Shown: positions 1-64,000 of the stretch, one piece after another
How the letters are laid out: the number at the start of each line of letters is the position of its first letter
How positions within the stretch are numbered: position 1 is the first letter of the stretch
Assembly: GCA_029933125.1 (NCBI GenBank)
Contig: JAOZOU010000004.1
Coordinates: 62,001-126,000 of the forward strand
Direction: 5' to 3'
From: a bacterium
Lineage (GTDB): Bacteria > Arandabacterota > Arandabacteria > Arandabacterales > Arandabacteraceae
DNA length: 64,000 nt
Notes under the pieces: generated by a model
Seen by the model: the letters and a program-made list of their open reading frames with translations, nothing else
Databases searched by the model: none
Told to the model about the DNA's origin: nothing
Position numbers and translations under genes: made by a program

Positions 1-2
1 CG

Positions 3-782
3 CAGGTTCATGCCGGAAGATGGTCCAGAGTTCTATCCTGTGGGGTAATCATTTTCCTGCTTGCTCTTGTCTCAAAATCTCATTTCTTTGGTGTCACGGA
101 CGAGCCATTTGCAACCCAATATATGGTAAATGAGGCAGCCGTCTATGCCATGAGTGGCAAGTATGATGAAGCAATCGCCATCTACGAAGAAGCGATAGGT
201 GCTGACCCTGCAAATCCGAGTCCCTACTATTTACTTGGTAAAGTCTATGCCAAACTTGGCAAGATTGATGAATGCAGGAAGATGATGGCAGCGGCTACGC
301 GACTCAATCGTGCATATCTTCCTTATGCCCATCTCACAATTGGTGTGGCTTTGACCAAGAATGGCGACCTTGGAGGCGCTGCTGAGGAATTCACTCAAGC
401 CCTTGCTGCTGATCCAAATCTTGGGCTTGCTGCTTACAATCTTGGACTTTGTCTTCTCAATGCCGGTAGGTTCGAGGAGGCCAGAACTGCCCTCATGCGT
501 GCTGAGACCCTTTGCGCCGATGATGCTCAGACGATGAGTGCCATCGCAATTGCCTGGATCAAGCTGGGAGAGGCCGAGCGTGCTGAGGGTATAGTGAGGA
601 AGATCCTAAGAAGTCATCCAAAGGATGTTGATGTTCTCTATGCCCTGGGACTAGCCCTCGAGGCTCAGGGTAAGAACGATGAGGCTCTTGGTTATTTCAA
701 AATGGCACTCAGGTATCGTCCAGATCGCGAGGCGATAAGGACAAAAGTGCGCCAACTTGAGAGCCTGAATTCACTGAGATGA
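3..782 (+). CDS. Membrane-anchored TPR protein, 5' end outside window
   Basis: The reading frame is open from the first bases of the window. The ATG at 123 is therefore probably internal and the gene partial at its 5' end. Before that ATG the frame encodes a short basic stretch and a hydrophobic segment (about codons 12-24, containing GVIIFLLAL), consistent with a single membrane anchor. The rest is a row of tetratricopeptide repeats of about 34 residues (for example GKYDEAIAIYEEAIGADP and GDLGGAAEEFTQALAADP), a protein-protein interaction scaffold. It overlaps the next gene as ATGA, so the two are probably co-translated. A role in assembly or export of the downstream secreted protein is only a guess from position. 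Confidence 0.75.
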   Translation, partial: QVHAGRWSRVLSCGVIIFLLALVSKSHFFGVTDEPFATQYMVNEAAVYAMSGKYDEAIAIYEEAIGADPANPSPYYLLGKVYAKLGKIDECRKMMAAATRLNRAYLPYAHLTIGVALTKNGDLGGAAEEFTQALAADPNLGLAAYNLGLCLLNAGRFEEARTALMRAETLCADDAQTMSAIAIAWIKLGEAERAEGIVRKILRSHPKDVDVLYALGLALEAQGKNDEALGYFKMALRYRPDREAIRTKVRQLESLNSLR

Positions 783-3700
783 AATCTCAAAGGCCACACC
801 ACCTTTTCTTTGTGCTAATCTCACTTCTCTGGGCAAGCGTAGCATTTGCAATGCCACCACGACCTGATCTCCTTGAAGAATTCAAAGACAAGCCGCGTTC
901 TGAACTTCCGCTTGAGCTTACCCGGCTCGGTGCAAGAGGGTTTCCCCCAAAACCCAGGCTCATGCTTCCTGATACCGTGATGTGTCTCGTCATTCTAATC
1001 GATTTCGAGGATGGTCACGCTGATACACTCGCTCACTCCGTCGAGCACTTCGATGAGCTTCTCTTCAGCTGCGAGAACGGGCGAAGCATGAGAAGCTATT
1101 ATCTCTCAAACTCCTATGGAAAGCTCGACATAGTCGGTGATGTGAAAGGCTGGTTCCGCTTGCCCCAGCCTTTAGCCTTCTATGCTGACGAAAGGCGAGG
1201 CATGGGCTACTACCCTCATAACGCCCAGAAGATGGTCGAGGATGCTGTAGTCGCGGCTGATCCTTACGTGGATTTCTCACTCTACGATAATGATGGACCT
1301 GATGGGATACCGTCGAGTGGTGATGATGATGGCTATGTTGATTTTCTCCTTGTCGTTCATGGAGGCTCAGGCTATGAGTGGACATTGAATCCTTCCGACA
1401 TTCATTCTCATGCAGGAACTATCCGGCCACTGGAGGCTGACGGTGTAAAGGTGAGAACCTATGCCACTGAGCCTGAGGATGGAAACATTGGCACGTTTGC
1501 GCATGAATTTGGTCACCTTCTTGGCTTGCCAGATCTTTATGATCCAACCCTGAGCACCTTCGGACTTGGTATGTGGTCACTTATGGCTTATGGATCATGG
1601 GGTGGAGGTGATGGCTCGCGCCCGGTCGGGCTTGATGCCTGGAGCAAGGTAAGGCTGGGCTTCGTAGAGCCTGTTGTCATTGATACCAACTTCACAGCCT
1701 ATGAACTTCCCAATGTTGAGGATAGTGCCGTTGTGCTTAAGCTCTGGAATGGGGGAGAGGAAGGTGCTCAGTACTTCTTAGTGGAAAACCGCCGTGCAGT
1801 TGGCTGTGATTCGTATCTTGGGCGATTCGGTGAGGGCTTGCTCATCTATCATGTTGATGAAAGATACGATGGTAATTCTTCACCAACAGGACATCTTGTG
1901 AGTCTTGAACAGGCTGATGGAAGATTTGATCTTGAACGCAGAAGGGTCTTCGGATTTGGATCCGATAGTGGTGACCCCTATCCGGGTTCGACTGGGAATC
2001 GCTCATTCGGATGGTGGACGACTCCAAGCAACTATTCGAACGAAGGAAGCCCAACGCAGGTAACCATCCTAAACATAAGTGATCCTGGAGATTTGATGAA
2101 ATTTGACGTTGGTGTAACATCGCCCGTCGTTTTGCTCGAGGACTACAGCGTAGATGATTCAAGAGGCGATGGCGATGGGAGACCAGAAGCTGGGGAAGAT
2201 ATAGACATTCTTGTAAGGCTTCACAATTACGGCGCAAAATGTGAGAGCCTCAGGGTGGAGCTTGGCTGCGACGATTCTGGTATAGACATATACGAAGATA
2301 AAGCTTCGATCCCGCTTATAGGTTCACAAGAGATCTCTCAGCCCGTGAGGTTCGCAGCAAGAATCGGGGAAAGTGTGCTCGAGCCTTATCAATTTGGGTT
2401 TTCTCTCGAGATGGCTGGGCGGTTTGCATTCGGAACTTACGAGTATTCAGACAATTTCATCTTTACCGTGCCTTTGCATTTGCTTGAGGGATTTCCAGTT
2501 GAAACCAATGGTGGTATTGTTGCTCCTCTTGCTGCTTCTGACATTGACAACGATGGTCTCAAGGAGATTATTGCAGCTACTCAGAATGGTTATGTTTATC
2601 TATGGCGCGCAGATGGGAGCCAGCTTGATGGCTGGCCTGTCCACATTGGACATCCCATTCACTCCAAACCGGCCGTTTGTGATCTCGATGTCGATGGTAA
2701 GCGTGAGATCATCGTGACGACTGTCTCCGGACTTGTGTATGTGCTCAGATCTGATGGAACACTGGAGGAAGGATGGCCTCAGCAGATGGGCTCCGAGGTG
2801 CGCTCGGATGCTGTTTTAGCAGACATTGACGATGATGGACTTGTGGAGGTCATCTGTGCAGATGTATATGGTGAAGTCTCTGCTTGGAATGAAGATGGTA
2901 TGGCAGCAGATGGATGGCCAAAACACTTAAATGAGAAGATATGGATGTCAGCAGCTGCTGCTGATGTGGATGGCGACTATGTACCTGAGATCGTAATTGG
3001 GGGCTACGGTGGCAAACTCTATGTTCTTGAAGGTGATGGATCGATTGCAGATGGCTGGCCCGTAAGTGTCGGGAGGGGGTGTGGCAGAGGCTCGCCATCG
3101 ATAGCCGATTTCGATGCTGACGGTAAACTTGAAATAGCAGTTTCGGGCCTTTTCTCAAACTCCACGTATGTGGTTGAGCTTGATGGCACGATTCACGAGG
3201 GCTGGCCAAGATGGTCGTTTAATTGCAGTGAGCTCAGTAGTCCCGTTCCGGTGGACCTTGATAGTGATGGTGTCCCTGAGATTGCAGTATCAACCTCCTG
3301 TGGAACAATCGTTGCATGGAATGGCGATGGAAGCATTTGCAAGGTGATTCAGGGGACGGCTCCAGATCCCATGCACAATTGCGAGCCCATCTTCTGTGAT
3401 CTTGATGGAAATGGCACAATTGAGGCCATAGGGACAACTGATGGTAAGACTCGAGGTGAAGTCTATGCCTTTGGCGCATCAGGTATTGTTGGTGGATTTC
3501 CTCTAAATGCAGGTAGGGGGATCCGCTCGACACCTCTCGTCTGTGATCTCGATGATGATGGCAACTTTGAGATAGCGGCTGCAACGACCGGTGGCAAGTT
3601 ATCCATCTGGCGCTTTGCAGGCGCCAAGGGGGCTGGAAGGAAGGAGTATGCCGAGGCAAGGGGCAATACCTGGAACACGGGTCAATATGGTTTCGAGGCG

Positions 3701-5896
3701 AAGGAGAACATGCCGATGGCTGATCTTGTGGTCTATGCCAACGACATTGAAGTTGACCCTTCTCAACCGCTTCAGAATCAAGTGGCTAAGATAAAGGCGA
3801 GAATTAGCAATGTTGGACATGCCGATGCGCACAACTTCTATGTCAATGCCTACTTTGATACCATAGGTGAATCAAGTTTGATTGACTCTCTCTATCTTGA
3901 TCAACTCAGTGCCAAGACTGATACCTTTGTCACATTTGACTGGCAAGTGCCTCCTGGAGTGCCGACAAGACTCATCCACGTCCTTGTTGATACCCAAGAT
4001 AGTGTCCCCGAAAGGCTTGAGCTAAACAATCATGCATCAAGAAGAGTCTATCTTTCACTGGCTGACCTTGAGCTTGAGTTTGCAGGCATTGATCCCTTTC
4101 CTGTTGCGATAGGCGATTCTGTTGAGATTACGCTCAAGCTTACCAACAAGGGAGACGATGTTGCAAACAACTTCGTTGTCAGCCTCTACGATAGCGTTGT
4201 CGATGACGCCCGAAAGATTGCCGAGTTCACGATTGTATCCCTGGGGATTGGTGAAACAAGCCAAGTTGTTGCCCACTACCTCATACCGCGTTTCCGTGAC
4301 GATAGCGTTCGACTCTGGGGGGTATGTGACAAAGAGCACAACGTGGTTGAGTACTATAGGAGTAACAATGTTGTTGAGATTGGGGTGCCTTCGGGAGTGA
4401 AAGGGGAGTCAGTTGAATTTCCATATCATCTCAGCCTCGACCGATGTGTTGCTTCGCGACACCTCATCGCAGCTCAGTCCCCGTCATGCAACTGTGTATT
4501 TGCAGCGAGAATGGACGGGTCTCAAGACTTTGTTTTCGAATCACCTGGCTTAGATATAGACATCTGCCGCAACACCCTTGTCTTTTCATCGGGTGGTGAC
4601 ATAGCCGGTTTTGATCTTTCCGATAGTATGTTGTTAGTTGTCAGCTCGGACGAGCTCTATGAGAGCCAACCAACCGTCTGGGCTGACAATTATGCCTGGG
4701 TGGCGCAGGGGTCGGATTCAACCTATCTTTTCCTAAGATCATCCGAGGCAAGAGTTGACACCATAAGAGTAACCTCAGGATCGATTGCCCACCCCGATAT
4801 TTCAAGTGAGCTTCTCATCTGGCAAGAAAGATATGGATTGGATTGGGATATCATGGCATTTGACCTTGGCGTGCGCACAATCTTCCCGATAGCCCAAACG
4901 GAGGATGACGAAATCAATCCGTGTGTCTGGGGAGAAACCGTTGTCTGGGAGGATCGCAAGGCAGATGAGAGTGACATCATTGCCTATGATGTCACTTCTG
5001 GAACTCGATACAATGTGTGTTGTGCCAGCGGTATCCAGGAGCAGCCGTCCATCTTTGGTGACATAATAGTCTGGCAGGATTCTCGCAATGGCAACTGGGA
5101 TATATATGGCTATAGCGTTTCGGAGGCTAGAGAATTCCCTGTTATTCGTCAGATCGATGACCAGATAAAGCCCTTCATAGCAGAAAGCACAATTGTTTGG
5201 ATCGATAAGCGCGGCGAAAGTGATGAAATCAGGGGTCTTGTGATTGGGGGAAGGCGCAATGTTGCAACTGTCAATCGATTTGAAGCTCTCTGGCAGGATG
5301 GAAGAATCGTGCTTGTTGCCAACATTGCTGAGCATGATGATGGGATCGTGTATAGAATCTATCGTTATCCTGATGCCAGACCGCTTTCTGAAGACCGCTT
5401 CTCTCATTTGAGATATGAGTTTAGTCTCGGTGGTGATAGCATTCATGTCTTTGCTGACACACTCGTTGCCCCAGAGCGTTCTTATTTCTATACCTTGGGC
5501 GTTGTTGATGCATATGGGGAGGAATCCTTTCATGGGCCAGTTGAGGGAAAGGCTTACAGAAGCTCACCTCGGCGTTTTGTAATTGGCATGCCACATCCCA
5601 ATCCATTTCGATCATCAACAACGATAGCATTCGGACTTCCGCGGAGAGCAAGCTATCTAGATAACACTTCATGGCCAGATCCATCGAGCGATGTGAGGTT
5701 TGTAGAATTAGCGATTTATTCAGTCAGAGGCAGACTTGTCCGCAGACTCGAAAGAGGAGAGCTTAAGCCAGGCTACTATACCTTCACCTGGGACGGGAAG
5801 GATGACCGTGGTAATCTTGCAAGCCCGGGTGTATATTTTGTCACTGTATCCACGCCTGAATCTGTCACCTCGAGAAAGACAGTTTATTTAAGGTAG
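779..5896 (+). CDS. Giant secreted M6-family (immune inhibitor A-like) metallopeptidase with FG-GAP, CARDB and FlgD-like domains
   Basis: This 1705-aa protein has a signal peptide, with likely cleavage after AFA near residue 24. The zincin motif HEFGHLLGLPD lies at 242-252 and is followed by a Met-turn-like stretch (LMAYGSWGGG), as in M6 peptidases. Residues about 575-980 form FG-GAP/VCBS-like repeats of about 45 residues, each with a DxDxDG-type calcium loop and a GWP motif. Two CARDB-like Ig modules follow (about 980-1200), then a TolB-like propeller region with repeated WQD/WED blades (about 1280-1500). The last 100 residues begin HPNPF and end SPGVYFV, typical of FlgD-like/T9SS C-terminal sorting domains. 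Secretion to the cell surface or medium and proteolysis are inferred from these domains. The substrate is unknown. It starts inside the stop codon of the TPR gene. Confidence 0.85.
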   Translation: MKSQRPHHLFFVLISLLWASVAFAMPPRPDLLEEFKDKPRSELPLELTRLGARGFPPKPRLMLPDTVMCLVILIDFEDGHADTLAHSVEHFDELLFSCENGRSMRSYYLSNSYGKLDIVGDVKGWFRLPQPLAFYADERRGMGYYPHNAQKMVEDAVVAADPYVDFSLYDNDGPDGIPSSGDDDGYVDFLLVVHGGSGYEWTLNPSDIHSHAGTIRPLEADGVKVRTYATEPEDGNIGTFAHEFGHLLGLPDLYDPTLSTFGLGMWSLMAYGSWGGGDGSRPVGLDAWSKVRLGFVEPVVIDTNFTAYELPNVEDSAVVLKLWNGGEEGAQYFLVENRRAVGCDSYLGRFGEGLLIYHVDERYDGNSSPTGHLVSLEQADGRFDLERRRVFGFGSDSGDPYPGSTGNRSFGWWTTPSNYSNEGSPTQVTILNISDPGDLMKFDVGVTSPVVLLEDYSVDDSRGDGDGRPEAGEDIDILVRLHNYGAKCESLRVELGCDDSGIDIYEDKASIPLIGSQEISQPVRFAARIGESVLEPYQFGFSLEMAGRFAFGTYEYSDNFIFTVPLHLLEGFPVETNGGIVAPLAASDIDNDGLKEIIAATQNGYVYLWRADGSQLDGWPVHIGHPIHSKPAVCDLDVDGKREIIVTTVSGLVYVLRSDGTLEEGWPQQMGSEVRSDAVLADIDDDGLVEVICADVYGEVSAWNEDGMAADGWPKHLNEKIWMSAAAADVDGDYVPEIVIGGYGGKLYVLEGDGSIADGWPVSVGRGCGRGSPSIADFDADGKLEIAVSGLFSNSTYVVELDGTIHEGWPRWSFNCSELSSPVPVDLDSDGVPEIAVSTSCGTIVAWNGDGSICKVIQGTAPDPMHNCEPIFCDLDGNGTIEAIGTTDGKTRGEVYAFGASGIVGGFPLNAGRGIRSTPLVCDLDDDGNFEIAAATTGGKLSIWRFAGAKGAGRKEYAEARGNTWNTGQYGFEAKENMPMADLVVYANDIEVDPSQPLQNQVAKIKARISNVGHADAHNFYVNAYFDTIGESSLIDSLYLDQLSAKTDTFVTFDWQVPPGVPTRLIHVLVDTQDSVPERLELNNHASRRVYLSLADLELEFAGIDPFPVAIGDSVEITLKLTNKGDDVANNFVVSLYDSVVDDARKIAEFTIVSLGIGETSQVVAHYLIPRFRDDSVRLWGVCDKEHNVVEYYRSNNVVEIGVPSGVKGESVEFPYHLSLDRCVASRHLIAAQSPSCNCVFAARMDGSQDFVFESPGLDIDICRNTLVFSSGGDIAGFDLSDSMLLVVSSDELYESQPTVWADNYAWVAQGSDSTYLFLRSSEARVDTIRVTSGSIAHPDISSELLIWQERYGLDWDIMAFDLGVRTIFPIAQTEDDEINPCVWGETVVWEDRKADESDIIAYDVTSGTRYNVCCASGIQEQPSIFGDIIVWQDSRNGNWDIYGYSVSEAREFPVIRQIDDQIKPFIAESTIVWIDKRGESDEIRGLVIGGRRNVATVNRFEALWQDGRIVLVANIAEHDDGIVYRIYRYPDARPLSEDRFSHLRYEFSLGGDSIHVFADTLVAPERSYFYTLGVVDAYGEESFHGPVEGKAYRSSPRRFVIGMPHPNPFRSSTTIAFGLPRRASYLDNTSWPDPSSDVRFVELAIYSVRGRLVRRLERGELKPGYYTFTWDGKDDRGNLASPGVYFVTVSTPESVTSRKTVYLR

Positions 5897-5932
5897 TCAA
5901 AGGTTGGTTGTCGCACTGAGCTCCTTGACTAC
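5893..5932 (+). repeat. Inverted repeat spanning the M6 stop codon and tadA -35
   Basis: GTAGTCAAAGG at 5893-5903 pairs with CCTTGACTAC at 5923-5932, with one bulged A and a loop of about 19 bases. The left arm includes the TAG stop of the M6 gene; the right arm includes the TTGACT of the proposed tadA promoter. No T tract follows, so it is not a typical intrinsic terminator. Confidence 0.5.
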
Positions 5933-5953
5933 TGCAGGTGGCGATGCTACCTT
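5925..5953 (+). promoter_or_regulatory. Putative sigma-70 promoter for tadA
   Basis: TTGACT (5925-5930), a 17-base spacer and TACCTT (5948-5953). The predicted transcription start near 5960 is only a few bases before the tadA ATG at 5963, which suggests a leaderless or nearly leaderless message. The -10 is weak (three of six consensus bases). Confidence 0.45.
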
Positions 5954-5962
5954 ATCAGTGCT

Positions 5963-6427
5963 ATGGACATTGGATTTGACCGTGACTGGATGAAAGAGGC
6001 GGTGAGGGAAGCAGAGAAGGCACTTGATGAGGGTGAGGTTCCCGTCGGAGCTGTTGTTGTGAAAGATGGGAGACTTATCGGAAGGGGCCACAACCGCGTT
6101 GAAGCTCTCAAGGATCCAACTGCCCATGCCGAGGTAATTGCACTTGGGGCTGCTGCCGGGGCAGTCGGTGACTGGCGCCTCGAAGGAGCAACCATCTATG
6201 TTACACTCGAGCCTTGTATGATGTGTCTTGGTGCAATGTTCGCAGCGAGGATCGAAAGGCTTGTCTATGGGGCGACTGACCCTAGAGCTGGTACTTGTGG
6301 GGGGTCAATAGATCTAGGCAGGTTGAAATATATGGATCGAGAAATTACCATTGATGGTGGGGTGCTTGAGCCTGAGTGTTCGGATTTGCTTAAGCGATTT
6401 TTCGTGAAACTTAGAGGGGAATCGTGA
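5963..6427 (+). CDS. tadA: tRNA-specific adenosine deaminase
   Basis: TadA converts the wobble adenosine (A34) of tRNA-Arg(ACG) to inosine. The 154-residue protein has the usual family length. The zinc and catalytic motif HAE is at 55-57 and PCMMC at 84-88, within the conserved TLEPCMMCLGA context. The N-terminus (MDIGFDRDWMKEAVREA) aligns with known TadA starts, so ATG 5963 is preferred. No Shine-Dalgarno sequence precedes it, and a promoter-like pair ends only 9 bases upstream. Free-nucleoside deaminases share the fold, but the motif context and length favour TadA. It is followed by two tRNA-Ser genes, which may be transcribed with it. Confidence 0.92.
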   Translation: MDIGFDRDWMKEAVREAEKALDEGEVPVGAVVVKDGRLIGRGHNRVEALKDPTAHAEVIALGAAAGAVGDWRLEGATIYVTLEPCMMCLGAMFAARIERLVYGATDPRAGTCGGSIDLGRLKYMDREITIDGGVLEPECSDLLKRFFVKLRGES

Positions 6428-6439
6428 GTTAGACTTTGC

Positions 6440-6529
6440 GGAGAGATGCCAGAGCGGTCGAATGGGGCGGTCTCGAAAACCGTTGGGCAGGCAACTGCCC
6501 CGGGGGTTCGAATCCCTCTCTCTCCGCCA
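6440..6529 (+). tRNA. tRNA-Ser(CGA)
   Basis: The acceptor stem GGAGAGA (6440-6446) pairs with TCTCTCC (6519-6525), with discriminator G and encoded CCA. The anticodon loop CTCGAAA gives anticodon CGA, reading UCG. A long variable arm (GGGCAGGCAACTGCCC region) marks it as class II serine. The T-loop is GGTTCGAATCC. It begins 12 bases after tadA. Confidence 0.95.
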
Positions 6530-6583
6530 TTTCTGTCTAAGGGGTGCGCTTCCTTAGGAATTCTTGATAACGCTTTGTGCAGC

Positions 6584-6673
6584 GGAGAGATGCGAGAGTG
6601 GCTGAATCGGCGTGACTGGAAATCACGTGGGCGGGTAACCGCCTCGAGGGTTCGAATCCCTCTCTCTCCGCCA
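6584..6673 (+). tRNA. tRNA-Ser(GGA)
   Basis: The acceptor GGAGAGA (6584-6590) pairs with TCTCTCC (6663-6669), with G discriminator and encoded CCA. The anticodon loop CTGGAAA gives GGA, reading UCC/UCU. It has a long variable arm. The acceptor and T arms are identical to those of the tRNA-Ser 54 bases upstream, so the pair is a tandem paralogue set and probably one transcript. Confidence 0.95.
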
Positions 6674-6703
6674 CTAGTTGTTTCTTAGCCCCTCAAGTGC
6701 CAC

Positions 6704-7471
6704 ATGGGTGCTCCTCGTCTTTTTGTTGGAGTAGACGGATGTCGTGGAGGTTGGATAGGTGTTTCGCTTAGAGGCTCCAAGTGGGTATCAACAGATATCT
6801 TTGGTGACATTGAGAGTCTCTGGCAGGCAAAACGACAAGCTTCCCTCATCCTCATGGATATGCCAATTGGGCTTAAGGATGGAGGATGTGAGGAGCGCAG
6901 GTGCGACGTCCTTGCCCGAAAACTTGTTGGCAAGGCTCGTGCCTCAAGCATCTTCCGCATTCCCTGCAGGAAGGCGATCTACAGTGAAGATTACAACGAG
7001 GCACTGCGTATAAACCGCAAGCTGACAGGTCGAGGTTTTTCCATTCAAACATGGAACATTGTTCCGAGGATAAGAGAAGTCGATGAGCTTATGAGATCTT
7101 GCCCTGAGGCCGTACGGAGGCTGAGAGAAACTCATCCCGAGCTTTGCTTTCAATTGCTTGGTGGTGTGAGATACCCCAAAAGATCACCTCAAGGCAGAAG
7201 CGAAAGAATTGCTATTCTTGCGAGACGTATCACAAACTGTGAACACCTCATTCATGAATCCGTTGCCTCCTGGCAGGGAAAGGCAAACATCGATGACCTC
7301 ATTGATGCCCTTATCCTTGCTGTAACAGCTTCAAGGGGACTGGCGAGGCTTACCCCCCTACCCCTGCATCCTGTCAAAGACTCACTGGGAATCCCTATGC
7401 AGATGCTTTGCCCGAGCTCAAAAGCTCAGCTCAAAAAACTGTTGTCTTTGACGAAGGACAACCTAAAATGA
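6704..7471 (+). CDS. DUF429 family protein (predicted RNase H-fold nuclease)
   Basis: The 255-residue protein matches the DUF429 pattern. It opens with FVGVDGCRGGWIGVSL (acidic residue after beta-strand 1), then MDMPIGL, RRCDVLARKLVG, SSIFRIPCR, a FSIQTWNIVPRIREVD segment and ETHPELCFQLLGG. It ends with DDLIDALILAVTA, which carries the C-terminal acidic residues. The family has been predicted from fold comparison to be a nuclease; no substrate is established. It starts 31 bases after tRNA-Ser(GGA). Nothing here links it to a defined pathway. Confidence 0.8.
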   Translation: MGAPRLFVGVDGCRGGWIGVSLRGSKWVSTDIFGDIESLWQAKRQASLILMDMPIGLKDGGCEERRCDVLARKLVGKARASSIFRIPCRKAIYSEDYNEALRINRKLTGRGFSIQTWNIVPRIREVDELMRSCPEAVRRLRETHPELCFQLLGGVRYPKRSPQGRSERIAILARRITNCEHLIHESVASWQGKANIDDLIDALILAVTASRGLARLTPLPLHPVKDSLGIPMQMLCPSSKAQLKKLLSLTKDNLK

Positions 7472-7520
7472 TATTAGCCTGGGAAGATTGTGGCTTAATG
7501 TGAGACAGGGGTGAGCAACC

Positions 7521-7892
7521 TTGAAACCAATAGTGATTACAGTAGGTGACCTTCGGCTTGAAGCTGAGCTTAATACATCGAAAACGGCGGGTCTCATATG
7601 GGATGTCCTGCCATTTGAGGCAAGGGCTCAAACCTGGGGAGATGAGATCTATTTCCGTATCCCAGTTGACAGCGACCTTGAGAATCCCAGGAGGACTGTT
7701 GAGATTGGTGACATAGGTTATTGGCCACCAGGCAATGCATTCTGTATATTCTATGGTAAGACGCCTGCAAGCAAGGGTGATGAGATCGTACCAGCAAGCC
7801 CCGTTGAGATTGTGGGCAGGATTAAGTCTGATGTGAGTGCGCTTAAAGGATTAGTCGAGCCAGGAATTGTAAGAGTTGAAAAGGGGATGTAG
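7521..7892 (+). CDS. Cyclophilin-like fold protein (TM1367-type)
   Basis: This 123-residue protein resembles the small cyclophilin-like beta-barrel family typified by TM1367. Recognisable parts are ITVGDLRLEAELN, a TAGLIWDVLPFEARAQTWGDEIYF segment, GDIGYWPPGNAFCIFYGKTPAS and a terminal VGRI. These proteins keep the barrel but lack the usual prolyl-isomerase catalytic set, so activity is uncertain. TTG at 7521 is the start, with purine-rich AGGGGTGAG just upstream. The last codons (AAG GGG ATG TAG) are also the first bases of tRNA-Ala: the stop codon lies in the tRNA at positions 8-10 of its sequence. Confidence 0.75.
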   Translation: MKPIVITVGDLRLEAELNTSKTAGLIWDVLPFEARAQTWGDEIYFRIPVDSDLENPRRTVEIGDIGYWPPGNAFCIFYGKTPASKGDEIVPASPVEIVGRIKSDVSALKGLVEPGIVRVEKGM

Positions 7893-7958
7893 CTCAGCTG
7901 GGAGAGCACTGCCTTCGCAAGGCAGGGGTCGGCGGTTCGAATCCGCTCATCTCCACCA
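7883..7958 (+). tRNA. tRNA-Ala(CGC)
   Basis: GGGGATG (7883-7889) pairs with CATCTCC (7948-7954) with one G-U pair. The discriminator is A and CCA is encoded. The D-loop is AGCTCAGCTGGGAGAGC, the anticodon loop TTCGCAA gives CGC, and the T-arm is GGCGGTTCGAATCCGCT. Its first 10 bases overlap the 3' end of the cyclophilin-like gene. Confidence 0.95.
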
Positions 7959-7962
7959 GATA

Positions 7963-7988
7963 TGCGGCGGGTCTGGTGACTCGCCGCA
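7963..7988 (+). terminator. GC-rich hairpin after tRNA-Ala, possible terminator
   Basis: TGCGGCG (7963-7969) pairs with CGCCGCA (7982-7988) around a 12-base loop, 5 bases after the tRNA CCA. The downstream tract CCTTCTCTT is pyrimidine-rich but is not a clean T run, so termination is plausible rather than certain. Confidence 0.45.
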
Positions 7989-8068
7989 CCTTCTCTTGGG
8001 GTTATGCCATTTCCCAGTCTGTGATACAGAGATTTCAGATTGATATGGGATGAGGGAGTGACTCATTC

Positions 8069-8860
8069 ATGCGAGAATCGGAAGCTGCACTAATGTTGGT
8101 TCTTGCACTTCTTATTGCTCTCATTGCTGCATCGTGTAGCACTGTGCCGCTCACAGGCAGGCATCGTCTTCTGCTTGTCTCAGAATCAACGGAGCTTGAA
8201 CTGGGTGCAACAACCTACCATGAGATAATCGAGACCAGCAAACTCTCATCTGATTCAACCCAGGTTAGACGGATAAGAACAATTGGCAGAAGGATTGCAC
8301 AGGCCACTGGAGAGAAAGACTACCGGTGGGAGTTCAATCTCATCGAGGCGGATTCGGTTATGAATGCCTTCTGTCTTCCGGGAGGCAAAGTAGCAGTCTA
8401 TTCTGGGATTCTCAAAATAGCCAGCAGCGACGAAGAGCTTGCCACTGTGATGGCTCATGAGATTGCTCATGCGATTGCCAGACATGGGGCAGAGCGTATG
8501 TCCCAGATGTTACTTGTCGAGCTCGGAGGCATTGCTCTTGAAGAGGCACTCAAGACAAAAGGCGAAAAAACAATAGACCTTGCCAAGGTGGCATATGGAG
8601 CAGGAACTGGCCTGCTTTACATCCTTCCTTACAGTCGCAAGCATGAGGAGGAAGCCGACTACATGGGGCTCATCTACATGGCCAAGGCGGGATATGATCC
8701 CCATGCAGCCGTGAGATTTTGGGAAAAGATGAACCAAGAGTTTTCAAATCGTGAACCTCCTGAATTCCTTTCGACCCACCCCAGCAGTGAGCGCAGGATT
8801 GAGAACCTCAAACGCTGGCTTCCTCGGGTGCTCAAATATTACAAGCCGCCTGGACATTAA
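8069..8860 (+). CDS. M48-family zinc metallopeptidase, probable lipoprotein
   Basis: This 263-residue periplasmic-type M48 protease resembles the LoiP/YcaL group, not the multi-membrane HtpX. A hydrophobic N-terminus ends in a lipobox-like IAASC (Cys23; alanine at -3 is slightly atypical). The zinc motif HEIAH is at 130-134, in the MAHEIAHAIARHGAE context, with the third ligand region HEEEAD near 191-196. The C-terminal FLSTHPSSERRIENL motif is typical of this family. The likely role is quality control of envelope proteins. It is flanked by a tRNA-Ala hairpin and the SRP RNA promoter, so it is probably transcribed alone. Confidence 0.88.
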   Translation: MRESEAALMLVLALLIALIAASCSTVPLTGRHRLLLVSESTELELGATTYHEIIETSKLSSDSTQVRRIRTIGRRIAQATGEKDYRWEFNLIEADSVMNAFCLPGGKVAVYSGILKIASSDEELATVMAHEIAHAIARHGAERMSQMLLVELGGIALEEALKTKGEKTIDLAKVAYGAGTGLLYILPYSRKHEEEADYMGLIYMAKAGYDPHAAVRFWEKMNQEFSNREPPEFLSTHPSSERRIENLKRWLPRVLKYYKPPGH

Positions 8861-8905
8861 GGAATCCAATTTGCCTCACGAAGTCCAACCTAACTCCAGA
8901 CTGGC

Positions 8906-8934
8906 TTGACACTGTAGCACTTTGCTGGTATTTT
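8906..8934 (+). promoter_or_regulatory. Strong sigma-70 promoter for SRP RNA
   Basis: TTGACA (8906-8911), a 17-base spacer and TATTTT (8929-8934). The predicted start is near 8941, about 38 bases before the mature SRP RNA 5' end, so a short 5' trailer would be removed. Confidence 0.75.
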
Positions 8935-8978
8935 GATTGCGCAACCAGACGCGCAAGGGAGGGCGAAGATTTTTAGCT

Positions 8979-9265
8979 CCGACCCCAGGTCGTGCTAGAC
9001 GGGGAGGTAGCGGTGCCCTGTAACCCGCAACCCGCTATAGCGGGGTCGAAGTCCCTTTTGAGGTCTGGTCTCTTTGGGAATGCGGCTGGATAAGCGGCGT
9101 TGAAGATCAGGTCCTGCGCAATGAAGACCTGTGAACCCCGTCAGGACCGGAAGGTAGCAGCGGTAAGCAGGAAACTTCATGTGCCGCAGGGTAACCTGGT
9201 TGGAGCTGGCTGTCCTGCTGGCGCCTGGGGAGGCAGATCGAGGAAGGGTGCACGACCTGGGTAGG
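8979..9265 (+). ncRNA. ffs: Long-type bacterial signal recognition particle RNA (with Alu domain)
   Basis: The terminal helix pairs CCCAGGTCGTGC (8984-8995) with GCACGACCTGGG (9250-9261). The 5' domain has the Alu-type sequence typical of Bacillus/Thermotoga-like 6S-type SRP RNAs (GGTGCCCTGTAACC and CGCTATAGCGGGG, about 9011-9050). The Ffh-binding helix 8 is clear: GTCAGGACCGGAAGG with the GGAA tetraloop at 9149-9152 and the opposing AGCAG. The length is about 287 bases, unlike the roughly 114-base form of enterics. The dnaX start follows 15 bases later. Confidence 0.93.
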
Positions 9266-9279
9266 TATGAGGTGATAGA

Positions 9280-10875
9280 TTGGCTGAGGAATCCAACTAC
9301 ATCGTTATTGCAAGGAAGTGGCGGCCTCAGACATTTGATGAGGTTGTTGGTCAGGAACATGTTACAACAACGCTTAAAAATGCCATCCAGAGTGGACGCA
9401 TAGCTCATGCGTATCTCTTCACTGGTCCGAGAGGTGTAGGTAAGACAACGGTCGCACGCATACTTGCCAAATCGCTCAACTGTGTCAATGCACCCACCGT
9501 TACTCCATGCAATAAGTGTGCAGCCTGCACCGAGATAAATCAGGGAACAAGCATGGATGTGATAGAGATTGATGGTGCTTCCAACCGAGGAATTGATGAG
9601 ATAAGAAACTTAAGAGAAAGCGTTCGCTATGCATCTGTAGGTGGCAAGAAGAAGGTTTACATAATTGATGAGGTCCACATGCTCACCCAGGAAGCCTTTA
9701 ATGCACTGCTCAAGACACTTGAAGAGCCTCCTGCCCATGTGGTCTTTGTGTTCGCCACAACGCAGCCTCTTAAGGTTCCATCAACAATTGTTTCACGTTG
9801 CCAGCGCTTTGACTTCAGACGCATTCCAGCGGATAAGATAACCTCCAGACTCAAAGAGATTTGCGATGCTGAAGGCTTCAAGTGTGATGAAGATGCACTT
9901 ATGATTATTGCGCAAAGGGCTGATGGGAGCATGCGTGATGGCCAGAGCATGCTTGAGCAGGTACTGGCATTTAGTGGAGGCAGCGCCACTCAGCAAGACA
10001 TTGGTGCAATTGCAGGACTGAGAGGTAGCGAGCTTGTTGCGGATATAGCCAAGGCGATCATCGAAGGCAATGAATCAAGGCTTCTCGACCTTGTGGCAGA
10101 TGCGTTTGATGCCGGCGCCGATTCGCTCGATCTTATCTCCTCCCTTACCGAATGGCTACGATTTCTCCTTATTGCCTCAATTGATTCCTCATCACAGCAG
10201 TTGCTTGCACTTGGTAAAGAAGTGAGAAATAGGCTTCTTGAGGATGCCAAAGGTGTCCCATCGGAACAGCTCCTTGCAATGGTTTCTATGATTGCTGAAG
10301 CTGAAACCACTATCAGAAGGGCATCGCACAAACGCTATCTTCTTGAGGCACTCTTGCTGCGAATGGCAAAGCTCAAAGGACTAACAAAGATTTCTGAAAT
10401 AGTAGCAATGCTAAGGGGTTCTGAACCTGGACCCGGAGCTGAACCCCGGGATCCACCTAACCCTAAGCCTGAGGAGAAGAACTCTCAAAATGAGGATCCA
10501 CCAGTGAGTCTTGAAGATGTCGCCATTATCTGGCGCAGCATGGTTGAGGATTTGCGCAAGACAAAAGCATCGCTTGCATCGATTCTCGATCTATGTGAAC
10601 CTCCTAAATTTAGCGATGGCGTTTACTGGCTTGAAGTACCGAGTGCCTTTCATGAGAGTCAAATTCTTAAGAAACACAATCTGCGTGTGTTGACAGATCA
10701 ACTCCGGCAGCTTACCAATACTTCGGTGGTGATTAAGACCAAAGTTAAGGCGAATGAATCCAAGACCACCAGTCATCTCACCGAGGCAGCCTCGAGGGAG
10801 CCATTGGTTAGGATGCTGATTGAAAATATGGGGGGCAAGATTGTCGAGATAAGACGACCTGAGCGGGAATCTTGA
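9280..10875 (+). CDS. dnaX: DNA polymerase III subunit gamma/tau
   Basis: This clamp-loader ATPase is 531 residues long. Walker A is GPRGVGKTT at 49-57. The zinc cysteines are 68, 77, 80 and 83. Walker B appears as YIIDEVHML, and the sensor region as FVFATTQPLKVPSTIVSRCQRFDF. The C-terminal part (about 390-531) is the tau-like region after a proline-rich linker. TTG at 9280 is the start because the frame gives the conserved YIVIARKWRPQTFDEVVGQE opening, with GAGGTGAT upstream. No obvious A-rich slippery site for gamma production was seen. It leads the dnaX-ybaB-recR set, a common bacterial arrangement. Confidence 0.97.
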   Translation: MAEESNYIVIARKWRPQTFDEVVGQEHVTTTLKNAIQSGRIAHAYLFTGPRGVGKTTVARILAKSLNCVNAPTVTPCNKCAACTEINQGTSMDVIEIDGASNRGIDEIRNLRESVRYASVGGKKKVYIIDEVHMLTQEAFNALLKTLEEPPAHVVFVFATTQPLKVPSTIVSRCQRFDFRRIPADKITSRLKEICDAEGFKCDEDALMIIAQRADGSMRDGQSMLEQVLAFSGGSATQQDIGAIAGLRGSELVADIAKAIIEGNESRLLDLVADAFDAGADSLDLISSLTEWLRFLLIASIDSSSQQLLALGKEVRNRLLEDAKGVPSEQLLAMVSMIAEAETTIRRASHKRYLLEALLLRMAKLKGLTKISEIVAMLRGSEPGPGAEPRDPPNPKPEEKNSQNEDPPVSLEDVAIIWRSMVEDLRKTKASLASILDLCEPPKFSDGVYWLEVPSAFHESQILKKHNLRVLTDQLRQLTNTSVVIKTKVKANESKTTSHLTEAASREPLVRMLIENMGGKIVEIRRPERES

Positions 10876-10907
10876 GGTGGGTTTCAAAGTGAGGAGGTGA
10901 AGGCCAA

Positions 10908-11225
10908 TTGGGCAACAAGCTTGGCGATCTGATGAAGCAGGCGCAGAAGCTCCAAAGTCAGATACAGAAAGTTCAGGAAGAGCTGGCTGAAACGACAGTT
11001 GAAGCCACCTCTGGTGGTGGAATGGTGACAGTTGTTGCAAATGGGAAGCAGGAGATCGTTAGCATAAAGATAGATCCCGAGGTCGTTAACAAGGACGACG
11101 TTGAAATGCTCGAGGATCTCATAGTTGCAGCCGTCAATGAAGCCAGACGAAGGGCTCAAAAGCTCATGATGAATGAGATCTCAAAGATCACTGGCGGACT
11201 TGGTATTCCACCGGGAATCATTTAG
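10908..11225 (+). CDS. ybaB: YbaB/EbfC family nucleoid-associated protein
   Basis: This 105-residue dimeric DNA-binding protein is found next to dnaX and recR in many bacteria. It opens NKLGDLMKQAQKLQSQIQKVQEEL, a helical segment, followed by TVEATSGGGMVTVVANGKQEIVSIKIDPEVV, the conserved beta sheet. TTG at 10908 is preferred, with a strong AGGAGGTGA a few bases upstream. The gene lies between dnaX and recR with short spacers. Confidence 0.95.
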   Translation: MGNKLGDLMKQAQKLQSQIQKVQEELAETTVEATSGGGMVTVVANGKQEIVSIKIDPEVVNKDDVEMLEDLIVAAVNEARRRAQKLMMNEISKITGGLGIPPGII

Positions 11226-11233
11226 GCACCGCT

Positions 11234-11833
11234 ATGGTTGGTTCAGAAAGTTTAGAGAGATTGATACAGGAGCTTACCAAGATGCCAACGATCGGTAAGC
11301 GTACAGCTCAAAGGCTTGCCCTTTATCTTGTCAAGGCTCCTAAGGAGGAAGTAGCTGCACTTGTAGATGCTATCGTAAAGATGAAAGAGAGAGTGAGATT
11401 CTGCTCCCAATGCGGGTCTTTGAGCGAAGACGATGTGTGTCCAATTTGCAGAGATCCTAAACGTGATAGATCGGTGATATGTGTCGTTGAAGAGCCTGGC
11501 AATGTTATGAGGATAGAGAGCACAGGGGAATACAAGGGGCTTTACCATGTGCTTCATGGTCGGCTTTCCCCCCTCGATGGTATTGGTCCTGAAGATCTTG
11601 CCATAGATAAGCTTGAGAGGAGAATTGAGAACCTTGGTGTTAAGGAAGTAATAATCGCTACCAATCCAAATGTTGAAGGTGAGGCCACGTGCAACTATAT
11701 TGCTCAGGCACTTAAGCCTCTTGGCATAAAGATAACCAGTATTGCAACGGGCGTACCAATTGGTAGTGACCTTGATTTTGCTGATGAGATGACACTTTCA
11801 CGCGCCTTTAGAGGTCGCGCGGAGATTAAGTAG
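11234..11833 (+). CDS. recR: Recombination mediator protein RecR
   Basis: RecR loads RecA with RecF/RecO at gaps. The 199-residue protein carries a helix-hairpin-helix near the N-terminus (LTKMPTIGKRTAQRLALYL) and a zinc finger with Cys57, Cys60, Cys69 and Cys72. The Toprim domain follows (VICVVEEPGNVMRIE ... LHGRLSPLDGIGPEDL) and a C-terminal ATGVPIGSDLDFADEMTLSRAF. All key parts are intact. It is 8 bases after ybaB. Confidence 0.97.
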   Translation: MVGSESLERLIQELTKMPTIGKRTAQRLALYLVKAPKEEVAALVDAIVKMKERVRFCSQCGSLSEDDVCPICRDPKRDRSVICVVEEPGNVMRIESTGEYKGLYHVLHGRLSPLDGIGPEDLAIDKLERRIENLGVKEVIIATNPNVEGEATCNYIAQALKPLGIKITSIATGVPIGSDLDFADEMTLSRAFRGRAEIK

Positions 11834-11845
11834 AGGGAGGATGAG

Positions 11846-12415
11846 ATGGAGAAGCCTTTGGAAATAAGATGGCATGGCAGGGGTGGCCAGGGAGCGAAGA
11901 CTGCTGCCTTTCTGCTGGCTGAAGCCATGATTGAGCAAGGCAAGTATGCTCAGGGATTCCCCGACTATGGTCCTGAGCGTATGGGAGCTCCAATCAGAGG
12001 TTATAACAGGATAAGCACTGAGCCTATAAGGTTGCACTGCGACATCGAAAATCCTGAAATCGTCATTGTTCTCGATCCAACCCTTTTGAGAACGGAGAAT
12101 GTCGCTGGGGGACTTGTTGAAGGAGGCAAGATTCTCATAAACAGTCCAGCCGGTCCTGAAGAACTCAAGTCAGACTTGGATCTTGGTAACGGTTCGGTCT
12201 ATACGGTTGATGCAACCAGGATAGCGCTTGAGGAGGTAGGAAGACCCATTCCCAATCTTCCTATGATAGGTGCTTTGCTCAAGGTGAGCAATCTTGCTGA
12301 CATAGAAAGTATGACACGCATCGTCTCCAAGAAATTTGAAGGTAAGTTCAACAAGCAGGTGGTTGAAGGTAACCTAAAGGCTATGAAAAGGGCTTATCAA
12401 GAGGTAAGGGGATAG
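11846..12415 (+). CDS. porG: Pyruvate:ferredoxin oxidoreductase, gamma subunit
   Basis: This is the gamma subunit (189 residues) of the four-subunit 2-oxoacid:ferredoxin oxidoreductase. It shows IRWHGRGGQGAKTAAFLLAEA at the N-terminus, then GPERMGAPIRGYNRIS and the terminal helix region. The complex interconverts pyruvate plus CoA with acetyl-CoA plus CO2 using ferredoxin. It is the first of four genes in gamma-delta-alpha-beta order and starts 12 bases after recR, so the metabolic operon is embedded among DNA-repair genes. Confidence 0.93.
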   Translation: MEKPLEIRWHGRGGQGAKTAAFLLAEAMIEQGKYAQGFPDYGPERMGAPIRGYNRISTEPIRLHCDIENPEIVIVLDPTLLRTENVAGGLVEGGKILINSPAGPEELKSDLDLGNGSVYTVDATRIALEEVGRPIPNLPMIGALLKVSNLADIESMTRIVSKKFEGKFNKQVVEGNLKAMKRAYQEVRG

Positions 12416-12420
12416 TGAAG

Positions 12421-12723
12421 ATGAAAGGATGGAAAGAATTAGCGATAGGCGGAAGAATCGAAGAGGCGGGTAATGCTGTGGAATATGAGACAGGCTCATG
12501 GCGTACTTTCAGGCCAGTGCGCGATGATGAGAAGTGTATCCATTGTCTCCAATGCTGGATATCATGTCCTGACTCAGCAATAAAGGTAAAGGATGGGAAA
12601 GTAGTTGATATCGATCTCAACCACTGTAAGGGATGTGGTATATGTGCTGAGGTATGCCCGCCAAAAGTCCATGCTATTGAGATGGTTGAAGAAGCAGAAT
12701 TTGTTAAGAAGGAGAGCAAATGA
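12421..12723 (+). CDS. porD: Pyruvate:ferredoxin oxidoreductase, delta (ferredoxin) subunit
   Basis: This 100-residue subunit has two [4Fe-4S] motifs, CIHCLQCWISCP and CKGCGICAEVCPP, in the conserved RPVRDDEKC context of POR delta subunits. It passes electrons from the TPP site to external ferredoxin. ATG 12421 is chosen over GTG 12415 because AAGGGG lies about 8 bases before the ATG. It overlaps the alpha subunit by 4 bases. Confidence 0.93.
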   Translation: MKGWKELAIGGRIEEAGNAVEYETGSWRTFRPVRDDEKCIHCLQCWISCPDSAIKVKDGKVVDIDLNHCKGCGICAEVCPPKVHAIEMVEEAEFVKKESK

Positions 12724-13916
12724 TGGGAGCAGTCAAGGCTAGAAAATTGGTTGCCCTAACTGGCAACGATGCTGTTGCTGAGGCTATGCGACAGGTAAAT
12801 CCCGATGTTGTTGCTGCCTACCCCATAACACCTCAGACGGAATTGATGCACAAGTTCGCCGACTATGTTGCCAATGGTTTGGTCAATACCGAATTCGTAT
12901 TGGTTGAGTCCGAGCACAGCGCGATGAGTGCAGCTGTTGGGGCATCCGCAGCAGGTGCACGTGTGATGACTGCAACAAGTGCTAATGGACTGGCTCTCAT
13001 GTGGGAGATAGTCTATATAGCTGCCTCGACACGATGTCCTATTGTTATGGCTGTTGTCAATCGAGCTCTGAGTGCGCCGATAAATATCCATTGTGACCAC
13101 AGCGATTCCATGGGTACGCGTGATGCTGGCTGGATCCATCTCCACTCGGAGAACTCTCAGGAAGCTTATGACAATGCTGTTCAGGCTGTGAAGATCGCAG
13201 AACACAGAGATGTGCTTTTGCCTGTGATGGTTTGCCTAGATGGTTTCATTCTGAGTCATACGCTTGAAGCCGTTGAGGTACTCGAAGATGAAACTGTCAA
13301 GCAATTCATCGGGGAATTTCGTCCTGTGCATAACCTTCTTGACACCGACAAGGCTATGACCTTTGGGCCTCTCGATTTTCACGACTATTATTTCGAGCAT
13401 AAGATTCCTCAAATAATCGCCATGCAGAATGCTCATAAGGTCATTGATGATGTTGCTCGTGAGTATGCCGAGCTTACCGGTAGGCGCTACGAGCTTGTTG
13501 AAAAGTATAAGACTGATGATGCCGAGCGTATTGTTGTTGCACTTGGCTCAACATGTGGAACTGCGAAAGTTGTGGTTGATGAGCTTAGGGAGCAGGGCGA
13601 GAAGGTTGGCTTGCTCAAGATAAGAGTATTCAGACCCTTCCCCTACAATGAAGTCAGGGAAGCTCTTGCTCATGCCAAAGCAGTTGCCGTTCTTGACCGC
13701 TCCATGTCTTTTGGAGCCCAAGGCGGGCCTGTCTTGCTTGAGGTAAGGGCTGCTCTCTATGACAATGCTAGTGTTCCAACGAAGGGCTACATATATGGTC
13801 TTGGTGGACGCAATGTTTCACCCTCCCAGATTCGCAGAGCTTTTGAGGAGATCAAAGAGATTGCCAAAACTGGTCGAAGCAGCGATGAGATTGGTTTTCT
13901 TGGTGTAAGAGAATAG
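12720..13916 (+). CDS. porA: Pyruvate:ferredoxin oxidoreductase, alpha subunit
   Basis: This 398-residue alpha subunit contains the diagnostic AAYPITPQTELMHKFADYV and the ESEHSAMSAAVGASAAGARVMTATSANGL stretch. NRALSAPINIHCDHSDSM follows, and then the C-terminal transketolase-like domain (RIVVALGSTCGTAKVVVDEL). Sequence features favour pyruvate over other 2-oxoacids, though substrate assignment by motif alone is not absolute. ATG 12720 overlaps the porD stop; ATG 12723 is equally possible. Confidence 0.93.
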   Translation: MMGAVKARKLVALTGNDAVAEAMRQVNPDVVAAYPITPQTELMHKFADYVANGLVNTEFVLVESEHSAMSAAVGASAAGARVMTATSANGLALMWEIVYIAASTRCPIVMAVVNRALSAPINIHCDHSDSMGTRDAGWIHLHSENSQEAYDNAVQAVKIAEHRDVLLPVMVCLDGFILSHTLEAVEVLEDETVKQFIGEFRPVHNLLDTDKAMTFGPLDFHDYYFEHKIPQIIAMQNAHKVIDDVAREYAELTGRRYELVEKYKTDDAERIVVALGSTCGTAKVVVDELREQGEKVGLLKIRVFRPFPYNEVREALAHAKAVAVLDRSMSFGAQGGPVLLEVRAALYDNASVPTKGYIYGLGGRNVSPSQIRRAFEEIKEIAKTGRSSDEIGFLGVRE

Positions 13917-13926
13917 GAGGTCAGCA

Positions 13927-14874
13927 GTGCCTACACTTAAGGAACTTTCCAAGCGTGAGGACTTACTTGCACCCGGGCATCGAGCTTGCGCTGGTTGTGC
14001 TGCGACGATAATCGTGAGGCAAGTCTTACTTGCTGCTGGAAAGGATGTTGTTGTTGGATGTGCTACGGGTTGTCTTGAAGTTGTCACTACCATTTTCCCA
14101 TACTCTGCCTGGCGTGTTCCCTATATCCACAATGCATTTGAGAATGTGGCTTCAACAGTCAGTGGAGTGGAGGCAGCCTATCGCTCTCTTAAGCGCCAGG
14201 GCAAGATAAGTCGAGACATGCACTTTATAGCCTTTGGCGGAGACGGGGGAACATATGACATCGGGCTTCAGGCACTCTCGGGTGCAGCTGAAAGAGGCCA
14301 TCGTATGCTGTATGTCTGTTATGATAATGAAGCCTATATGAATACGGGTATCCAGCGTTCAGGCGCTACTCCTTTTGGTGCTGAAACTTCAACCTGCCCG
14401 GCAGGTGATGTTATCCCTGGCAAGACACAGTATCATAAGGACATGACGAGGATTATGGCTGCTCATAGGATTCCCTATGTTGCTCAGGCATCTCCAAGCC
14501 ACTGGAAGGACCTCGTCGCAAAAGTTGAGAAGGCTCTTTCAAAGGACGGTCCCAGCTTCTTAAATGTGATTTCCCCCTGCCACAGGGGATGGCGATATCC
14601 TATGGAAAAGACTATTGAGATTGCGAAGATAGCCGTTGACACCTGCTTCTGGCCACTCTATGAGGTTGATGAGGGAAAGTGGCACATAACATATGTGCCT
14701 AAGGAGAAGCTTCCACTAAGTGAATTTACTAGCAGACAGGGTAGGTTCGCTCACTTCAAGAAGCACCCTGAACTTCTGGAAGCCGCTCAGCAAGAGGTTG
14801 ATCGAAGGTGGCGCGAGCTTGAGGCTCTTGCGGGTATAAGCGATTCACCAGATGAAAGGCAATCCCGGGAATAG
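13927..14874 (+). CDS. porB: Pyruvate:ferredoxin oxidoreductase, beta subunit
   Basis: This is the TPP-binding subunit, 315 residues. PGHRACAGCAATIIVRQVL carries conserved cysteines. GDGGTYDIGLQALSGAAERGH is the TPP/Mg motif, and CYDNEAYMNTGIQRSGATPFG is the usual follow-on. The C-terminus contains SPCHRGWRYP. The start is GTG at 13927 with AGGAGG 5 bases upstream. It completes the por operon; pgpA begins 2 bases later. Confidence 0.94.
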   Translation: MPTLKELSKREDLLAPGHRACAGCAATIIVRQVLLAAGKDVVVGCATGCLEVVTTIFPYSAWRVPYIHNAFENVASTVSGVEAAYRSLKRQGKISRDMHFIAFGGDGGTYDIGLQALSGAAERGHRMLYVCYDNEAYMNTGIQRSGATPFGAETSTCPAGDVIPGKTQYHKDMTRIMAAHRIPYVAQASPSHWKDLVAKVEKALSKDGPSFLNVISPCHRGWRYPMEKTIEIAKIAVDTCFWPLYEVDEGKWHITYVPKEKLPLSEFTSRQGRFAHFKKHPELLEAAQQEVDRRWRELEALAGISDSPDERQSRE

Positions 14875-14876
14875 CA

Positions 14877-15356
14877 TTGACGGGAACTCGAAGCGATAGG
14901 CTTGCTAAAGTTGTTGGTACGAGTGTTTTCATAGGTCACTTCCCAATCTTCCCTGGGACGGTCGGGAGTCTGCCTGGGATTCTCATCTATGTCTTACTAT
15001 CCTTGAAGGTTGAAGCTTTTAGAGGATTCGGAATTGCGTGGCTCATACTTCTGGCAGCGATCTTACTTGGTGGTTCACTTGCAGCCCACCGGTGCGAGGA
15101 GCTCTATGGCAATGATGACAAGAAGATTGTCATCGATGAGGTGTGGGGAATGCTTATTGCACTTCAGGCTTTGCCGCTTGCTGTCAAATGGATAGTTGCT
15201 GCATTTTTCCTTTTCAGATTCTTCGATATCGTTAAGCCACCTCCTGCAAGGAAGGTTGAGCGGGTTGGAGGGGGAGTTGCCATCATGCTCGATGATGGTG
15301 TGGCAGGTATTTACACAGCCTTCATTCTCTATATTTTGAAAATCGCTTTTGGCTAG
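14877..15356 (+). CDS. pgpA: Phosphatidylglycerophosphatase A
   Basis: This membrane enzyme removes the phosphate from phosphatidylglycerophosphate to give phosphatidylglycerol. The 159-residue protein shows the family signatures GHFPIFPGTVGSLPG, KIVIDEVWGM, FFDIVKPPPARKVE and MLDDGVAGIYTA, with about four membrane segments. The TTG start at 14877 is 2 bases after the porB stop. Its presence shows that a standard bacterial glycerophospholipid pathway exists beside the isoprenoid-ether genes at 21.5-23.6 kb. Confidence 0.93.
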   Translation: MTGTRSDRLAKVVGTSVFIGHFPIFPGTVGSLPGILIYVLLSLKVEAFRGFGIAWLILLAAILLGGSLAAHRCEELYGNDDKKIVIDEVWGMLIALQALPLAVKWIVAAFFLFRFFDIVKPPPARKVERVGGGVAIMLDDGVAGIYTAFILYILKIAFG

Positions 15357-15362
15357 CTCACT

Positions 15363-16601
15363 ATGAGGGTCAGCATACTCACGATTGGTGACGAAATAAC
15401 CTCGGGGCACATCGTTGATACCAATGCGGCTTATCTCGCAAGTCGCCTGGCAGCTATGGGAATCCAGGCTGAGCGCATCGTCTCGGTTAGGGATGATGTC
15501 GATGCCATAGCATCGGAACTTGCACGCATGCAGAGTGAATCTGATGTAGTGCTTGTTACGGGCGGGCTTGGACCTACGCTCGATGACGTTACCAAGGAAG
15601 GCATAGCAAAGGCACTTAATCGCCCGCTAAAGGTGGATCAGGATGTGTTGGCTAACCTCGAAAGGCGTTATGCCACCAGAGCAGATGCCAAGCGCGCTCT
15701 TCTTGAGAACATAGCGAATCTTCCGGAAGGCTCATCATGCTACACAAATCCCCTCGGCGCAGCACCTGGCTTTGCTGTCAAAACTTTGTCGAGTGTTATC
15801 TATGTCTTGCCTGGCGTGCCCGATGAAATGAAAGCCATTTTTGAAGATTCCATTGCAGCCGAGATTGCTGCACTCTGTAAGGATGCATGTTCAATCACAA
15901 AGGTAATCACAACCTTTGGTCTCACCGAGAGCACAATAGCGCGGATGATTGGCGAGGGCTTATGCGATTTCGGGGGAAGACTTGGTTATCTACCAAAGAC
16001 GAGCGGTGTTGAGCTCAGGCTCACAGCAGATGCTCCAACAAGGGACCAAGCTCTTGAAATCCTGGAAGGTGCGGTCTCCAAAGTATGCACTTTGCTCAAA
16101 GACAATGTCGTCTCCACGGATGGTAAGCGGATAAACGTTGTTGTTGGTGAGATGTTGATTGAGAAGAAGGCGACAATCGCTGTTGCTGAATCTTGCACCG
16201 GTGGCTTGATTGGCCATCTTCTTACTGAGGTAGCCGGTATCTCAACCTGTCTCGAGCGAGACATAGTTGCTTATAGCAATAAAACCAAGATTGAGCTTCT
16301 TGGTGTGGACGGCTCTCTGATAGAGAATCACGGTGCTGTTAGTGAAGAGGTGGCTGCAGCGATGGCAAAGGGTGTCAAAGAGACCGCTGGAACTCTTGTT
16401 GGGCTTTCAACAACTGGAATTGCCGGACCTACTGGAGGTACACCGGAGAAACCTGTGGGCACAGTCTTTATAGGCATGGCCTATGATAAGATACTTGAAG
16501 TGAAGAAGGCATCGCTCAAGGGCAATCGCTCGGGTATCAAACAGAGAGCCGCCTTTACAGCTCTTGACATGGTTAGACGCATGCTACTTTCGAAGGGGTG
16601 A
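15363..16601 (+). CDS. cinA: CinA: ADP-ribose pyrophosphatase-like domain plus NMN deamidase
   Basis: This is a full-length two-domain CinA of 412 residues. The N-terminal COG1058 MoaB-like domain has LTIGDEITSGHIVDTN and TGGLGPTLDDVTKE. The C-terminal PncC-type nicotinamide-nucleotide deamidase domain has AVAESCTGGLIGHLLTEVAG and STTGIAGPTGGTPEKPVGTVFIG. It functions in pyridine-nucleotide salvage. It lies between pgpA and thpR-recA; cinA-recA linkage is common in bacteria. Confidence 0.95.
   Translation: MRVSILTIGDEITSGHIVDTNAAYLASRLAAMGIQAERIVSVRDDVDAIASELARMQSESDVVLVTGGLGPTLDDVTKEGIAKALNRPLKVDQDVLANLERRYATRADAKRALLENIANLPEGSSCYTNPLGAAPGFAVKTLSSVIYVLPGVPDEMKAIFEDSIAAEIAALCKDACSITKVITTFGLTESTIARMIGEGLCDFGGRLGYLPKTSGVELRLTADAPTRDQALEILEGAVSKVCTLLKDNVVSTDGKRINVVVGEMLIEKKATIAVAESCTGGLIGHLLTEVAGISTCLERDIVAYSNKTKIELLGVDGSLIENHGAVSEEVAAAMAKGVKETAGTLVGLSTTGIAGPTGGTPEKPVGTVFIGMAYDKILEVKKASLKGNRSGIKQRAAFTALDMVRRMLLSKG
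16595..16601 (+). promoter_or_regulatory. Shine-Dalgarno site that decides the thpR start
   Basis: GGGGTGA at 16595-16601, ending in the cinA stop codon, lies 6 bases before CTG 16608. It is the best-placed ribosome binding site for thpR, whose frame has no ATG, GTG or TTG before the first catalytic motif. Confidence 0.5.
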
Positions 16602-16607
16602 GGAGTT

Positions 16608-17180
16608 CTGGATAAGATCAGAGCTTTTATTGCTGTTCCTGCTTCGGATGCTATCAAGCACACCATAGAAGAAATCGAGGCCAATCTTAAGAAGTCAGGT
16701 GCAGATGTAAAGTGGGTTGAACCTGAGAAGGTTCATCTCACCTTGAAATTCCTCGGAAACATCTCAAGTGATATCATAGAGCCGATGGCACAGAGGCTTG
16801 CTCAAGCACTTGCTGACCTCAAGCCATTTGAGGTTGAGGTACGCGGACTTGGCACCTTCCCTGGTGGCTCAAGGCCGAGGGTTATCTGGCTTGGTTTTGG
16901 AGAGGGTAAAGCCATCTTGGCTGAACTTGCTCGGAGGGTTGAGGAGGCGTGTGTTGATCTTGGCTTCGCAAGGGAAAATCGGCCATTCAGTCCCCATCTT
17001 ACAATCGGACGAGTGCGCCGCCCGACTCCTCAACTTTCGGCGCTGAGAGATAATATCGCACGGGTCGAATATAATCCCTTGAAACTCTCAGTGGATAGAG
17101 TTAATCTGATGAAGAGCAAACTTAGCCCCCGAGGGCCCACCTATACAGTTTTAACTGCTTTGACTCTTGGGGAGTCATAA
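16608..17180 (+). CDS. thpR: RNA 2',3'-cyclic phosphodiesterase (2H family), probable CTG start
   Basis: This 2H phosphoesterase acts on RNA 2',3'-cyclic ends. It has two HxTx motifs: HLTL in KVHLTLKFLG near residue 43, and HLTI in FSPHLTIGRVRR. The first canonical in-frame start is the TTG at 16743, which would delete the first motif and the conserved IRAFIAVP strand. The frame is open from 16602, after an in-frame TGA at 16599. CTG 16608 with GGGGTGA 6 bases upstream gives 190 residues, the normal family length. A rare ATC start at 16617 is the other option. It is placed between cinA and recA. Confidence 0.85.
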   Translation: MDKIRAFIAVPASDAIKHTIEEIEANLKKSGADVKWVEPEKVHLTLKFLGNISSDIIEPMAQRLAQALADLKPFEVEVRGLGTFPGGSRPRVIWLGFGEGKAILAELARRVEEACVDLGFARENRPFSPHLTIGRVRRPTPQLSALRDNIARVEYNPLKLSVDRVNLMKSKLSPRGPTYTVLTALTLGES

Positions 17181-17195
17181 GGAGGGGGTTGGGGA

Positions 17196-18254
17196 ATGGT
17201 AGCAAAACACAAGCAGAGTGCAACGAGCAAGGTTCAACACGTAACGACTGGAAAGGATAAGGCTCTTGAAGCAACTATCATGCAGATCGAACGCCAGTTC
17301 GGTAAGGGCTCCATAATGAAGCTCGGGGAAGGTCCAACCTGTCAGGAGGTCGGAGTCATCTCAACAGGTTCAATCGGGCTGGATAAGGCTCTCGGTATCG
17401 GAGGCGTTCCAAGGGGAAGAATAGTTGAAATCTTTGGGCCCGAGTCCTCAGGCAAGACAACACTAGTACTCCATATCATTGCCAATGCTCAGAAGGGTGG
17501 TGGCTTGGCTGCTTTTGTTGATGCTGAGCACGCTTTGGATCCTGCCTATGCTGAGAAGCTGGGAGTTGACATCGACAACCTCCTGGTATCCCAGCCGGAT
17601 ACTGGTGAGCAGGCACTCGAGATAACCGATATGCTGGTGAGAAGTGGAGCCCTTGATGTTGTTGCCGTTGATTCAGTTGCCGCCCTCGTGCCCCGTGCTG
17701 AGATCGATGGGGAGATGGGTGAAACGCAGATTGGTCTTCAGGCAAGGTTGATGTCCCAAGCATTGCGCAAACTGACGGGAAGCATAAGCAAGTCACGTAC
17801 CTGCGTTATCTTCGTTAACCAGATTCGTATGAATATTGGAGTGATGTTTGGAAATCCTGAGACAACATCAGGTGGAAGAGCTCTCAAGTTCTATTCTTCA
17901 GTCAGAATTGATATCAGACGAATTGGTTCGATAAAGGAAGGTGACCAGGTAATCGGCAATCGCACGCGTGCAAAGGTTGTTAAGAATAAGGTTGCCCCTC
18001 CCTTCAAGGATGCCGAGTTTGATATACTCTATGGCTACGGGATCTCGCGAGAAGGTGAGCTCATTGATCTCGGCCTGGCGACCAAGGTTATTGAGCGGAG
18101 CGGCACATGGTATTCGTTTGGTAAGGAACGTCTGGGTCAGGGCAGAGATAATGCGAGAAGATATCTCATTGAGAACAGAGATCTTGCAGCAGCTATAGAG
18201 GAGCGCATCCGAGCTGCCCTTGAGCTCCCCGCAGGTACAACCTCAAAGACCTAA
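17196..18254 (+). CDS. recA: Recombinase RecA
   Basis: RecA drives homologous strand exchange and SOS induction. The 352-residue protein is complete, without an intein. Walker A is GPESSGKTT at about 80-88, with [32 protein letters not shown], and loop 2 [28 protein letters not shown] 17196 follows AAGGAGGGGG. No clear LexA operator was recognised upstream, since the upstream region is coding sequence of thpR. recX follows one base after the stop. Confidence 0.98.
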
Positions 18255-18255
18255 A

Positions 18256-18921
18256 ATGGTAAACACAGAGGCTTGCCTTGAAGTTACCAACCTGAGGAAG
18301 GTGCCTCGTCGCCACGAATTTGAATTACATCTTTCCAGTGGCGAAGCGATAAAGGTTCTTAAGGAAGATGTCGAGAGGGAGGGAATAGAAATAGGCAGCT
18401 CCCTTCCCGGGAGGCTTCTTAAGCATCTCGAACAAAGATATTTCTACACGCGCTCCAGAGAAATTGTCGAGCGTCTCCTCCGGGTAAGACCCCGCACAGC
18501 GGCTGAGATCAGACGTCGCCTCTTAAGAGAACATTTTCCTAAGGATATCTGCGATAAGGTTGTCTCAGAACTTGAAAGCGACGGCATGATTGATGACCTC
18601 ACTTTTGCCAAACTCTGGATTGATGAAAAGAAGGTCAAAGAGGGCAGAAGAAGAATCAGGGGGGAACTACTTTCAAGGGGGATTGATGTCTCAATTGTTG
18701 AACAGGCACTTGAACTTTATTATGATGACTCCAACGAACTCGAAACAGCAAAGCACATGGTTGCAAAGCGGCTCGGAAGGCTGACGGGTCTGCCACGCCG
18801 AGTTGTGCAAAGGCGCCTCTACGGATTCTTGCTAAGGCGAGGTTTTGAATCTGGCATCGCCAGGGAAGCGATTTCATGCATCCTTGACGAAGACACCTGG
18901 GAAGGAAAAGATGAAAGCTGA
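18256..18921 (+). CDS. recX: Regulatory protein RecX
   Basis: RecX modulates RecA filaments. The 221-residue protein has the three-helix repeats of the family (RVRPRTAAEIRRRLLREHFPKDICDKVVSELESDGMIDDLTFAKLWI, then RRIRGELLSRGIDVSIVEQAL). ATG 18256, one base after the recA stop, is preferred to an upstream TTG at 18220 that would overlap recA. The gene overlaps the start of alaS by 11 bases. Confidence 0.9.
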   Translation: MVNTEACLEVTNLRKVPRRHEFELHLSSGEAIKVLKEDVEREGIEIGSSLPGRLLKHLEQRYFYTRSREIVERLLRVRPRTAAEIRRRLLREHFPKDICDKVVSELESDGMIDDLTFAKLWIDEKKVKEGRRRIRGELLSRGIDVSIVEQALELYYDDSNELETAKHMVAKRLGRLTGLPRRVVQRRLYGFLLRRGFESGIAREAISCILDEDTWEGKDES

Positions 18922-21532
18922 TGAACTGAGAAAGGTCTTTCTGGACTTCTTCAAGGAGCGAGGCCATACGATAGTCCCAAGCGCTTCGCTTGTTCCTGAG
19001 GGCGATCCGACTCTCCTTTTCAACGTTGCGGGTATGGTTCAGTTTAAGCAGTTTTATGCTGCGAAGGGACCTATTCCTTTTGTAAGGGCTGCTTCAGTGC
19101 AGAAATGCTTGCGCGCGACCGATCTTGAGGAAGTTGGCAAAACCATAAAGCATCATACCTTCTTTGAAATGCTTGGTAACTTCTCATTCGGGGACTACTT
19201 CAAAGAGGAAGCCATTGAGTGGGCATGGGAATTCATAACCGATGTTGTCAGGCTTTCACGTGAGAGACTCTCCATAACCATCTATGAGGAAGATGATGAG
19301 AGCGAGCGAATATGGACTGAGCGAATAGGCATAGAGAAAAGCAGGATTTACAGGCTCGGTAAGGAGGATAATTTCTGGGGACCGGCTGGGCTCACCGGTG
19401 CATGTGGGCCTTGTACTGAAATTCACTTCGATCTTGGTGAGGATGTTGGCTGTGGTCGTGATACGTGCTCACCGGGCTGCGACTGTGATCGTTTTGTTGA
19501 AGTCTGGAATCTTGTCTTTCCCCAATTCTATCAAGACGAGCAGGGCAAGTTGAGTCCACTTGAGAGGAAAGGTGTTGACACGGGGATGGGACTCGAGAGG
19601 CTCGCGATGGTGTGCCAGGGGGTGCGATCTACCTATGAAACCGATCTCCTCAAACCCATCTGTGATTTCGTAAGGGATATTGCTCCTGAGGCGAAGCATG
19701 ATGAAAGGAGTGAGGTTGCCGTAAGGGTTATTGCAGATCACTCGCGTGCTCTTTGCTTTGCAATAGGCGAGGGGGTTCTGCCTTCCAACGAGGGAAGGGG
19801 ATATGTCATCAGACGAATCTTAAGGCGGGCTGTCCTGAAGGGTCTTGATCTTGGCATAGAGGAGCCCTTCCTCTACAAAGTGATAGGCAAGGTGATTGAT
19901 GTGATGGGCAAGGCATATCCCGAGATAACAACAACTGCTGAGAAGGTTGCCCTCATTGTGAAATCGGATGAGGAACGCTTTCAGCGAACACTTTCGAGGG
20001 GGATGGCGATCTTCAAGCAGATGGTCGATGGGGCAAGAGCGGGTAGGTCTAAAGAGATCGCTGGAGAGGATGTCTTCAAGCTTTATGATACCTATGGTTT
20101 TCCTGTTGAGATAACCCAGGAGCTTGCAAAAAGCTATGGCATCGGTGTTGACATAGACGGCTTTCGCAAAGCCATGGATGACCAGCGAGAGCGCGCTCGC
20201 GAGCGAAGTCGCATAGGTAAGGAAGTTGATGTGCTTGAGGACATGGCAACTGTTCCTGAGAACTTCGTTGGCTACGATATGCTTGAGGTGCCGACCGTAA
20301 TCACCAAGATAAGAAGTGAAGGCAAGGAGATTGACCAAGCTTCGGAGGGCGAGAAGGTTTCAATTGAGCTTGAACGGACACCATTTTACCCCGAGGGTGG
20401 TGGTCAGGTTAGCGATGTCGGGACTATCATCGGCACAGAGAGCAAATCAAGTGTGACACATGTGAAGTGGGCTGGTGGCTCAAGGATTGAACACCATGTG
20501 CGAATAGACAGTGGCAGGATAAGACTGGGGGAAGGGGTTGTCGCTAAGGTTGATATTGAACATCGCAAGGCAACCCAGAGAAACCATACGGCTACCCACC
20601 TTTTGCATGCTGCCCTGCGATCGCTGCTCGGTGGTCATGTTCGTCAGGCAGGTTCTCTGGTTGCTCCAGATAGATTGCGCTTCGATTTCACCCACTATGA
20701 GCCTCTGAGTGACGAGGAGATAATTGCAGTCGAAGAAAGAGTGAACCGTAGGATTCTTGATAACATCCCCGTAAAAACAGCTATTGAGCCGTTTGAAAGT
20801 GCTCGGGCAAAAGGCGCTATTGCTCTCTTTGGTGAAAAGTATGGGCAGAAGGTTCGAGTTGTTGAAATTGAGGATACGAGCTGTGAGTTGTGTGGGGGAA
20901 CTCATGTGAGCAGGACGGGTGACATTGGCAGCTTCCGGATAGTTTCGGAATCAGGTATAGCTGCGGGGGTTAGAAGAATTGAAGCTGTAACAGGACTTGG
21001 TACCGTGAATTTCATGAGAGCTGTAACCCAGCGCCTCGAGCACATAAGCGAGATCCTCAGGGTTCCTGAACGTGACCTCGAGGAGGGGGCTCGTAAGATA
21101 TTGGCAAAGGTTGCTGACCTCGAGAAACAGGTGAGGAAACTTCGCCAACGCCTTGTAGCAATTGAAGTTGAGGAAATGATCAAGCAGGCTCATAAGGTAG
21201 GTTCGGTCGAGATTGTAACCAAGGCTATTGATGATGCAGATGTTGACCTTCTCAAGGACCTTGCTGATAGAGTGCGGCAGAAGTTAAGGTGCAGCGTGGT
21301 TGTTGTGGGCACAGCTGCTGCGGGCAGAGTGATTATCATTATTGGTGTTGATGATGAAGTCGTAAAGACTACAAGTATTAGAGCATCAACAATTGCCAAG
21401 CGTCTCGGGGAGATCGTTGGAGGTAGGGGTGGCGGAAGAGATACGTTTGCTCAGGCTGGCGGGAAGGATGCAACCAAGCTCGAAGCTGCCCTTGCCAGGG
21501 CTAAAGAGATTGTGGGTGAAATCCTTGGATAG
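18911..21532 (+). CDS. alaS: Alanyl-tRNA synthetase
   Basis: AlaS has 873 residues. The class II catalytic core opens ELRKVFLDFFKERGHTIVPSASLVPEGDPTL. The editing domain zinc motif is HTATHLLH, with later CELCGGTHV. The C-Ala domain is present at the end (GRGGGRDTFAQAGGKD). ATG 18911 with GGAAGGAAAAG upstream is chosen over an upstream in-frame start at 18845, since the conserved N-terminus begins MKADELRKVF. Its 3' end overlaps the small ferredoxin gene. Confidence 0.97.
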   Translation: MKADELRKVFLDFFKERGHTIVPSASLVPEGDPTLLFNVAGMVQFKQFYAAKGPIPFVRAASVQKCLRATDLEEVGKTIKHHTFFEMLGNFSFGDYFKEEAIEWAWEFITDVVRLSRERLSITIYEEDDESERIWTERIGIEKSRIYRLGKEDNFWGPAGLTGACGPCTEIHFDLGEDVGCGRDTCSPGCDCDRFVEVWNLVFPQFYQDEQGKLSPLERKGVDTGMGLERLAMVCQGVRSTYETDLLKPICDFVRDIAPEAKHDERSEVAVRVIADHSRALCFAIGEGVLPSNEGRGYVIRRILRRAVLKGLDLGIEEPFLYKVIGKVIDVMGKAYPEITTTAEKVALIVKSDEERFQRTLSRGMAIFKQMVDGARAGRSKEIAGEDVFKLYDTYGFPVEITQELAKSYGIGVDIDGFRKAMDDQRERARERSRIGKEVDVLEDMATVPENFVGYDMLEVPTVITKIRSEGKEIDQASEGEKVSIELERTPFYPEGGGQVSDVGTIIGTESKSSVTHVKWAGGSRIEHHVRIDSGRIRLGEGVVAKVDIEHRKATQRNHTATHLLHAALRSLLGGHVRQAGSLVAPDRLRFDFTHYEPLSDEEIIAVEERVNRRILDNIPVKTAIEPFESARAKGAIALFGEKYGQKVRVVEIEDTSCELCGGTHVSRTGDIGSFRIVSESGIAAGVRRIEAVTGLGTVNFMRAVTQRLEHISEILRVPERDLEEGARKILAKVADLEKQVRKLRQRLVAIEVEEMIKQAHKVGSVEIVTKAIDDADVDLLKDLADRVRQKLRCSVVVVGTAAAGRVIIIIGVDDEVVKTTSIRASTIAKRLGEIVGGRGGGRDTFAQAGGKDATKLEAALARAKEIVGEILG

Positions 21533-21728
21533 TGCTCGCGATTCTACCGCAGTTAGCATTAACTGTACCTGGGATTGTGGTGTTTGCAGTGCCGTATGTC
21601 CGGCCAACTGCATAGAGAACAAGGATCATGTTGTCAAGATACATCTTAGGGCGTGTCAGTTGTGCTTTGCCTGTCTGAAAGTGTGCCCGGCGGGGCTAAT
21701 CGGTGAGAGGGATCTTGAGCGGGTTTGA
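21516..21728 (+). CDS. Small 2[4Fe-4S] ferredoxin
   Basis: A 70-residue protein, with two cluster motifs. The first, CTWDCGVCSAVCP, has spacing Cx3Cx2Cx3CP, one residue longer than usual. The second, CQLCFACLKVCP, is canonical. The start is GTG 21516 or TTG 21525; both lie inside the end of alaS, and TTG has GGTGA about 5 bases upstream. It overlaps the following geranylgeranyl reductase gene, so an electron-donor role for that reductase is a reasonable inference. This fits what is known of some archaeal geranylgeranyl reductases, which use ferredoxin. Confidence 0.85.
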   Translation: MKSLDSARDSTAVSINCTWDCGVCSAVCPANCIENKDHVVKIHLRACQLCFACLKVCPAGLIGERDLERV

Positions 21729-22887
21729 TGTGATTGTTGTTGGCGGAGGATGTGCAGGTCTCTGGGCAGCTGTTTGCTCAGCCCGTGAAGGTGCATCCAC
21801 ACTCCTGCTTGAGAAGAGAGGTGAGATCGGAGATCGCATCATCTGCGCAGAAGGGGTTGGAGCAAGAGGGCTGGGTGCTATAATCCAACCTTCGAAAGAG
21901 TGGTTAGCCACATCCATTGATGGAGCAAAGCTCTGTGCACCTGATGGGCGCTGCTTCACCATCCGTCAACCTCGATGTGGCTATATCCTTGAGAAGGACA
22001 GGTTCCTTAAGGCCCTCGCAGAATTGGCTCGGAAAAGTGGGGTAAGCATCAGAACAAGGAGCAAGGCGAGCCTTCTGGGTTGTGGCGGTATGGTCTCACT
22101 CGAGATTTCGGACGGAAGCGCAACCGAGAGACTCCAAGCCCCTGCAATAGTTGCTGCAGATGGGATAAAGTCTGAGATCTCAAGGCAGGCAGGCATTCTC
22201 GGGAATCGCATACCTGATGAGATTTTCTCTTGTGCTCAGGATACCGTTGGGGGCATAGGAGTCAATCCCAATCTTGTTGAATTCCACTTTGGGAGTGCAA
22301 CAGCTCCTGGCGGTTATGCATGGGTTTTCCCTAAGGGTGAAACTCGGGCGAACATAGGAGTGGGTATAAGTCCTCACGATGGGAATCGAGACTGTGCAAC
22401 CAGCTATCTTGCAAGATTCAGGCTTAGGCAATATCCCGGGGGTTATGTCGAAAGACCCATTGTTGGCGGCGTTCCAAGTTTGAGGAATCCTTTCGCTGGA
22501 TGTGGCAAGGGCATCTTTACAGCAGGTGATGCGGCAGGGGTGGCAGATCCCATCTCTGGAGCCGGTATCGTTCCGGCTCTTGAGTCAGGTGCCATTGCAG
22601 GTAAGGTTGCAGCATCCTATGCCAAAGGTCAATTGAGTCTTGCTACTGCTGAGGAGGTTTATAGCCAGAGCCTACGCAAACTCTATCGCGACCGTAAACT
22701 GAGATTTGCAATTCGTAAGATGATGAGGGAGATGTCGGACACCGATCTTTCACGTCTGATCGCAAATTCTGCTGAGTTCTTTAAGAGAGGCAACAGCCTT
22801 GACGGTGACCCCATCAATCTCGTGAAGTTTCTTATAAAGGCTATGCCTGATATATTCAGATTAGTCAGACACTATGTGGGAGTGTAA
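21715..22887 (+). CDS. Geranylgeranyl reductase family flavoprotein
   Basis: This FAD-dependent reductase (390 residues) saturates isoprenoid double bonds. Visible parts are the Rossmann FDVIVVGGGCAGLWAAV, a CAEGVG segment, the family motif GGYAWVFPKGETRANIGVG, and GDAAGVADPISGAGI at the FAD end. TTG 21715 with GAGAGGG upstream is preferred; GTG 21703 is an alternative. It overlaps the ferredoxin gene by 14 bases and is 3 bases from GGGP synthase. Possible substrates are ether-lipid geranylgeranyl chains or quinone and carotenoid tails; the neighbour favours the first. Related FixC/halogenase-type flavoproteins are less likely because of the YAWVFPKG motif. Confidence 0.85.
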   Translation: MSGFDVIVVGGGCAGLWAAVCSAREGASTLLLEKRGEIGDRIICAEGVGARGLGAIIQPSKEWLATSIDGAKLCAPDGRCFTIRQPRCGYILEKDRFLKALAELARKSGVSIRTRSKASLLGCGGMVSLEISDGSATERLQAPAIVAADGIKSEISRQAGILGNRIPDEIFSCAQDTVGGIGVNPNLVEFHFGSATAPGGYAWVFPKGETRANIGVGISPHDGNRDCATSYLARFRLRQYPGGYVERPIVGGVPSLRNPFAGCGKGIFTAGDAAGVADPISGAGIVPALESGAIAGKVAASYAKGQLSLATAEEVYSQSLRKLYRDRKLRFAIRKMMREMSDTDLSRLIANSAEFFKRGNSLDGDPINLVKFLIKAMPDIFRLVRHYVGV

Positions 22888-22890
22888 TAG

Positions 22891-23631
22891 ATGAACGTCT
22901 ATGAGGAGATGCTTGCAGTCATTGACAAACGAGGCACCGGTTACATCGTTCTGCTTGATCCTGACAAGGCAAGCCCTGGCGAGATCGCAGAGCGAGCTTC
23001 TGAGGCAAGCGAATATGCAGATATCATTTTTGTTGGTGGGAGCATCTGTGTGAAGCATGATTTCAATGAAGCGGTCAAAAGCATTAAGAAGGCAGCGCGA
23101 GTTCCGGTTGTGATTTTTCCCGGTGACGCTACTCAGATCTCCCCTTATGCGGATGCGCTTCTTCTTCTATCCCTTGTCAGCGGAAGGAATCCCAATCTCC
23201 TCATTGGTGAACATGTAAAAGCTGCCCCAATCATAAAGCGCTATGGGCTTGAGGTAATACCCGTTGCTTATATCCTTGTCGATGGCGGAAAGACGACCTC
23301 GGTTCAGTTCATGAGCCAATCTCTAGCGATTCCTGCCGATAAGCCTGAACTCGCTGTTGCCCACGCGCTTGCTGGTCAATATCTCGGAATGAAGCTTGTC
23401 TTTCTTGAAGCTGGCAGTGGCGCTTCTAATACTGTAGCAGATGCCATGATTTCGGCTGTTTCGAGGGCAATATCACTTCCTGTGATAGTTGGAGGTGGAA
23501 TCAAGGCAGCAGATGTTGCTGCAAGACTTGCTCGAGCCGGAGCTGCCTTCATAGTTACAGGCGAGATTATAGAGGAGCAGGGAAACAAGGATATGCTCAA
23601 GGAGTTTGCTGACGCCATCCATTGGCGGTGA
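22891..23631 (+). CDS. Geranylgeranylglyceryl phosphate synthase (PcrB/GGGPS family)
   Basis: This TIM-barrel prenyltransferase joins sn-glycerol-1-phosphate to geranylgeranyl diphosphate by an ether bond. It has 246 residues. Motifs in order are YIVLLDPDKAS, IIFVGGSI, VPVVIFPGDATQIS, the long segment with YILVDGGKTTSV, VFLEAGSGAS, VIVGGGIKAADVA and AAFIVTGEIIEEQGN. The LEAGSGA form and length resemble group II enzymes found in Archaea and some Bacteroidetes, not the short Firmicutes PcrB. Chain length cannot be told by eye. It follows the geranylgeranyl reductase by 3 bases. Confidence 0.9.
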   Translation: MNVYEEMLAVIDKRGTGYIVLLDPDKASPGEIAERASEASEYADIIFVGGSICVKHDFNEAVKSIKKAARVPVVIFPGDATQISPYADALLLLSLVSGRNPNLLIGEHVKAAPIIKRYGLEVIPVAYILVDGGKTTSVQFMSQSLAIPADKPELAVAHALAGQYLGMKLVFLEAGSGASNTVADAMISAVSRAISLPVIVGGGIKAADVAARLARAGAAFIVTGEIIEEQGNKDMLKEFADAIHWR

Positions 23632-23643
23632 GGAAAGGAGTTG

Positions 23644-24714
23644 ATGGCAACGAAAGCGCTCATCCTTAGTGGTGGTAAAGGTACAAGGCTTAGACCCATA
23701 ACCCACACAAGTGCAAAGCAGCTCGTGCCCATAGCCAACAAACCTATTCTCTTCTATGGCATTGAGGCAATAAGAGAGGCTGGCATAAGGGACATAGGGA
23801 TTATTGTTGGTGACACTGCAAACGAGATCAAAGCAGCTGTTGGCGATGGTTCCAAATTCGATGTCAAGGTTACATACATTCAGCAGGAAGCACCTCTGGG
23901 TTTGGCTCACGCCGTCAAGATTGCTCGTGACTTCATCGGCAAGGATAGATTCGTTGTCTATCTTGGAGACAATCTCATAATCGACGGTATCGCCGGTTTC
24001 GTCAAACGTTTTGAAGCCAACAAACCTAACAGTCAGATCCTTCTGGCTCATGTGCCAAATCCTCAAAATTTCGGTGTGGCTGAGCTCGATGGCGAGAGGG
24101 TCGTGAGACTTGTTGAGAAACCTAAAGAACCCAAGACAGATCTTGCTCTTGTTGGTGTCTATATGTTTGATGAAACCATTTTTGAGGCATGTGAAGCCAT
24201 CAAGCCCTCATGGCGAGGCGAGCTCGAAATAACCGATGCAATCCAGTATCTCATTGACAGGGGTTGTGATGTTCAGTTCCAGATAATAAGCGGATGGTGG
24301 AAGGATACCGGAAAACTTGAGGACATGCTTGAGGCAAATCGTATGTTACTTGAAAGAATCGAGCACAAGGTTGAGGGTGACATCGACGAAACCTCGCGTA
24401 TTGATGGGCGCGTCGTGCTCGAGCGAGGCACGGTGATAAGGAATTCGGTCTTAAGGGGACCCCTCATAATAGGAGCCAATTCAAAGATAATTGACTCCTA
24501 TATCGGTCCTTTTACCTCGATAAGCTATTCATGTGAAGTCAAGAGCAGTGAAATAGAACATAGTATCATACTTGAGAATAGCCGCATTGTTGAGGTCAGG
24601 GGTCGGATCGAGAGTAGTCTTATTGGAAAGAATGTGGTTATTGAAAAACATAGCCAATTGCCAAAGGCTTACAAGTTCATGATTGGCGACAACAGCAGGG
24701 TTGAACTCTTCTGA
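23644..24714 (+). CDS. rmlA: Glucose-1-phosphate thymidylyltransferase, long type
   Basis: This nucleotidyltransferase makes dTDP-glucose or a related dTDP/UDP-sugar. It has 356 residues. The N-terminal pyrophosphorylase domain contains LILSGGKGTRLRPITHTSAKQLVPIANKPI. The C-terminal left-handed beta-helix (about 245-356, with DGRVVLERGTVIRNSVLRGPLIIG) marks the long form, typical of StrD-type and archaeal-like proteins rather than the short RmlA. ATG 23644 is chosen over the adjacent TTG 23641. It is followed by rmlD with a one-base overlap. rmlB and rmlC are not in the window. Confidence 0.88.
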   Translation: MATKALILSGGKGTRLRPITHTSAKQLVPIANKPILFYGIEAIREAGIRDIGIIVGDTANEIKAAVGDGSKFDVKVTYIQQEAPLGLAHAVKIARDFIGKDRFVVYLGDNLIIDGIAGFVKRFEANKPNSQILLAHVPNPQNFGVAELDGERVVRLVEKPKEPKTDLALVGVYMFDETIFEACEAIKPSWRGELEITDAIQYLIDRGCDVQFQIISGWWKDTGKLEDMLEANRMLLERIEHKVEGDIDETSRIDGRVVLERGTVIRNSVLRGPLIIGANSKIIDSYIGPFTSISYSCEVKSSEIEHSIILENSRIVEVRGRIESSLIGKNVVIEKHSQLPKAYKFMIGDNSRVELF

Positions 24715-25580
24715 TGCCCAAGAGTCTCAAAATAATGGTTACCGGTGCCAAAGGTATGCTGGGTAGCGACCTTTGCGATGTGCTTGGTTCAGAATTCGAT
24801 GTCTATGGTTTCGACATTGATGATTTCAGTATCACAGATGAGCAGGCAACAATGGAATGGACACTCAAGGTGGCACCTCATGTCATTTTTCATCTTGCTG
24901 CCTATACGGACGTTGACGGCAGCGAGGATCACAGGGAAGAGGCCTTTGAAGTCAATGCAGTCGGTACGCAGAATATCTGCCGGGCAGCTCGCAATGCCAA
25001 TGCTCGCCTAATCTATATCAGCACTGACTATGTCTTCGACGGTACAAAAGGCAAACCCTATATTGAGGCGGATGAACCAAGTCCTATCAACTACTATGGA
25101 CTAACCAAACTCTATGGCGAGCTCTACGTAACAGATCTAACGCTTCATCATCTAATAGTGAGAACTTCATGGCTCTTTGGTCCAAATGGGAAAAACTTTG
25201 TAGATACCATAATTGGAAAGGCTGAGGCTGGGGAGAGGCTTCGTGTTGTCAATGATCAATACGGCTGCCCAACCTATACGCTTCATCTTGCTCAGGCTTT
25301 GCGTGAACTGATGAAGCAGGATCTCGAGGGAATTATTCATCTTACGAACAAAGGTGCCACAACCTGGTATGATCTAGCCACCTATGCGCTTGAGTTGGCG
25401 GGCATATCAGCTGATATCACCCCGGTCGACAGTAAAGCTTATCCGACAAGGGCTAAGCGGCCTGTTTATTCTGTGCTCTCAAGTTCTCGTCTCGAGGCAA
25501 GCGGAATTGGAGAGCTTCCACCTTGGCAGGAGGGTGTAAGGGATCATCTTAAGAGAAGGAATAAACTCAAAGAGGAGTGA
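24714..25580 (+). CDS. rfbD: dTDP-4-dehydrorhamnose reductase-like SDR
   Basis: This short-chain dehydrogenase (288 residues) of the RmlD type shows VTGAKGMLGSDL (NAD(P) loop), FHLAAYTDVDGSEDH, STDYVFDGTKGKPYIEADEPSPINYYGLTKLYGE (with the YxxxK pair) and RTSWLFGPNGKNFVDTI. It would perform the last reduction in making dTDP-rhamnose or a similar deoxysugar. It overlaps rmlA by one base. Confidence 0.9.
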   Translation: MPKSLKIMVTGAKGMLGSDLCDVLGSEFDVYGFDIDDFSITDEQATMEWTLKVAPHVIFHLAAYTDVDGSEDHREEAFEVNAVGTQNICRAARNANARLIYISTDYVFDGTKGKPYIEADEPSPINYYGLTKLYGELYVTDLTLHHLIVRTSWLFGPNGKNFVDTIIGKAEAGERLRVVNDQYGCPTYTLHLAQALRELMKQDLEGIIHLTNKGATTWYDLATYALELAGISADITPVDSKAYPTRAKRPVYSVLSSSRLEASGIGELPPWQEGVRDHLKRRNKLKEE

Positions 25581-25586
25581 GCTTTC

Positions 25587-26168
25587 GTGGATGCTATTTC
25601 ATGGATAAAGGATTCACTTGGCAGAGCAAGTGGTGTTTTCTCACAAACAGCTTCTTCGTGTTGTGAGGACATACTTGAAGCATCGAGGATTGTGACAGAT
25701 TGCCTCAAACAGGGTGGTAAGATATTGCTCTGTGGCAATGGTGGCAGTGCTGCTGATGCTCAGCACATAGCTGCTGAGATGACAGTCAGAATGAAAAAAG
25801 TAAGATCTCCACTTGCTGCGATTGCTCTTACGACAAATTCATCCCTTCTCACTGCTCAGGCTAATGATCTTGGCTTCGAAACCGTTTTCTCCAGACAGGT
25901 TATGTCGCTCGGTTCAAGAGGAGATGTTCTTGTTGCGATAAGTACGAGTGGGAAGTCGCCGAATATTATTGAGGCAGTTAATGTCGCAAAGGAGATGAAA
26001 ATAAAGGTGATAGGCCTTACCGGTTTTGATGGTGGGCATCTTGCTCCACTTTGTGATGTAGCTATTGTTGTACCTTCAAGTGAAGTCCCTAGGATTCAGG
26101 AAGTCCACATAGCCCTTGGACATATTTTCTGCGAACTTGCTGAAGCATCAATCTTTGGCGACAATTAG
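25587..26168 (+). CDS. gmhA: Phosphoheptose isomerase (GmhA/SIS domain)
   Basis: This SIS-domain protein has 193 residues and the GmhA pattern: GGKILLCGNGGSAADAQHIAAEMTVR, LTTNSSLLTAQANDLGFETVFSRQV, AISTSGKSPNIIEA and IQEVHIALGHIFCELAE. It converts sedoheptulose-7-phosphate to D-glycero-D-manno-heptose-7-phosphate for LPS core or S-layer glycans. The start is GTG 25587 after GAGGAG. No hldE or gmhB lies in the window. Confidence 0.9.
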   Translation: MDAISWIKDSLGRASGVFSQTASSCCEDILEASRIVTDCLKQGGKILLCGNGGSAADAQHIAAEMTVRMKKVRSPLAAIALTTNSSLLTAQANDLGFETVFSRQVMSLGSRGDVLVAISTSGKSPNIIEAVNVAKEMKIKVIGLTGFDGGHLAPLCDVAIVVPSSEVPRIQEVHIALGHIFCELAEASIFGDN

Positions 26169-26222
26169 TATGGTTGGTCATCAATTTATTCGCTGGAGAA
26201 GGCATGAGAATGGAGATGACTT

Positions 26223-26609
26223 ATGAAAAACTATCTCTTGATAATCTTTAGTGTTGTCCTTGGGGTGGCAGGTCAACTCTCTTTGAAGTATGGGGTTGGC
26301 ATTGCTTCGAATGTTTCTTCTTCGCGTATCGTCCAATCCCTGGATCCGCGTGTGATATGGAGTTTTCTCCAGACCGCAGCAAGCAACAAGTTTGTGATTC
26401 TTGGTTTTCTTTTCTACCTGATCAGTGCAGCCAGCTGGTTGGTGATACTCTCGAGGGTTGACCTGAGCCTGGCTTACCCTCTCATAAGCATCGGATACAT
26501 AGTAATAGTTGTGCTCTCGAAGTACATATTCAATGAACCGGTCACAAGCATGCGCATTGCTGGAACGTTGCTTGTTTGTGCAGGAGTGTTCTTGCTCTTG
26601 AGGTCGTGA
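26223..26609 (+). CDS. Small four-TM EamA/SMR-like protein
   Basis: A 128-residue integral membrane protein with four hydrophobic helices. [13 protein letters not shown] in helix 1 and [43 protein letters not shown] at the end match the EamA/SMR half-transporter type, including ArnE/ArnF-like lipid-linked sugar flippase subunits. Its place between gmhA and a prenyl-phosphate phosphoribosyltransferase-like gene makes lipid-linked sugar transport plausible, though drug export is also possible. Confidence 0.75.
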
Positions 26610-26611
26610 AA

Positions 26612-27244
26612 TTGAGCAAACCTGTACTGATTGGAATAGCGGGTGGAACAGGTTCTGGAAAGACCACTGTGGCAACTCTTGTCAAAGCCCGCTTCGGTGA
26701 TGAAAAGGTCATCATAATCCACCATGACTCCTATTACCGTGATAGGAGTGACATAAGCCCTGAAGAGAGGGAAAAGATTAACTATGACCACCCTGATGCA
26801 TTCGAGAACAGTTTACTTGTTGAGCACCTCAGGAAGCTTCTCAATCGCGAGTCAATTGAGATGCCAATATATGATTATGCGACTCATACGAGGCTACCGC
26901 AGACTAAACTCATTCAACCTGCTGAAATAATCTTGCTTGAGGGCATTCTGGTACTTGAGGACGAACGCCTCAGATCGCTCATGGACATAAAAATCTACAT
27001 TGAAACCGACGCTGATGAGAGATTCATTCGCAGATTCTTGAGGGATGTCAAGGAAAGGAAACGGACGCCTGATTCGGTTATTGAGCAGTATGTCAGCACT
27101 GTCAAACCAATGCACTTGCAGTTTGTGGAGCCAACAAAGCGTTATGCCGATATAATAATACCCGAGGGCGGGCACAACGCAGTGGCAATAGATCTGCTTG
27201 TTACGAAAATAAGGGACATACTGAGGAAAGCCGGACATGAATAG
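26612..27244 (+). CDS. udk: Uridine kinase
   Basis: Uridine kinase (210 residues) of the pyrimidine salvage pathway. It shows the P-loop [42 protein letters not shown] and [18 protein letters not shown] 26612 has GAGG 8 bases upstream and gives the normal N-terminus. An earlier in-frame start at 26576 would run into the upstream gene. It overlaps the prenyltransferase gene by 8 bases. Confidence 0.93.
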
Positions 27245-28130
27245 AATCGCTGCCTATGTCGAATCCTTGAGGCCGCTTCAGTGGACAAAGAACCTTGTCG
27301 TCCTGGCAGGCGTGATTTTTTCAAGGAATCTCTTCAGATCTGATATGTTGCTCACAAGTCTCGCAGCTCTCGGGATTTTCTGCCTTCTTTCAGGTGCGGT
27401 TTATGTCTTCAACGATGTCATTGATCTTGAGCAAGACAGGGCCCATCCAGTCAAGCGTAAGCGTCCGGTTGCAAGCGGGAGGATATCAAGGGCTGAGGCG
27501 GTTGGATTTGGAATCGCAGTTGGTGCAGCAGGTCTGATTTTGTCAATCTTTCTAAGCAGCAGTTTCTTCTGGGTTTGTCTCACCTACTTCATTATCAGCA
27601 TGGCTTATTCCTTTGCCCTCAAACACATGGTCGTCCTTGATGTGCTAATAATCTCGATTGGATTTGTTCTAAGAGCTATGGCTGGTGTCGAGGCTCTCAA
27701 AGATATTGATCCTCGTGTTGTCATGTCACCCTGGTTGCTCGTCTGCACCCTCTTCCTTGCTCTCTTTTTGGGTTTCAACAAACGCCGCCATGAGCTTGAT
27801 CTGCTTGCTGATGATGCTGGAAGGCATCGCAAGAGTCTCGACGATTACTCGAAAGAATTTCTTGATGCAATGATAGCGGTTGTCACAGCGGCAACTGTCA
27901 TAGCTTACTCGATCTATACGATCTGGCCTGAGACAGTCAATAAGTTCAACACGCGCAATCTCATCTATACTGTCCCTTTTGTCGTTTTTGGGCTCTTCCG
28001 CTATATGTATCTTGTGATCATGAGAAACAAAGGGGGCAGCCCTTCGGAGATCCTTGTCTCCGATATCCCGCTCGTTGTTGATATCATTCTTTGGCTGCTT
28101 GTTGCTGGGCTCATTCTTTATGAATCCTGA
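27237..28130 (+). CDS. UbiA-family prenyltransferase, decaprenyl-phosphate phosphoribosyltransferase-like
   Basis: Integral membrane protein of 297 residues with about eight or nine helices. It opens [21 protein letters not shown]. The first acidic motif is [24 protein letters not shown], and the second region is [21 protein letters not shown] with [24 protein letters not shown]. These match the DPPR synthase branch, which transfers phosphoribose from PRPP to a polyprenyl phosphate, rather than DGGGP synthase or quinone UbiA. prs lies 1.6 kb downstream. If correct, the product would be a lipid-linked ribose or arabinose donor. Confidence 0.8.
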
Positions 28131-28146
28131 AAGTCAGAGGTGTGGC

Positions 28147-29007
28147 TTGGCAATTGAAGTCAAGTGCCGAGCAAAAGTAAATCTCTTCCTGCGAGTGCTT
28201 GGCAGGCGCCAGGATGGCTACCATGAGGTTGAAACCATCTACCACTCAATTGAGCTCCATGACATCCTGAGATTGAAAGTCCAGAAAAGCGATATCACGC
28301 TTGTCTGCGATCATCCGCTTGTGCCTACCGATGAGACAAACCTCGCCTCCAAAGCTGCAAGGCGCATGCTTGAGGGCTACAGATATGGTGTGAGGATGAT
28401 GCTTGAGAAAAGGATACCCATTGCAGCAGGCTTGGGCGGAGGCAGTGCCGATGCAGCAGGTGCACTGGTTGGGATCAACAAACTCTACCGTATGGGCCTA
28501 TCCCTTCAAGATCTTGAAGAGCATGCTAGCGCGCTCGGAGCTGATGTGAAATTTATGGTAAGAGGAGGATGTGCAGTCGGCAGGGGAAGGGGTGAAGATC
28601 TCGATTTTCTTGAACCTCTCAATGGAATACCCGTTTTGCTGGTCGTTCCCGATTTAGCAGTAAGCACAAAATGGGCTTACGCAAGTCTCAAAATGGGGTT
28701 GACAAGGCCTAAAGCCAATCTTACTATGTTAGCGGACACTCTTAGAGGAGGGAAAATAGGCCAGCTGAAAGACCTCCTGTACAATGACTTCGAGAGTGTT
28801 GTCTTCGAGAGATACCCAATTGTTGCACAAATCAGGCATAAATTGCTGGAGAGTGGCGCATGTGCGTCATTGATGTCGGGCTCTGGACCGGTTGTTTTTG
28901 GAGTATTCCTTGAGGAGGGTGATGCCAGGAGAGCCAGCAAAGAATTGGCAAGCCATGGAAATAGAGTGATCGAGACAGCTTTTGCCACAAAAGGCGTGAC
29001 GGCATAG
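28147..29007 (+). CDS. ispE: 4-diphosphocytidyl-2-C-methyl-D-erythritol kinase
   Basis: GHMP kinase of the MEP isoprenoid pathway, 286 residues. The N-terminus is AKVNLFLRVLGRRQDGYHEVETIYHSI, the ATP loop is PIAAGLGGGSADAAGAL, and SLMSGSGPVVFGVF is near the end. TTG 28147 with AGAGGTG upstream gives the usual length; ATG 28120 inside the preceding gene is an alternative. It shows that isoprenoid precursors are made by the bacterial MEP route. spoVG follows, a common arrangement in bacteria. Confidence 0.92.
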   Translation: MAIEVKCRAKVNLFLRVLGRRQDGYHEVETIYHSIELHDILRLKVQKSDITLVCDHPLVPTDETNLASKAARRMLEGYRYGVRMMLEKRIPIAAGLGGGSADAAGALVGINKLYRMGLSLQDLEEHASALGADVKFMVRGGCAVGRGRGEDLDFLEPLNGIPVLLVVPDLAVSTKWAYASLKMGLTRPKANLTMLADTLRGGKIGQLKDLLYNDFESVVFERYPIVAQIRHKLLESGACASLMSGSGPVVFGVFLEEGDARRASKELASHGNRVIETAFATKGVTA

Positions 29008-29064
29008 GCAAAACGGTTCCTCGTGTCACGGAGCTCTCTGGTCGAGCAGCTCAGGGGGTAGGGC

Positions 29065-29622
29065 ATGGAGATCACTGCCATTAGGGTCACGCCAGTAAGA
29101 GCTAAGAAGGTACTTGCTGTTGCTACGCTTACGCTTTGCGATTGTTTCGTTTTGCGAGCCTTGCGTCTGGTAGTTGGGCGGAGTAGGCGGTATGTGGCGA
29201 TGCCCATACGGCGCACTCAGACAGGGGTATTCGAGGTCTTTCATCCGATAACTTCAGAGGCAAGGAAGACAATTGAGGAAGTGATAGAGGAGATCTATGA
29301 AAAGAGGATTGCAGGCGGGGAGCCCCAGCTTGCGGGAAAGGTCTATCTTGGGTCTTCTTCAGATTTTGTTATAACCGATGTCAAGGTGAAACCCTTTGAA
29401 TCACATAAGCTAAAAGGTTTCGCGAATATGGTTCTCGATAATTGTCTTGCTATCAATGGAGTGAAGATAATAGCAGGCAAGCAGCGCAAATTTATCCAGA
29501 TGCCCAATGTCAAACGTGGCAACAGATTTCGTGATCTTGCCTTTCCAATAAAGCCTGAGATAAGACAGCATATTGAAGATACGATCTTTAGGGAGTATAA
29601 CAAGGTCGTTGATGGCGCTTGA
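29065..29622 (+). CDS. spoVG: Double-domain SpoVG protein
   Basis: SpoVG is an RNA/DNA-binding regulator, normally about 85-100 residues. This protein has 185 residues and two successive SpoVG units. Unit 1 (about 1-82) has MEITAIRVTPV ... RRYVAMPIRRTQTGVFEVFHPITSEARKTIEEVI. Unit 2 (about 98-183) has FVITDVKVKPF ... RKFIQMPNVKRGNRFRDLAFPIKPEIRQHIEDTI. Unit 2 is closer to the canonical sequence and unit 1 is divergent in its middle. It sits between ispE and tRNA-Gln/prs, the usual spoVG neighbourhood. ATG 29065 has AGGGGG upstream. Confidence 0.88.
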   Translation: MEITAIRVTPVRAKKVLAVATLTLCDCFVLRALRLVVGRSRRYVAMPIRRTQTGVFEVFHPITSEARKTIEEVIEEIYEKRIAGGEPQLAGKVYLGSSSDFVITDVKVKPFESHKLKGFANMVLDNCLAINGVKIIAGKQRKFIQMPNVKRGNRFRDLAFPIKPEIRQHIEDTIFREYNKVVDGA

Positions 29623-29647
29623 TGAGTAGCAAGCCGTTGCAAGAAGC

Positions 29648-29722
29648 TGGGGCGTCGTCAAGCGGCTAAGACACAGGGCTTTGGACCCTGGATCGGAGGT
29701 TCGAATCCTCCCGCCCCAGCCA
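29648..29722 (+). tRNA. tRNA-Gln(TTG)
   Basis: TGGGGCG (29648-29654) pairs with CGCCCCA (29712-29718), with discriminator G and encoded CCA. The anticodon loop CTTTGGA gives TTG, reading CAA/CAG. The T-arm is GGAGGTTCGAATCCTCC. It lies 25 bases after spoVG and 42 before prs. Confidence 0.95.
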
Positions 29723-29764
29723 GGCAAACGGCTTTTGACTGTTAGGAGGGAAAGGAACTTCGCC

Positions 29765-30688
29765 ATGAGGATCTTTGCTGGTCGAGCCAATAGAGCCCTT
29801 GCTGAAGAGATAGTTCGTTACCTTGGGACGGAGCTTGGAAACTGTGAAATCACTCAATTCGCAGATGGCGAGATCTTCTGCAAATACAATGAGAATATCC
29901 GTGGTGTGGATGTCTTTATAGTCCAGCCGACTTTTCCACCAGCGGATAATCTCCTTGAACTTCTCATAATGATAGATGCTGCGTGCAGAGCATCAGCCCA
30001 CAGGATAACCGCAGTAATTCCGTACTTTGGCTATGCTAGGCAGGATCGTAAGGATCAACCGAGGGTGCCTATTTCAGCAAAGCTTGTGGCAAACCTGATA
30101 ACAATGGCAGGAGCCAATCGCGTCTTAACGATGGATCTGCATGCTGGCCAGATACAGGGATTTTTCGATATCCCCATGGATCACCTCTTTGCAGCTCCTG
30201 TTTTGATTGACTATTTCAAAAGTCTTGAAATCGAGAATCCAACGGTTGTTGCACCCGATATTGGTAGTGTGAGAATGGCAAGAGGTTTTGCAAAACGCCT
30301 TGGAATGCCATTTGCCCTGATTGATAAACGTAGGCCAGCCCATAATGTCTCTATTGTCCTTAATGTCATAGGTGAGGTCAAGAATAGGAACGTCATCATA
30401 ATAGATGATCTCATCGATACAGGTGGAACGATTGTTAATGCAGCAAATGCCTTGCGCAAAGAGGGAGCAGGCGATATTTATGTAGGGTGTACTCATGGTG
30501 TCTTCTCGGGAGACGCTCTCGAGACGATAGATGCATCTCCTATTAAGGAGCTCGTTGTGACGAACACAATTCCACTGGATGGTAAGGGTCCAGTTGACAA
30601 GGTCAGGGTGCTTTCCGTTGCACAGCTCCTTGGAGAGGCGATTCGTAGAATACATGAGGGGGAATCGGTAAGTTCACTCTTTATCTGA
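29765..30688 (+). CDS. prs: Ribose-phosphate pyrophosphokinase
   Basis: PRPP synthase, 307 residues. It shows RIFAGRANRALAEEI, ITQFADGEIFCKYNENIRGVDVFIVQPTFPP, the PYFGYARQDRKDQPRVPISAKLVANLI stretch and the PRPP loop IIDDLIDTGGTIVNAA. ATG 29765 is chosen; a longer frame from 29681 would begin inside the tRNA. PRPP feeds nucleotide, His and Trp synthesis and also the phosphoribosyltransferase-like UbiA protein upstream. Confidence 0.96.
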   Translation: MRIFAGRANRALAEEIVRYLGTELGNCEITQFADGEIFCKYNENIRGVDVFIVQPTFPPADNLLELLIMIDAACRASAHRITAVIPYFGYARQDRKDQPRVPISAKLVANLITMAGANRVLTMDLHAGQIQGFFDIPMDHLFAAPVLIDYFKSLEIENPTVVAPDIGSVRMARGFAKRLGMPFALIDKRRPAHNVSIVLNVIGEVKNRNVIIIDDLIDTGGTIVNAANALRKEGAGDIYVGCTHGVFSGDALETIDASPIKELVVTNTIPLDGKGPVDKVRVLSVAQLLGEAIRRIHEGESVSSLFI

Positions 30689-30698
30689 GGTTTGAAAA

Positions 30699-31373
30699 AT
30701 GGCCACAGTTGAGCTCAAAGCAAAATTGAGAGAAGGTGTTGGCAAAGGCAAAGCTCGAAAGCTGCGTGCAGCTGGTTTCATCCCTGGCGTGGTTTATGGA
30801 GAAGGGGAGGAATCAAGGGCTATCGCTGTGAGCTACAAGGACTTCCATCCTGTGCTTCATACGGTGGCTCGTGAGAATGTGATACTTGATCTCAAGATTG
30901 AAGGTGCAGAGGATAAGGAGATCAAGGCTATTATACGCGAAATTCAGTATCACCCCGTCAGAAGGGACATTCTGCATGTGGACTTTCAGCACATCTCGAT
31001 GACGAAAGAGATAACCGTCAATGTCCCAGTTGAGGTTGTGGGTGAACCTGTTGGTGTCAAGACCAAGGGTGGTATCCTCGAGACAATTCTGCGTGAGGTT
31101 GAAGTCGAGTGCCTTCCTGCAAATATCCCCGATAGGATAGTCATTGATGTTTCTGAGCTCGATGTCGGCGACTCACTCCAGGTCAGTGACCTTCATGTCG
31201 AGAATGCGAGGATAATCAGTGATCCCGAATCGACCGTCGTTACGGTTGTTGCTCCTACTGTGGTTGAGGAGAAGCCTGCTGAGGTAGAGGCTGAGGCAGC
31301 TGAAGAGAAGCCAGAGGAAGCAGCCGAGAAGGAGGAGCCGACTGAGGAGTCCAAGCCCGAGCCGGAGAAGTAG
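30699..31373 (+). CDS. rplY: 50S ribosomal protein L25/CTC form
   Basis: 5S-rRNA-binding protein, 224 residues: the long CTC/TL5 form. The N-terminal L25 domain (ELKAKLREGVGKGKARKLRAAGFIPGVVYG) is followed by the beta-rich C domain (about 95-190). A Glu/Ala/Lys/Pro-rich acidic tail runs from about 187 to 224. The prs-rplY-pth-ychF order is a standard bacterial cluster. Confidence 0.95.
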   Translation: MATVELKAKLREGVGKGKARKLRAAGFIPGVVYGEGEESRAIAVSYKDFHPVLHTVARENVILDLKIEGAEDKEIKAIIREIQYHPVRRDILHVDFQHISMTKEITVNVPVEVVGEPVGVKTKGGILETILREVEVECLPANIPDRIVIDVSELDVGDSLQVSDLHVENARIISDPESTVVTVVAPTVVEEKPAEVEAEAAEEKPEEAAEKEEPTEESKPEPEK

Positions 31374-31375
31374 GC

Positions 31376-31942
31376 TTGTTGGTTGCACTTGGTCTAGGCA
31401 ACCCTGGTCGAGAATACGAGCATTCAAGGCATAACCTGGGGAAAGATGCTGTAATCGACCTCGCTCAACGTCTCAAACTTAGTTTTGCCGAAGGTCGGGG
31501 TGAATTCTACATCTGTCATCATCCCCAACTGGATTTGTGGCTGGCTGTTCCAACCACATACATGAACCTAAGTGGTAGGAGTGCTCTAGGGGTGGTTGAA
31601 TCACTTGGGATTTCACCTGAGGCATTGCTTGTCGTCTGTGATGATTTCAATCTGCCCCTTGGTTCGCTTCGCCTAAGGAAAAGTGGAGGCGATGGTGGTC
31701 ACAAGGGATTGGCTTCCATAATCTACGAGTTAGGCACAAAGGATTTTCCAAGGTTGAGGCTTGGAATAGGGCCACTTCCTGAAGATATTGAGGCAGAGGA
31801 ATTTGTGCTTTCCCCCTTCAGCGAAGCAGAAGGTGAAAAGGTAATCGAGCTTAAGCGGGCGGCTGGAGAGGCGATTGTATCGGCTGCTACCAAAGGTATA
31901 GAAAGGACGATGAACTTTTTCAACAGAAGGGCTGAAGCATAA
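31376..31942 (+). CDS. pth: Peptidyl-tRNA hydrolase
   Basis: This enzyme releases tRNA from peptidyl-tRNA. The 188-residue protein has VALGLGNPGREYEHSRHNLG (catalytic His in HNLG), PTTYMNLSGRSA, VCDDFNLPLGSLRLRKSGGDGGHKGLASI and FPRLRLGIG. The start is TTG 31376, 2 bases after the rplY stop. Its stop shares one base with the ychF start. Confidence 0.95.
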   Translation: MLVALGLGNPGREYEHSRHNLGKDAVIDLAQRLKLSFAEGRGEFYICHHPQLDLWLAVPTTYMNLSGRSALGVVESLGISPEALLVVCDDFNLPLGSLRLRKSGGDGGHKGLASIIYELGTKDFPRLRLGIGPLPEDIEAEEFVLSPFSEAEGEKVIELKRAAGEAIVSAATKGIERTMNFFNRRAEA

Positions 31943-33036
31943 TGGAAGTGGGAATCGTCGGTCTGCCCAATGTTGGTAAATCAACTCTTTTCAACTCGCT
32001 CTCCAATGCATGTGCTGCTGCCAGCAACTATCCTTATTGCACGATCGAACCAAATGTGGCTGTTGTTGAGGTTAAGGATGAGCGCCTCGAGAGATTGGCT
32101 GAGATCGTCAAACCTGAGGTGGTAACCCATCCGACTCTTCGTTTTGTTGACATCGCAGGGCTTGCAAAGGGAGCAAGTAAAGGCGAAGGCTTAGGGAATC
32201 TATTTCTTTCCCACATAAGAGGCGTTGATGCGGTAGTCCATGTCTTGAGATGCTTTGAGGATAAGGCTGTTGTCCACCTTGAGGGGGATGTGGATCCCAT
32301 TCGCGACCTTGAGATAGTCGAAACTGAGCTTGTGCTTTCGGACATTGAGATCCTTGATCGAAGGATTTCCAAGCTTGAGAAGGTTGCGCGTACTGGTGAT
32401 CAGCATGCCAAGAAGCAGTTGGAGTTCTTGAGGGGAATCAGGGATGATCTCAATCAGGGAAAAAAGTATCAAGCGAGTGACGATCTTGATCCAGAGCTTA
32501 ACGGCCTTCTCAATGAGATAAACCTTCTCTCTTCGAAGCCATCTCTTATAGTCGCCAATATTGGCGATGATCCGAGAGATGAGAAGACCAGGGCTCACAT
32601 TGAGGCATGTGAAACTGCAGCCCATGAACGTGGAACCATCTGTATTCCCATATCAGCACGCCTTGAGAGTGAACTTGCCGATATTGAAGACGATGAGGCC
32701 AGTGATCTCCGCAAGGAGATGGGGTTTGAAGGCACTGCCCTGGATAGATTTGTAAGAGCTTGCTATGATCTTCTCAAGGTGATAACATTCTTTACGATTA
32801 AGGGGCGGGAGACGCGGGGTTGGACAGTGAAAGATGGCACCTGCATCAGAGATGCGGCGGGTAAGATCCACACCGATATGAGGGAAAAGTTCATAAGTGC
32901 CGATGTTGTCTCGTTCGAAGATTTCATCCAGGCTGGCAGCATGAGTGTGGCAAAAGAGAGAGGACTTGTTAGAACAGAGGGAAAGCATTATATAGTCAAA
33001 GACGGGGATATTGTGCTTGTGAGGTTTGGCAAGTGA
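31942..33036 (+). CDS. ychF: Redox-regulated ATPase YchF
   Basis: Obg-family P-loop ATPase, 364 residues. It shows GLPNVGKSTLFNSLSNA, the Switch II stretch FVDIAGLAKGASKGEGLGNLFLSHI, a coiled-coil insertion (about 140-190) and the C-terminal TGS domain ending IVLVRFGK. The specificity motif NIGD replaces NKxD, in line with ATP over GTP. Confidence 0.95.
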   Translation: MEVGIVGLPNVGKSTLFNSLSNACAAASNYPYCTIEPNVAVVEVKDERLERLAEIVKPEVVTHPTLRFVDIAGLAKGASKGEGLGNLFLSHIRGVDAVVHVLRCFEDKAVVHLEGDVDPIRDLEIVETELVLSDIEILDRRISKLEKVARTGDQHAKKQLEFLRGIRDDLNQGKKYQASDDLDPELNGLLNEINLLSSKPSLIVANIGDDPRDEKTRAHIEACETAAHERGTICIPISARLESELADIEDDEASDLRKEMGFEGTALDRFVRACYDLLKVITFFTIKGRETRGWTVKDGTCIRDAAGKIHTDMREKFISADVVSFEDFIQAGSMSVAKERGLVRTEGKHYIVKDGDIVLVRFGK

Positions 33037-33047
33037 AAGGGGAAAGG

Positions 33048-33371
33048 ATGCGATTATACGAAACGGTTTTCATTCTGGATCCTAAGCTTGAAGCGGAACA
33101 GGTCAGCGAGCAGATCAGTAAGGTGCGTGATCTGATCACCAATCTTGGTGGTGAGATCGTAAAAGTTGAGGAAGGTGGGAAACGCAAGCTTGCATATGAG
33201 ATAAAGCGCAACAGGGAGGGCTATTATGTCCTGATAGTCTTCCGCTCTGATCCTTCCTCAATTGCGGAGATTGAGCGCGCATACCGCCTCAATGACAAGG
33301 TGCTGCGTCATATTGTTATTGTTGCTACTGAAAAGAAGAAAGCAGCCCAGACAGGTGAGATGTCTGGTTAG
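33048..33371 (+). CDS. rpsF: 30S ribosomal protein S6
   Basis: This 107-residue S6 begins RLYETVFILDPKLEAEQV, with GGEIVKVEEGGKRKLAYEIKRNREGYYVLIVF and YRLNDKVLRHIVIV. ATG 33048 with AAGGGGAAAGG upstream is preferred to the GTG at 33033 that overlaps ychF. It is the first gene of the conserved rpsF-ssb-rpsR-rplI cluster. Confidence 0.96.
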   Translation: MRLYETVFILDPKLEAEQVSEQISKVRDLITNLGGEIVKVEEGGKRKLAYEIKRNREGYYVLIVFRSDPSSIAEIERAYRLNDKVLRHIVIVATEKKKAAQTGEMSG

Positions 33372-33406
33372 GCTTAGGTTTGGGTAACGTGGATAGGGGG
33401 GTTGAG

Positions 33407-33835
33407 ATGGCGGACGTAAGACTGGCTTCTATAAACAAAGTTCTGCTGAGCGGAAGGCTGACGCGCGACCCTGAGTTGCGCTATACTCCGAACGGCACGG
33501 CTGTAACTTCCTTTTCGGTTGCCTCTAGCAGAAACTACAAGAGCCAAGATGGCGAGTGGAAACAGTCTGTTGCTTTCGTCAATGTTGTTGCCTGGGGTAA
33601 GCAGGCAGTTCTTGTTAATGAGTATCTCAAGAAAGGTAGCGCTGTCTACGTGGAAGGGCGACTCAACAGCCGAAGCTGGGAAACCGACGAGGGTCAGAAG
33701 CGGAGTGTGTTAGAGGTGCGCGCTGAGAGGGTTCAGTTTCTTGACCGTATAGTTAAGCCTGAAGTTGTTGAGGAAGAGTTCATTGAACCTGTCGAAGAAG
33801 GCGGGCTTGAAAGTGAAGATGAGGTACCGTTCTAA
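33407..33835 (+). CDS. ssb: Single-stranded DNA-binding protein
   Basis: SSB of 142 residues. The OB fold begins [34 protein letters not shown], with [38 protein letters not shown]. The acidic C-terminal tip ends EDEVPF, close to the DDDIPF partner-binding motif. ATG 33407 follows a GGGGGG ribosome site. Confidence 0.96.
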
Positions 33836-33858
33836 GAATCCAATGGAGGAGTGTTGAG

Positions 33859-34092
33859 ATGGCAAGGGGAGATCGAAGACGCAGGAAGGTTTGCAAGTTC
33901 TGTGTTGATGGCGATGAGGTAATTGATTACAAAGATGAAAGGAAACTCTCTCGCTTCATCAACGAGCGAGGTAAGATTGTTGCGAGAAGGACATCTGGAG
34001 TCTGCGCCAAACATCAGCGGCAGCTAACAAGGGCTATCAAGCGAGCAAGACATGTTGGGCTGCTTCCGTTTACAACTGAGCAGATCAAGTAA
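33859..34092 (+). CDS. rpsR: 30S ribosomal protein S18 (zinc-type)
   Basis: This 77-residue S18 has [13 protein letters not shown] near the N-terminus and [27 protein letters not shown] at the end. The CxxC plus CxxH set suggests the zinc-binding (C+) form of S18. It lies between ssb and rplI. Confidence 0.96.
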
Positions 34093-34106
34093 AGAGGAGT
34101 GTTCAG

Positions 34107-34556
34107 ATGGAAGTTATCTTACTTGAGGATGTTCCCAACCTCGGCAGGCGTGGAGAAAAGGTTGGGGTTAAGGATGGTTATGCAAGGAACTATCTCCTTC
34201 CCCGTAAGCTAGCGCTGCCAGCAACACCGAGTGGGCTTAAGATGCTAAAGGAGGAAGAGAGGCGGCGAGCTGTAAGAGAGATGAAGATGCACAGGGAAGC
34301 CGAAGAGCTCGCCAAGGCTTTGAGTAAGACTTCATGTGAGGTTGAAGTTCAGGTCGGTGAGGATGATAGGGTCTTTGGTGCTGTAACAAGTGCCGATATT
34401 GCGGAAGTTCTTGCGAAGCAGGGATTCGACATAGACAAGAGAAAGGTAATTCTTGATGAGCCCCTCAAGGCACTTGGTGTCTATACCATACCTGTGAGGC
34501 TTTACAAAGACGTTGAAGCCAAGGTAAAGGTTTGGGTTATCAAGAAGCAGACTTAG
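34107..34556 (+). CDS. rplI: 50S ribosomal protein L9
   Basis: This 149-residue L9 has the N-terminal domain MEVILLEDVPNLGRRGEKVGVKDGYARNYLLPRKLA, a long central helix (about 42-75) and the C-terminal domain with VFGAVTSADIAEVL. It closes the ribosomal set and is followed 11 bases later by the PpiC-type lipoprotein. Confidence 0.96.
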   Translation: MEVILLEDVPNLGRRGEKVGVKDGYARNYLLPRKLALPATPSGLKMLKEEERRRAVREMKMHREAEELAKALSKTSCEVEVQVGEDDRVFGAVTSADIAEVLAKQGFDIDKRKVILDEPLKALGVYTIPVRLYKDVEAKVKVWVIKKQT

Positions 34557-34567
34557 GGGGTGTGTGA

Positions 34568-35707
34568 TTGCGCTTACGTCACGTCGTACTACTTGCAATT
34601 GTTGCAGGGATGCTTCTAAGCTGTGCTCATGAGGAAAGGGGTGAGGTTCTTGCGAGGATAGGGAACAAACCTGTCACACTTGCCGACGTTGAAGCAAGGC
34701 TTGACGAGATGCCTCCCTACATGAAGGATCAGCTCAGCAAGCCTGAAGGACGTGAGAGATTGCTAAAAGCAATAATTGATGAAGAGATCATCGTACGCGA
34801 GGCGCGTAATCTGGGATTTGACAGATCCAAGGAGTTCAGGGAAGAGATGGCTAGGCGGGAGCGCGATGCTCTTGTCAGGCTTTTCTATCAGAATGTCATC
34901 GACAAGGCAGCGGCTCCTTCGGATTCGGAGGTTCAAGCATATTATCAGAGTCATACTGAGCAATTCGTTGAGCCGGCAAAGGCAAGAGCACGCCACATCC
35001 TTGTTAAAACCAAGAAGGAAGCTCTTAAGATAAAGGGGCAACTTGAGAATGGCGCAGATTTTGCTGAGCTTGCCAAGAAATACTCGATTGATGCGCTAAC
35101 CAAGGATAGAGGAGGCGTCATCCATGGTGAGGTTGTTAAGGGAAAACCCATAAAGGGATTAGGTGATCTTCCAGAGCTTGTCGATGCGATTTTGAGCCTC
35201 AAGGAAGGTGAAATCGGAGGTCCTGTCGAAACCTCAATGGGTTACCACATAATCAAGGTTGATAAATATACACCTGAGCGGCAGAAGTCACTTGAGGAGG
35301 TGCACGATTTGATAGCTTCACAGCTCCAGTACGAGAGGAGCCAGACTGTTCGGGATAGTGTCCTTGCCGACCTTGAGAAGAAGTATAATGTTGTCTTCCT
35401 TGATAAAGAGGCTAAGTCGGAGGGGCCGGAGGAGCTCTTCAAAGCTGCGAGCGAGGAATCCAATCCCAGGCTTAAAATTGAGAATTACAAGAAATTTCTT
35501 GAGAAGTTTCCCAATGATCAACGTGCTTATGAGGCTAAATTCATGATAGGCTTCACTATGGCTGAAGAGCTCCACGATTACGATGGTGCCGAAAAGGTTT
35601 TCAAGGAATTCCTCCAGCAGTATCCAGAAACGGATTTGAGCGATGATGCAAAATGGATGCTTGAAAATATGCGATCGGGCGCTCGTCCTGATTTTGAATC
35701 GAAATAG
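34568..35707 (+). CDS. SurA/PrsA-like peptidyl-prolyl isomerase lipoprotein with C-terminal TPR
   Basis: A 379-residue envelope foldase. The signal ends in lipobox LLSC (Cys19). A SurA-N-like helical region follows (about 25-125), then a PpiC parvulin domain (about 130-240, with ARHILVKTKKEAL, FAELAKKYSID and MGYHIIKVDKY). Residues about 290-370 hold TPR-like units, including YDGAEKVFKEFLQQYPET. The role is probably chaperoning exported or outer-membrane proteins. The start is TTG 34568, just after rplI, so it may be read through from the ribosomal operon. Confidence 0.87.
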   Translation: MRLRHVVLLAIVAGMLLSCAHEERGEVLARIGNKPVTLADVEARLDEMPPYMKDQLSKPEGRERLLKAIIDEEIIVREARNLGFDRSKEFREEMARRERDALVRLFYQNVIDKAAAPSDSEVQAYYQSHTEQFVEPAKARARHILVKTKKEALKIKGQLENGADFAELAKKYSIDALTKDRGGVIHGEVVKGKPIKGLGDLPELVDAILSLKEGEIGGPVETSMGYHIIKVDKYTPERQKSLEEVHDLIASQLQYERSQTVRDSVLADLEKKYNVVFLDKEAKSEGPEELFKAASEESNPRLKIENYKKFLEKFPNDQRAYEAKFMIGFTMAEELHDYDGAEKVFKEFLQQYPETDLSDDAKWMLENMRSGARPDFESK

Positions 35708-35737
35708 ATCTTCAAGTGGGGAAGCGAGGTGAGGTAA

Positions 35738-36220
35738 GTGGTTGAAGTCAAGGTTTGGAAACTTGCAATGGACGGTAGAACAGATACACCCGTTGTCATT
35801 CTTCGCGAGATCGGGGGACAGCGGATCCTTCCCATCTGGATTGGTCTTGCGGAGGCTCGAGCAATAGCTATGGAACTGGCCGGCAAGCGCTTCCAGAGAC
35901 CCCTCACCCACGATTTGATAAAAACCATAATCATGGGTCTGGATGCAACAGTTCGCAAAGTTGTCATATGTGAGCTCAAGGAGAACACATTCTATGCCAA
36001 GATATACCTTGAGAAAGGTGATGAAATAGTTGGTATCGATGCTCGACCAAGCGATTCCATTGCAATTGCGCTGCGCACGAGATCACCGATCTATGTAGCC
36101 CAGCAGCTCTTCGAGAATCAACCAGTCTCTTCAGAGATGTCTGAAGAGGATCAGGGAGAATCCTTGCGAAAATATCTTGATGATCTGAGTCCTGAGGATT
36201 TTGGGAATTATCCTCTTTAG
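35738..36220 (+). CDS. Bifunctional nuclease family protein (DUF151)
   Basis: A 160-residue protein with the DUF151/BFN pattern: ILPIWIGLAEARAIAMELAG, RPLTHDLIKTIIMGLDATVRKVVICELKENTFYAKIYL and DARPSDSIAIALRTRSPIYV. Members have been described with DNase/RNase activity, though many are uncharacterised. GTG 35738 is used. It is followed by the carbonic-anhydrase-like gene 9 bases on. Confidence 0.9.
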   Translation: MVEVKVWKLAMDGRTDTPVVILREIGGQRILPIWIGLAEARAIAMELAGKRFQRPLTHDLIKTIIMGLDATVRKVVICELKENTFYAKIYLEKGDEIVGIDARPSDSIAIALRTRSPIYVAQQLFENQPVSSEMSEEDQGESLRKYLDDLSPEDFGNYPL

Positions 36221-36229
36221 GAGCTTCAC

Positions 36230-36751
36230 TTGATAGACTGGAAAGCCAATCTAAGAATCAAGCCCGTTTTAGGAAAGAGCGTCTATATTGCCCCTTCAGC
36301 AGTGCTCATAGGGAAGATAGAGATCGGCGATTATTCGAGTATCTGGCCCAATGTTTCAGCGCGTGGCGATGTCAATTGGATGCGTATCGGCAAGCGTACC
36401 AATATTCAGGACAACACTGTCCTGCATGTAACTGAAGAGACTCATCCCCTCTCGATTGGTGATGACGTAACGGTTGGGCATGGTTGCATTCTTCACGGGT
36501 GTACGATTCATGATCGCTGCCTTATCGGTATGGGCAGCGTTGTGCTTGATGGCGCTGTCATAGGACCGGATGCAATGATTGGAGCAGGTTCAGTTGTTAA
36601 GCAGGGTGAGGTTGTTCCACCGGGAACGCTCTATCTTGGTGTGCCTGCTCGCTACAAACGTGACCTTGCGCAAGAAGAGATAAAGGCAATAGCTGAATCG
36701 GCTCGCTCTTATGCCGAATTCGCAGGTGAGTATCTGAGACTCTCAATCTAG
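36230..36751 (+). CDS. Gamma-carbonic anhydrase-like hexapeptide protein
   Basis: Left-handed beta-helix protein of 173 residues. His66, His84 and His89 (LHVTEET and GHGCILHG) have the spacing of the zinc ligands of gamma-carbonic anhydrases. GDYSSIWPNVSARGDVNWMRIG is the usual preceding segment. Carbonic anhydrase activity is not proven for many of these (YrdA/CaiE types). The start is TTG 36230. Its stop overlaps the convergent amidase by 9 bases. Confidence 0.88.
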   Translation: MIDWKANLRIKPVLGKSVYIAPSAVLIGKIEIGDYSSIWPNVSARGDVNWMRIGKRTNIQDNTVLHVTEETHPLSIGDDVTVGHGCILHGCTIHDRCLIGMGSVVLDGAVIGPDAMIGAGSVVKQGEVVPPGTLYLGVPARYKRDLAQEEIKAIAESARSYAEFAGEYLRLSI

Positions 36752-38995
36752 TTCGATTCTTATGTCCTCGCTTTGGTCATCAAACTCATAGGGCTTGGAA
36801 CATCTTCCATCCTTGCATGCCACGGCAGTGTGCTTGCCTCGCTCAAGGAGTCTAAGTTCAAACCATCCCCCATCATCGCTTATCACGCTTAAGGTTCCAT
36901 CTATCCAAACAAGAGCATTTGGCAAGGTTTTGCCCTCGCTATAGACGCTTCCCTTGACACTGAAGGTATCTTTGACTCCTGAATACTTGAGAATTGCACA
37001 AAAGAGACGATAGGAACGGAGATGGATAGGATAGGCTTCGAGGTGATGCTCTCCTAGATCATCACGTAGACCGAAGACTATCTTTACGGCAGGGCAACTT
37101 GTTTGCTGAATCACGTACTCTGCTGTCTGTCCGATTGATGTCCTGTTAGCTTCTTTAAATTCCGATTTAATGATGTGGGCTAGATCCTCACCTTTTGAGC
37201 TTCCGGGATAGTGTTCAATAAGGAGTGATGGATATTCCGAAGGCACATGGTCTATGCTCAAGAATAGCTCAGCACCAACTCTTTCGCTCAATCGAACCCT
37301 TTGTGTCAGGGTGACATCAAATTCGTCGTTACGCGTAAGATAGGCATCGAAGCCAGCTTGGCGAAGCAGGGATTGCAGATGATATGCAACCTGGAGATTG
37401 ATCTCGGCAGCCGTTGTGCCATCTTTGCTTATCCAGCCTGGGTCGTCATTGCTTCCCTGAGCATCTATTGCAATCCTGGGTCTGTGGGAAATGTTCTTGT
37501 AGAAGGGCTGGGCCAGGAGCACGGGGTAAGGTTTCATTTTCACTTGAGGTTTTGACCTGAAGCCAGGGGCTCGGATCTCAAGAAATCTTATGTGTGAGGC
37601 TTCAATGGTGAAGAAACCATTGGGATCGCTTATTGCTGTTTGACGGCCAAGTGGATCGACAATGATAACTCTCCCGAGAGGTCGGGAATCCGGTGCAAGG
37701 ACGAATCCTGAGATCCATCGAGAGTCCTTGGTTTCTGGTATCTTCACATGCGTTGTTAGGCTGCCGCAGGCAATCTCCAGAGATTCAACTCCGGCAGGAA
37801 TGTCTCTGAGGGTGTATGCATATGCTCTTCCACGAAGAGTTAGAGTCTCATATGAGCTTGCTTTCCAGATGAAACGCACACGGGTTGAATCAGCGACTGG
37901 CATTCCTTGCGCATCTGTAACAACAGCCGTAAGGCACTGAGGGAAGTCAGATCTAGCTATCTTTGGGCTCTTATCTATTTTGAGTCCTGCAGGTGGACGT
38001 TTAAGTTTGAAGTACCAGGTGACAACAGGTGTTGAATTTCCCGAGATCGAGCGGGCACTTACTCGAACTTTGTGGATACCATTAGCAAGGTAAGCTGACG
38101 GATGGGCGACGATGCTTTGATCGAGAATAGCAACTTCGCTAAGATCGGTTCCATCAAGAGCAATCCTTATGCTTGATGGATCAAGCGGCGATGGTGATTC
38201 GAAATTGACGGCAATTTGTGTAATGTCTTCCACTTGTCCAGTAGGCTCGAAGCTCAATATCTGAGGAGTTCCCCTGCTGAAATAATCTAGCAAAGCAATG
38301 AAATAGACTTCAGCTTCTAAGCGCTGCTTATCTGCAAGCTTGAGTTTTGACTCAACGAAAGGATTGGTAAGAAACGAAGGTTCGCAAAGCACAGCAGGTG
38401 ACTGGCAGTTGCGCAAAACATAGTAGTTGCCTGGAAGCACTTTGGTTGACTGGCCACCAACATTGATCCGAAGGTGTCTGGCAATAAGGTGTGCGATATC
38501 ACGCGAGGGACCCGGATCAGTCATCTTGTAAAAAATCTGAATCTCATTGCGGGTGGGATTCCGGGAAATGTCAGCATTGTGATGAAGGGAGATGAATACA
38601 TCTGGCTGGAAGTGATTGGCTACAGCAACACGGGCAGCCAGATCATCTCTAAGTCGCGTGGAATCGCCACCTACGAAATCGCGGTCTGTCTTGCGCGTGA
38701 GCCGAACGTGAGCGCCTGCTTCTTCCAGAAGTCCCCATAGATAGAGCGCAACGCCGAGGTTGACATCTGCCTCATCGAGTCCTTCCTGACCCTTCGTACC
38801 ACGGAAGGCTCCACCGTGGCCTGGATCTATCACGATTTTCCTTCCCCTTAGGGCTGTGAGATCCATACCCTTTATCTCTTCCTTACGCTTCTCATACAGG
38901 CGGGGAAGCTTGGGTTTTACCTTCGGGGGAGGAGCGCAAGTTAGTGGAATAGCCAGGATGGCAATGGCAGGCCAAGCCAGCTTCCTAGTTTTCAT
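36743..38995 (-). CDS. N-acetylmuramoyl-L-alanine amidase with second degenerate amidase domain
   Basis: A 750-residue exported protein. The N-terminus is hydrophobic with Cys20 in a non-canonical lipobox (PLTC). Amidase_3 domain 1 (about 50-235) is intact: DPGHGG (His60), Glu75, SLHHNAD and the catalytic CEPSFLTNP. An Ig-like segment and a carboxypeptidase-regulatory-like domain follow (about 245-495). A second amidase_3-like domain (about 500-680) has lost its zinc motifs: IDAQGSNDDPG replaces DPGHGG, LSIDHVPS replaces SLHHNA, and no catalytic Glu motif is clear. The end is another regulatory-like beta domain. It should cleave peptidoglycan stem peptides; domain 2 may bind. It is the only minus-strand gene. 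Confidence 0.88.
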   Translation of the reverse strand: MKTRKLAWPAIAILAIPLTCAPPPKVKPKLPRLYEKRKEEIKGMDLTALRGRKIVIDPGHGGAFRGTKGQEGLDEADVNLGVALYLWGLLEEAGAHVRLTRKTDRDFVGGDSTRLRDDLAARVAVANHFQPDVFISLHHNADISRNPTRNEIQIFYKMTDPGPSRDIAHLIARHLRINVGGQSTKVLPGNYYVLRNCQSPAVLCEPSFLTNPFVESKLKLADKQRLEAEVYFIALLDYFSRGTPQILSFEPTGQVEDITQIAVNFESPSPLDPSSIRIALDGTDLSEVAILDQSIVAHPSAYLANGIHKVRVSARSISGNSTPVVTWYFKLKRPPAGLKIDKSPKIARSDFPQCLTAVVTDAQGMPVADSTRVRFIWKASSYETLTLRGRAYAYTLRDIPAGVESLEIACGSLTTHVKIPETKDSRWISGFVLAPDSRPLGRVIIVDPLGRQTAISDPNGFFTIEASHIRFLEIRAPGFRSKPQVKMKPYPVLLAQPFYKNISHRPRIAIDAQGSNDDPGWISKDGTTAAEINLQVAYHLQSLLRQAGFDAYLTRNDEFDVTLTQRVRLSERVGAELFLSIDHVPSEYPSLLIEHYPGSSKGEDLAHIIKSEFKEANRTSIGQTAEYVIQQTSCPAVKIVFGLRDDLGEHHLEAYPIHLRSYRLFCAILKYSGVKDTFSVKGSVYSEGKTLPNALVWIDGTLSVISDDGGWFELRLLERGKHTAVACKDGRCSKPYEFDDQSEDIRIELD

Positions 38996-39031
38996 CCTGT
39001 CTTCTCCATTTAGGCTCTTGCAGTTACGGTC

Positions 39032-39061
39032 TTATTATGAGAATGTGGTGAAAAAATTCAA
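39032..39061 (-). promoter_or_regulatory. Putative promoter for the amidase gene
   Basis: On the minus strand TTGAAT (39056-39061), an 18-base spacer and TAATAA (39032-39037) precede the amidase start at 38995. The 5' leader is about 30 bases and carries GGAG before the ATG. Confidence 0.6.
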
Positions 39062-39085
39062 CACAATTTATTGTAATCTATTGAC

Positions 39086-39114
39086 TTGACCTCTGTAGAG
39101 GCTTTTGCTATTTT
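39086..39114 (+). promoter_or_regulatory. Promoter for selA
   Basis: TTGACC (39086-39091), a 17-base spacer and TATTTT (39109-39114). Predicted transcription starts near 39121. The layout is the same as the SRP RNA promoter. GGAGG at 39126-39130 is placed 8 bases before TTG 39139. Confidence 0.7.
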
Positions 39115-39138
39115 GGTCGAAAATCGGAGGTTTTGGGC

Positions 39139-40548
39139 TTGGGTAAGCAGGATCTGCTGAGGGCTTTGCCCTCTGTGGAGCGTGTACTAGAGCATCCTGA
39201 GATGGTAAGGCTGAGCGAGCAGGTGCCACGCTGGGCACTAACCGAAAGCGTGAGACAAGTAATTGATGCCATGAGGAAGGCAATTGTAAGCGGCGAGAGA
39301 CAGACCGAGATTGAAATAGCGGAAATAGTTTCTCAGGCTGCGGATCTTGCAAACAAGCTGAGTCAGCGTGGAATCCGTAGGGTCATTAATGCAACAGGTA
39401 TACTTCTTCACACCAACCTGGGAAGGTCAATTCTGGCAAAGCGTGTTATGGATGCAGTCCTGGAAGTTGGCTCCTCCTATTCATGCCTTGAGATAGATCT
39501 CGAGACCGGAAGACGCACCTCAAGGTTGCGCCATGTCGAGGCTCTTCTTCGAAGGATTATCGGGTGTGAGGCCGCAACTGCTGTCAACAACAATGCAGGA
39601 GCTGTCTTGCTAACGCTCAATACACTTGCGGAAGGTAAGGAGGCTATTGTCTCAAGAGGAGAGCTCATTGAGATCGGTGGGTCTTTCAGATTGCCAGAGG
39701 TGATCGGGAAAAGTGGAACCATAATGGTTGAAGTTGGAACAACGAATCGCACAAATGTTGAAGATTATCGGAGGGCTATCTCCAAGAAGTCAGCTGTTAT
39801 CCTCAAGGTTCACCGCTCCAATTTTGAAATGACGGGATTTGTTGAGTCGGTTGCGTCAAAGGAACTTGCCAAACTTGCGCACGAACATGGTCTTGTTCTT
39901 GTTGAAGATCTGGGCAGCGGTGCTCTCCTCGACTATGCTGAGTTTGCAATAGAGCATGAGCCCATGCCCCAGGAACGTCTGCGTGACGGGGTTGACCTTG
40001 TAACCTTTAGCGCTGACAAGCTTCTCGGTGGTCCACAGGCAGGTGTGATTGTTGGGAAAAAAGACCTCGTTGATAGAATGAGGACCAATCCCCTTGCAAG
40101 GGCTCTTCGTCTTGATAAGATGACGCTGGCAGCACTTGAGGAAACACTCAGACTTTATCTAGAACCGCAAAAATTGATTGAAGCCTTGCCTACACTTCGC
40201 ATGATCGCAACTCAGGTCGATGACCTCGAGCGTAGAGCTAAGATGGTTGCAGCCACCCTTAAGAATGAGGTTGGCGAAATGCTTGAGATTACAACTGCAA
40301 GGGAGCGATCCCAGATAGGTGGGGGCTCGCTTCCTGGTGTCTCTCTTGAGACAGCAGTAGTCAAAATTTCCTCTAGACATTATCGGCCGGAGGATATATC
40401 ATCAGTTCTCAGGAATTGCAATCCGCCGATTGTGGCGAGGATAGCGGATGATAAGGTGATAATAGATTTGAGGACAGTCCAGCCCAGTGAGGATGATGTG
40501 CTCTTGAAGCAAATTGCAGCGGCGTTTGCGGGAGGTGATAAGTCTTAG
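39139..40548 (+). CDS. selA: L-seryl-tRNA(Sec) selenium transferase
   Basis: SelA converts Ser-tRNA(Sec) to Sec-tRNA(Sec) with selenophosphate. The 469-residue PLP enzyme shows RRVINATGILLHTNLGRSIL, SCLEIDLETGRRTSR, AAVNNNAGAVLL-type glycine loop, VHRSNFEMTGF and the PLP lysine in FSADKLLGGPQAGVIVG. TTG 39139 is preferred to TTG 39133 because GGAGG is then 8 rather than 2 bases away. selB, selD and tRNA-Sec are not in the window. It has its own promoter. Confidence 0.95.
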   Translation: MGKQDLLRALPSVERVLEHPEMVRLSEQVPRWALTESVRQVIDAMRKAIVSGERQTEIEIAEIVSQAADLANKLSQRGIRRVINATGILLHTNLGRSILAKRVMDAVLEVGSSYSCLEIDLETGRRTSRLRHVEALLRRIIGCEAATAVNNNAGAVLLTLNTLAEGKEAIVSRGELIEIGGSFRLPEVIGKSGTIMVEVGTTNRTNVEDYRRAISKKSAVILKVHRSNFEMTGFVESVASKELAKLAHEHGLVLVEDLGSGALLDYAEFAIEHEPMPQERLRDGVDLVTFSADKLLGGPQAGVIVGKKDLVDRMRTNPLARALRLDKMTLAALEETLRLYLEPQKLIEALPTLRMIATQVDDLERRAKMVAATLKNEVGEMLEITTARERSQIGGGSLPGVSLETAVVKISSRHYRPEDISSVLRNCNPPIVARIADDKVIIDLRTVQPSEDDVLLKQIAAAFAGGDKS

Positions 40549-40564
40549 AGAGGAGCTGGTAAAG

Positions 40565-43500
40565 GTGTACGTTAGCAGAATTGAGATCACTGGATTCAAG
40601 TCGTTCGTTGACCGTACAGTGATTGAGCTCCAACCGGGGATATCAGCAATCGTTGGCCCCAATGGCTGTGGTAAGACAAATATCTGCGATGCAATTAGAT
40701 GGGTTCTTGGTGAGGAGAATGTAAGGCTGCTGCGCGGTACTCGCATCGAAGACATCATCTTCAATGGGAGCGAGAAGCGCAAGCCCACCGGAATGGCTGA
40801 AGTCTCCCTCACACTTTCAGATGTTCAGGATACCCTTCCACTCGAGTGCAATGAGGTGACCATCACGAGACGTGTCTTTCGCTCGGGTGATAGCCAGTTT
40901 TACATTAACAAAGTACCCTCGCGTCTTAAAGACATTGTCAACCTTCTTCTCGGAACGGGCTTGGGGCGCCGCGCATACTCGATTATGGAGCGTGAAATGA
41001 TCGATTGGATTCTCGATGATGCGAATGGTCAGCGGCGGCGCATAATCGAGGAGGCAGCAGGCATCAGTAAATATAAGGTGAGAAGACAGGAGACGATGAA
41101 CAAGCTAGCCCTTACGGAAAGGGATCTCGAACGTGTTGAGGACCTGATAGCTGAAGTTGAACGAAGGGTGAGATCCCTGGCTCGCCAGGCTGCGAAAGCC
41201 CGCCGCTATGAGCGCCTCGTCAACCGGATTCGTGAAGTTGAGACCTATGCCTCTGTCAGTAATTATACAAGCATGATGTCGCGAGTGAAGGAAGTCGAAG
41301 GAGAGCTCAGGGATCTTGAGACTGCGATCGCTTCTTATGCGAAAGATATGGCACTGGCTGAATCGGAGATAGAGAAGAAGCGGAGCAGGCTCGCTGAAAT
41401 TGACCGCGAGGTAACCGCTCGCGGTGAAGAGGTTTCGAGAATTACTGAGCAAATCACCAGGCTCGAGAAAGAAAGGGTTGTCGCAGCTGAAAGAAAAAAC
41501 GCTTTGGCAGATAGGATTGGAGAGCTTTCAAAGGAGAGAGAGGAAGGATCAGCTCTGATTTCGAGTACAAGGAAACTGCTTGAGCAGAAGAAGGCAGAAA
41601 TCAAGGAAACGCAAGAATTGCTTGCCAGGCTTGAGGAGGAGCGAACTCGACTTGTGCAGGAGCTTCAAGAAACGACTGCGGAGCTTAAGGCTAGACGTGA
41701 GCGCTCAGTAGTATCGACAAGAACCAGGCTTGAAAATGTCCAGCGACAGATCGATGCTGCATCTAGGATTAGCGAGATGCGTTCGCGGCACGATCATCTT
41801 GTTGAACTTCGCAAGAGGCTTGAAACAAAGTCCAAGGAGCAGAAGGGGAGACTTACCAACCTCGAGGAGCGAATTGAATACGAAAGGGAAGATCTTGAGA
41901 AGCTCAGGCAGGAGAGGGTGAAAATTCAAGGGCAGGTGGGTGACATTGAATCCAAGATTGCTGAGCTATCACAGAAGATTGAGGAAATTAGACGGGAGCA
42001 CGCTAGACTTAGTGAGGAGGCAGCCCGTGCATCATCACGCTATGAGATGCTCAAGGATCTTGTTGAGAAATACGAGGGTTATGATCATGGTGTAAGAGCT
42101 CTCATGAGCACGGGCAAGCCAGCTGGTATCCATGGGGTACTTGGTGACATCATAAGGTGTTCGGAATCTCGTTACGAGCCAGCGGTTGTCACAGCACTTT
42201 CCGAAGCACTCCAGTATGTTGTTGTTGACGCCACAGCTCACGCTGCCAATTCGGTTCGAATGCTCAAAGAAAGGCAGGAGGGGTCTGCAACTTTTGTCAT
42301 TCTGGAGAAGGTTCAGAGCGGACCTAAACAAGATCCTGTTCCAAAGCTTGAGGGACAAATAGTAGGCAGGGTCGCGGATTTCATAGATTGTGATCCGGCA
42401 TATAAGGATCTTGTCGAGTACTTGCTTGGTGATACCTATGTTGTTGAATCTCTCGATGATGCCTTTCACCTCAGTAGCACTTTTGGCGACCACAGGCTGA
42501 GTTTTGTTACACCCGATGGCGATGCCATCTTCAGGGGGAGCATCGTTCGATCGAGTGGTGATGGCAAGTTTGATTCGAACTTGCTTGGAAGGCAGGACAA
42601 GGTTAGATCGCTGGAAACGGAAGCCCGGGCTCTCGCGGAGCTTGCGATTGAACAGAGGAAGGCTTTTGAAGAACTCACCAAAACCCTCAGATATCTTGAG
42701 AGCCAGCTTAACGATCTCACAAGGCAAGAGACAAAGCTGGGTGAGAAAGTCAGCGAGAAAGAGAGGAATATTCAGGGTATGGCGGCTGAGCGTGATTCAG
42801 TAAGAGAGAATCTTGATGAGATTGCAACCGAAGTGGCTTCCGTGAATAGAGAGATTGAGTCACTCGAGAAGGATCTCTCGGAGAGCCGGACAGACTCGGA
42901 GCAAGTAGCAATCGAGCAAGGCGATCTCTTTGAGGGCATTGATCAGGCCACTGACCTTGAAGCCCAGGTTGACGATCTGAGAGAAAGACTTGAGCTCAAT
43001 ACGGGTGAGAGACTCAAATGCCAATCCCAAATGTCATTTCTGAATGAGACAGTCGAGAGGCTCGATGGCGAGCTCGCCACACTGGCTCAAAGTATCGAAA
43101 ACATAGATAGTGAGATTGAGAGGTTGCGGCTGCGTCAGGTGGAGCTTGACAAACAGATAGTGGCGATCGAAGCCAGGAGCCAGCAACTTCTCTCGGATGT
43201 GAGCAAGGCTGATGAAGCAAGAAAGGAGTTACTTGATACCAAGAATGGCATAGAAGCTGAAATTGAGGAACTGAGGAAAAGCATAAAGCAACATCAGGCG
43301 CGGAGAGAGGAGATGTTTGCTCGCAAGCAGGAGCTCAACTCGGAATCCAATCTCATGAAGGTCAAATGTGATAATCTCAGACAACGCATGAAGGACGAAT
43401 ATGGGATTGATATTGCTGAGTTGCGCATCGAGGATCTTCCTGCCTGCGATGGTTACGAATCGGAGCTCGTCGAGCTCAAAGAACGTTTAAGGTCGCTTGG

Positions 43501-44122
43501 ACCTGTCAACCTTATAGCTCTTGAAGAGTACGATGTCGAAAAGGAGCGCTATGATTTCCTGAAGGAGCAGCGAGACGATCTCATAAAGGCCAGGCAGAGT
43601 CTTGATGAGGCCATAGTTCAGATCAATCGAAAGGCGAGATTAGAGTTCAAGGAGACATTTGAGAGGGTGCAGCGTGATTTCCGCAAGAATTTCGAGATTC
43701 TCTTTGAAGGTGGGAGCGCCGATCTGCGCCTTAAGTACGAGAATGATCCTCTGGAATCACCGATTGAGATCCTTGCGCAACCGTCTGGCAAGCGTCTTGA
43801 GCAGATCTCACTCCTGTCTGGAGGTGAGCGAGCTCTTACTGCAATAGCATTCCTTTTTGCTGTCTATCATACAAAGCCGAGTCCTTTCTGCTTGCTCGAT
43901 GAGGTTGATGCACCTCTCGATGACGCAAATGTTGGAAGGTTTCTTAATCTCATCAAGGATCTAGCAAAGCATACCCAGTTTCTTGTCGTTACCCATAACA
44001 AGAAGACGATGGAAGTTGCTTCCTGCCTCTTTGGGGTAACGATGGAGGAGCCTGGGGTATCAAAGATAGTCTCCGTGAGGCTTGAGAAAGCGAAGAGCGA
44101 AACCCTTGAGCCAGTTGGATGA
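40565..44122 (+). CDS. smc: Chromosome segregation protein SMC
   Basis: This condensin ATPase has 1185 residues. Walker A is GPNGCGKTN at 31-39 after the conserved IEITGFKSFVDRT. Two long coiled coils (about 165-495 and 660-1000) flank a hinge. The C-terminal head has the signature LSGGERALTAIAFLFAVY and Walker B FCLLDEVDAPLDDANV. GTG 40565 with GAGGAG upstream matches the family start; an upstream start at 40514 would overlap selA. ScpA and ScpB are not nearby. ftsY follows 6 bases later. Confidence 0.96.
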   Translation: MYVSRIEITGFKSFVDRTVIELQPGISAIVGPNGCGKTNICDAIRWVLGEENVRLLRGTRIEDIIFNGSEKRKPTGMAEVSLTLSDVQDTLPLECNEVTITRRVFRSGDSQFYINKVPSRLKDIVNLLLGTGLGRRAYSIMEREMIDWILDDANGQRRRIIEEAAGISKYKVRRQETMNKLALTERDLERVEDLIAEVERRVRSLARQAAKARRYERLVNRIREVETYASVSNYTSMMSRVKEVEGELRDLETAIASYAKDMALAESEIEKKRSRLAEIDREVTARGEEVSRITEQITRLEKERVVAAERKNALADRIGELSKEREEGSALISSTRKLLEQKKAEIKETQELLARLEEERTRLVQELQETTAELKARRERSVVSTRTRLENVQRQIDAASRISEMRSRHDHLVELRKRLETKSKEQKGRLTNLEERIEYEREDLEKLRQERVKIQGQVGDIESKIAELSQKIEEIRREHARLSEEAARASSRYEMLKDLVEKYEGYDHGVRALMSTGKPAGIHGVLGDIIRCSESRYEPAVVTALSEALQYVVVDATAHAANSVRMLKERQEGSATFVILEKVQSGPKQDPVPKLEGQIVGRVADFIDCDPAYKDLVEYLLGDTYVVESLDDAFHLSSTFGDHRLSFVTPDGDAIFRGSIVRSSGDGKFDSNLLGRQDKVRSLETEARALAELAIEQRKAFEELTKTLRYLESQLNDLTRQETKLGEKVSEKERNIQGMAAERDSVRENLDEIATEVASVNREIESLEKDLSESRTDSEQVAIEQGDLFEGIDQATDLEAQVDDLRERLELNTGERLKCQSQMSFLNETVERLDGELATLAQSIENIDSEIERLRLRQVELDKQIVAIEARSQQLLSDVSKADEARKELLDTKNGIEAEIEELRKSIKQHQARREEMFARKQELNSESNLMKVKCDNLRQRMKDEYGIDIAELRIEDLPACDGYESELVELKERLRSLGPVNLIALEEYDVEKERYDFLKEQRDDLIKARQSLDEAIVQINRKARLEFKETFERVQRDFRKNFEILFEGGSADLRLKYENDPLESPIEILAQPSGKRLEQISLLSGGERALTAIAFLFAVYHTKPSPFCLLDEVDAPLDDANVGRFLNLIKDLAKHTQFLVVTHNKKTMEVASCLFGVTMEEPGVSKIVSVRLEKAKSETLEPVG

Positions 44123-44128
44123 GAAAAC

Positions 44129-45040
44129 GTGGTTAGGAAAGGTTTCTCAAAGCAATTCACTTCTCTTCTTAAAGGACTGGATAAGAGCAGGCGTGCTCTT
44201 GGGGAAGGCCTTGCGAAAATCCTCAGGACGGGAGATGACTCTCAGATCCTCGAAGACATAGAGGAGCTTCTCATAGGTGCTGATGTTGGCGTTGAAACAG
44301 CACAGGAGATCGTCAAGGCAATTGAGAAACATGGAAAACTTGACGAGGCAGGTATCAGGCAGGCGATAGAGGATGAAGTGGTAAGCATATTAGAGTCCAC
44401 CCAGGGCGAGCCGCTTTCTTTGAGAGCCAAGCCTCACGTTATTATGGTCGTTGGTGTCAATGGGACTGGTAAGACCACAACCATAGCGAAGCTTGCAAAT
44501 AACTTTGTCTCTCAGGGTTATGAGGTTCTTCTTGGGGCTTGTGATACCTTCAGAGCAGCTGCAATTGATCAGCTTGAGATATGGGCAAAGCGGGTTGGTG
44601 CTGACATGGTCAGGCACAAGCCTGGAGCTGATGCTGCTTCTGTAGCCTACGATGCCCTTTCAGCTGCCGTCGCGAGGGATATCGATGTCGTAATACTTGA
44701 CACAGCTGGTAGGCTTCAAACCAAGAAGAATCTTATGGAGGAGCTTGCCAAGATCACGAGGGTTTCAAGCAAGGTTGTTGAAGGAGCACCTCACGATGTC
44801 CTTCTAGTACTTGATGCAACTACGGGCCAGAATGCGCTGTCCCAGGCACGCGCCTTCAGTGAGGCATGCAGAGTCAATGGCATTGTTGTTGCCAAGCTTG
44901 ATGGGACAGCAAAGGGTGGAATAGTTGTAGCTATAGCCCGCCGATTCAAAATACCAATAGTCTACATAGGCACTGGTGAGGCTCTTGAGGATCTTGCTCC
45001 CTTCGATGCACGTGTATTTGCTCAAGGTCTGCTCCGTTGA
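44129..45040 (+). CDS. ftsY: Signal recognition particle receptor FtsY
   Basis: The 303-residue SRP GTPase has the N domain and G domain only, without the long acidic A region. Motifs are GVNGTGKTTTIAKLA, DTFRAAAIDQLE, DTAGRLQTKKNLMEEL, the specificity motif TKLDG in variant form AKLDGTAKGG, and GTGEALEDLAPFD. The GTG start at 44129 follows smc; smc-ftsY linkage is common. Its partner RNA is encoded at 8979-9265. A promoter for the riboflavin operon overlaps its stop codon. Confidence 0.95.
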   Translation: MVRKGFSKQFTSLLKGLDKSRRALGEGLAKILRTGDDSQILEDIEELLIGADVGVETAQEIVKAIEKHGKLDEAGIRQAIEDEVVSILESTQGEPLSLRAKPHVIMVVGVNGTGKTTTIAKLANNFVSQGYEVLLGACDTFRAAAIDQLEIWAKRVGADMVRHKPGADAASVAYDALSAAVARDIDVVILDTAGRLQTKKNLMEELAKITRVSSKVVEGAPHDVLLVLDATTGQNALSQARAFSEACRVNGIVVAKLDGTAKGGIVVAIARRFKIPIVYIGTGEALEDLAPFDARVFAQGLLR

Positions 45041-45065
45041 CAAGTGGAGCTTAGTTTGTTAGCTT
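45037..45065 (+). promoter_or_regulatory. Promoter of the riboflavin operon
   Basis: TTGACA (45037-45042) overlaps the ftsY stop codon. A 17-base spacer is followed by TAGCTT (45060-45065). Initiation near 45072 would place the FMN aptamer at the very 5' end of the transcript. Confidence 0.6.
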
Positions 45066-45082
45066 CTTTGCCAGAAATAGGG

Positions 45083-45190
<108 letters not shown>

Positions 45191-45211
45191 TTCCGAAAAA
45201 GGTTTCCCTGA

Positions 45212-45235
45212 CCCCGAGGCTTTCTCGGGGTTTTT
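45212..45235 (+). terminator. Riboswitch-controlled intrinsic terminator
   Basis: CCCCGAG (45212-45218) and CTCGGGG (45224-45230) form a 7-bp GC-rich stem with a 5-base loop, followed by TTTTT (45231-45235). It lies between the FMN aptamer and ribD, so FMN binding would favour termination. Confidence 0.9.
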
Positions 45236-45252
45236 GAGTTTGTGGTGAAGTC

Positions 45253-46344
45253 ATGGGCTGGACTGAGCTAAACACGAAGATGATGAAGGCTGCAATTGAA
45301 ATGGCAAGCCTTGGAGTGGGCAAAACCTACCCGAATCCTGCGGTTGGCGCCATCATTGCTCGAGGAGATAGGATTGTTGCAAGAGGCTATCACAGAAGGG
45401 CTGGCTTACCTCATGCAGAAATCGAAGCAATTGAGGCGGCAGGTAGCAGAGCAAGAGGTGGGGCTCTCTATGTTACGCTTGAGCCCTGCAATCACTGTGG
45501 AAAGACACCTCCCTGCACGGAAGCCATAATCCGCAGTGGCATAAAGCGTGTCTTTGTTGCCAGTCGTGATCCCAATCCTCTTGTCAATGGTCGAGGTATT
45601 CGTCGCCTGAGGAGGGCAGGGCTTACGGTGAGGGTTGGACTTATGGCGAAAGAAGCAAAGGCTCTCAACGAGGCATACTTTGTCTATATGCAACAACGCA
45701 GGCCCTTCGTTACGCTCAAGGTCGCTCAAACGCTTGATGGTATGATTGCCACGAGGTCGGGGGATTCTAAATGGATTACTTCAGCACGTGCCAGGGCAAT
45801 CGCAAGGAAGCTTAGGGGTGAGGCTCAAGCCGTACTAGTTGGAATAAATACAGTGATTGCTGACGATCCCCTTCTCGTTGCCTTTCCCAGAAGAAGGTCG
45901 CATTACATGAGGTGCATCCTCGATACCCATTTAAGAATTCCTCTTAAGAGCAGAATTGTCCGAACCGCTAAGATCTACCCAACGATCGTCTATTATGCAG
46001 ATGCTTCCCGAGGTAGGATTGAGTCTCTCAGGCGAGCTGGCATCGAGGTCAGGAGAGTAAGATTGAGAGGCGATGGAAGGGTGAGGGTCAAAGATGTGGT
46101 TGACGATCTTGCTTCCCGAGAGGTAATGCATCTTTTTGTTGAGGGTGGAGCCTTAACACTTTCCTCCTTTCTCAAAGCCAGGATCTTCGATAGAATTATA
46201 TGTTTCGTTGCACCGAGGATAATAGGTGGAAACGGCATGAGTGCATTCGGAGGGCTGTCAGTCAAGGGGCTTGCGGAAAGTTTCTCTCTTTGTTTCAAGA
46301 GGATGGAGCCAATTGGGACCGATGTCCTTCTCGAGCTCAGATAG
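45253..46344 (+). CDS. ribD: Bifunctional diaminohydroxyphosphoribosylaminopyrimidine deaminase/reductase
   Basis: RibD of 363 residues performs the second and third steps of riboflavin synthesis. The deaminase domain (1-145) has GKTYPNPAVGAIIA, LPHAEIEAIEAAG and the zinc motif LEPCNHCGKTPPC. The reductase domain (about 150-363) has VTLKVAQTLDGMIATRSGDSKWITS, LVGINTVIADDP and LFVEGGALTLSSFL. It is the first gene after the FMN riboswitch. Confidence 0.96.
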   Translation: MGWTELNTKMMKAAIEMASLGVGKTYPNPAVGAIIARGDRIVARGYHRRAGLPHAEIEAIEAAGSRARGGALYVTLEPCNHCGKTPPCTEAIIRSGIKRVFVASRDPNPLVNGRGIRRLRRAGLTVRVGLMAKEAKALNEAYFVYMQQRRPFVTLKVAQTLDGMIATRSGDSKWITSARARAIARKLRGEAQAVLVGINTVIADDPLLVAFPRRRSHYMRCILDTHLRIPLKSRIVRTAKIYPTIVYYADASRGRIESLRRAGIEVRRVRLRGDGRVRVKDVVDDLASREVMHLFVEGGALTLSSFLKARIFDRIICFVAPRIIGGNGMSAFGGLSVKGLAESFSLCFKRMEPIGTDVLLELR

Positions 46345-46356
46345 GACTCTATCAGG

Positions 46357-46944
46357 ATGTTCACGGGTATAATCAGGGAAGTTGGAAGTGTTCGATCGAT
46401 AGCCAGACGAGGGGGTGTGCTCACCTTCGCGATTGAAGCTCCTGAGCTATCCGCTGAGCTTTTGCCAGGGGACAGCCTTGCTATCAATGGAGTTTGTCAA
46501 ACCGTCATCAAGGTTGACGGCGCAGTCGTCTACTTTGAGTCAGTTCCTGAGACACTTCGCCGCACCAATCTCAAAATGCTCAAGCACGGCTCGGAAGTTA
46601 ATCTTGAACCTGCACTCAGAGTTGGGGATCGCGTCTCGGGGCACTTTGTCTCTGGTCACATCGACGGTACGGGAATTGTCCGGTCAAAAGACATGCGGGC
46701 GCACAGAAATGTCGATTTTGCCATTCAGGTTCCAGATGAAATCACGAAATTCATACACTCAAAAGGATCGATCTGTCTCGACGGTGTCAGCTTAACCGTG
46801 AATTCAATCAAAGGTTCCATAGTTGGGGTGACTATAGTTCCATTTACATTAGCAAGAACAACGCTTAAGAACTGGCGTGTTGGGAGCCTGGTCAACGTTG
46901 AGGTTGATATGCTAGCGAGGTATCTATCGCCTCGCCAACATTGA
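46357..46944 (+). CDS. ribE: Riboflavin synthase, alpha chain
   Basis: This 195-residue trimeric enzyme dismutates two dimethylribityllumazines to riboflavin. It has two lumazine-binding barrels. [12 protein letters not shown] starts the first, with [13 protein letters not shown] and [12 protein letters not shown]. The second has [12 protein letters not shown] and [15 protein letters not shown]. It is followed by ribBA with a one-base overlap. Confidence 0.95.
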
Positions 46945-48167
46945 TGGGGGTGGAAGAAGTGAAAGGGTTCAATACCATTGAAGAGGCTATTGAGGACATA
47001 AGAGAAGGTAGGATGGTAATCGTGGTGGATGATGAGGATCGCGAGAACGAAGGTGATTTCATCCTTGCTGCCGAGAAAGTGACACCTCAAGCGATAAATT
47101 TCATGGCTAAGTATGGAAGGGGACTCATCTGTGTTGCTATGACCTCTGAGCGACTTGATGAACTTGGTCTCGGGCCTATGGTAACTGACAACACAGCTCG
47201 AATGGGAACGCCTTTCACTGTCTCTGTGGACGCAAAGTACAACACAACTACGGGGAGCTCGGCTCACGATCGGGCAACAACAATCAAAGTCCTCATTGAT
47301 CCCAAGACAAGACCGCAGGATCTTGCAAGACCAGGGCACGTCTTTCCCTTAAGGGCGATGGACGGCGGTGTGCTGAGGCGGGCAGGCCACACAGAAGCAG
47401 TTGTTGATCTTGCAAGACTTGCAGGGCTCTATCCTGCTGGTGTGCTGTGTGAAATCCTTGATGAAGACGGAAGTATGGCGAGGGTACCAAGACTGATGGA
47501 GATGGCAGAGCAATTTGGGCTGAAGATAATAACGATTGCTGATCTCATCCAGTATAGACGGCAGCGAGAGGTGCTTATCAGAAGGCTTGTTAAAACACGT
47601 CTGCCGAGTCGCTACGGTAATTTTGATCTTTATCTCTACGAGAGTATTCTTACAGGCAATCATCACATAGCTCTTGTCAAAGGTGATCCCGCCAATGCTA
47701 AGAGACCTCCTCTGGTAAGGGTTCACTCCCAGTGTCTAACTGGTGATATTTTCGGTTCCCTCAGATGTGATTGTGGTGAGCAATTGGTGAGAGCTCTTGA
47801 GATGATCGAGGAAAGCGGGGAAGGCGTGTTTCTTTATATGCGACAGGAGGGCAGATCGATTGGTCTCGCGAACAAGATAAGAGCATATGCTCTTCAGGAT
47901 AAGGGTAGGGACACAGTCGAGGCAAATGAGGAGCTGGGTTTCCCGGCAGATCCAAGGGATTATGGCATTGGTGCACAGATCCTTGCTGATCTTGGTCTAT
48001 CGAAGATAAGATTGCTTACCAACAATCCGAGAAAGATTGTCGGGCTAGAAGCATATGGGCTCGAGGTAGTTGAACGAGTTCCAATTGAAGTGCCGCCAAA
48101 TCCCAACAATGTGAAATATCTGGCTACAAAGCGTGCGAAGCTTGGTCATTTGCTCGAAAACATTTAA
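46944..48167 (+). CDS. ribBA: 3,4-DHBP synthase / GTP cyclohydrolase II fusion
   Basis: RibBA of 407 residues supplies both riboflavin precursors. The DHBP synthase part (about 1-205) has [21 protein letters not shown] and [23 protein letters not shown]. The GTP cyclohydrolase II part (about 206-407) has [22 protein letters not shown] with the zinc cysteines, [22 protein letters not shown] and [12 protein letters not shown] 46944 overlaps the ribE stop; GTG 46959 is a possible later start. Confidence 0.95.
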
Positions 48168-48182
48168 GAGAGGGGGAGAATA

Positions 48183-48665
48183 ATGGGCAAGATCTACCAA
48201 GGCATTCTTGATGGAAGGCAGAAAAGGTTTGCAATTGTTGTCAGTCGCTTCAACGAGGCGATTTCGCAAAGGTTGCTTGAGGGTGCTCTCGATTGTCTGA
48301 GGAGACACAATACCCAAGAGGCAAATGTAGATATTGTCTGGGTACCTGGCTCTTTTGAGATACCCATGGGTGCAAGAAGGGTTGCGGAGAGCTTCAAGTA
48401 TGATGCTGTGATTTGCCTGGGAGCAGTGATAAGAGGCGCAACCCCTCATTTTGACTACATTGCAGCTGAAGTCTCGCGAGGTGTATCGAGACTTGCCGCT
48501 GAGACCTCCCTTCCTGTAATCTTTGGCGTTATAACTGCTGACTCCCTTGAGCAGGCAATTGAGCGTTCAGGTGGCAAGAGTGGTAACAAGGGTTGGGACG
48601 CAGCGATGTCGGCACTTGAGATGGCAGATCTCTTTTCCAAACTAGGCAAGAGTCGAAAACGATGA
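48183..48665 (+). CDS. ribH: 6,7-dimethyl-8-ribityllumazine synthase
   Basis: Lumazine synthase, 160 residues. It shows [65 protein letters not shown] (with the catalytic His) and [30 protein letters not shown]. It overlaps nusB by 4 bases. Confidence 0.96.
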
Positions 48666-49102
48666 AGCGTCAGCCCACACTTGGTCAGAGGAAAAACAAA
48701 GCAAGAGAAGTAGTGACCAAGATTCTTTATGAGATGGATCTCGGCGGACTCGATGCGGACGAGGCCAGGCATCGCATCGAGCGCAAGCTGAGGCGCAGGG
48801 ACACAAGGCAGTTTGCTCTAAAATTGTTTGAAACAACTTTTGCCAACATTGAGACAATAGATGCTGTGCTGCGTGAGATTGTAACCAACTGGGATGTTGA
48901 GAGAATGGCAGCCTTTGATCGTAACCTCTTGAGGATGGCGACTGCGGAGATCGTTTTTCTCGAAGATATTCCCGAAAGGGTTACAATAAATGAGGCAATC
49001 GAGATTGCCAAACGATTCTCGACAGAGAATTCCGGGCGCTTTGTCAACGGAATTCTGGATAAAGTCGCAAGGATAAGAAGTGAAATACGTCATAATCTCT
49101 GA
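48662..49102 (+). CDS. nusB: Transcription antitermination factor NusB
   Basis: An all-helical 146-residue protein that binds boxA RNA with S10. It shows [28 protein letters not shown] and [36 protein letters not shown]. ribH-nusB linkage is widespread. It overlaps the phosphoesterase gene by 23 bases. Confidence 0.94.
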
Positions 49103-49808
49103 CATTCATGCCAATCTCGAAGCCCTTGAGGTTGCTGTATCAAGGATTGAGATTGTCCAGCCGGACAGGATCATTTGTCTGGGGGATATTGTCGGTTATG
49201 GTGCATCTCCGAATGAATGTACACAGATTGTGCGCAATCTCACAGATCTTGTTGTTGCCGGAAATCATGATTGGGGTGTAGTTGGCAAGACCGATATCAC
49301 CTACTTCAACGCATATGCTCGTCATGCAGTTATCTGGACCAATCGAAATCTCACGCCAGCTAACCTTGAGTATCTCGAGAAACTCCCTCTTGTCCATGTT
49401 GAGAATGGTATTCTCAGGGCTGTTCATGCCACACCAGATCATCCCGAGAGATGGAACTACATATTCACCTATCCACAGGCTTCTAAACAATTTGAAGCCT
49501 TCACTGAAGGGATTTGCTTCGTTGGTCATTCGCATCAGCCTGTTGTATTTGAGTTAAGCCGAGATGAGATCACTACAATCAACTCCGAGAGCGTTAAACT
49601 TAAAAAAGCCCACCGTTACATAATAAATGTTGGTAGTGTAGGACAGCCGAGGGATGGTGATCCCAGAGCATGCCTTTGTGTTTATGATGCCACCAGTCAG
49701 GAAGTGAAACTCGAAAGGCTACAATATGATGTTGAATCGGCTAGGCAGAAAATTCTCAATGCTGGACTTCCGTCTGTTCTCGCCAATCGCTTGCTGTGGG
49801 GAGAATGA
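49080..49808 (+). CDS. Calcineurin-like metallophosphoesterase
   Basis: A 242-residue phosphoesterase of the YfcE/diadenosine-tetraphosphatase-like type. Metal-binding motifs are [31 protein letters not shown] and VGHSHQPVVF, with NVGSVGQPRDGDPRA. The substrate cannot be told. The GTG start at 49080 lies within nusB. It ends in an ATGA overlap with the first glycosyltransferase. Confidence 0.88.
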   Translation: MKYVIISDIHANLEALEVAVSRIEIVQPDRIICLGDIVGYGASPNECTQIVRNLTDLVVAGNHDWGVVGKTDITYFNAYARHAVIWTNRNLTPANLEYLEKLPLVHVENGILRAVHATPDHPERWNYIFTYPQASKQFEAFTEGICFVGHSHQPVVFELSRDEITTINSESVKLKKAHRYIINVGSVGQPRDGDPRACLCVYDATSQEVKLERLQYDVESARQKILNAGLPSVLANRLLWGE

Positions 49809-50929
49809 TGTACAGGATACTGTTTATCAACTGGAGGGACATTCGAAATCCTGAGGCTGGTGGCGCAGAAGTACATCTTCATGAGATCTCAACGAGACTT
49901 GCTCGAATGGGGCACGAAGTCAGCATCGTCGCATCAAGATTTCCCCAGGCTCCACGAGAGGAGATAGTCGATGGTGTGCGTGTTCTGAGAATTGGTGGTA
50001 AGTTTACCTTCAACTTCCATGTGCCTTTCTTTGTGACCAGACTTCTCAGGCATGAATCATTTGACATTGTGATAGATGACATTAACAAGATTCCCTTTTA
50101 TACGCCAATATACGTTAGAAGACCCATACTGGCTCTCGCCCATCATCTTTTTGCTCACACCATCTTTCTCGAGACAATACTCCCTTTCGCAGTCTATGTC
50201 TATCTGGGCGAGATCCTCATTCCATCTATCTATCGCAGGGTTCCATTTGTCGTCGTCTCCGAGAGCACTCGCAGGGATTTTATCTCGCGCGGCATCCCTG
50301 AGGAGAATATCAGAGTGATTCACAATGGGGTGGACCATGAAAATTACACGCCTGATCTCTCGGCCAAATCGGTGATACCTCTTGTGGGCTATATTGGACG
50401 CATCAAGAAATATAAGCGGCTCGATATCCTTCTCAGAGCATTCCAGCTCGTAAAGCACAGAATACCTGAGGCACGCATGAAGATTGCTGGCTCTGGTGAT
50501 CACTTGCCTAAGCTCATGAAGCTTGCAGATCAGCTGGGGATAAGGGACGATGTTGAGTTCCTCGGCTTTGTCGGGGAGAAGGAGAAGATAGCTATGCTGC
50601 GCGAGGCTCATGTCGTGGTGAATCCCTCGAGCAAGGAAGGTTGGGGAGTGACAGTTATAGAGGCCAATGCTTGTGGTACACCCGTTATTGCAAGCGACGT
50701 CCCAGGGCTAAGGGATGCAGTTGTTGATGGGAGGACTGGCTTCCTGGTACCTTACGCCGATATCCAGGCCTTTGCAAAAAGGATAGTTGATGTGCTCAGT
50801 GATAGCGCTTTAAGGCAGAGCTTGAGTGAGGAGGCTGTTCGCTGGGCAAGAAGATTTAACTGGGACGCATCCGCCAATGCTATGATCGAGGTTATCGACG
50901 AGGTGATAAAGAAGCAGGCAATTTCTTGA
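49805..50929 (+). CDS. GT4-family glycosyltransferase
   Basis: A 374-residue GT-B enzyme. The N-domain has RNPEAGGAEVHLHEISTRLARMGHEVSIVASRF. The donor domain has VSESTRRDFISRGIPEENIRVIHNGVD, VGYIGRIKKYKRLDILLRAF and EGWGVTVIEANACGTPVIASDVPGLRDAVVDGRTGFLVP with the ExxxxxxE-type motif. It opens the envelope-glycan cluster. ATG 49805 overlaps the previous stop; ATG 49808 is also possible. Confidence 0.88.
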   Translation: MMYRILFINWRDIRNPEAGGAEVHLHEISTRLARMGHEVSIVASRFPQAPREEIVDGVRVLRIGGKFTFNFHVPFFVTRLLRHESFDIVIDDINKIPFYTPIYVRRPILALAHHLFAHTIFLETILPFAVYVYLGEILIPSIYRRVPFVVVSESTRRDFISRGIPEENIRVIHNGVDHENYTPDLSAKSVIPLVGYIGRIKKYKRLDILLRAFQLVKHRIPEARMKIAGSGDHLPKLMKLADQLGIRDDVEFLGFVGEKEKIAMLREAHVVVNPSSKEGWGVTVIEANACGTPVIASDVPGLRDAVVDGRTGFLVPYADIQAFAKRIVDVLSDSALRQSLSEEAVRWARRFNWDASANAMIEVIDEVIKKQAIS

Positions 50930-50982
50930 GTTTTGCCAACGAGCCTTGCCGGTCAAGCCCTTGATGCAAATGGGTTAAGTAG

Positions 50983-52047
50983 GTGGGAGGTGGAGAGCTG
51001 GAAGTCAATGGAGCTATAGCAGGTCTTAGCAAAATTGTGAGAACTCGCTACTTCCGCATACTTGTCAGTGCGGCTCTTATTGTGATACTCATATCAAGGC
51101 TTGACCTCGGTAGAACTGCCGAGGCATTCAGAAATCTTAGTTTGGGCTTTCTTCTTCTCGCTCTCCTCACCTTTGCTGCATCGCTTGTTCTTGGGAATTT
51201 CCAGTGGACTCTCCTGCTCAGACTTCAGGGCATCAGGCTTTCATTTCGTAAGAGCCTTTCTTTCTATTTCGTGGGTGCCTTCTTTAACAATTTCCTCCCG
51301 GCCAATATCGGAGGGGATGTGGTGCGTATATATGACGTGTATCAGGAGTCTCAAAGGGCGAATGCATCAATTGCAGCAACTGTTACTGACAGACTCTTTG
51401 GAATGATTGCCCTTGCTCTACTGGCCGTTCCAGCAGGCATAGTGGTTGCATCGAGAGCTGAGAAGCTCGGGCTGCAACGTGATTTCGGGAGAATGAGCCT
51501 TCTTATTGTGCTTGCCTTTATCGGTATTCTGGGGCTTGCAGCTGCGGTTATTTTCAGCCGAAGACTGGCAAGATTCATTGATCGCATATTGGGCCCATTG
51601 CTTTTTGGAGGATTGCGTGAGCGCTTCAAACGTGTATATGAGTCTTTTCAAGTTTATGCCTCGAAGAGTAGGAACCTCGGAGCGGTTTTGGTGGTTGCAA
51701 TGGGTGTACAGGTGCTACGTGTGATTGTCCATTATGAGATTTCAAAAGCCATGGGATTAAGCATTCAGGCAATGTATTTCTTTCTTTTCATCCCAGTTAT
51801 AGCGATCTTCATTGCTCTACCGATTTCGATTGGTGGTCTGGGTGTTAGGGAAGGTTTGGAGATTTTCTTTTTCTGTCGTGCAGTAAACGGTCTTGGTCGG
51901 GAGCAGGCATTTACGATGGGGCTTCTGGCGTATATCGTAGGAATTGTTGTAAGCCTTGTGGGTGGTGTGATATATTTTAGCCGAAATTCTCGGCCGCAAA
52001 GTATCGAGCAGATCGACAGTGGAGGTAACATGAATGGTAAACGATGA
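50983..52047 (+). CDS. AglD/MprF-like flippase-domain membrane protein (LPG_synthase_TM)
   Basis: A roughly 350-residue membrane protein with about eight helices. It carries the family motifs FYFVGAFFNNFLPANIGGDVVRIYDVY, TVTDRLFGMIAL and ALPISIGGLGVREGLEIFFF. Members are proposed lipid-linked sugar or lysyl-lipid flippases, or GT partners such as AglD. The start is uncertain. GTG 50983 is the canonical choice, but the strong GGAGGTG at 50986-50992 is placed 5 bases before CTG 50998. It overlaps the DUF2723 gene by 14 bases. Confidence 0.85.
   Translation: MGGGELEVNGAIAGLSKIVRTRYFRILVSAALIVILISRLDLGRTAEAFRNLSLGFLLLALLTFAASLVLGNFQWTLLLRLQGIRLSFRKSLSFYFVGAFFNNFLPANIGGDVVRIYDVYQESQRANASIAATVTDRLFGMIALALLAVPAGIVVASRAEKLGLQRDFGRMSLLIVLAFIGILGLAAAVIFSRRLARFIDRILGPLLFGGLRERFKRVYESFQVYASKSRNLGAVLVVAMGVQVLRVIVHYEISKAMGLSIQAMYFFLFIPVIAIFIALPISIGGLGVREGLEIFFFCRAVNGLGREQAFTMGLLAYIVGIVVSLVGGVIYFSRNSRPQSIEQIDSGGNMNGKR
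50986..50992 (+). promoter_or_regulatory. Strong Shine-Dalgarno pointing to a CTG start
   Basis: GGAGGTG lies inside the reading frame counted from GTG 50983, but 5 bases before in-frame CTG 50998. It would be unused if translation began at 50983. Confidence 0.45.
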
Positions 52048-54379
52048 GAGCCATTCGAGATGGAATAAGATTGTGGGCGCGCTTGTCTTTATTACAATCC
52101 TTGCCTGCTACTTGATTACCATTTCACCAACGGTATCTTTCTGGGATAGTGGTGAATTCATTGCGACTTCCTACATACTGGGGATTCCACATCCACCTGG
52201 TACGCCTTTCTACGTGATTATTGGTAGAGTCTTCTCCATGCTGCCCTTCAAGGAGCGAGCCCTTGGCGTCAATTTGATGTCTTCGCTGACGGGCGCCCTG
52301 GCTGCCCTCTTTCTCTATCTCATAACGGTTCGCTTACTGGTTTTGTGGAGGGGAATACCTCGGACTTCACTTGAGAAACTCATCATTTATTGCTCTGCAG
52401 CTTCGGCTGCCTTTGCGGGTGCTTTCTCCGGGAGCTATTGGACAAACTCCATCGAGGCTGAGGTATATTCTCCCAGCGCTTTTATCATGGCTTTTTCCGT
52501 GTGGCTCATGATCCGCTGGAGCCAAAGGTGGCGTGAACCTGCAAGTAGGAATAGTCTCATATTGATTTGCTATCTCCTTGCCTTGAGTGTTGGGCTCCAC
52601 CTTGGTACTGTTCTCATATTGCCCGCTTTTATTTTGTTCGCCTTGATAATTGACTGGAGGATTTTCACTGATGCCAAGTTCCTCATGCTTGTGGCTTTCG
52701 TGGCAGTTCTTGGCCTGAGCAATCACCTTTACCTGCCCATCAGATCGCATCTCAATCCGCCAATCGATGAGGCGAATCCTGAGAGGTGGGATGCCTTCAA
52801 GGACTGTCTTCTGAGGAAGCAATACAAACCAATGAATCCATTTGTTCGCCAGGCCCCATGGTCCTTTCAGTTCGCTATGTTCTGGGAGTACTTCAAAGAG
52901 CAGTGGACAGGGCCGGGCGGAGCCTGGACAGTTTTGCTTATATTTATTGGTGCTCTTGGTTCAATTGTACACTTCTTCAAACACAAGCGCACATTCATCC
53001 TCATGGGAACGCTTTTCCTTGTCACAAGCCTCGGCCTGATAATCTACATGAATTTCACTGATCATGAGGTTCGAGAGCGTGACTACTTCTTTGCTCATGG
53101 TTTCTTCTTCTTCTCAGCCTGGATTGGAATTGCCTTTGCCTATCTTTGTGACATGTTAGCAGATTCTTTGAAGAAACCACGACTTGCCTACGTAATTCCA
53201 GTGCTATTTCTCGCATATAGCTTCTCATCCTACTATGTGAATTTCGAAAGCCACGATCGCAGGGGAAACTATACCGCACACGACTATGCATATAACATGC
53301 TTGCAACTGTTGCGGAGAATGGAATCATCTTCACCAATGGGGACAATGATACATTCCCCCTGTGGTTCATCCAGGAAGTGAAACGTTTTAGAAAAGATGT
53401 CCGTGTTGTCAATCTTAGCCTCCTTAATACACCGTGGTACATATGGCAGCTTAAACATCTTGAGCCCAAGGTTCCCATGCGCTTCACAGACAGACAGATC
53501 GCAATGTTGCGACCTTACAGGGATGCGAATGGGAAGATAGTCCTGGTCAAGGATATTGCTGCTAAGGAGATAATTGAGGCAACTGACGGGAAGAAACCTA
53601 TCTACTTTGCTGTTACGGTTGCAGACTACATGGGGTACGAGAAGCGGCTTCGTCTCGAAGGCCTTGCTTTCAGACTGCTTCCAGAGGAATCTAAGGATCT
53701 AGTCGATGTCGAGAAGACTCTTTGTAATCTTTATAATGTCTACAGTTACAGAGGACTTCTGAAACCGGTGTCAGGCGAATATCCTGAGCCACCTCTTCTT
53801 ACCGACGTTGGTGAGAAGGGAATACCTAAGGAAATACAGACTGATCGGAAGTTTGTCTATGATACTGAAGTTTATAAAGATGAGAACACACGCCGGCTCG
53901 TAACCAACTATGCAGCTGCCCATCTGAGACTGTGTCTCCATTTCTTTGAGCAAGGAGACTATAAGCAGGCAATCCGTGAGCTCCAAAGGGCTGCCCTTAT
54001 CTCACCTGACTATGAGGGCTATCGCGACATTGCAATTGTTGTCTATGGATATGCGGGAAATGTTGCGAAAGCCGAGAGCCTTGCCTATGACTTCATCGCT
54101 CACAATCCTCGCAATATGAACTACTATGTCCAGCTTTTCAATGTCTACCGCAGGGCTAATCGCCTTGAAGATGCTGAGAGAATCCTTAATAACCTCATAG
54201 AAGTCCTTCCCGATAATCCTGACGGCTATTCTCTGCTAGCCTCTTTCTACCGAGGCAGGGGACAGGCTGCGAAAGCAGCTGAAGTAGTGAAAAAGTGGCT
54301 CAAGCTTCACCCTGGCGATCGTACCGCTACGAAGGTTCTTGAGGAGCTTGAAGCCGAAGCGGCAGGCCAAAAGCCGTAA
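52034..54379 (+). CDS. DUF2723 GT-C membrane protein with C-terminal TPR repeats
   Basis: A 781-residue protein. Its N-terminal half is a multi-span GT-C-like DUF2723 domain (about 1-400, ten or so helices; SPTVSFWDSGEFIATSYILGIPHPPGTPFYVIIGR holds the typical Asp/Glu loop). A soluble middle region follows, with FTNGDNDTFPLWFIQEVKRFRKDVRVVNLSLLNTPWY. TPRs follow at about 635-770. Eukaryotic relatives (TMEM260) are O-mannosyltransferases, so protein or lipid mannosylation is a plausible but unproven function. It overlaps both neighbours in the cluster or nearly so. Confidence 0.87.
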   Translation: MVNDESHSRWNKIVGALVFITILACYLITISPTVSFWDSGEFIATSYILGIPHPPGTPFYVIIGRVFSMLPFKERALGVNLMSSLTGALAALFLYLITVRLLVLWRGIPRTSLEKLIIYCSAASAAFAGAFSGSYWTNSIEAEVYSPSAFIMAFSVWLMIRWSQRWREPASRNSLILICYLLALSVGLHLGTVLILPAFILFALIIDWRIFTDAKFLMLVAFVAVLGLSNHLYLPIRSHLNPPIDEANPERWDAFKDCLLRKQYKPMNPFVRQAPWSFQFAMFWEYFKEQWTGPGGAWTVLLIFIGALGSIVHFFKHKRTFILMGTLFLVTSLGLIIYMNFTDHEVRERDYFFAHGFFFFSAWIGIAFAYLCDMLADSLKKPRLAYVIPVLFLAYSFSSYYVNFESHDRRGNYTAHDYAYNMLATVAENGIIFTNGDNDTFPLWFIQEVKRFRKDVRVVNLSLLNTPWYIWQLKHLEPKVPMRFTDRQIAMLRPYRDANGKIVLVKDIAAKEIIEATDGKKPIYFAVTVADYMGYEKRLRLEGLAFRLLPEESKDLVDVEKTLCNLYNVYSYRGLLKPVSGEYPEPPLLTDVGEKGIPKEIQTDRKFVYDTEVYKDENTRRLVTNYAAAHLRLCLHFFEQGDYKQAIRELQRAALISPDYEGYRDIAIVVYGYAGNVAKAESLAYDFIAHNPRNMNYYVQLFNVYRRANRLEDAERILNNLIEVLPDNPDGYSLLASFYRGRGQAAKAAEVVKKWLKLHPGDRTATKVLEELEAEAAGQKP

Positions 54380-54388
54380 GGGTGACTG

Positions 54389-56053
54389 ATGAAAAAAGCC
54401 ATTGTGATCGGTCTTGATGGTGCTACTTTTGATCTCCTGAGGCCGCTTTCGGAAAAGGGCTATCTTCCCAACATCGCAAGGATGATGCAGGATGGCACGT
54501 GGGGGCACTTGCGTACTGTAATTCCCCCTGGAACAGGTCCTGCCTGGTCCTCAATTGTGACGGGCCTGGATCCGAGCAATCATGGTGTTTTCGATTTCAT
54601 CGTCAGGGCAAAGGATTCTTATGATCTTGCTTTCCTGAATGGGCGAGCGCTCAAGGTTCCCACCATCTGGGATCTTGTCGGCAGCCTAGGAGGAAAGGTG
54701 CTTGTATTAAATGTTCCAATGACCTACCCTCCCAGAGCTGTCAAAGGTTTACTTGTAAGCGGTCTGCTCACACCCCCTCAAGCTATCGAATGCAGCTATC
54801 CACGGGAGCTCTATTCGGAAATACTCAGAATCAATCCCAACTACAAGATAGTTCCCACTGAGACAGCCGGACCGGGGAAAATAGATGCCTTCCTTGATGA
54901 TCTATCAAAAGTTGTCGAAGCCAAGATTGCTGTTCTGAAAAATCTCATGAGGCGTGATGACTGGTCGTTTGTTATGCAGGTGTTCAATGAAACCGATTTC
55001 CTCCAGCATGCGCTTTGGCACGTCATCGATCCTAATCATCCTCGTCACACTGCAGAAGATTTCGAAAGATATGGTGAGCGCATCTACAGCATCTATTCCC
55101 GTCTTGATGAGCTCATTGGTGATCTTAGAAAAGAGGCTAGCCGTGATACGACTCTCATCATTGTCTCCGACCATGGCCACGGACCACTGACTGAATTCCT
55201 CCATGCGAATAATCTTCTTCTCCATCTTGGCGTTATGAGAATCAAGCGTAGTATTTTCTCAAGGCTTAAGTACGCTGCTTTCCGAGCCGGCCTGACTCCT
55301 CTCAGGGTTTTCAGAATCGCAGAGCTTCTCGGTCTGGGGAAAAGGCGAATGAAGATTCGCTGGACGAGCAAAGGTTACAACCTTCTAAAGAAGATGTTCT
55401 TTTCATTCTCAGATATAGACTGGAAGCGAACAACAGCCTATGCAATAAGTGGTGGTGTATATGGTGGTATTTTCTTGAACCTGCGGGGGAGAGAACCTAA
55501 TGGAATCGTACCCAAAGCCGAGTATGACAGGGCAAGGGAAGAGCTTGAAGCCATGCTTCTCAACTTTATCCGTCCCGATGGCAGGGGTAAGATCATAAGC
55601 AAGGTCTTAAAGAGGGAAGAGATATACCACGGGCGCTTTCTCGAGCGAGCGCCCGATATTTACTTCCAGCCTGTGGAGCAAACAATTGCTGTTTTTGGAG
55701 ATTTCGAATTCTCCTCCAATCGCATCTGTGAACCAGCTGCTGCTGCTATTTCAGCTCAGCATCGCATGGAGGGTGTATTCATTGCCTGTGGTGAGGGGGT
55801 CCAACGTGGCCACAGGATTGAAGAAATGCGAGTCATCGACGTCACCCCTCTTATTCTTTATTGCCTTGGGATTCCTATCCCCAGAGGGCTTGATGGCGAC
55901 GTTCGTGGCGATGTGTTTGAAACAGGCTTCTTTCAAAAGCACCCACCTTCCTATGTTGAGTCCAGGGATGTCTATGGCGACCTTGCTGATTTCGAGGCTG
56001 ATAAAGATGAGGATATAAAACACCGCCTCAAAGGGCTGGGGTATATTTCCTGA
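54389..56053 (+). CDS. Alkaline-phosphatase-superfamily enzyme (type I phosphodiesterase-like)
   Basis: A 554-residue soluble protein. It opens IVIGLDGATFDLLRPLSEKGYLPNIARMM, with PPGTGPAWSSIVTGLDPSNHGVFDF (nucleophile region) and later the metal motif IVSDHGHGPLTEF. AQHRMEGVFIACGEGV and VIDVTPLILYCLGIPIP are near the end. This places it in the nucleotide-pyrophosphatase/phosphodiesterase branch. No signal peptide or membrane segment was seen. It overlaps the following flippase gene by one base. It may act on a phosphorylated glycan or lipid intermediate. Confidence 0.85.
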   Translation: MKKAIVIGLDGATFDLLRPLSEKGYLPNIARMMQDGTWGHLRTVIPPGTGPAWSSIVTGLDPSNHGVFDFIVRAKDSYDLAFLNGRALKVPTIWDLVGSLGGKVLVLNVPMTYPPRAVKGLLVSGLLTPPQAIECSYPRELYSEILRINPNYKIVPTETAGPGKIDAFLDDLSKVVEAKIAVLKNLMRRDDWSFVMQVFNETDFLQHALWHVIDPNHPRHTAEDFERYGERIYSIYSRLDELIGDLRKEASRDTTLIIVSDHGHGPLTEFLHANNLLLHLGVMRIKRSIFSRLKYAAFRAGLTPLRVFRIAELLGLGKRRMKIRWTSKGYNLLKKMFFSFSDIDWKRTTAYAISGGVYGGIFLNLRGREPNGIVPKAEYDRAREELEAMLLNFIRPDGRGKIISKVLKREEIYHGRFLERAPDIYFQPVEQTIAVFGDFEFSSNRICEPAAAAISAQHRMEGVFIACGEGVQRGHRIEEMRVIDVTPLILYCLGIPIPRGLDGDVRGDVFETGFFQKHPPSYVESRDVYGDLADFEADKDEDIKHRLKGLGYIS

Positions 56054-57027
56054 TGAGAGGCTTAGTAGGGAAGAGGTTTCTGTGGATAGTTGCTGCTGTT
56101 CTCATGGGGAGTCTTATCTGGTGGGGACATCGGGACCTTGGAAGAATAATGGATCTCGATCCAGCAATGGCTTTGCTTGCCTTCATTCTCACAGGGGCTA
56201 TTGCCGTTGTTTCAGCTCTAAAGTGGCAGATTTCACTTAAATCGCTTGGTGTTTCAGATGCACCACGTTTTGGTTCCCTTGTCTACTATTTCATGTGTGG
56301 ACGTGCAGTTGGTCTGGTTTTACCAATGGACATCAGCGATTTCGGGGTTCGCACAGCCTCTCTTAAGCTTGACCATTCCGTCTCAATCGGCAGAGCATCA
56401 TATTCAGTATATCTTGATCGCACCTTCGATCTCGTAGTTGGTGCTTTCCTTTTGACACCATCAGTGCTTTTTGTCCTCGGGATAGTTGGAGAGATGACTG
56501 GTATCATAGCTATAATCGTAATTTTCCTGACAGGGCTCATTTTCTTCTCCTTTATGGCTCGCCACACAACACGCCTGCTCAGCCTTATTTTTCACTTTCT
56601 TTTCAAAGCCGTTTGCAAGATACCCTGGATCGGTAGGCGAATCGATAGAGAGAAGGAATCTTCCACGTTGCTCAAGGAGGACTTCTCTTCGATTACTCCG
56701 TCGCTCTATGCTTTGAGTGGACTCAAGTTTTGTTTGACCGCCTTAAGATTCATTGTTGTTGCCAATGCGTTGAGACTCAATGTTGATGGCCTTGCCATTC
56801 TGCTCTTTGTTCCGGGTGCCCAGTTTGCTGCCTTGTTTGCCTTGACACCTGGAGGTTTGGGAATCGCAGATTGGTCGTGGTCAGGGTTGCTTTACAAAAT
56901 CGGTGTCGATCGCAATGTCATCGTTCCCTATCTTGTTTCTTTACGGCTTGTGATTTCTGTTTCCATCGTTTTGCTTATGCTTTTCTCCAGAATCTTCTAT
57001 CGCAGTCGAGCTCAGGCGGGAGCTTAA
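56053..57027 (+). CDS. Second AglD/MprF-like flippase-domain membrane protein
   Basis: A 324-residue membrane protein with about eight helices, distantly related to the 50983 gene. Family elements are VYYFMCGRAVGLVLPMDISDFGVRTASL, YLDRTFDLVVGAFLL and FALTPGGLGIADWSWSGLLYKIG. It is coupled to the phosphodiesterase-like gene by a one-base TGATG overlap and followed 4 bases later by a GT2. Confidence 0.83.
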   Translation: MRGLVGKRFLWIVAAVLMGSLIWWGHRDLGRIMDLDPAMALLAFILTGAIAVVSALKWQISLKSLGVSDAPRFGSLVYYFMCGRAVGLVLPMDISDFGVRTASLKLDHSVSIGRASYSVYLDRTFDLVVGAFLLTPSVLFVLGIVGEMTGIIAIIVIFLTGLIFFSFMARHTTRLLSLIFHFLFKAVCKIPWIGRRIDREKESSTLLKEDFSSITPSLYALSGLKFCLTALRFIVVANALRLNVDGLAILLFVPGAQFAALFALTPGGLGIADWSWSGLLYKIGVDRNVIVPYLVSLRLVISVSIVLLMLFSRIFYRSRAQAGA

Positions 57028-57031
57028 GGCT

Positions 57032-57766
57032 ATGAAGGAGCAGCTTGGCGAGCGTATTGCCGTAATCATTCCAGCCCGTAACGAAGCTCAAACCGTTGGC
57101 GAGGTGGTCGGAGAAGTTCGTCTGAGATTTCCACACTTCGATATCATCGTCATAGATGACGCGTCTGAGGACGCTACCGGGGAGATAGCAAAGCAGGCTG
57201 GAGCAGATGTGATAAGGACACCTATCAGGCTTGGCTACGGTGGAGCAGTCCAAACAGGGCTTAAGCTAGCCCATAAAAGGAATTACGATCTGGTTATCCT
57301 CATGGACGCCGATGGCCAGCATGATCCAGCTTCAATTGAAAAGCTCATTTCGGCTGCAAGGGGTAATGACTTTGTCATCGGCTCACGCTTCCTTGGGGAA
57401 GCCTGTTACAGGATTCCCCTTATAAGACGGCTGGGCATGAAGATTTTCAGCGCGATTGCAAGCGTGGTCGTTGGCAGGAAGTTAACAGATACGAGCTCTG
57501 GTTTTCAGGCATTACGCAAGGACGTTTACTCGCTCTTTGCACTTGGTGACTATCCCGTCGATTTTCCCGATGCGGATATGGTCATCTGGGTCGCCAGACA
57601 TGGCTACAGGGTGGCTGAAGTAGCTGTAAGGATGCATGAACGCAAGAGTGGTAGGTCAATGATATCAGGTTTGGCCTCATCCCTGCGATATGCCCTCAAG
57701 ATGCCTCTGGCCATACTTGTAACGCTTTTGAGAGTACCATCCCGCAGAGGGGGGAAGCAAAAATGA
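57032..57766 (+). CDS. GT2-family glycosyltransferase (DPM1/DPG synthase-like)
   Basis: A 244-residue GT-A enzyme: VIIPARNEAQTVGEVVGEV, IIVIDDASEDATGEIA, LGYGGAVQTGL and the DxD region LMDADGQHDPASIEKL. It has RYALKMPLAILVTLL but no clear membrane domain. Such enzymes charge polyprenyl phosphate with a sugar. The next gene is DUF2304, a frequent neighbour of this GT2 type. Confidence 0.87.
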   Translation: MKEQLGERIAVIIPARNEAQTVGEVVGEVRLRFPHFDIIVIDDASEDATGEIAKQAGADVIRTPIRLGYGGAVQTGLKLAHKRNYDLVILMDADGQHDPASIEKLISAARGNDFVIGSRFLGEACYRIPLIRRLGMKIFSAIASVVVGRKLTDTSSGFQALRKDVYSLFALGDYPVDFPDADMVIWVARHGYRVAEVAVRMHERKSGRSMISGLASSLRYALKMPLAILVTLLRVPSRRGGKQK

Positions 57767-58119
57767 ATCTTCAGGTTAGGATAATGGCATTGGTTGTTAG
57801 CCTGCTATTCATTGGCTATGTGCTCCATCTGGTCAGGAGCAGGAAGCTTCGTGAGACAGATTCAATCATCTGGATACTTGCCAGCAGTGCGATTCTCATT
57901 CTCGGTGTATGGGTGAAGCCGCTGATCTTCGTAACCAAGCTCATCGGTGCGAAATTCCCCGTGTCAACTCTCTTCTTTAGTGGACTTATTTTCTTGACAT
58001 TCATTTCCCTATGGATGACAACGAGAATCTCAGAGCTCACTGAGCAGGTTAAGGACCTTGCTCAGAAAGTTGCATTGATGTCGGAGGATAGGGGTAAGGT
58101 TGACGAAAAGCAAAAGTAG
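57763..58119 (+). CDS. DUF2304 membrane protein
   Basis: A 118-residue protein with three hydrophobic helices and the ETDSIIWILASSAILILGV motif of DUF2304. A short coiled-coil tail (ISELTEQVKDLAQKVAL) follows. It overlaps the GT2 by 4 bases and probably forms a membrane partner for it. Function is unknown. Confidence 0.82.
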   Translation: MNLQVRIMALVVSLLFIGYVLHLVRSRKLRETDSIIWILASSAILILGVWVKPLIFVTKLIGAKFPVSTLFFSGLIFLTFISLWMTTRISELTEQVKDLAQKVALMSEDRGKVDEKQK

Positions 58120-60226
58120 TCTAAGACCTATACTTTCGAAAAGGCATCACCAGCTTATCCTGCTAACCATTGCGGTTGTGGCTGGTGTGCTCTTCCGTTT
58201 TGCCTATTTAGCCTCTGACCCGCCATGGGACTTCACATGGAGCCAGGCTCTTTTCACGGATGGTGCTCGTGCAATCGATGGTGCACGCAGCAAGATAATT
58301 TTTGATCAGTGGATTGTCGATGAAAGATCACCTGTTGTGCTCTTCTATCCCCTAATCAACTTCATTGCCTTCATCGTTTTCAAGATCATGGGGGTTGGGC
58401 TCTTACAGGCGAATCTATGCGGAGTGATTCCCTCCCTTGCAACCCTTGTGATTTTATACCTGGGTTTGCGAGGACTGGCTGGGGAGCCCGGCGGAATACT
58501 TGCTGTCTTTCTGCTTAGTTTCTCGTATCTACACGTTGTCTACAGCAGAGTCCCGATGGTCGAATCCCTCGAGATATTCCTCCTTGTAGCCTGTTTCTTC
58601 CTGCTTCTTAAGGGCTTGCGAGGAAGCTTCTTTTGCGGTTTGCTAATAGGGCTCGCTGCGATGATGGTCAAAATGCACACACTCCACATTCTGCCTGTTG
58701 CGATAGCCTTTAAGTTGTTTGAGGAGAGGGCTACGAAGGATCGTTCCAAAGTTAGATCGATCGTTGCCCTTGCCATCGGTTTCGGAGCCTCTCTCGTGCT
58801 ATGGTATGTGACGGTATACAGGATCAATCCCCCAATCCTCACCAAGTATTTCAAATCCAATATCTTTGTGGCTCAGCGGGGCGAATACGCTAACGCCTCA
58901 TTTAGCGAGTTGCTCACAAGACGCCTTGGAGCGCTCATCCATATAGGTAGCGGTAAAGATGGCTTCTTTGCCAAGGTCCCCATCCTCTATCTACTTGGGG
59001 CAGCAGGCTCTATCTCCATTCTGTCTGGGTTTGGCACTTCGAGGCAGCAGGCAAAACCCTGGGAACGCCTGGCCCTCATCTGGCTGGTTGGCACAATGCT
59101 TGCGCTAAGTCTTCTGAGCTACAGACCACTCCGATATCTTACTCTCATTCTTCCGAGTTTGGTTCTTGTTGCAACATCCTTTATGGTGAGGCTAGCGGAG
59201 GGAAAGCCCATATTTTCAGCTTCCAAGCCCAGATGGTTCGGATTGGGGTTTTGCATCTGGCTGACTGCGGTTCTAATTCACTTTTACCAGGATCTTGCTT
59301 TTGCCTTTCTAACCAGAGCTGGTTCGAGAAATCCCATGTGGCTCGTCAGGACATATCAATCGATATGGCTTAAGATCTTGCTTTTTGGCTTTGCCTCGAT
59401 TGCCATTTGGCTAACGTCAGGCTCAAGGCTCAAGAATTCGAAGGGCATCCTCGGCATTAGAGCAAGAAGCATTATCTTTTTTGGTGTCATCGTCGGGACA
59501 GCTATTTTAGGGAGCATGAAATTTGCAGACTTCGCCTCGACAAGGAAGTACTCGATCATGGACGGCGCCCAAAGTCTCAAGCGAATCCTCGGAGAAAATG
59601 TATTTCTTGTTGGTGATTGTTCTACGAGTCTCTCACTTGAAACCAACTTCCGTACCCTACCAGCCTATGGTGATCTTATCCGATATAACGAACGCAATCT
59701 CTTCGAAAGATATCCAATAACCCATTTCCTTCTTAGGTTTCCTACTCTTTATGAATATCTCTCCAAGACATATTCTGACTTTAAAGACCAAGCTATTCCT
59801 ATTAGGACTTTCGTGCTCTGCGGACGTGAAGCAACGGTTGTGCGCTATAAGGAGTGGCCAGGAACAAAAAATTCTGACTACGACCCTACTCAATATGAGA
59901 TTGGTATGGAAAAACTTGCTCGTAGCGACTTCAACGGTGCACTTGCTGACTTTGAAGAGTTCCTTGCCTCTCACAAGGATTCGTATGAGTGTCTGGCTGC
60001 TATGGCAATTTGCTACATGCAGCTCGGAAAACCACGAGAGGCGCTTAGTAGCATTGAGCAGGCGGTTGAGATATCAAAGCGCGATGCTGTTGTTTATGAG
60101 ATCTATGGTGATATCCTGAGCTCGCTTGGTCGAAACGCCCAGGCTCAACAAGCATGGCTAAGAGCATTGAAACTTAACCCGAATAGCCGTAAGCTAAGGA
60201 CGAAGATATCTAGGGGGAGATTCTAG
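58100..60226 (+). CDS. GT39/PMT-like membrane glycosyltransferase with C-terminal TPR
   Basis: A 708-residue protein. The N-terminal GT-C domain (about 15-470, ten or more helices) has DPPWDFTWSQALFTDGARAIDGAR in the first extracellular loop and VYSRVPMVESLEIFLLVACFFLLLKG later. Residues about 610-705 are TPRs (GMEKLARSDFNGALADFEEFLASH and others). It likely transfers sugar from a polyprenyl-phosphate donor. TTG 58100 follows AGGGGTAAGG and lies inside DUF2304. It abuts the next GT2 gene with no spacer. Confidence 0.85.
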   Translation: MTKSKSSLRPILSKRHHQLILLTIAVVAGVLFRFAYLASDPPWDFTWSQALFTDGARAIDGARSKIIFDQWIVDERSPVVLFYPLINFIAFIVFKIMGVGLLQANLCGVIPSLATLVILYLGLRGLAGEPGGILAVFLLSFSYLHVVYSRVPMVESLEIFLLVACFFLLLKGLRGSFFCGLLIGLAAMMVKMHTLHILPVAIAFKLFEERATKDRSKVRSIVALAIGFGASLVLWYVTVYRINPPILTKYFKSNIFVAQRGEYANASFSELLTRRLGALIHIGSGKDGFFAKVPILYLLGAAGSISILSGFGTSRQQAKPWERLALIWLVGTMLALSLLSYRPLRYLTLILPSLVLVATSFMVRLAEGKPIFSASKPRWFGLGFCIWLTAVLIHFYQDLAFAFLTRAGSRNPMWLVRTYQSIWLKILLFGFASIAIWLTSGSRLKNSKGILGIRARSIIFFGVIVGTAILGSMKFADFASTRKYSIMDGAQSLKRILGENVFLVGDCSTSLSLETNFRTLPAYGDLIRYNERNLFERYPITHFLLRFPTLYEYLSKTYSDFKDQAIPIRTFVLCGREATVVRYKEWPGTKNSDYDPTQYEIGMEKLARSDFNGALADFEEFLASHKDSYECLAAMAICYMQLGKPREALSSIEQAVEISKRDAVVYEIYGDILSSLGRNAQAQQAWLRALKLNPNSRKLRTKISRGRF

Positions 60227-61195
60227 ATGCCTGATGTTTCTATCGTTGTGCCTGTTCTCGATGAGGAGGGCTCACTTGAGGAGCTCCATCACCAGATCAC
60301 ACAGGTGATGGAAGAGATGGGCCGGACATTCGAAGTAATTTATGTAGATGATGGCAGTAGGGACAGATCCCTCGAGATTCTTAAGAGGATTTTTGCAGCT
60401 GATGCCCGTGCCAAGGTGATAAGTCTGCGCAAGACCCATGGTAAGAGTGCTGCTCTTGCTGTTGGCTTCGATGAGGCTAAGGGAGATATCATAGTTACCA
60501 TAGATGCTGATCTTCAGGACGACCCACATGAGATTCCCAATCTCATTCGAGAGCTCGAGAAAGGCTATGATGTGGTTTCGGGCTGGAAGAGACAACGCAA
60601 GGATCCTTTTTCCAAAAGATTTCCTTCGAAGGTATTCAACTGGCTCACCTCCGCTGCGACGGGGTTGAAGCTTCATGACATCAACTGTGGACTGAAGGCG
60701 TATCGACGCTCGGTGACAAATCGGTTCAAGCTCTATGGACAACTTCACAGATTTCTCCCCGTCTTTGCCTACAAGGAAGGCTTCAGGGTCACGGAGCTTC
60801 CAGTTACTCACCATCCAAGGCGCTACGGTAGAACAAAGTACGGTGTGAAGCGTTTCCTGCACGGGTTGCTTGATCTGTTGACAGTCATACTCCTCACTCG
60901 CTATCTCAAAAGCCCACTGCACTTTTTTGGCACAATCGGCATCATCTTCACTCTGGCTGGCTTCGGAATAAATTGTGTCATACTCAGCATCTATATAAAG
61001 CACCATAATATCCAGGGAAGGCATCCGCTCCTGACATTAGGTGTTCTGCTCATGATTCTAGGCTTCCAGCTGATATCCACAGGGTTGCTAGCTGAATTGC
61101 TGACACGCATGTCTCATAAGGGTAGAGAGGAATACAGTCTTAGGCTCGAGCTCTCACATGACGCAAATGAAGAAAGGCAAGCCTCCCAAGCATAA
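60227..61195 (+). CDS. GT2-family polyprenyl-phosphate glycosyltransferase with C-terminal TM pair
   Basis: A 322-residue GT2 enzyme. It shows VSIVVPVLDEEGSLEELHHQI, EVIYVDDGSRDRSLEIL, RKTHGKSAALAVGFDEAKGDIIVTIDADLQDDP and HDINCGLKAYRR. The conserved TELPVTHHPRRYGRTKYG follows. Two membrane helices (about 235-300) follow, as in ArnC/GtrB-type enzymes. It likely makes a polyprenyl-phosphate sugar for the neighbouring GT-C enzymes. It overlaps the next gene by 38 bases. Confidence 0.88.
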   Translation: MPDVSIVVPVLDEEGSLEELHHQITQVMEEMGRTFEVIYVDDGSRDRSLEILKRIFAADARAKVISLRKTHGKSAALAVGFDEAKGDIIVTIDADLQDDPHEIPNLIRELEKGYDVVSGWKRQRKDPFSKRFPSKVFNWLTSAATGLKLHDINCGLKAYRRSVTNRFKLYGQLHRFLPVFAYKEGFRVTELPVTHHPRRYGRTKYGVKRFLHGLLDLLTVILLTRYLKSPLHFFGTIGIIFTLAGFGINCVILSIYIKHHNIQGRHPLLTLGVLLMILGFQLISTGLLAELLTRMSHKGREEYSLRLELSHDANEERQASQA

Positions 61196-62711
61196 ACGGC
61201 ATATCCTTTCCGCCTACTGGAAATCGAACACTGCCCTGGCGGTCACGGCCTGCATAGTCGCTGCTATATTCGCAATTCTTGCCTTTGATCCACTGCCATC
61301 GACAATTGGAGACAATGCTGAGTTTATGATCCTTGGCAAGGCTCTAGCAGGTGGATATGGCTATCGTTACATTAATCATCCTCAGTTGCGGCCAGCAACA
61401 AAGTATCCGCCTGGTTTCCCAATAATGCTTGCTGGCTGGATCAAGTTGTTCAGTGAGAAGATCGTTGCAATGAAGGCTCTCATCGTCATCACCTTTGCAC
61501 TTTCGATTCTTGTCTCCTTCTTCATTGCTAATCTGTTTCTTGAGAGAAAAATGGCTCTCGTAGCCACTCTTTCGATAGCAACATCCTGGGTGGTTGTGAG
61601 CTACTCCTATCAGATCCTCTCAGATGTTCCTTACACGCTGTTCAGTCTTGCGGGGCTTTTGTTCTTGCTGAGGGCTGACGACAGCCTTAAGGCCCTCATC
61701 GGGGGAGGTCTTTCAATCTGGGCTTATCTTGTCAGGACTGTTGGCGCAAGTCTCGTAATCACAGGAATAATCCTGCTTGTCCTGAGGAAGCGCAAGAAGG
61801 AAGCCATTGTCGTTCTGGCTTGCTTTGTTGCGATTACTGCATTATGGGCCTGGAGAAATTACATTCTGACAGGTGAGGGCAGTCGCTATGTGAGGCTGCT
61901 TCTTGAAGCCCAACCCATGAATCCCTCAGCTGGGCATGTCACATTCGGTAGCCTTGCCAGGAGGGTTTGGATAAATCTGAGAGATTATGTGAGCATCTTC
62001 CTTCCTGCCAACCTCTTGCCAACCCTCGTTGTAGGCTCAGCGAAAGGTGGAGGCCCTATTACAAGGTTTGTGGGCTTGCTCATAATGGCTGGTGTTGTCG
62101 TGGGAATGGTCTCATTGCGGCGGAAGGCCCGCTGCATTGTAGCATATGTCCTTCTCTATTTTGGGGTTTACCTCGTCTGGCCAGAGATATGGAGGACAGA
62201 GCGATTCATGCTTCCAATTGCACCTCTGATAGCAATCTTCTTTTTTTCCGGATTAAAGCGCATATTGGGCTACTTCGCGGTGAAGCGCAGGATTGTTACT
62301 GCTGTTTGTATAGTTCTTGTAATTTCAAATTTCATCTCCCTCGTAGGATTTATGAAGCGTGAGACAGGATACCCACCAGGTTGGTACAATTATCTTCAGA
62401 TAGCACTTTGGGTGAGGGAGAATACACCAGAGGACTCACTTGTTATATGTCGCAAGCCTTTTCTGTTCTATGTCTTCAGCTATCGCAAGACGATTGGTTA
62501 TCCCTACACACGTGACCACGAAGCCATGCGTAACTTTCTCAGCGAGATTGCGCCTGATTACATTGTTATTGACAACTTTGGTAGTATCTCACAAACCACG
62601 CAAGTGTATCTCTTGCCAGTCCTCAGGGAGATGTCTGGTTCTCTTGAGGTGATTTATTCAACTGACGATCCTGTGAACGTCCTTCTCAAATTCAAAGCCA
62701 GGCGAGGTTGA
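61158..62711 (+). CDS. GT39/PMT-like membrane glycosyltransferase
   Basis: A 517-residue GT-C protein with about ten helices. The first loop has STIGDNAEFMILGKALAGGYGYRYINHPQLRPATKYPPGFPIMLAGWI, with the acidic residues typical of ArnT/PMT enzymes. SDVPYTLFSLAGLLFLLRA and LVRTVGASLVITGIILL follow. Unlike its neighbours it lacks a TPR tail. ATG 61158 or ATG 61167 is the start. Its stop overlaps the next start (TTGA). Confidence 0.85.
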   Translation: MTQMKKGKPPKHKRHILSAYWKSNTALAVTACIVAAIFAILAFDPLPSTIGDNAEFMILGKALAGGYGYRYINHPQLRPATKYPPGFPIMLAGWIKLFSEKIVAMKALIVITFALSILVSFFIANLFLERKMALVATLSIATSWVVVSYSYQILSDVPYTLFSLAGLLFLLRADDSLKALIGGGLSIWAYLVRTVGASLVITGIILLVLRKRKKEAIVVLACFVAITALWAWRNYILTGEGSRYVRLLLEAQPMNPSAGHVTFGSLARRVWINLRDYVSIFLPANLLPTLVVGSAKGGGPITRFVGLLIMAGVVVGMVSLRRKARCIVAYVLLYFGVYLVWPEIWRTERFMLPIAPLIAIFFFSGLKRILGYFAVKRRIVTAVCIVLVISNFISLVGFMKRETGYPPGWYNYLQIALWVRENTPEDSLVICRKPFLFYVFSYRKTIGYPYTRDHEAMRNFLSEIAPDYIVIDNFGSISQTTQVYLLPVLREMSGSLEVIYSTDDPVNVLLKFKARRG

Positions 62712-63838
62712 ACTTGAAGAACTTGCGAATCCTCATGCCTACCATCTATTTCCCACCGAGGGTGGGTGGCATCGAAAGTCATGTCTATTCACTTGCAAAG
62801 GAGCTTGCAAGGAATGGTCATAGCGTGACAATAATCACAACCAGGACAGAGAAGGCATCGCCATGGCATGAGGTGATCGAGGGGGTAGAGGTTAAGAGAA
62901 TTTTCTCATTCGGGAAACACTTTGCTGGTTGGATTCTGAGCAGTGGCCTGGCGATATTTCCCACACTTCAGGAGGCACCATCTTTTGATGTCATTCACTG
63001 CCACACTTTTGCCTTCGCACTTGGTGGCACCATAGCATCGCTTCTCTTTGGCAAGCCTCTGGTTGTTACCGTTCACTCATCCCATTTTCTGAAGCTCGCT
63101 ACCAGACCGGTGATGCGGGGAGCCCTAAAGCTTGTCCTATCGAGGGCCAACGTGCTGCTTTCAACGAGCAGGGAAATAGATGGTGTGGTTCGTTCACTCC
63201 TTCCTCATGCTGTGACCATGCCGATTGTGAACGGCGTAGATACAGAAAAATTCAAACCCACTGAGCCACTTTACACGTCGCAACGTGATGAATTCGTGAT
63301 TGTATGTCCACGCAGACTCGTTGAGAAGAATGGGGTGGAATACCTGATAAGAGCACTCCCTCTCGTGAGGAGTGAGCTCAAGGTGAAAGTCTATATAGCA
63401 GGTGATGGTCCTCTCTATGGATATCTTACCCAACTCGCGCGCGATCTGGGAGTTGCTGACAAGATTGAATTTCTTCGCTCGGTAAGCAATGAGAGAATGC
63501 CAGCCCTTTACTGTTCAGGTGATCTAGTTGTAATTCCCTCGCTTTTAGAAGCAACCTCCATTGCTGCCCTCGAGGCGATGGCGTGTGAGAGAGTTGTAGC
63601 CGCATCAAGGATTGGTGGTTTGCCGGAGATTCTTGATGACAGTGTCGGTTTCCTCTTCGAACCTGCATCGCCACAAGCAATTGCCAGCGCAATTGAGAAA
63701 GCTATGAAATGCGAAACAAAAGCCAAAATGGGGAAACTTGCTCGCGAACGGGTGGTGAAGAATTGGAGCATTGCTAAGGTTGCTCAACTTCATGAGGAAA
63801 TCTATCGAAGATGTCTGGAGGGTAATGGAAATGCTTAA
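62708..63838 (+). CDS. GT4-family glycosyltransferase
   Basis: A 376-residue GT-B enzyme. It shows LMPTIYFPPRVGGIESHVYSLAKELARNGHSVTIIT, VHSSHFLKLATRPVMRGALKL, VNGVDTEKFKPTEPL, RRLVEKNGVEYLIRALPL and PSLLEATSIAALEAMACERVVAASRIGGLPEIL. The start is TTG 62708, sharing bases with the previous stop. It overlaps wecB by 8 bases. Confidence 0.88.
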   Translation: MNLKNLRILMPTIYFPPRVGGIESHVYSLAKELARNGHSVTIITTRTEKASPWHEVIEGVEVKRIFSFGKHFAGWILSSGLAIFPTLQEAPSFDVIHCHTFAFALGGTIASLLFGKPLVVTVHSSHFLKLATRPVMRGALKLVLSRANVLLSTSREIDGVVRSLLPHAVTMPIVNGVDTEKFKPTEPLYTSQRDEFVIVCPRRLVEKNGVEYLIRALPLVRSELKVKVYIAGDGPLYGYLTQLARDLGVADKIEFLRSVSNERMPALYCSGDLVVIPSLLEATSIAALEAMACERVVAASRIGGLPEILDDSVGFLFEPASPQAIASAIEKAMKCETKAKMGKLARERVVKNWSIAKVAQLHEEIYRRCLEGNGNA

Positions 63839-64000
63839 GGTTGCGCTTGTAGTTGGTACAAGACCTGAAGCGATAAAGATGGCTCCCATAGCTCTTACAC
63901 TCAGGCGCACACGGGGGATGAAACCCTTGCTTGTGCTTACAGCCCAGCATCGACGCATGTGTGATGATGTACTGAAGGTTTTCAATCTTAAGCCCGATTA
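63831..64000 (+). CDS. wecB: UDP-N-acetylglucosamine 2-epimerase, truncated by window end
   Basis: Only the first 56 codons are in the window. VALVVGTRPEAIKMAPIALTL and LVLTAQHRRMCDDVLKVFNL match the N-terminus of non-hydrolysing UDP-GlcNAc 2-epimerases, which give UDP-ManNAc. ATG 63831 has GGAGGGT 7 bases upstream; ATG 63825 is also in frame. It continues the glycan cluster beyond the right edge. Confidence 0.88.
   Translation, partial: MLKVALVVGTRPEAIKMAPIALTLRRTRGMKPLLVLTAQHRRMCDDVLKVFNLKPD

Follow-up and report, generated by a model that had tools for sequence, protein, structure and literature searches.

A ferredoxin–geranylgeranyl reductase–GGGP synthase cassette in an FCB-group bacterium as a candidate source of saturated isoprenoid ether lipids

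Does a bacterium that possesses an ordinary set of bacterial lipid genes also produce archaeal-type ether lipids? This question is raised by three overlapping or nearly abutting open reading frames at positions 21516-23631 of the window (the whole 64,000-nucleotide stretch of DNA that was analysed), which encode a 2[4Fe-4S] ferredoxin, a geranylgeranyl reductase (GGR) and a GGGP synthase (GGGPS). The existence of such a cassette had been claimed in an earlier note on this DNA and was confirmed here, since all three ORFs were found with family scores far above chance; pgpA and ispE are also present in the window as the note had stated. The features relevant to the question are as follows.

11846..14874, + strand: porC-porD-porA-porB, pyruvate/2-oxoacid:ferredoxin oxidoreductase (POR), by profile matches
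14877..15356, + strand: pgpA, phosphatidylglycerophosphatase A, a bacterial head-group step, by profile matches
18977..21532, + strand: alaS, upstream neighbour of the cassette
21516..21728, + strand: ferredoxin (fdx), 70 aa, GTG start, by ORF calls and profile matches
21715..22887, + strand: GGR of the digeranylgeranylglycerophospholipid-reductase type, FAD, TTG start, by profile matches, tree and motif
22891..23631, + strand: GGGPS, group IIb, by profile matches, PDB matches and tree
28054..29007, + strand: ispE, MEP-pathway isoprenoid precursor synthesis, by profile matches

The first 17 nt of fdx lie within the end of alaS, fdx and GGR share 14 nt (GGR could also start at a GTG at 21703) and GGGPS begins 3 nt downstream of GGR. 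The order alaS-fdx-ggr-gggps recurs within the family of the source genome, the cluster being kept in the five other members examined, in some of them truncated by contig ends. Adjacency of GGR and GGGPS was also found in a TA06 bacterium (L087) and in Hydrothermota (L142), and alaS is a conserved GGGPS neighbour in several other bacterial groups. That the cassette is archaeal contamination, or was transferred recently, can be ruled out by this family-wide conservation, by the position of the cassette within a 344-kb contig with bacterial genes on both sides, by its GC content of 0.50-0.51, which is the same as in alaS and recA, and by the GGR and GGGPS trees, in which both proteins fall inside bacterial clades. 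The AlaS tree places the source genome among TA06, Krumholzibacteriota, UBP1 and one Latescibacterota sequence.

The GGGPS scores 211.9 bits against TIGR01769 (cut-off 161.55) and 276.3 bits against PRK04169.1-2 (cut-off 247), has a Pfam PcrB match and, by its family, may join GGPP to G1P. Its PDB matches are much better to the group II enzymes 4jej and 4mm1 (E ~1e-46 to 1e-48) than to the group I/PcrB structures 1viz and 3vzx (E ~1e-8), and in the tree it falls in a 57-row bacterial group II clade with SH-aLRT 100, in agreement with the group II placement proposed earlier. The triad Tyr/Tyr/Glu (Y134, Y178 and E180 of MtGGGPS) has been called strictly conserved in GGGPS, the tyrosine at Y178 being described as the residue that sets stereospecificity (PMC9385802). 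In all six GGGPS of the source genome's family, however, the Y178 equivalent is Phe, while the equivalents of Y134 and E180 are kept. The GGGPS of Flavobacterium johnsoniae (PDB 4jej), a member of the same clade and the best PDB match of our protein, retains the tyrosine. Phe was found at this position in 12 of 59 bacterial and 0 of 10 archaeal GGGPS, and Y178 or E180 is broken in 13 further bacterial group IIb sequences, so the substitution weakens the case for canonical G1P specificity and not that for membership of the family by descent. The Tyr-to-Phe change in this family appears to be a new detail.

The GGR scores 159.8 bits against TIGR02032 (GG-red-SF, cut-off 158.8) and matches Pfam GGR_cat. 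Its scores with GGR models range from 154 to 160 bits, the DGGGPL reductase model giving 154 bits vs 71 bits for BchP and 36 bits for MenJ. The YAWVFPKG motif reported earlier is indeed present, as GGYAWVFPKG, with invariant catalytic positions; the PxxYxWxFP motif (here PGGYAWVFP) and the active-site Cys44 are invariant across the bacterial and archaeal members. The nearest solved relative is the digeranylgeranylglycerophospholipid reductase of T. acidophilum (3oz2, E 4.5e-47), which also provides the best PDB fold for the AlphaFold model (pLDDT 90, TM 0.89). In the tree the protein belongs to a bacterial clade related to archaeal GGRs and lies away from BchP. Tree and HMM scores thus support a DGGGP-type reductase and not a bacteriochlorophyll or quinone one, MenJ being compared by HMM only. 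By family, motif and tree, the enzyme is predicted to reduce the chains of DGGGP or GGGP.

The ferredoxin (Pfam Fer4) carries a canonical second cluster motif, CxxCxxCxxxCP, and an altered first one, C-x3-C-x2-C-x3-C (CTWDCGVCSAVCP), in which CxWxCGxC is found. The alteration occurs in 6/6 family members and in none of the 56 other GGR-linked ferredoxins and looks to be new. None of the eight Cys is lost and the AlphaFold model (pLDDT 81) retains the ferredoxin fold, with clostridial 2[4Fe-4S] ferredoxins as the nearest folds, so we class the protein as a variant ferredoxin. It is very likely the electron donor of the GGR, because 56 of 76 informative loci have a ferredoxin either next to GGR or fused with it (upstream of GGR, 53 matches were counted vs 0.13 expected) and because there is an experimental precedent in Methanosarcina. 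The GGR of M. acetivorans is reported to saturate the archaeal lipid in E. coli only together with the ferredoxin encoded upstream of it (PMC4244643). That locus (Isobe et al. 2014, via PMC4244643, PMC9385802 and PMC10821996) likewise consists of a small ferredoxin gene adjoining a DGGGP-type GGR, but belongs to an archaeon, and all archaeal relatives examined have the canonical first motif. The role of our ferredoxin is predicted from the genes. The pair in our window adjoins GGGPS, an arrangement not described for that locus in the passages cited. The novelty of a dedicated ferredoxin, presented in the earlier note as the less described part, was over-rated, as it is known in archaea and stands beside or fused to most such GGRs.

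The 56 loci span bacteria and archaea and occur both with GGGPS and without it, which makes the pairing a general one: it was found in 21 of 25 GGGPS-negative and 16 of 22 GGGPS-positive bacteria (Fisher p 0.48). The ferredoxin is therefore ruled out as a marker of ether lipid synthesis, and the pair alone is not evidence for such lipids. The same frequencies would suit a GGR-ferredoxin pair that serves another isoprenoid (a menaquinone side chain, a polyprenol or a carotenoid-like lipid) and adjoins GGGPS incidentally, as would the known promiscuity of GGR (PMC9385802) and the MenA-like protein and long-chain polyprenyl synthase that the genome also encodes. Such a role is nevertheless unlikely, given the HMM preference for DGGGPL reductases described above, the presence in the family of a single clear GGR copy with GGGPS directly after it wherever the contig permits a view, and the absence of both genes from the order-level relative G006 (83% complete).

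A diether would require a second prenyl transfer. A DGGGP synthase candidate (G000:C152:183570-184421) lies on the contig of the cassette, ~98 kb away; its only PDB relative is the DGGGPS 6m31 (E 1.1e-27), and although it scores 155 bits vs the NCBIfam cut-off of 296, archaeal DGGGPS are picked up by a profile built from it, with E 1e-31 to 1e-52. The DGGGPS that the earlier note had asked for is thus present in the same genome. The UbiA protein of the window itself (27237-28130) was rejected for this role as decaprenyl-phosphate phosphoribosyltransferase-like (277.6 vs 234 bits). Two other genes that the earlier note had listed for a search were not found. No PF13685 match to G1P dehydrogenase (G1PDH), whose presence the note had named as support, was detected in the source genome (96.7% complete) or its family, while the same search gave at least 120 bits in 9/9 archaeal genomes and at least 98 bits in 4 of 24 GGGPS-positive bacteria. 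CarS was not found in the genome, its sole match being the bacterial CdsA, which sits in a uppS-cdsA-dxr run (gene names by inspection) and is excluded as CarS. PlsY, CdsA and PgpA are encoded alongside. In sum, the idea of archaeal-type ether lipids in a mixed membrane is supported in part, by the GGGPS group, the GGR type, DGGGPS and the bacterial lipid genes, G1PDH and CarS being undetected.

Without G1PDH and CarS, and with DGGGPS undetected in two cassette-bearing relatives, G001 (85% complete) and G003 (94% complete), one may ask if the GGGPS product is a minor monoether, GGGP or a longer prenylglyceryl lipid comparable to the Bacillus PcrB product, with no membrane diether. We find this distinctly improbable, as the enzyme belongs to group II and not to PcrB group I, and DGGGPS is present in the source genome and in G002, G004 and G005. 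That the enzymes work in reverse or scavenge archaeal lipids of neighbours, a possibility raised for FCB lineages without G1PDH (PMC6431249), can hardly be entertained in view of the synthetic direction of FCB GGGPS and DGGGPS, which are active in E. coli (PMC7852524), and of the reductase, which, supplied with an electron donor of its own, would make little sense in catabolism.

Ether lipid genes in FCB bacteria have already been published (PMC7852524, PMC6431249), so their novelty in a bacterium had also been over-rated. The set of genes described from Ca. Cloacimonetes and further members of the FCB group (Villanueva et al., PMC7852524; Coleman et al., PMC6431249) shares GGGPS, DGGGPS, GGR, the MEP pathway and bacterial lipid genes with our genome, and the Cloacimonetes MAGs likewise have neither G1PDH nor CarS; the FCB pathway in its published form is thus not defined by G1PDH. 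The differences are the Tyr-to-Phe change and the gene order, as in Cloacimonetes GGGPS is co-localised with DGGGPS and here with GGR and ferredoxin.

The cassette probably belongs to a pathway that makes and saturates isoprenoid glycerol ethers in addition to the usual bacterial lipids, much as earlier work has proposed for FCB bacteria. The MEP pathway and the long-chain polyprenyl synthase would supply an isoprenoid diphosphate, presumably GGPP, which the group IIb GGGPS would join to a glycerol phosphate, either G1P or G3P; the distant DGGGP synthase would add the second chain, and CdsA and bacterial head-group enzymes such as PgpA may complete the polar lipid. The FAD-dependent GGR would hydrogenate the chains with electrons from the ferredoxin, itself reduced by ferredoxin-reducing enzymes, of which the POR of the window is a plausible one. 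Electron path, lipid product and chain length are those that the genes suggest.

The source of G1P and the enantiomer used by bacteria with archaeal lipid genes are an open question in studies of the lipid divide. We tentatively suggest, as a rather doubtful extension, that in FCB lineages lacking G1PDH the GGGPS, in adapting to the bacterial enantiomer, has lost the hydroxyl of the tyrosine described as setting stereospecificity (elsewhere, the length of the catalytic glutamate), and that archaeal-type isoprenoid ethers are built on sn-glycerol-3-phosphate and saturated by a dedicated ferredoxin-GGR pair. The tyrosine is kept in GGGPS of all four G1PDH-bearing bacteria, a sample too small for any correlation with G1PDH absence to be claimed. 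The cassette lends itself to a compact test: a GGGPS whose stereospecificity residue is altered occurs in a genome without a known source of G1P, beside a reductase that has its own donor, and the changed residue makes lipid handedness directly testable. The ferredoxin pairing, which includes eight natural ferredoxin-GGR fusions, suggests that such GGRs are usually fed in this way in bacteria as in euryarchaea, and is of practical use for engineering saturated archaeal lipids.

The cassette observation of the earlier note is right: a ferredoxin, a geranylgeranyl reductase (GGR) and a geranylgeranylglyceryl phosphate synthase (GGGPS) are encoded together.

21516-23631, three co-directional genes: ferredoxin, GGR and GGGPS

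The archaeal-type ether-lipid pathway proposed from these genes is sound at the gene level, and from the genes we infer the lipid product, the electron path and the stereochemistry. Both the phenomenon in general and the pairing of ferredoxin with GGR are already known; what is new is the cassette arrangement, a Tyr-to-Phe GGGPS and a variant first motif in the ferredoxin. The 70-aa ferredoxin begins with GTG 17 nt inside alaS, the GGR gene starts within the ferredoxin gene, and 3 nt separate its stop from the GGGPS start. Downstream, with hardly any spacing, come a sugar nucleotidyltransferase gene, an rmlD-like gene and one resembling phosphoheptose isomerase. GGGPS scores 211.9 bits against TIGR01769 (cut-off 161.55) and GGR 159.8 bits against TIGR02032 (cut-off 158.8), further models giving 154 (Thermoplasmatales DGGGPL reductase), 71 (BchP) and 36 bits (MenJ) for GGR. 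All three genes have a GC content of 0.50-0.51, the same as alaS and recA. The draft genome, G000, is 96.7% complete and 0.25% contaminated, and the window lies on a 344-kb contig (C152).

We compared five genomes of the same family (Arandabacteraceae), one of the same order (G006) and one of the same class (G007). As far as contigs extend, the cluster is present in 5/5 family members, in the order fdx-ggr-gggps in G001, G002, G004 and G005 and split over two contigs in G003 (alaS-fdx-ggr and ggr-gggps). Neither GGGPS nor a clear GGR was found in G006 (83% complete), and G007 has alaS-GGGPS without fdx-GGR. In a TA06 bacterium (locus L087), GGR-GGGPS precedes an rmlD-like gene and further genes in an order similar to that downstream of the cassette, and in a Hydrothermota locus (L142) the GGR and GGGPS genes overlap. 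The alaS gene also stands directly 5' of GGGPS in several distantly related bacteria (loci L001, L008, L011); in the window (18977-23631) and its family, fdx-GGR lies between the two.

The genome encodes four UbiA proteins, namely a MenA-like one adjoining a polyprenyl diphosphate synthase, one without an assignment, and the following two.

C152:183570-184421, UbiA protein adjoining an undecaprenyl-diphosphatase-like gene, DGGGP synthase (DGGGPS) by its sequence relatives
27237-28130 of the window, decaprenyl-phosphate phosphoribosyltransferase-like UbiA protein (277.6 bits, cut-off 234)

The whole-genome search suggested earlier yielded one DGGGPS, assigned by homology: the sole related entry in the PDB is 6m31, a digeranylgeranylglyceryl phosphate synthase (E 1.1e-27). 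A profile made from this UbiA protein together with its relatives picks up archaeal DGGGPS, at E 1e-31 to 1e-52, in most archaea tried, though the protein scores under the NCBIfam equivalog cut-off. The UbiA protein at 27237-28130 is kept in the family at 68-84% identity. In 15 bacterial MAGs this GGR and a DGGGPS-type UbiA occur and no PF01884 GGGPS was found (the genomes behind L091, L095, L098, L103, L110, L112, L113, L117, L122, L147, L161 and others), which may be due to incomplete MAGs or to another enzyme forming the first ether.

G1P dehydrogenase (G1PDH), whose presence the earlier note had named as support for the pathway, was not found in G000 with profile PF13685, and G001-G005 and G007 gave just AroB-like, other-dehydrogenase-like or unrelated weak matches. 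The same search recovered 9/9 archaea at ≥120 bits and 4/24 GGGPS-positive bacteria at ≥98 bits (Fibrobacter, Chitinispirillaceae, a Latescibacterota MAG and isolate CSMAG_1299). The strong G1PDH-type matches at L279, L280, L290 and G072:C36 mark these bacteria as candidate holders of a complete G1P-based pathway. Nor was CarS found, the sole match in the genome being CdsA; PlsY is present. G000, with GGGPS, DGGGPS, CdsA and PlsY and no detected G1PDH or CarS, thus resembles Ca. Cloacimonetes, for which the same pattern of GGGPS and DGGGPS without G1PDH or CarS has been published (PMC7852524). In a survey of 12 FCB phyla, GGGPS and DGGGPS occurred in 12/12 and G1PDH in two (PMC6431249).

PMC9385802 describes two tyrosines and a glutamate of GGGPS (Y134, Y178 and E180 in MtGGGPS) as strictly conserved and chiefly responsible for stereospecificity and catalysis. 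By alignment, Y178 and E180 correspond to Y and E in the 4mm1 motif FYLEAGSG, and we surveyed 69 sequences (59 bacterial, 10 archaeal). The Y178 position is Phe, which retains the ring, in 12/59 bacterial and 0/10 archaeal proteins, all six family members being among the 12; Tyr is kept in 4/4 bacteria with G1PDH. This sequence pattern suggests that GGGPS may have loosened or altered its selection of glycerol phosphate in genomes lacking G1PDH, and some G3P use in vitro has already been shown for Cloacimonetes GGGPS (PMC7852524). The catalytic E180 is Asp in 9/59 bacterial and 0/10 archaeal sequences. The minimum numbers of changes are 6 (Y178) and 8 (E180) on a GGGPS tree whose alignment included these columns. 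The Glu-to-Asp replacements are scattered over the tree (e.g. L167, L175, L186, L188, L310, L311, L317, L008 and L173).

The nearest solved protein to GGR, both by sequence (E 4.5e-47) and by fold of the model (TM 0.89), is the T. acidophilum digeranylgeranylglycerophospholipid reductase 3oz2, and Cys44 and P-G-G-Y-x-W-x-F-P are invariant among 23 bacterial and archaeal GGR proteins. In a quick IQ-TREE analysis of 68 rows (SH-aLRT support only), the family belongs to a bacterial clade of 20 rows (support 98) that also contains Zixibacteria, TA06 and UBP14; this clade is related to the archaeal one and stands away from BchP.

Among the matches listed we took 80 GGR loci without regard to neighbours. 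In 53 of them a ferredoxin with two motifs is encoded directly upstream (as a separate gene in 45, fused to the GGR N-terminus in 8), against a chance expectation of 0.13 given its frequency in the rest of that DNA, and in 3 it is downstream; 4 loci are cut by contig ends and 20 have no ferredoxin by the two-motif pattern, at least one of which (L095) carries a degenerate ferredoxin downstream. The loci include Zixibacteria, Marinimicrobia, Gemmatimonadota, Chloroflexota (some fused), UBP14 (fused), Calditrichota and Fibrobacterota among bacteria, and Methanocellales, Methanoperedens, Thermoplasmata and Hadarchaea among archaea. Because the pairing is independent of GGGPS in the genome (16/22 GGGPS-positive vs 21/25 GGGPS-negative bacteria; Fisher p 0.48), we assign the ferredoxin, on gene neighbourhood, as a partner of the reductase and not of the ether pathway as such. 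The partnership is better described than the earlier note supposed: expression of the M. acetivorans GGR together with the ferredoxin encoded beside it leads to saturation of archaeal lipid in E. coli (PMC4244643, PMC9385802), and archaeal GGRs are grouped by such neighbours in a review (PMC10821996). The ferredoxin gene adjoins GGR in the family as in M. acetivorans, but the ferredoxin's part in saturation is experimental there and its electron-donor role is proposed from genes here.

The N-terminal fusions (L099, L102, L126, L128, L150, L154, L155, L163), with a 2[4Fe-4S] ferredoxin at the GGR start region, occur in Chloroflexota, UBP14 and other bacteria; a limited literature collection contained no publication on bacterial fusions of this kind. 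GGGPS was not detected in the four Chloroflexota genomes with such fusions, and the reductase may therefore serve another isoprenoid there.

The structure model of the cassette ferredoxin keeps the ferredoxin fold (pLDDT 81) and speaks to fold, not to cluster binding. Its first motif reads C-x-W-x-C-G-x-C-x3-C in 6/6 family genomes, while this motif is canonical in 56/56 other GGR-linked ferredoxins.

Follow-up and report, generated by a model that had tools for sequence, protein, structure and literature searches.

Two unlike SpoVG domains fused in one chain: a tandem SpoVG conserved in a bacterial order

The crystal structure of B. subtilis SpoVG is a dimer with two positive grooves, according to Burke and Portnoy (PMC4959528), who describe binding of RNA together with weak, non-specific binding of DNA. 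The mode of binding is disputed, Jutras et al. (PMC3688583) favouring site-specific DNA recognition and PMC4959528 favouring RNA. PMC3688583 describes the S. aureus protein as tetrameric in behaviour and reports that the substitutions K50A and R51A each abolish a detectable shift and that, judged from chimeras, positions 66–71 contribute to DNA specificity. Tandem duplication has been described in Listeria monocytogenes, where spoVG I and II (lmo0196 and lmo0197) are two separate genes, 84% identical and, according to PMC4959528, redundant, in contrast to the duplication analysed here, which is fused and strongly diverged. Judged by titles and the opening lines of abstracts, we found no description of a fused double SpoVG in the literature.

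The gene occupies positions 29065–29622 (+) of the window, by which we mean the whole 64,000-nucleotide stretch of DNA that was analysed, and forms a single open reading frame of 185 codons with an ATG start and no internal stop. With 185 residues and two domains, the product departs from the canonical SpoVG size of one domain of fewer than about 100 residues. The original prediction of two fused SpoVG units is borne out when the halves are scanned separately against PF04026 (cut-off 29.6 bits): residues 1–93 score 70 bits (E 1.9e-19) and residues 94–185 score 79.7 bits (E 1.8e-22, profile positions 3–82 of 82). The N-terminal half, on whose full-length alignment to SpoVG the prediction had been staked, covers profile positions 1–82 of 82. 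We therefore distinguish an N-terminal domain (residues 1–80, 29065–29304), seen in the PF04026 match and in an AF2 model, a linker (residues 81–102, 29305–29370), delimited by alignment and poorly conserved among relatives, and a C-terminal domain (residues 103–180, 29371–29604), which matches PF04026 and is the high-confidence part of the whole-protein model; all lie on the forward strand. The two halves of the window protein share about 28% identity. In a phmmer search the whole protein matches three solved SpoVG sequences, best across residues 1–80, and it scores 125.7 bits, in two stretches, against the NCBIfam septation regulator SpoVG model (cut-off 108). With that equivalog cut-off passed, annotation pipelines would label the protein plain SpoVG and hide its double architecture.

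A chance reading frame or an assembly error is ruled out by the occurrence of the same architecture in seven genomes of two families. Separate production of the C-terminal half from an internal start finds no support in the seven genes, which have no in-frame start codon at a common position; in the window gene the sole in-frame start from residue 76 onwards is a GTG at residue 108, within the domain. A structured leader 5' of the gene was also rejected, the folding of 29005–29084 giving a z of -0.80, with 44 of 200 shuffles equally good.

The vicinity of ispE and prs is the usual place of spoVG in Firmicutes, and the tandem gene sits in this canonical chromosomal place. Upstream lies ispE (28054–29007, +; TIGR00154, 226.4 bits), whose listed reading frame matches the model only from residue 34, so that its true start is probably later; downstream are tRNA-Gln (TTG anticodon, 29648–29722, +; ARAGORN) and prs (29765–30688, +; TIGR01251, 393.9 bits), the latter listed from 29681 with a match that begins at residue 28 and an ATG at 29765. 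Further out, the 5' side carries uridine kinase and decaprenyl-phosphate phosphoribosyltransferase, ahead of ispE, and the 3' side ribosomal protein L25, pth and ychF, beyond tRNA-Gln and prs. A profile search of the window's genome finds PF04026 at no other place. In all seven related loci scanned tRNA-Gln adjoins the spoVG gene, and by eye, among the matches listed, the relatives' loci keep the same neighbours up to the contig ends. Eight genomes of the phylum were examined: seven, from one order and two families, have the double gene, and the eighth (G007), from another order, has one PF04026 match, a single-domain SpoVG in the same place, with ispE and prs identified by curated models. A scan of contigs with short exact patterns, which would miss the order's other members, returned one locus, a single SpoVG of Elusimicrobia preceded by an open reading frame that resembles ispE by eye.

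Each half adopts the SpoVG fold, in predicted models. Modelled alone with AF2, the N-terminal half (mean pLDDT 85.7) consists of strands followed by one helix, and it matches ten SpoVG chains (E 1.3e-6 to 1.5e-4). Its superposition on SpoVG crystal structures, the comparison by which the original prediction was to be judged, gives rmsds of 1.6–1.9 Å over 82–83 residues with Z scores of 12.4–13.0. The whole-protein model is confident for the C-terminal half only, because every homologue in alignment A4, all of them single domains, aligned there; nor did any set of sequences used in MAFFT trials cover both halves. Its matches to SpoVG chains extend over roughly a single domain. Beside the SpoVG chains, the VIA-align list holds 9l5u (Z 6.8) and 6anw (AcrF10, Z 5.0); kinship with these was rejected, and their lower Z scores are taken to reflect a common arrangement.

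Constraint is much alike in the two halves and far weaker in the linker. Between genera, and leaving aside the close pair G002–G005, the linker is 18–55% identical, compared with 51–78% for the N-terminal and 49–72% for the C-terminal halves, and dN ranges from 0.14 to 0.43 for N-terminal and C-terminal halves alike, dS being high or saturated (the sequences of G002 and G005 are too similar for this comparison). For residue comparisons, numbered as in S. aureus and S. epidermidis SpoVG, the reference was a set of 79 distinct single domains (85 with duplicates included; insertion-bearing and weak ones were left out). Position 42 is glycine in 77 of these 79 and arginine in all 14 halves. The basic doublet at 50 and 51, present in 69 of the 79 singles, is retained in one N-terminal half, the window's own, and in no C-terminal half: position 50 is basic in 75 singles, 7/7 N-terminal and 0/7 C-terminal halves, and position 51 in 72 singles, 1/7 N-terminal halves (again the window's) and 7/7 C-terminal halves. 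In the window protein the equivalents of S. aureus K50-R51 are, by alignment, R49-R50 in the N-terminal half (29209–29214, +) and V149-K150 in the C-terminal half (29509–29514, +), where the first basic residue is lost; with both basic residues kept in the window's own N-terminal half, the related proteins show a stricter complementarity than this one. His62, found in 69 singles, is kept in 7/7 N-terminal halves and replaced by Phe in all seven C-terminal halves; Asp59, found in 77, is kept in 7/7 C-terminal halves and replaced by Glu in all seven N-terminal halves. As the seven tandem sequences form one clade, these residue patterns represent few events, not seven.

The asymmetry of the halves is genuine and has been maintained across the order. 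The first unit had been described as the divergent one, and the N-terminal half has indeed departed from ordinary SpoVG, with Asp26, Asp59 and Phe44 lost, but the C-terminal half has departed too, at other positions, losing His62, Phe29 and Ser49 as well as the basic residue at position 50. The suggestion of two different faces holds, in that the halves differ in residue at most functionally noted positions, including 66–71. Both halves are more basic than ordinary SpoVG (net charge +1 to +8, against a mean of +1.04 and sd of 2.14 for singles), and the arginine at 42 together with the higher charge suggests that the surface has been altered, not preserved. Compared with the single-domain SpoVGs of B. 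subtilis, S. epidermidis, S. aureus, L. monocytogenes and B. burgdorferi, each half belongs to the same family and has the same predicted fold, but the chain carries two unlike domains, arginine for Gly42 in both, a reduced basic doublet and a more basic composition overall.

We would put at roughly 55% the probability that the order's housekeeping SpoVG is an obligate, asymmetric single-chain pair that does the usual nucleic-acid-binding job. Here a single-domain protein, assembled from identical copies, would have given way to a one-chain pair of unlike copies, its halves joined by the linker of about 20 residues and the chain folding as an internal SpoVG dimer or as half of an S. aureus-type tetramer; packing of the two halves like that in the known SpoVG dimer is plausible. 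RNA and/or DNA would still be bound, through two unlike surfaces, the N-terminal domain retaining the HP histidine along with the doublet's first basic residue, the C-terminal domain the second basic residue and Asp59, and both carrying an arginine at the glycine 42 of other SpoVGs. The fusion would fix a 1:1 ratio of the domains and favour N–C over N–N or C–C pairing, so an asymmetric target would be expected. The RNA-binding specificity may have changed, as originally proposed. Counting against the single-chain pair, the model of DNA contact by a doublet on one protomer, as given in PMC3688583, would leave most single halves impaired, and the arginine at 42 and the higher charge point to an altered surface. 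More tentatively, the first basic residue of the N-terminal domain and the second of the C-terminal domain may make up a composite site that reads asymmetric targets, the protein then representing one of at least three separate tandem SpoVG origins, in this order, on plasmids and among exported proteins.

It seems rather unlikely that the halves are instead independent modules, N pairing with N and C with C of other chains, so that the protein bridges two sites or makes chains. Such pairing would be permitted by the linker, some 20 residues long and poorly conserved, and higher assembly is normal in the family, the S. aureus protein being described as a tetramer in PMC3688583, yet the complementary losses at 50 and 51 are easier to explain if the halves share a site. 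Still less probable is that one half works and the other is a prop or inhibitor without nucleic-acid binding, as in pseudo-enzyme pairs: each half has indeed lost highly conserved residues, but the similar constraint and gained charge of the two argue against this, and neither looks decayed.

The double form has parallels elsewhere. SpoVG is present in 187 of 386 sampled genomes across bacteria. Outside the order, and among the matches listed, 29 genomes have two or more PF04026 matches, figures from which a weak second half in one-match genomes of this 386-genome panel could be missing. Renewed searches of 28 of them found double matches in one frame only in G079 and G345, both of which belong to the leader-bearing set described below; the 29th (G047) has two separate frames of single length, each on its own contig. 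A profile of the seven doubles matched 73 of 80 genomes in the phylum of G032, none across both halves.

One parallel is a plasmid protein of 236 residues, WP_002415366.1 (L167, 5992–6702, +), found in four plasmid records and encoded in Lactococcus garvieae by the mobilizable element pLG728-optrA. It likewise has two full SpoVG domains, seen as two PF04026 stretches, in one reading frame, but differs from the window protein in its mobilizable plasmid setting, in an extra C-terminal tail and in halves that are sister to each other. The other parallel is a set of proteins (L079–L088, L090, L091, L150, L152 and L153) in which a leader or lipobox precedes two divergent SpoVG-like domains. Judged by eye from familiar motifs, most of the set start with such a hydrophobic leader or lipobox; one leader resembles the NCBIfam lipoprotein leader, below its cut-off, and the G079 frame reaches the contig end, its start out of view. 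A joint profile built from 12 of these proteins (L079–L088, L090 and L091) matches across both domains in 17 of the 386 genomes, which belong to 9 further family codes. Twelve of these genomes had supplied the sequences of the profile, so that five were newly added by it. Among ten leader-type proteins, Pfam finds two or three SpoVG stretches in four and one stretch in six, so that in several the first domain comes to light through the joint profile alone; L089, which is among the ten, stands outside the profile set and gives a weak single match only. These proteins share with the window protein two SpoVG-like domains per chain, but differ in a leader or lipobox that suggests export and in domains that fall outside the ordinary clade, and at least some of their genomes also carry ordinary single SpoVGs. 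They are probably exported, and one would not expect to meet a nucleic-acid-binding fold on proteins that seem to leave the cell.

Two further loci are unusual in themselves. L078 (1835–2695, -) has three SpoVG stretches by Pfam in a frame ended by the contig end. L168 (2866–4854, +), on an unannotated scaffold from a phage collection, is an open reading frame of 662 residues with one SpoVG domain by Pfam (99–180), ahead of which a further SpoVG-like stretch can be made out by eye; the frame adjoins an open reading frame that resembles a conjugation ATPase by eye.

A phage origin of the window protein was rejected. The P0001 query found no relative of it among viral contigs, and none of the 45 viral SpoVG loci found with a family alignment has a second full SpoVG domain in any open reading frame. 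Where such a locus shows two stretches, we read them as the two sides of one domain interrupted by an insertion. In L117–L122, L125 and L126, on viral contigs, and in L071 and L072, an insertion of about 40 residues splits a single SpoVG domain.

In a tree with 27 singles, the seven N-terminal halves form a starred clade with support of 100/99, the seven C-terminal halves do likewise, and the two together make up one side of a branch at 86/69, which is not starred. For a wider tree (61 rows, 80 columns) two long singles were dropped and the halves of ten exported proteins and of one plasmid protein added. The N-terminal and C-terminal clades both persist; the joint clade is not recovered, yet is not rejected (p-AU 0.46). 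The two halves of the plasmid protein pair together (100/99), which points to a separate duplication, and ordinary, window and plasmid domains group at 99/98 with the exported halves outside, in a tree whose 80 columns are thin for 61 rows and for which the program flags a risk that long branches join up within the exported set. Since each half forms its own well-supported clade, the trees fit one old tandem duplication in the order's ancestor, with separate duplications elsewhere; the plasmid and exported doubles apparently have origins apart from the order's. An in-frame tandem duplication would thus have replaced the single gene in place, between ispE and tRNA-Gln-prs, before the order split into families, and the two domains have since diverged, lastingly and in a complementary manner, while both stayed constrained. 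That the double form is instead old, common to the plasmid and exported tandem proteins and acquired by transfer is very improbable, for although the two-domain layout recurs in those proteins and the exported-double profile matches both window-clade halves at a low score (G002, 55.8 bits, 35–194 of 198), the window halves group with ordinary singles (99/98) to the exclusion of the exported halves, the plasmid halves are mutual sisters and this very position is occupied by a single gene in the sister order.

The tandem SpoVG is a genuine, if modest, departure from a well-known protein, and not a new kind. As a natural single-chain form with unlike protomers, it would allow each surface to change alone, which is impossible in a homodimer. 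The wider tandem set, some of it apparently exported, suggests that SpoVG domains have jobs beyond that of the known regulator, and if the possible composite site were real, tandem SpoVG would be a recurrent and as yet unnamed route to new specificity.
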